A stretch of 9,934 nucleotides of DNA from Candidatus Tectimicrobiota bacterium (GTDB lineage: Bacteria > JACPSX01): assembly GCA_016193065.1 (NCBI GenBank), contig JACPSX010000281.1, positions 1-9,934 of the forward strand. Reading direction: 5' to 3'. The notes beneath the pieces were generated by a model. It saw nothing but the letters and a program-made list of their open reading frames with translations. It did no database searches and was not told the origin of the DNA. Each line of letters starts with the position of its first letter. Positions within the stretch are counted from its first letter, which is position 1. Shown one piece after another: positions 1-9,934 of the stretch. The position numbers and the translations under genes were made by a program.

Positions 1-1
1 A

Positions 2-139
2 TTGCAACGTCTGATCCGTGACATTCGAATTATTGAAGTGGCAATGGGCGATGGTGTCAAACAGGTATATGAAAATGAACGGTCGCTTATTCACAAACTG
101 CGCCGTATCAAACGGGAAATTAATATAGATGGTTTTTAG
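2..139 (+). CDS. NeuB-like sialic/nonulosonic acid synthase, C-terminal fragment (partial)
   Basis: The window opens inside a plus-strand frame that runs 45 codons to TAG at 137-139. The visible end starts LQRLIRDIRIIEVAMGDGVK and then continues with a YENE segment and a basic tail. The pattern (I/V)RxIRxxExAxGDGxKxxxxxE is what I recognise from the end of the catalytic barrel of NeuB-family N-acetylneuraminate or nonulosonate synthases, which condense phosphoenolpyruvate with an N-acyl hexosamine for surface glycans. The gene stops about 20 residues later, so there is no room for the C-terminal SAF/antifreeze-like domain of classical NeuB. Either it is a short SAF-less variant or the end is altered. 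Base composition is visibly AT-richer than the metF/suf side, as is common for polysaccharide loci. The family call rests on a short stretch and the start lies outside the window. Confidence 0.6.
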   Translation: MQRLIRDIRIIEVAMGDGVKQVYENERSLIHKLRRIKREINIDGF

Positions 140-301
140 AAGAGACTTACCATCAGATTTTTATTTCCCTTCCGGTGCGACCGCTCCACTGGTGGCAGAG
201 CTGGAGGAGAGAATATACGGATCCGAGTACTTTGAAGAGTTGTATCCATTTTTGGCTACTATTAAGACCTGCTTTCACAAGGGCGGGGATGGGTCTCCTA
301 A
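129..301 (+). pseudogene. 5' part of a small ORF overlapping the NeuB-like gene, cut by the IS1380 element
   Basis: An ATG at 129 overlaps the last 11 bases of the NeuB-like gene, as in tightly packed operons. The frame encodes about 57 residues (beginning MVFRRDLPSDFYF) before it runs into the insertion-sequence end at 302. The track of amino acids beyond that point is read from the element and should be ignored. If the outer element and one copy of its 4-bp duplication are removed, the same frame resumes at about 3827 and reads SGFGLASANGMKWGRDPAP to TAA at 3884-3886, giving a reconstituted protein of about 76 residues. I recognise no family. There is only a weak purine-rich ribosome site (GGGAAA about 10 bases upstream). 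It may be a real small gene broken by the insertion or a chance open frame. Confidence 0.3.
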
Positions 302-320
302 CCCGGATTATTCACGAACG
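302..320 (+). repeat. IS1380 left terminal inverted repeat
   Basis: The sequence CCCGGATTATTCACGAACG pairs with the reverse complement of 3806-3824 with three mismatches. It lies 86 bases before the transposase start, so the element's own promoter should sit between them. I could not assign a convincing -35/-10 pair there. Confidence 0.75.
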
Positions 321-405
321 ATGAAACAAAACAGCCACCGAGTCCCTCAAACGTGCTATAGAAGCGGTGTTGAAACATTTCTATGCACACTCGCGAGGAG
401 GCTCG

Positions 406-1779
406 ATGGCTACAGACTGTATACCCCAACTGACCTTCCGATTCCAGGAAAATTCCAAGCCCGTGGTGGCCACCTTCGACATGGCTCACGCCAGTTCGGA
501 TGGAGGGGCCGTCTTGCTCAAAAGCTTGGACGCCCGGCTGAAGCTGACCGAGCAGATGGCCTCGTGCCTGACCGACCAGCGACAGCCCGGCAAAGTTCAG
601 CATGAGCTCTTGGAACTCGTTCGGCAACGCGTCTTTGGACTCGCCTGTGGGTATCCCGACGGCAACGACGCCGCCCGCCTGGCCGACGATCCGATCCACA
701 AGCTCTTGGTGGGGCGCGATCCTCTGAGCGGTCCCGCGCTGGCCTCCCAACCCACGCTGTCGCGCTTCGAGAACCAGATGGGCCGCAAGGATCTCTACCG
801 GTTGAGCCTGGCTCTGGCGGATCGGGTGATCGTGCACCATCGGCGGCGCCTGAAGGGCAAAGCCCGGCGGATCACCATCGACCTGGATCCGACCGACGAC
901 CCCACTCATGGCCAGCAGGAGTTCACCTTCTTCAACGGCCACTACGACACCTGGTGTTATCTGCCCGTGGTGGCCACGGTGAGCTTCGACAAAGAGCCCG
1001 AGCAGTATCTGGTGGGCGTGGTCCTGCGGCCCGGCAATGCCTCGGCCAAGCAGGGAGCCATCGGGATCTTGCGGCGGCTGCTCTCCAAGCTGCGGACGGC
1101 TTTCCCCCGGGCCCGACTGCGGGTGCGCCTGGACGGAGGGTTTCAGGACAATGGGATCATGGATTTTCTGGAGGCCGAAGGGGTCGAGTACTTGATGGCG
1201 CTGGCCAGCAATGCGCGCCTGGAGAAGCGCGCCCGGCGGCTTTTGGGCACGGCCCGTCGGCTCTCGCGGGAGACAGGCCAAAGCGCCCAGCTCTACGGCG
1301 AGACCCGCTACGCGGCCCAGAAGTGGTCCCACAAACGGCGAGTCATCCTGAAGGCCGAGGTGGTCCGGCATCCGGGCCGCGACCCCCGGGACAATCCCCG
1401 CTTCGTGGTCACCAACCTGCCCTACAAACCCGAGACGGTATATGGGATCTACCGCCAGCGGGGGGATGCGGAGAACCGGTACAAAGAGCTGCATGCCGGG
1501 CTGGAGCTGGACCGCACGAGTTGTCATCGCTTCCTGGCCAATCAGTTCCGGGTTCTGCTCACGGCAATGGCCTATGTTCTCCTGCAGGAGCTGCGGCGGC
1601 AGGCCCGGGGGACGGACTGCGCCGACGCTCAGGTCAGTACCCTGCGCGAGCGCCTGTTCAAGCTCGCCGTCTGGGTCGAGCGCTCGGTGCGGCGCATCGT
1701 CCTGCATCTGCCGGTCTCCTTTCCCTGGCTGCGCAGCTGGCGGCAGATTGCCTGTGCCGTGGGAGCTTCTCCCGGATAA
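406..1779 (+). CDS. IS1380-family transposase
   Basis: This is a 457-residue DDE transposase that cuts and joins the ends of the IS1380 element. The start is the ATG at 406, preceded at five bases by a strong GAGGAGG site (395-401). An upstream in-frame GTG at 367 has no such site and would only add 13 residues. The first catalytic Asp lies in the motif ITIDLDPTDD (residues 156-165, Asp159 or Asp161). The second is Asp243 in VRLDGGFQDN. The catalytic Glu is Glu356 in RGDAENRYKELHAG, a very typical IS1380 signature. The C-terminal region has the usual hydrophobic, Arg-rich helices (LLTAMAYVLLQELRR). No stop or frameshift interrupts it, and the length matches the family, so it looks functional. 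Codon use is strongly GC-rich, unlike the AT-rich flank to its left, as expected for a mobile gene. Confidence 0.93.
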   Translation: MATDCIPQLTFRFQENSKPVVATFDMAHASSDGGAVLLKSLDARLKLTEQMASCLTDQRQPGKVQHELLELVRQRVFGLACGYPDGNDAARLADDPIHKLLVGRDPLSGPALASQPTLSRFENQMGRKDLYRLSLALADRVIVHHRRRLKGKARRITIDLDPTDDPTHGQQEFTFFNGHYDTWCYLPVVATVSFDKEPEQYLVGVVLRPGNASAKQGAIGILRRLLSKLRTAFPRARLRVRLDGGFQDNGIMDFLEAEGVEYLMALASNARLEKRARRLLGTARRLSRETGQSAQLYGETRYAAQKWSHKRRVILKAEVVRHPGRDPRDNPRFVVTNLPYKPETVYGIYRQRGDAENRYKELHAGLELDRTSCHRFLANQFRVLLTAMAYVLLQELRRQARGTDCADAQVSTLRERLFKLAVWVERSVRRIVLHLPVSFPWLRSWRQIACAVGASPG

Positions 1780-1823
1780 GCCCGCAGCCCCTCCCAGTGT
1801 TCCGAGAAAAAAGCAGGGCAGCA

Positions 1824-1858
1824 GTGTCTCTGCCGTCGGCGTCGTTGTGTCTCTGCCG
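1824..1858 (+). repeat. 12-bp direct repeat in the IS1380 3' non-coding region
   Basis: The 12-mer GTGTCTCTGCCG occurs at 1824-1835 and again at 1847-1858, so the copies are offset by 23 bases. It lies between the transposase stop and the ISKra4 insertion point. It could be a subterminal protein-binding site or simply local duplication. No gene is supported in 1780-1949. Confidence 0.4.
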
Positions 1859-1940
1859 AGAATGTCCCCTTAGCAACGAGGCACAACAGGTCGACTCTGA
1901 GCCTCGAAGAGAGGGAGCACCCGGCTTTGTGGTGTTATTA

Positions 1941-1949
1941 CAGCCATCT
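1941..1949 (+). repeat. Left copy of the 9-bp target site duplication of the ISKra4 element
   Basis: CAGCCATCT at 1941-1949 directly precedes the element tip and is repeated exactly at 3781-3789 directly after the other tip. A 9-bp duplication is among the lengths known for ISKra4-family elements. The perfect match points to a fairly recent insertion. Confidence 0.92.
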
Positions 1950-1970
1950 GGGTGTGCGACAAATTTGTGG
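1950..1970 (+). repeat. ISKra4 left terminal inverted repeat (21 bp)
   Basis: It begins GGGTGTGCGACAAATTTGTG plus one more G and is identical to the reverse complement of 3760-3780. The GGG tip is typical of ISKra4 elements. The internal ACAAATTTGT is self-complementary. Confidence 0.9.
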
Positions 1971-1980
1971 ATCCCAGGGG

Positions 1981-3282
1981 CTAGCCGATGGAGCGGGCCT
2001 CCCAGAACTCCTCCCAGCGGTTGCTGAGTTGGCAGCAACGCAGAGCGAGGATGGCGTTGGCACCCCGGACAGTCCACCGCATGCCTGATTGCTTGAGCCG
2101 GTGCCCGACAATGGTCTTGCACCCCGCCTCGACAACGCCCGATCCGACGAACAAGCCCTGGCTCCGGAAGCGGGCATAGCGCATCCGTTCCGCGTTGGTC
2201 TGGAAGTAATCGATCGCCTTGCGGACCTCCTCCTTGGCCTTCTCCTCTCGAGGTCGTAGACGGCGCATGGAGGCGACCACGGCCTCGACCTCCCCGGCGT
2301 CCAGTTGCTTGCAGCGGGCCGCCGCCCATTCCTTGGACTCGGCGCTGGCCGCTCCGTAGACGATCTTGCTCAGCGTGGCCAAGTGCTCCCGGGCGTGGTA
2401 GAGGTCGACGATCTGGATCGCCCCGTGGAAGTGCTCGTCGGCGATCGCCCAGATCCACGGCGCCCCATCTCCCAGCACGATCACCTTCTCAGCCCGCGTG
2501 AGGCCCCGCCGCACCGCCTCGGCGTAGAGGCGGCAGCCGAACAACTCGGCCGTCTCGATGGCCCCGACGTAGGTGGTAGACCCCTCGTCGCGCACCGGAT
2601 GCCCCTTCTCGTCGAGCCTCGTCTGGGTGAAGACGCATCCGAGTTTGGCCTCGCGGGTCTTGGCCTTGCCGCTTTCGTCCTTGCCCGGGCGCCCTTCGGT
2701 CTCCTGCGGGACCATCGGCACCCCCGTCCCGTCGAGGGCAATGTACAGCTTCGCTACCGACCTGAGCGGCACCACCTTGCCCGACAGAGCCAGGGCCTGC
2801 TCCCCTTGGGAGATCCTCTCCACCTGTGCGCCGAGGGCTTCCGAGAGTCGCTCTACGGCCTTGGTTTGGACCACGATGCCCGCCAACTCCTCCAGGTCTT
2901 CCCGTCCTTCCTCGAAGGGTTCCTTGGCGCCGACGCGGCCCATCATGCGACGCACGCCGGGACTGAAGGACGTTCCCACAATGTCCAGATCTTGATCCTT
3001 GGGAATGATCCCCGCTTGGCACCCCTCACAGCGGTAGTAGGCCCGTTGGACTTCCACAGCAGACAACACCGTCGTGAGCCGCTTGCTACGGTAGTCGACA
3101 AACTGGGCTTGGTGACCTTGGCCACAGTCGATTCGTGCACCGCGATGGCCTCCAGCGTCGGAGTTGATCAGTTTCTCCAACAAGATGCCACCCATCTGGT
3201 GCATGGACGAGCGAATCGCCCGCTCGAGGGCTTCTAAATCCAACTGCCCCAAGGCCTCCCGATCCCTCAGGGCCCGGGTCAC
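1981..3282 (-). CDS. ISKra4-family transposase (downstream ORF, probably expressed as a frameshift fusion)
   Basis: The ORF has 433 codons from a GTG at 3282. It is a DDE transposase. Asp184 lies in YIALDGTGVPM, Asp272 in VLGDGAPWIWAIADEHF, and the catalytic Glu is Glu385 in GSGVVEAGCKTIVGHRLKQS, followed by the hallmark GMRWTVRGANAILALRC. Cys53, Cys85 and Cys88 form a zinc-finger-like set in the N-terminal third. The GTG overlaps the TGA of the preceding ORF as GTGA, but the nearest Shine-Dalgarno-like GGAGG is about 26 bases upstream, too far to use. The frame stays open upstream of the GTG and encodes a sensible NLAASFGEEIRQEIDALV segment back to an A8 run. The protein is therefore probably made by a -1 frameshift from the upstream ORF, giving a fusion of about 569 residues. 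Translational coupling is the alternative. Confidence 0.92.
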   Translation of the reverse strand: MTRALRDREALGQLDLEALERAIRSSMHQMGGILLEKLINSDAGGHRGARIDCGQGHQAQFVDYRSKRLTTVLSAVEVQRAYYRCEGCQAGIIPKDQDLDIVGTSFSPGVRRMMGRVGAKEPFEEGREDLEELAGIVVQTKAVERLSEALGAQVERISQGEQALALSGKVVPLRSVAKLYIALDGTGVPMVPQETEGRPGKDESGKAKTREAKLGCVFTQTRLDEKGHPVRDEGSTTYVGAIETAELFGCRLYAEAVRRGLTRAEKVIVLGDGAPWIWAIADEHFHGAIQIVDLYHAREHLATLSKIVYGAASAESKEWAAARCKQLDAGEVEAVVASMRRLRPREEKAKEEVRKAIDYFQTNAERMRYARFRSQGLFVGSGVVEAGCKTIVGHRLKQSGMRWTVRGANAILALRCCQLSNRWEEFWEARSIG

Positions 3283-3689
3283 GAGAGCGTCGATTTCTTG
3301 CCTGATTTCCTCCCCGAAGGAGGCCGCGAGGTTTTTTTTACCTCCGGGCCTGCCGCTGGCACGGACCGCAGTTCACAAATCTCTTCATTGATCTCGATGA
3401 GTCGGTGGCTTAACTCTTGGAATCGGTGAAAAGTCTCTACCTCCCGTCTCAGCTTGGTCAGGGCAGGGCCGGAGCGAAACTGGCGGGTCTGGGTCTTCCC
3501 CTGCACCTTGCGGGTAAAGGTGAAATAGGGCCCATGTCCCGGGTGGCCCGGTTCCTTGCAACAACAGGTAGACTTCCCACACGTCAGATACTGTTCCACG
3601 ATGCTCCCTCGTCGCATATCCCCCAAGGCTTCAATCTCCCTTAAGGTCTGAGCCCGTTGCCGCTCTAAGGTCTCCTGGGTGTGGGCCAT
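3279..3689 (-). CDS. DUF6788-type accessory ORF of the ISKra4 element
   Basis: This 136-residue protein starts at an ATG at 3689 with a strong GGAGG six bases upstream. The N-terminal third is helical and charged. A cysteine/histidine cluster follows (Cys37, Cys42-44, His49 and His52 in CGKSTCCCKEPGHPGHGPY), with aromatic and basic residues after it, like a small zinc- or nucleic-acid-binding module. This arrangement is what I know as DUF6788, often found directly before ISKra4-type transposases. The last 17 residues (after Lys119) are a low-complexity basic tail that looks like read-through of the wrong frame. The biologically relevant end is probably the A8 run, where ribosomes can slip into the transposase frame. 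Its exact role in transposition is not known to me. Confidence 0.8.
   Translation of the reverse strand: MAHTQETLERQRAQTLREIEALGDMRRGSIVEQYLTCGKSTCCCKEPGHPGHGPYFTFTRKVQGKTQTRQFRSGPALTKLRREVETFHRFQELSHRLIEINEEICELRSVPAAGPEVKKTSRPPSGRKSGKKSTLS
3309..3345 (-). promoter_or_regulatory. Putative programmed -1 frameshift site (A8 run plus hairpin)
   Basis: On the minus strand eight A residues (3339-3332) give the heptamer A_AAA_AAA in the reading phase of the upstream ORF (codons GTA AAA AAA ACC). Slipping back one base makes the next codon AAC (3333-3331) and enters the transposase frame with no stop. Nine bases further on, CCTCC (3323-3319) pairs perfectly with GGAGG (3313-3309) around the loop TTCGG, a UUCG-like stable hairpin at the usual stimulatory distance. 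A GGAGGT lies directly before the run. Transcriptional slippage on A8 would give the same fusion. Confidence 0.7.
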
Positions 3690-3726
3690 AGAATCCTCCT
3701 TTATCTTAAAGTCTTAATACTCTAGG

Positions 3727-3755
3727 ATTCTACGGCAACCCAACTCTTTTGTCAA
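3727..3755 (-). promoter_or_regulatory. Promoter of the ISKra4 genes
   Basis: On the minus strand a perfect -35 TTGACA (3755-3750) is followed after exactly 17 bases by TAGAAT (3732-3727), five of six matches to the -10 consensus. It lies just inside the right inverted repeat and about 40 bases before the first ORF, the normal place for an IS promoter. Confidence 0.7.
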
Positions 3756-3759
3756 CTAC

Positions 3760-3780
3760 CCACAAATTTGTCGCACACCC
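3760..3780 (-). repeat. ISKra4 right terminal inverted repeat (21 bp)
   Basis: Its reverse complement is identical over all 21 positions to 1950-1970. Confidence 0.9.
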
Positions 3781-3789
3781 CAGCCATCT
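3781..3789 (+). repeat. Right copy of the 9-bp target site duplication of the ISKra4 element
   Basis: CAGCCATCT, an exact copy of 1941-1949. Bases 3790-3805 after it are again IS1380 sequence. Confidence 0.92.
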
Positions 3790-3805
3790 GACTCCCTTGC
3801 ATGGG

Positions 3806-3824
3806 CGTTCATGAATAATGCAGG
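3806..3824 (-). repeat. IS1380 right terminal inverted repeat, separated from its transposase by the inner element
   Basis: The reverse complement CCTGCATTATTCATGAACG matches the left end (302-320) at 16 of 19 positions. It lies 35 bp beyond the inner insertion, which explains why it is more than 2 kb from the transposase stop. Confidence 0.75.
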
Positions 3825-4096
3825 CTAGCGGATTTGGACTTGCCTCTGCGAACGGAATGAAATGGGGGAGGGATCCCGCACCATAAGAGAAAGAAATCTA
3901 TCTCGGTATTTTTCTCGCTTTAGAGATGCTCCGATATGACGATAAATAACTCTCGGAAATAGAAGGTGATACAAGAAGAATACAACTTGAGTTCCACTAA
4001 AACTGAGCGAGACAAAAGATGAGCCATTCTCAAAGGTAGGCTTTTTCCATTTGAGGAGAGATCAAGGCAGGGTTGTCGTTGAAACACGAGACCGTT
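3825..4096 (+). other. Non-coding stretch between the nested insertion sequences and the first receiver gene
   Basis: Together with the IS ends, 3690-4096 is the longest stretch without a gene. Up to 3824 it holds the ISKra4 promoter, the inverted repeats and the target duplication. From 3825 it holds the possible tail of the interrupted small ORF (to TAA at 3884-3886) and then the leader repeat shared with the second receiver gene (3918-3957). A GAGGAG at 4053-4058 precedes a TTG at 4073, a possible alternative start. No convincing promoter, terminator or RNA gene is visible. Confidence 0.5.
3918..3957 (+). repeat. Leader repeat, copy 1 (upstream of the first receiver gene)
   Basis: 3918-3950 matches 4718-4750 at 25 of 33 positions without a gap, including the blocks CTTTAGAG and TGACGATAA. 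Weaker similarity continues through CTCT-GGAAA. The copies are exactly 800 bp apart. Here an in-frame ATG at 3926 reads MLRYDDK and stops at TAA (3947-3949). Several of the differences between copies are silent in that frame, so it may once have been coding. Confidence 0.55.
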
Positions 4097-4555
4097 ATGA
4101 GGAAGGACAGTCTGAATCGCCTGGTGGCTGGCAAAATCCAGCCCTCCAGAAAACGCATCGTTGAGTGGCCCGAAGGGATTCGCTTTCTCATTTCCCACGA
4201 GAACAAGACTGTGCGGAAGTTCATTAAGGGCTGTCTTAAAGGTATGGGGTGTCCTACCCTCCTTGAATTGGTTCCTACCGGAGGAAATATCTTGATTACA
4301 GTGGTTCAAGAGCAGCCTCACGTGTTGATCTGCAGCGGCGAGACTCCAGAGATGAAGGACTGGAGCCTGGTGAGATCGATCCGCAATCACCCGGAGGTCA
4401 GCAAGACGAAAGTCATCGTTGTCAGCGGGGATTCAGCCAGAGAGTCCATTCTCGGAGCGGTGAAGGCCGGGGTCGATGACTATGTCATTCTTCCGTTTTC
4501 CGCCTCTAACTTTGAGGAACGGGTTTGGGTCTTATTTGCCAGAGGATTGGAGTGA
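4097..4555 (+). CDS. Stand-alone CheY-like pseudo-receiver protein 1
   Basis: This 152-residue single-domain protein has a receiver-like pattern from about residue 28 to 150: strand RFLI, helix VRKFIKGCLKGMG, strand HVLIC, then TPEM, strand VIVVSG, helix SILGAVKAGVDDY and the end LPFS. The residues that make a receiver work are replaced. The acidic pair is His34-Glu35, the phosphoacceptor position is Ser80 (in ICSGETPEM), the switch position is Ser110, and the conserved Lys before PF is Leu132. It should therefore not be phosphorylated by the usual route and is probably a protein-interaction module. There is no output domain, signal peptide or membrane segment. The ATG at 4097 was chosen because it aligns residue for residue with gene 3 (both 152 residues). 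A TTG at 4073 would add 8 residues. The ribosome site is weak. It is roughly 60% identical to gene 3 by eye. Confidence 0.85.
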   Translation: MRKDSLNRLVAGKIQPSRKRIVEWPEGIRFLISHENKTVRKFIKGCLKGMGCPTLLELVPTGGNILITVVQEQPHVLICSGETPEMKDWSLVRSIRNHPEVSKTKVIVVSGDSARESILGAVKAGVDDYVILPFSASNFEERVWVLFARGLE

Positions 4556-4717
4556 CATGGCGGGGGAGTTTTTCGAGCTGGGGCTCAGCGAAACTGGGGT
4601 TCGCCGCTCTCATCGCCAGCCCGTGAAAATGGGCAAACCGGATACCGGAAAGTAACATTTTGTGAACCCCAGGGGGCGGATTGGGTCGGCCGGATAAAGC
4701 CCCCCCATGGTTCCCCC

Positions 4718-4757
4718 CTTTAGAGGCGCTGCGGCGTGACGATAAGTATCTCTGGAA
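4718..4757 (+). repeat. Leader repeat, copy 2 (upstream of the second receiver gene)
   Basis: It is the partner of 3918-3957. In this copy the equivalent frame reads LEALRRDDKYLW and stays open into the second receiver gene, whereas copy 1 ends in TAA after DDK. No similar block was found before the third gene. Confidence 0.55.
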
Positions 4758-4791
4758 AACAAGATGTTATGGAGAAAGCGGTCTGAATTCT

Positions 4792-5262
4792 ATGAAAACT
4801 GATCTGAAGGAGAAAGCGGGAGCGCCGGCTGACTTTATTCCCTCCAAAGCCGTCCGGCCCGTCCCCAAAAATCTTCGCTTTCTTGTGGCTTACGAGAATC
4901 CCAGTGTTTGCCGGACTATCGCCTCCACTCTGAAAGACATGGGGTTTTCATACATCGAGGTGCGGGGCGAAACGGAAAACCTCTACAAGATCCTCAAGGC
5001 GGACGGGATCTCCTGCCTAATCTGCGGGACTAAGGCCATGGAACGAAATCGACAAGAACTCTTCAGGATGATCCGGTCCGACGAAGACTTGAAACATCTC
5101 ATCCTGGTCGTTGTCGACGGAGGCTCGAAAAAAGAAAAAGTTCTGGAGGCCCCTCCAGCCGGCCTTGACGTCTACATCTCGGTTCCGTTTTCTATCCGAC
5201 ACTTCGAAGAGAGGATTCGTAAGATCCTGGTGGAAAAATCCCCGGGAAACCGGGCAGCATAG
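4792..5262 (+). CDS. Stand-alone CheY-like pseudo-receiver protein 2 (divergent)
   Basis: This is a 156-residue receiver-like protein and the most divergent of the three. The motif RFLVAYEN falls at residues 29-36, the same positions as in genes 1 and 3 when the ATG at 4792 is used, which supports this start over an in-frame TTG at 4681 (193 residues). The acidic pair is Tyr34-Glu35 and the phosphoacceptor position is Gly79 (in LICGTKAM). The following TPEM segment is lost, the switch position is Asp109, and the Lys before PF is Val131. Key features kept are the hydrophobic strands (LRFLV, CLICG, LILVVVD), the AGLDVYISVPF end and the final helix HFEERIRKILVEK. It probably has an unphosphorylated fold used for binding. 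The gap of 236 bases before it contains the leader repeat but no other gene. The ribosome site is weak (GGAGAAAG, far from the ATG). Confidence 0.8.
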   Translation: MKTDLKEKAGAPADFIPSKAVRPVPKNLRFLVAYENPSVCRTIASTLKDMGFSYIEVRGETENLYKILKADGISCLICGTKAMERNRQELFRMIRSDEDLKHLILVVVDGGSKKEKVLEAPPAGLDVYISVPFSIRHFEERIRKILVEKSPGNRAA

Positions 5263-5378
5263 TTGAGCCTGCGGTGGAACAGAAGAAAGATCATCCGTGC
5301 ATGGTGCTTGGGAACTGGAATCCTGAATTTGTGCGGGGATGAGAACGTTAGCGGCCGGAGATCTTCATGTAAAGACTC

Positions 5379-5411
5379 GGCGACACGGATGAGGCACCGG
5401 TTTCGGTCGCC
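5379..5411 (+). promoter_or_regulatory. Stem-loop just before the third receiver gene
   Basis: GGCGAC (5379-5384) pairs with GTCGCC (5406-5411). After a bulged A (5385) the stem continues as CGGA (5386-5389) with TTCG-side bases 5402-5405, one pair being G-U, around a 12-base loop. It ends 10 bases before the GAGGG ribosome site at 5422-5426. It could be a leader structure controlling translation, but there is no direct evidence of that. Confidence 0.3.
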
Positions 5412-5430
5412 ACTGTAAAGTGAGGGCTTT

Positions 5431-5889
5431 ATGATCAAGGATGGTTTTAGTTCCCTGGTGGCTGGGAGAGCTCAGCCCCGAAAAAACTCCACCGTTCGCT
5501 TGCCTGAAAAGATTCGCTTTCTCATCGCTCACGAGAACCCCTCTGTGCGGAAGCTCATTCGGGGATGTCTGAAGAATATGGGGTTCACCACGGTTCTTGA
5601 TCTGACTCCTACTGGAAACATCTTTCGTACGCTCGTCGCAGAAAAAGCCCACGTCCTGATCTGCAACGGGGAAACCCCCGAGATGAAGGAATGGGAGCTG
5701 GTGAAACTGCTTCGTAACCATCCGGAGGTCTGTAAGACGAAGGTCGTCATTGTCAGCGGGAATTCCGACAAGGAATCAATTCTGGGAGCGGTGCGGGCCG
5801 GCGTCGATGACTATCTGATAATTCCGTTCTCAGCCTCCGCCTTGGAGGAGAGGATCCGAGCCTTGTTCGCCGTCAAAGCCGGCGGTTAG
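5431..5889 (+). CDS. Stand-alone CheY-like pseudo-receiver protein 3
   Basis: This 152-residue protein is the close paralogue of gene 1, with shared N-terminal LVAG-(K/R)-x-QP, RFLI-x-HEN, GETPEM, NHPEV, KESILGAVRAGVDDY and PFSAS. It has the receiver fold pattern but inactive-site residues. The acidic pair is His34-Glu35, the phosphoacceptor is Asn79 (in ICNGETPEM), the switch is Ser109, and the Lys before PF is Ile131. A good GAGGG site (5422-5426) four bases before the ATG fixes the start and also supports the homologous starts of genes 1 and 2. Asn at the phosphorylation position is the classical inactive substitution, but here Ser, Gly and Asn are used across the three proteins, so lack of phosphorylation rather than a particular residue seems to be conserved. 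No output domain is present. It faces metF convergently across 79 bases. Confidence 0.85.
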   Translation: MIKDGFSSLVAGRAQPRKNSTVRLPEKIRFLIAHENPSVRKLIRGCLKNMGFTTVLDLTPTGNIFRTLVAEKAHVLICNGETPEMKEWELVKLLRNHPEVCKTKVVIVSGNSDKESILGAVRAGVDDYLIIPFSASALEERIRALFAVKAGG

Positions 5890-5905
5890 AGAATCGCCCG
5901 GGCTA

Positions 5906-5985
5906 GCTTGCCAGGGCGGTGCTCTGTTTCTCTGGCGTGGATCCGCGCGTGAACTCCCTCCGCCAGGCTTAGCGACCTGGCAAGC
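5906..5985. terminator. Possible bidirectional termination structure between the receiver genes and metF
   Basis: GCTTGCCAGG (5906-5915) is perfectly complementary to CCTGGCAAGC (5976-5985), with a 60-base loop. A shorter inner pairing of GGCGG (5915-5919) with CCGCC (5960-5964) competes with it. The right arm lies in the last codons of metF. There is no run of T after either arm, so it is a weak candidate for a factor-independent terminator in this convergent gap. Confidence 0.25.
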
Positions 5986-6844
5986 CCAGGGCCTCGATGA
6001 TCCGGCTCGGAGCAGCCGCCTTGTTGAGGACGTAGAAGTGCAGGCCGGGTGCGCCGGCGTCAAGTAGCTCCCGGCATTGCCGGATCGCGTGGGCGATGCC
6101 CACCTCCATCTCTGCCTCAGGATCGTCCCGCTTGGCCTCCAGCTTGGCCACCAGTGCTGGCGGAAGCTTCGCGCCGCACAGGGCGGTGATGCGCCGGATC
6201 TGGGCGTAGCTGATGATTGGCAGGATCCCGGGGACCAGGGGCACCTGGATGCCTGCCTCCCCGTATCGGCGGCGGAAGGCGAAGAAGTCTCGGTTCTCGT
6301 AGAAGAGCTGGGTGATCACCACGTCGGCACCGGCCTCGACCTTGCGCTTGAGATGAGCCAGATCCTCTTCTGGACTGGCGGCTTCCTGGTGGGTCTCCGG
6401 GTAGCCCGCCACGGCAATTCCGAAGTGGGGGAACTCCCGGCGGATGACAGTCACCAGCTCGTTGGCGTGTGCCGGTCCACCGTCCACCGGGGTGAAGTGA
6501 GACTCCCCGCGAGGGGGGTCGCCGCGCAGCGCGACGATATTCTCGATACCCTGGCTGGCGGCTTTTCCGAGCCAGGCGCGCAGGTCCTCGTGGGAGGAGC
6601 CGACACAGGTCAGGTGGGCTGCCGTACTGACTCCGAACCGTTTGCCAATGGCAACCGTCAGCTCGATGGTCTTTTCACGGGTGGAGCCGCCCGCACCATA
6701 GGTGCACGTGATGAACGACGGGCGGAAGGCCACCAGCGCTTTTACGGCCCCGAACAGTACGTCCTCTCCGGCCGGAGTTTTGGGCGGGAAAATCTCAAAG
6801 GACAGGCCGAACTTCCCTCTGCCGTAAGCCTCGCTGAACTTCAT
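5969..6844 (-). CDS. metF: 5,10-methylenetetrahydrofolate reductase MetF
   Basis: MetF is a cytosolic FAD-containing TIM-barrel enzyme that reduces methylene-THF to methyl-THF for methionine synthesis, or in reverse in some C1 pathways. The protein has 291 residues, the normal length of the bacterial catalytic-domain form, with no regulatory extension. Motifs in order are SFEIFPPKT (residues 15-23, with the catalytic Glu17 equivalent to Glu28 of E. coli), TYGAGGSTR (48-56), HLTCVG (77-82), ALRGDPP (105-111, Asp109 being the FAD-contacting Asp) and VITQLFYEN. The start is the ATG at 6844. A TTG at 6865 would add only seven residues, and neither has a clear ribosome site. It is separated from moaA by 207 bases with a possible promoter, so it is probably its own unit downstream of the suf-moaA cluster. 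Confidence 0.96.
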   Translation of the reverse strand: MKFSEAYGRGKFGLSFEIFPPKTPAGEDVLFGAVKALVAFRPSFITCTYGAGGSTREKTIELTVAIGKRFGVSTAAHLTCVGSSHEDLRAWLGKAASQGIENIVALRGDPPRGESHFTPVDGGPAHANELVTVIRREFPHFGIAVAGYPETHQEAASPEEDLAHLKRKVEAGADVVITQLFYENRDFFAFRRRYGEAGIQVPLVPGILPIISYAQIRRITALCGAKLPPALVAKLEAKRDDPEAEMEVGIAHAIRQCRELLDAGAPGLHFYVLNKAAAPSRIIEALGLPGR

Positions 6845-6939
6845 CGTTGGGAGCGCCGTATCCAATGGTTGCTATTATCGCTCATGCAGTTCCGTCATTC
6901 ATGCTGTCCCGCAGTCCATGTCTCTGCTGGAACGGCCCC

Positions 6940-6948
6940 AGTATAGCA
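6940..6948 (-). promoter_or_regulatory. Possible extended -10 promoter of metF
   Basis: The minus strand reads TGCTATACT (6948-6940), a TGn extended -10 with five of six matches to TATAAT. No good -35 is present (TGCAGA at 17 bases), which fits an extended -10 type. The transcript would have a leader of roughly 90 bases. I saw no SAM riboswitch or other known leader in it. Confidence 0.3.
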
Positions 6949-7051
6949 GACCTCCAGGACCTTCTGCACCGGAGTCAGGGCCGGAAAATCCCCAGGGGGG
7001 AAGGAGGTAACCTTAGCAAAGAGACCGTGAAAGCTGTAGACGAACCCCGGC

Positions 7052-8071
7052 TTAGCCGCCTAACGTGATCATCTCGATCTTCTGGCGGCGCTTGGGGTCG
7101 TAGCCGGTGGGGGAGAGCAGGGCCTCGAGACGCTCGTCCGAATATCGATCGCGCCTCTGTCTCCAGGTTGCAGCGATAACCTCGGCGAGGGTTTCGTCCG
7201 TCGCCCCGTTGCGCATCGGTGTCTTGAGATCGATGCCCTGTTGCGAGAAAAGGCAGGTCACGAATTTTCCGTCCGCGGTTAACCTGACCCGCGTACAACT
7301 TGAACAGAAGGGCTCGGTGACCGAAGCGATGACCCCGATGTCGCCGCTGCCGTCCATAAATTGGTAATCCACGGACGGCGCACTTCCCCGATTTCTGCCC
7401 ATTTCTCTCAAAGGAAAGCGAGTCTTAATTCTCTCGATGATCTCCTTTTTAGAGACCATCTTCTCGGAAGTCCAGTTGTTCGAGTTGCCCACATCCATGT
7501 ACTCGATAAATCGTATGGCAAAGCCGTTCTTCCTGGAGAAATCCACCAGATCGATGATTTCATCGTCGTTGACCCCCCGCTCGATCACCGCATTGATCTT
7601 GATGGGGTTTAGACCACAGCGCTGGGCGGTAAAAAGGCCCTCCAGTACCCTTGCCAGGTCTCCCCGCTTGGTGATTCTCTTGAACTTTTCAGGATCCAGC
7701 GTATCGATGCTCACGTTGATCCGCTTGAGTCCCGCGGATTTAAGCGCGGGGGCCTTTTCGGCGAGCACAGAACCGTTGGTCGTGAGGGAGAGATCGTTCA
7801 GGCCGTTCAGGGAGGAAAGCTGGCAGATGAGTTTTTCCAGGTCCCGGCGGACCAATGGTTCCCCGCCGGTGAGCCGGATCTTATCCACCCCTAACTGGAT
7901 GAAGAGGTTGGCAAGCCGGGTAATCTCTTCAAAGGTGAGGATTTCCTTCTTGTCGATCCACACGTACTCATCAAGAGGCATACAGTAAGTGCAACGAAAG
8001 TTACACCGATCCGTGACGGAGATTCGCAAATCCTTCACAGGCCGGTTGTAAAGATCGCGCACCTTGGCCAT
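7052..8071 (-). CDS. moaA: GTP 3',8-cyclase MoaA (molybdenum cofactor biosynthesis)
   Basis: MoaA is a cytosolic radical-SAM enzyme that converts GTP to 3',8-cyclo-7,8-dihydro-GTP, the first step of molybdopterin synthesis, together with MoaC. The protein has 339 residues, a typical length. The radical-SAM cluster Cys23, Cys27 and Cys30 lies in DRCNFRCTYCMPLDE, and the SAM-binding LTGGEPLVRRD is at about 67-77. The second [4Fe-4S] site is Cys256, Cys259 and Cys273 (FCSSCTRVRLTADGKFVTC). The protein ends in Gly338-Gly339, the conserved C-terminal diglycine needed for activity. The ATG at 8071 lies only 10 bases after the DUF59 gene, so it belongs to the suf-like transcript. No other moa genes are in the window. 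The ribosome site is a weak purine-rich stretch (AAGAGAAAAG). Confidence 0.97.
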   Translation of the reverse strand: MAKVRDLYNRPVKDLRISVTDRCNFRCTYCMPLDEYVWIDKKEILTFEEITRLANLFIQLGVDKIRLTGGEPLVRRDLEKLICQLSSLNGLNDLSLTTNGSVLAEKAPALKSAGLKRINVSIDTLDPEKFKRITKRGDLARVLEGLFTAQRCGLNPIKINAVIERGVNDDEIIDLVDFSRKNGFAIRFIEYMDVGNSNNWTSEKMVSKKEIIERIKTRFPLREMGRNRGSAPSVDYQFMDGSGDIGVIASVTEPFCSSCTRVRLTADGKFVTCLFSQQGIDLKTPMRNGATDETLAEVIAATWRQRRDRYSDERLEALLSPTGYDPKRRQKIEMITLGG

Positions 8072-8081
8072 CGCTTTTCTC

Positions 8082-8408
8082 TTACAGCATTCCCAGTTCG
8101 AGCTTTGCCGCTTCGGATATCAAGGAGGGGTCCCAGGGCGGCTCGAAAACAATCTCGACCCTGGCGTCGCTGACTCCTGGTATGGCTCTCACTTTGGCTT
8201 CTACTTCCAGGGGAAGGTCTTCCGCCACTGGACAGTTGGGTGACGTCAGGGTCATCTGAATCTCTACTTTTCCCGAGGGATCCACCTTGACGTTGTAAAC
8301 CAGGCCCAGGTCATAGATATTAACCGGAATCTCAGGGTCAAAGCATGAGCGCAGAACTTCAATCACTTCCGCTTCGAGAACCAGTGAATTGATTGGCGTG
8401 TTTTCCAT
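8082..8408 (-). CDS. sufT: SufT-like DUF59/MIP18-family Fe-S maturation protein
   Basis: This 108-residue single DUF59 (MIP18-like) domain has the motifs CFDPEIPVNIYDLGLVY (22-38), MTLTSPNCPVAEDLP (52-66) and EPPWDPSLISEAAKLELG (89-106). Cys59 in SPNCP is the conserved residue of the family. Such proteins, named SufT when they lie with suf genes, help deliver or mature Fe-S clusters on target proteins. The start at 8408 has a strong AGGAGGG four bases upstream. It lies 33 bases after sufU and 10 bases before moaA, so it sits between the sulfur-mobilising pair and a double-cluster enzyme. It could also be called PaaD-like by domain alone, but no phenylacetate genes are present. Confidence 0.9.
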   Translation of the reverse strand: MENTPINSLVLEAEVIEVLRSCFDPEIPVNIYDLGLVYNVKVDPSGKVEIQMTLTSPNCPVAEDLPLEVEAKVRAIPGVSDARVEIVFEPPWDPSLISEAAKLELGML

Positions 8409-8441
8409 TGGACCCTCCTGTGAATCTTTCGGGAACGGCCT

Positions 8442-8894
8442 CTATTCCGTCGAAATGGGCGTCTCTTTTCCTTCCAGAGCTGCATGAAGCGTGTGCCACG
8501 GCAGGCTGGCGCATTTGACCCGGATCGGGAACTCGCAGACTCCGCAAAAGACGGCAAGTTTTCCAAGCCCGGCAGGATCCGGGCACTTCCCCGGTTCGCC
8601 GGTGATCATCTTATGAAACTGCTCGAAAAGGGTTTGCGCTTCGGCCTTGGTTTTTCCTTTCACGCTGGTGGTCATCATGGAGGCCGAGGCCTTGGAAATC
8701 GCACAGCCCGCGCCTTCAAAGCTGATCTCCCGGATCACATCCCTTTCCAACTGGAGGTAGATGGTGAACTGATCTCCGCACAGCGGGTTATGGCCTTCCG
8801 CGGTCCGGTTTGCGCATTCCAGCTTCTGATAATTGCGGGGCTTCTTGCTGTGATCGAGTATGACCTGCTGGTAGAGCTCCCGGAGGTCTGACAT
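8442..8894 (-). CDS. sufU: SufU, zinc-dependent sulfurtransferase / Fe-S scaffold-like protein
   Basis: SufU accepts persulfide sulfur from SufS and hands it to the SufBCD assembly machine. The protein has 150 residues and is of SufU rather than IscU type because it carries the extra segment before the third cysteine. Motifs are LYQQVILDHSKKPRN (7-21), GHNPLCGDQ with Cys39 and Asp41, FEGAGCAISKASASMMT with Cys64, and FPIRVKCASLPWHTL with Cys128. Cys39, Asp41, Cys64 and Cys128 match the zinc ligands of the Bacillus subtilis protein. Its ATG shares one base with the sufS stop (TGATG), and AAGGAGGTG lies inside the end of sufS, so the two are translationally coupled. Unusually, three further cysteines (104, 117, 120) precede the third ligand, two of them as a CGVC motif where family members normally have no cysteine. 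Confidence 0.95.
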   Translation of the reverse strand: MSDLRELYQQVILDHSKKPRNYQKLECANRTAEGHNPLCGDQFTIYLQLERDVIREISFEGAGCAISKASASMMTTSVKGKTKAEAQTLFEQFHKMITGEPGKCPDPAGLGKLAVFCGVCEFPIRVKCASLPWHTLHAALEGKETPISTE

Positions 8895-9934
8895 CAGGCG
8901 AACACCTCCTTGACCTTGTGGAGCCCTCTCACCAGGGCGTCGATCTCTTCCTTGGTGTTATAGAAGGCCAGAGAGGCCCGGGCGATGGCCGGTACTCCGT
9001 AGCGCTGCATGAGGGGCATGGCGCAGTGATGGCCCGCGCGTATTGCAACCCCCTCGTGATCCAGGATCGTGCCGATGTCGTGCGGGTGAATGCCATCCAG
9101 CACGAAAGACAGGACCCCGGCCTTCTCCTTGGCAGTGCCGATGATTTTCAGGCCCGGGATGGCGGAAAGCGCTTCCGTTGCGTAGGCGAGCAATTCCTGC
9201 TCGTAGGCGGCGATTCGTTCCATTCCGATTCCGTTCAGGTAGTCGATGGCCGCACCGAGCCCGATGCCGCCCGCGATATGGGGTGTTCCGGCCTCGAACT
9301 TGTACGGCAGCGCGTTGTAGAGGGTCTTCTCGAAGGTGACCGAGCTGATCATATCGCCGCCGCCCTGGTATGGGGGCATGTCTTCCAGCAAACCGGCCTT
9401 GCCGCAAAGGATGCCGATGCCGGTCGGGCCGAACAGCTTGTGACCGGAAAAGATGTAGAAATCGCAATTGAGCTCCCGGACATCAACCGCCAGATGGGGT
9501 ACCGCCTGGGCGCCATCGACCAGAACGGGAACGCCCCGGTCGTGGGCCATCTGGGTGATCTGCTTGACCGGGTTGATCGTGCCCAGGGCGTTCGATATGT
9601 GAACGATGGAGACCAGCTTTGTTCTTGGATTCAGCAGTTTCTCGTATTCATCGAGCAACAACTCGCCGGCGTCGTTGATAGGGATGACGCGCAAAACAGC
9701 ACCCTTTTCCTCGCACAACATCTGCCAGGGGACGATGTTGGAGTGATGCTCCATCACGGACAGGATGATTTCATCCTGCGCTTTGACGGCCGTCCTGCCG
9801 TAAGTCCGGGCGACGAGATTGATGCCCTCCGTAGCGCCGCGAACGAAGATGATTTCCCGGTCCTGCGCAGTGTTTAGAAACCGCCTCACCTTGGCGCGAG
9901 CGGCTTCATAGTCCTGGGTGGCCTTTTCGCTCAG
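8894..9934 (-). CDS. sufS: Cysteine desulfurase SufS (partial, N-terminus beyond the window)
   Basis: SufS is a PLP enzyme that turns cysteine into alanine and a protein persulfide, the sulfur source for Fe-S assembly. 346 residues are visible and the frame stays open to the window edge, beginning [19 protein letters not shown]. About 60 N-terminal residues are missing compared with the usual length near 406. Motifs are [30 protein letters not shown], the PLP lysine in [11 protein letters not shown] (visible residue 166; codon 9439-9437), and the active-site cysteine in [11 protein letters not shown] (visible residue 304; codon 9025-9023). The short RAGHHC loop is that of group II SufS rather than IscS/NifS. 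It overlaps sufU by one base. Whether sufBCD lie further upstream cannot be seen. Confidence 0.96.

Follow-up and report, generated by a model that had tools for sequence, protein, structure and literature searches.

Stand-alone CheY paralogs without phosphorylation residues form a probable lineage-specific family in a Candidatus Tectimicrobiota genome

The window, a stretch of 9,934 nucleotides that makes up the whole of its contig (C242), carries three genes (A, B and C) for stand-alone receiver domains with altered phosphorylation sites. Together with two further copies elsewhere in the genome (D and E), they are best explained as a lineage-specific family of CheY paralogs. Both the origin of the family from chemotaxis CheY and its loss of phosphorylation are well supported. 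Since all five copies are without phosphorylation chemistry, they probably act on the flagellar motor, or on another partner, in a different way.

Table 1 Features of the window and related loci in the host genome
Feature	Location	Strand	Remarks
DDE transposase (DDE_Tnp_1_4)	367-1779	+	Pfam match; presumably IS1380-like
Insertion sequence	1950-3780		apparently intact
UPF0236 transposase	1981-3282	-	in the insertion sequence
DUF6788 gene	3279-3689	-	end overlaps transposase start by 4 nt
Promoter-like motif TTTAGAG-N12-GACGATAA	3919-3945	+	precedes A; -10 and spacing resemble sigma-28, -35 matches poorly
Gene A	4097-4555	+	152 aa; stand-alone pseudo-receiver, CheY paralog
Motif TTTAGAG-N12-GACGATAA	4719-4745	+	precedes the ATG of B by about 46 nt
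Gene B	4792-5262	+	156 aa from ATG 4792; most divergent copy; PP in α4
Gene C	5431-5889	+	152 aa; stand-alone pseudo-receiver
Paralog D	C34:4938-5387		full-length, intact
Paralog E	C35:3-254	-	cut by contig end, open
Flagellar cluster before E	C35		order fliR, flhB, flhA, flhF, flhG, fliA, fliK-like, flhB-C-like
Weaker motif copy (L123)	C250:4774-4800	-	2 mismatches
Ordinary CheY	C192, frame ending at 9485
Unrelated pseudo-receiver (L085)	C25:4222-4551		180 aa

Each of the three ORFs in the window is intact and encodes a single receiver domain, with Response_reg (PF00072) as the sole Pfam match, and they follow one another on the plus strand as an earlier note on this DNA had described. Scores of 45.5 bits (C), 35.7 bits (D) and 35.1 bits (A) exceed the Pfam cutoff of 30.2 bits, whereas B scores 19.7 bits. 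Gene B is the odd one out, combining this weak score with an Asp at the position of T87 and a PP pair in helix α4, and it may have another role. The family of three proposed in that note is correct for the window but too small for the genome (2.9 Mb in 294 contigs, 86.3% complete, 0.95% contamination), which encodes five members. tRNA genes lie near D but nowhere in the window, and insertion at tRNA genes was rejected as the source of the copies. A receiver fragment on contig C43 was ruled out as the missing half of E because its sequence differs.

Key residues were assigned by alignment to E. coli CheY. The equivalents of D12/D13 are H/E in A and C and Y/E in B, D57 corresponds to S80, G79 and N79 in A, B and C, T87 to Ser, Asp and Ser, and K109 to Leu, Val and Ile, in agreement with the residue numbers and substitutions given in the earlier note. 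D has the H-E pair, Ser at the phospho-site, Ser at T87 and Met at K109; E has the H-E pair and Asn at the phospho-site, and its sequence ends before the remaining sites. Across the family, the first acidic residue is His or Tyr, the phospho-Asp is missing in 5/5 copies and Lys109 is missing in A-D (the truncated E does not reach this site). Trp58, beside the phospho-site, is lost in all, and Tyr106 and the Pro-Phe are kept in A-D. The Cys that the earlier note saw before the site in its three genes is there in A, B and C, and also in D, but it is Val in E; a redox- or ligand-sensing role built on this Cys is therefore unsupported as a family feature. With the acidic pair, the phospho-Asp and the Lys all altered, the proteins do not qualify as phosphorylatable response regulators; they are recognised as receivers yet lack the phosphotransfer residues, the phospho-Asp in particular, as pseudo-receivers (ALR domains) do. 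Asp57 is kept in 34 of the 40 receiver domains read from the host genome, and the six without it are A-D and two unrelated proteins. As a separate observation, the unrelated pseudo-receiver L085, whose key sites read HN / K / V / C / E, follows an Asp-type regulator at a distance of ~1.3 kb.

Structure prediction and HMM searching, both proposed in the earlier note, returned a receiver in each case, from AlphaFold models of B and C and from the Response_reg matches of A, B and C (that of B below the cutoff). The model of C has a mean pLDDT of 78.6, with a core of about 90, and that of B has a pLDDT of 71.9, with α4 uncertain where the sequence has PP. Both models adopt the (βα)5 receiver fold, with TM scores of 0.75-0.89 to target against CheY. 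The top match for both in the fold search was CheY in the flagellar C ring (8wiw), and their matches include CheY-FliM peptide complexes. Similarly, a profile of the five members found chemotaxis CheY as the best match among PDB chains (best E 1e-23). A tree of 124 receivers groups the four full-length copies A-D together with a support of 0.98; their clade sits on a long stem and falls within a CheY-like group that is itself weakly supported. Thus, the simplest history is a single ancestral loss of phosphorylation followed by duplication, which is strongly supported. The fold, the phylogeny and the four intact full-length ORFs uphold the earlier picture, in which the family arose by duplication and abandoned phosphorylation while retaining the receiver fold. 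None of the grounds for refutation listed in the earlier note came up, in a search set without homologues from close relatives.

The copies are about 23-27% identical to the host's own ordinary CheY. Relative to the CheY-to-CheY baseline, the best-kept segment of A-D is α4-β5-α5, the FliM-docking face (identity 0.32-0.39 vs 0.63), compared with β1-β2 (0.19-0.26 vs 0.65), although this trend is modest. Likeness to chemotaxis CheY (the host copy and that of E. coli) extends over fold, length, best PDB matches, Tyr106, Pro-Phe and much of α4-β5-α5. In contrast, the family has lost Asp57, Asp12, Lys109 and Trp58, has Glu in place of Asp13, and has an N-terminal tail of about 25 residues that is poorly conserved and modelled with very low confidence.

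Searches of other organisms, a set without any further genome of the host phylum, detected no family member. Among 84,980 named genomes, a first scan was empty and a second brought up nothing but CheY-like receivers of the ordinary kind and other response regulators; matches in 386 sampled genomes were, as far as inspected, ordinary receivers. A mobile or viral origin was rejected, with no relative in IMG/VR, and the listed plasmid and phage matches were distant response regulators at about 26-30% identity. One of the other genomes encodes a stand-alone CheY-like protein (L012, G054:C145) with an EN acidic pair, Glu at the phospho-site and the Lys kept, possibly a phospho-mimic.

Paralog E lies directly downstream of a flagellar export/switch cluster and on the same strand, with FliM and a FliN-like gene further upstream; several gene names in this cluster are assumed from our own reading of the sequences. 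The A-B-C array has no flagellar neighbour. The earlier note's statement that no partner gene adjoins the array is true of the window only. Flagellar genes in the host genome comprise a flagellin end, FlaG, FliD-like, and export and switch genes (L077 on C35 and L124 on C276). The host FliM begins MGQVLSQEEVDALL, its N-terminal peptide is MGQVLSQEEVDALLRG, and the docking peptide LSQEEVDALL within this start matches the CheY-binding motif of FliM, LSQxEIDxLL (PMC5677366).

A core, TTTAGA-N13-GACGATAW, is common to the leaders of A, B and E, and each pairwise alignment of these leaders scored above all 500 shuffles, while the leaders of C and D are without the motif. The exact sequence TTTAGAG-N12-GACGATAA occurs at two genome sites, before A and before B. 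The consensus of sigma-28 (FliA) promoters is TAAAGTTT-N11-GCCGATAA. Measured against this consensus (the host flagellin gene is truncated at a contig end and provides no promoter for comparison), the -10 element GACGATAA agrees at 7/8 positions and the N11 spacing fits in A and B, but the -35 fits poorly. When the pattern was relaxed to a looser sigma-28-like form, the genome gave four exact matches, and 3/4 of these lie in the leaders of A, B and E. Tolerating one mismatch yields 21 sites for the real pattern and 20 for the reversed one, so only exact sites carry weight. A weaker copy on C250 has a matrix score of 19.0 (the next site reaches 14.4) and precedes, by about 330 nt, a gene pair for a histidine kinase and a CheY-like receiver-TPR protein. 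Structured RNA in the leaders was rejected: the A, B and E leaders fold no better than shuffles, and an Rfam scan gave no riboswitch or structured RNA match of note.

No CheW domain (a search that also covers CheA and CheV) and no chemoreceptor signalling domain was detected in the 86%-complete host genome, and both searches were positive in seven of the control genomes. A single che cluster could be missing from such an assembly; the chance loss of every chemoreceptor is less likely. The ordinary CheY on C192 has all active-site residues and lies outside any che cluster seen.

We propose, at roughly even chances, that the family members are CheYs which work without phosphorylation at the docking site on FliM, either by themselves or in competition with the ordinary CheY, with protein level or a ligand as the control. 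An ancestral CheY copy would have changed its acidic pair to His/Tyr-Glu, Asp57 to Ser/Gly/Asn and Lys109 to a hydrophobic residue, and the altered copy would then have been duplicated. The copies may bind the CheY-docking peptide at the FliM N-terminus or compete with ordinary CheY there. The amount of protein made from the shared flagellar-type promoter, or else a ligand or partner, would determine their effect, and control would not come from a CheA kinase. Motor binding, sigma-28 control and competition are what we infer here, and the PP in α4 of B, on the FliM-binding face, and its Asp at T87 count against the motor as target. A kinase, a chemotaxis or polar protein, or a ligand had been suggested as partner; the flagellar side is now favoured over the others by the descent from CheY, the position of E after the export cluster and the three sigma-28-like leaders. 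A further step is conceivable but rather doubtful, namely that a flagellated lineage dropped CheA, CheW and chemoreceptors and kept the FliM docking site, with a motor steered or braked by amplified unphosphorylatable CheYs under expression or ligand control.

The pseudo-receivers might instead be decoys or adaptors for a histidine kinase, a receiver-TPR protein or a polar protein, leaving the motor untouched. Protein-protein contacts are believed to account for part of pseudo-receiver regulation (PMC12632262), and the weaker motif copy lies near just such a kinase and receiver-TPR pair. This copy is, however, one of few weak matches and may be there by chance, and the CheY descent, the place of E behind the flagellar cluster and a FliM that still has its docking motif all point to the motor; we regard such a role as somewhat unlikely. 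Control by a ligand or second messenger, bound by the basic N-terminal tail or by the remodelled pocket (His-Glu-Cys-Ser), would have a parallel in the Cle proteins of Caulobacter, CheY-like FliM binders that depend on c-di-GMP rather than on phosphorylation (PMC5677366). The tails carry 4-7 Lys/Arg in 26 residues, and the genome has a GGDEF response regulator as well as a PilZ protein on the flagellin contig. On the other hand, the chains end shortly after α5 and have no C-terminal arginine-rich peptide, the tail varies between copies and has very low model confidence, the pocket Cys is Val in E and the leaders lack a riboswitch by Rfam, which leaves this kind of control improbable.

The copies could also be decaying CheY duplicates, nearly or wholly functionless, that outlasted a lost chemosensory array. 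The missing CheW-domain proteins and chemoreceptors, the strong divergence of B and dN/dS values of 0.3-0.5, which are not very low, are in keeping with decay. By the NG86 method, dN is 0.27 and dS 0.91 for A-C (dN/dS about 0.3-0.4), and dN is 0.41 and dS 1.10 for A-E (dN/dS about 0.37-0.39), in a comparison within one genome whose other pairs are largely saturated. These values suggest purifying selection on the two pairs, though not strong. Further points against decay are the four full-length intact ORFs at two loci, the open reading frame of the fifth copy, the grouping in one clade with a common altered motif (R29, F30, L31, E35 and N36 are invariant in 5/5 copies) and the leaders conserved in A, B and E, so that, judged from sequence, the family does not appear to be plainly decaying, and we consider this explanation very improbable.

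The Cle proteins and the pseudo-receivers or ALR domains are the closest precedents of the family. As in Caulobacter, several CheY-like paralogs freed from CheA phosphorylation occur in one flagellated cell. FliM docking was shown for CleA and CleD (PMC5677366) and is only proposed for the present family, and CleA keeps the conserved phospho-acceptor Asp, which is not needed for its activity (PMC5677366). Because both this Asp and the arginine-rich c-di-GMP peptide at the Cle C-terminus are absent, the sequences indicate that the family is not Cle. Pseudo-receivers make up about 4-6% of receivers and share with the family a receiver fold by HMM, the absence of the phospho-Asp and an altered active site (PMC12632262, PMC4395418). 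RitR has Asn at the phospho-site, as do members of the family. Well-studied ALR examples are mostly domains of larger proteins. The present set differs in being stand-alone, derived from CheY and in five copies, and such a set in one flagellated genome is unusual. How bacterial pseudo-receivers are activated and inactivated has been described as a mystery (PMC12632262). Here a compact natural family has an obvious ancestor in CheY, a likely docking partner of known structure in the FliM peptide, and a cell that may be without the kinase, which makes CheY action on the motor with no phosphorylation at all a directly testable question.

The window also holds mobile elements. The insertion sequence has perfect 21-bp inverted repeats (GGGTGTGCGACAAATTTGTGG), and a simple scan found no terminal repeats around the DDE transposase. 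The insertion sequence is flanked by a 9-bp target duplication (CAGCCATCT), and this arrangement suggests that DUF6788 serves the element as an accessory gene.
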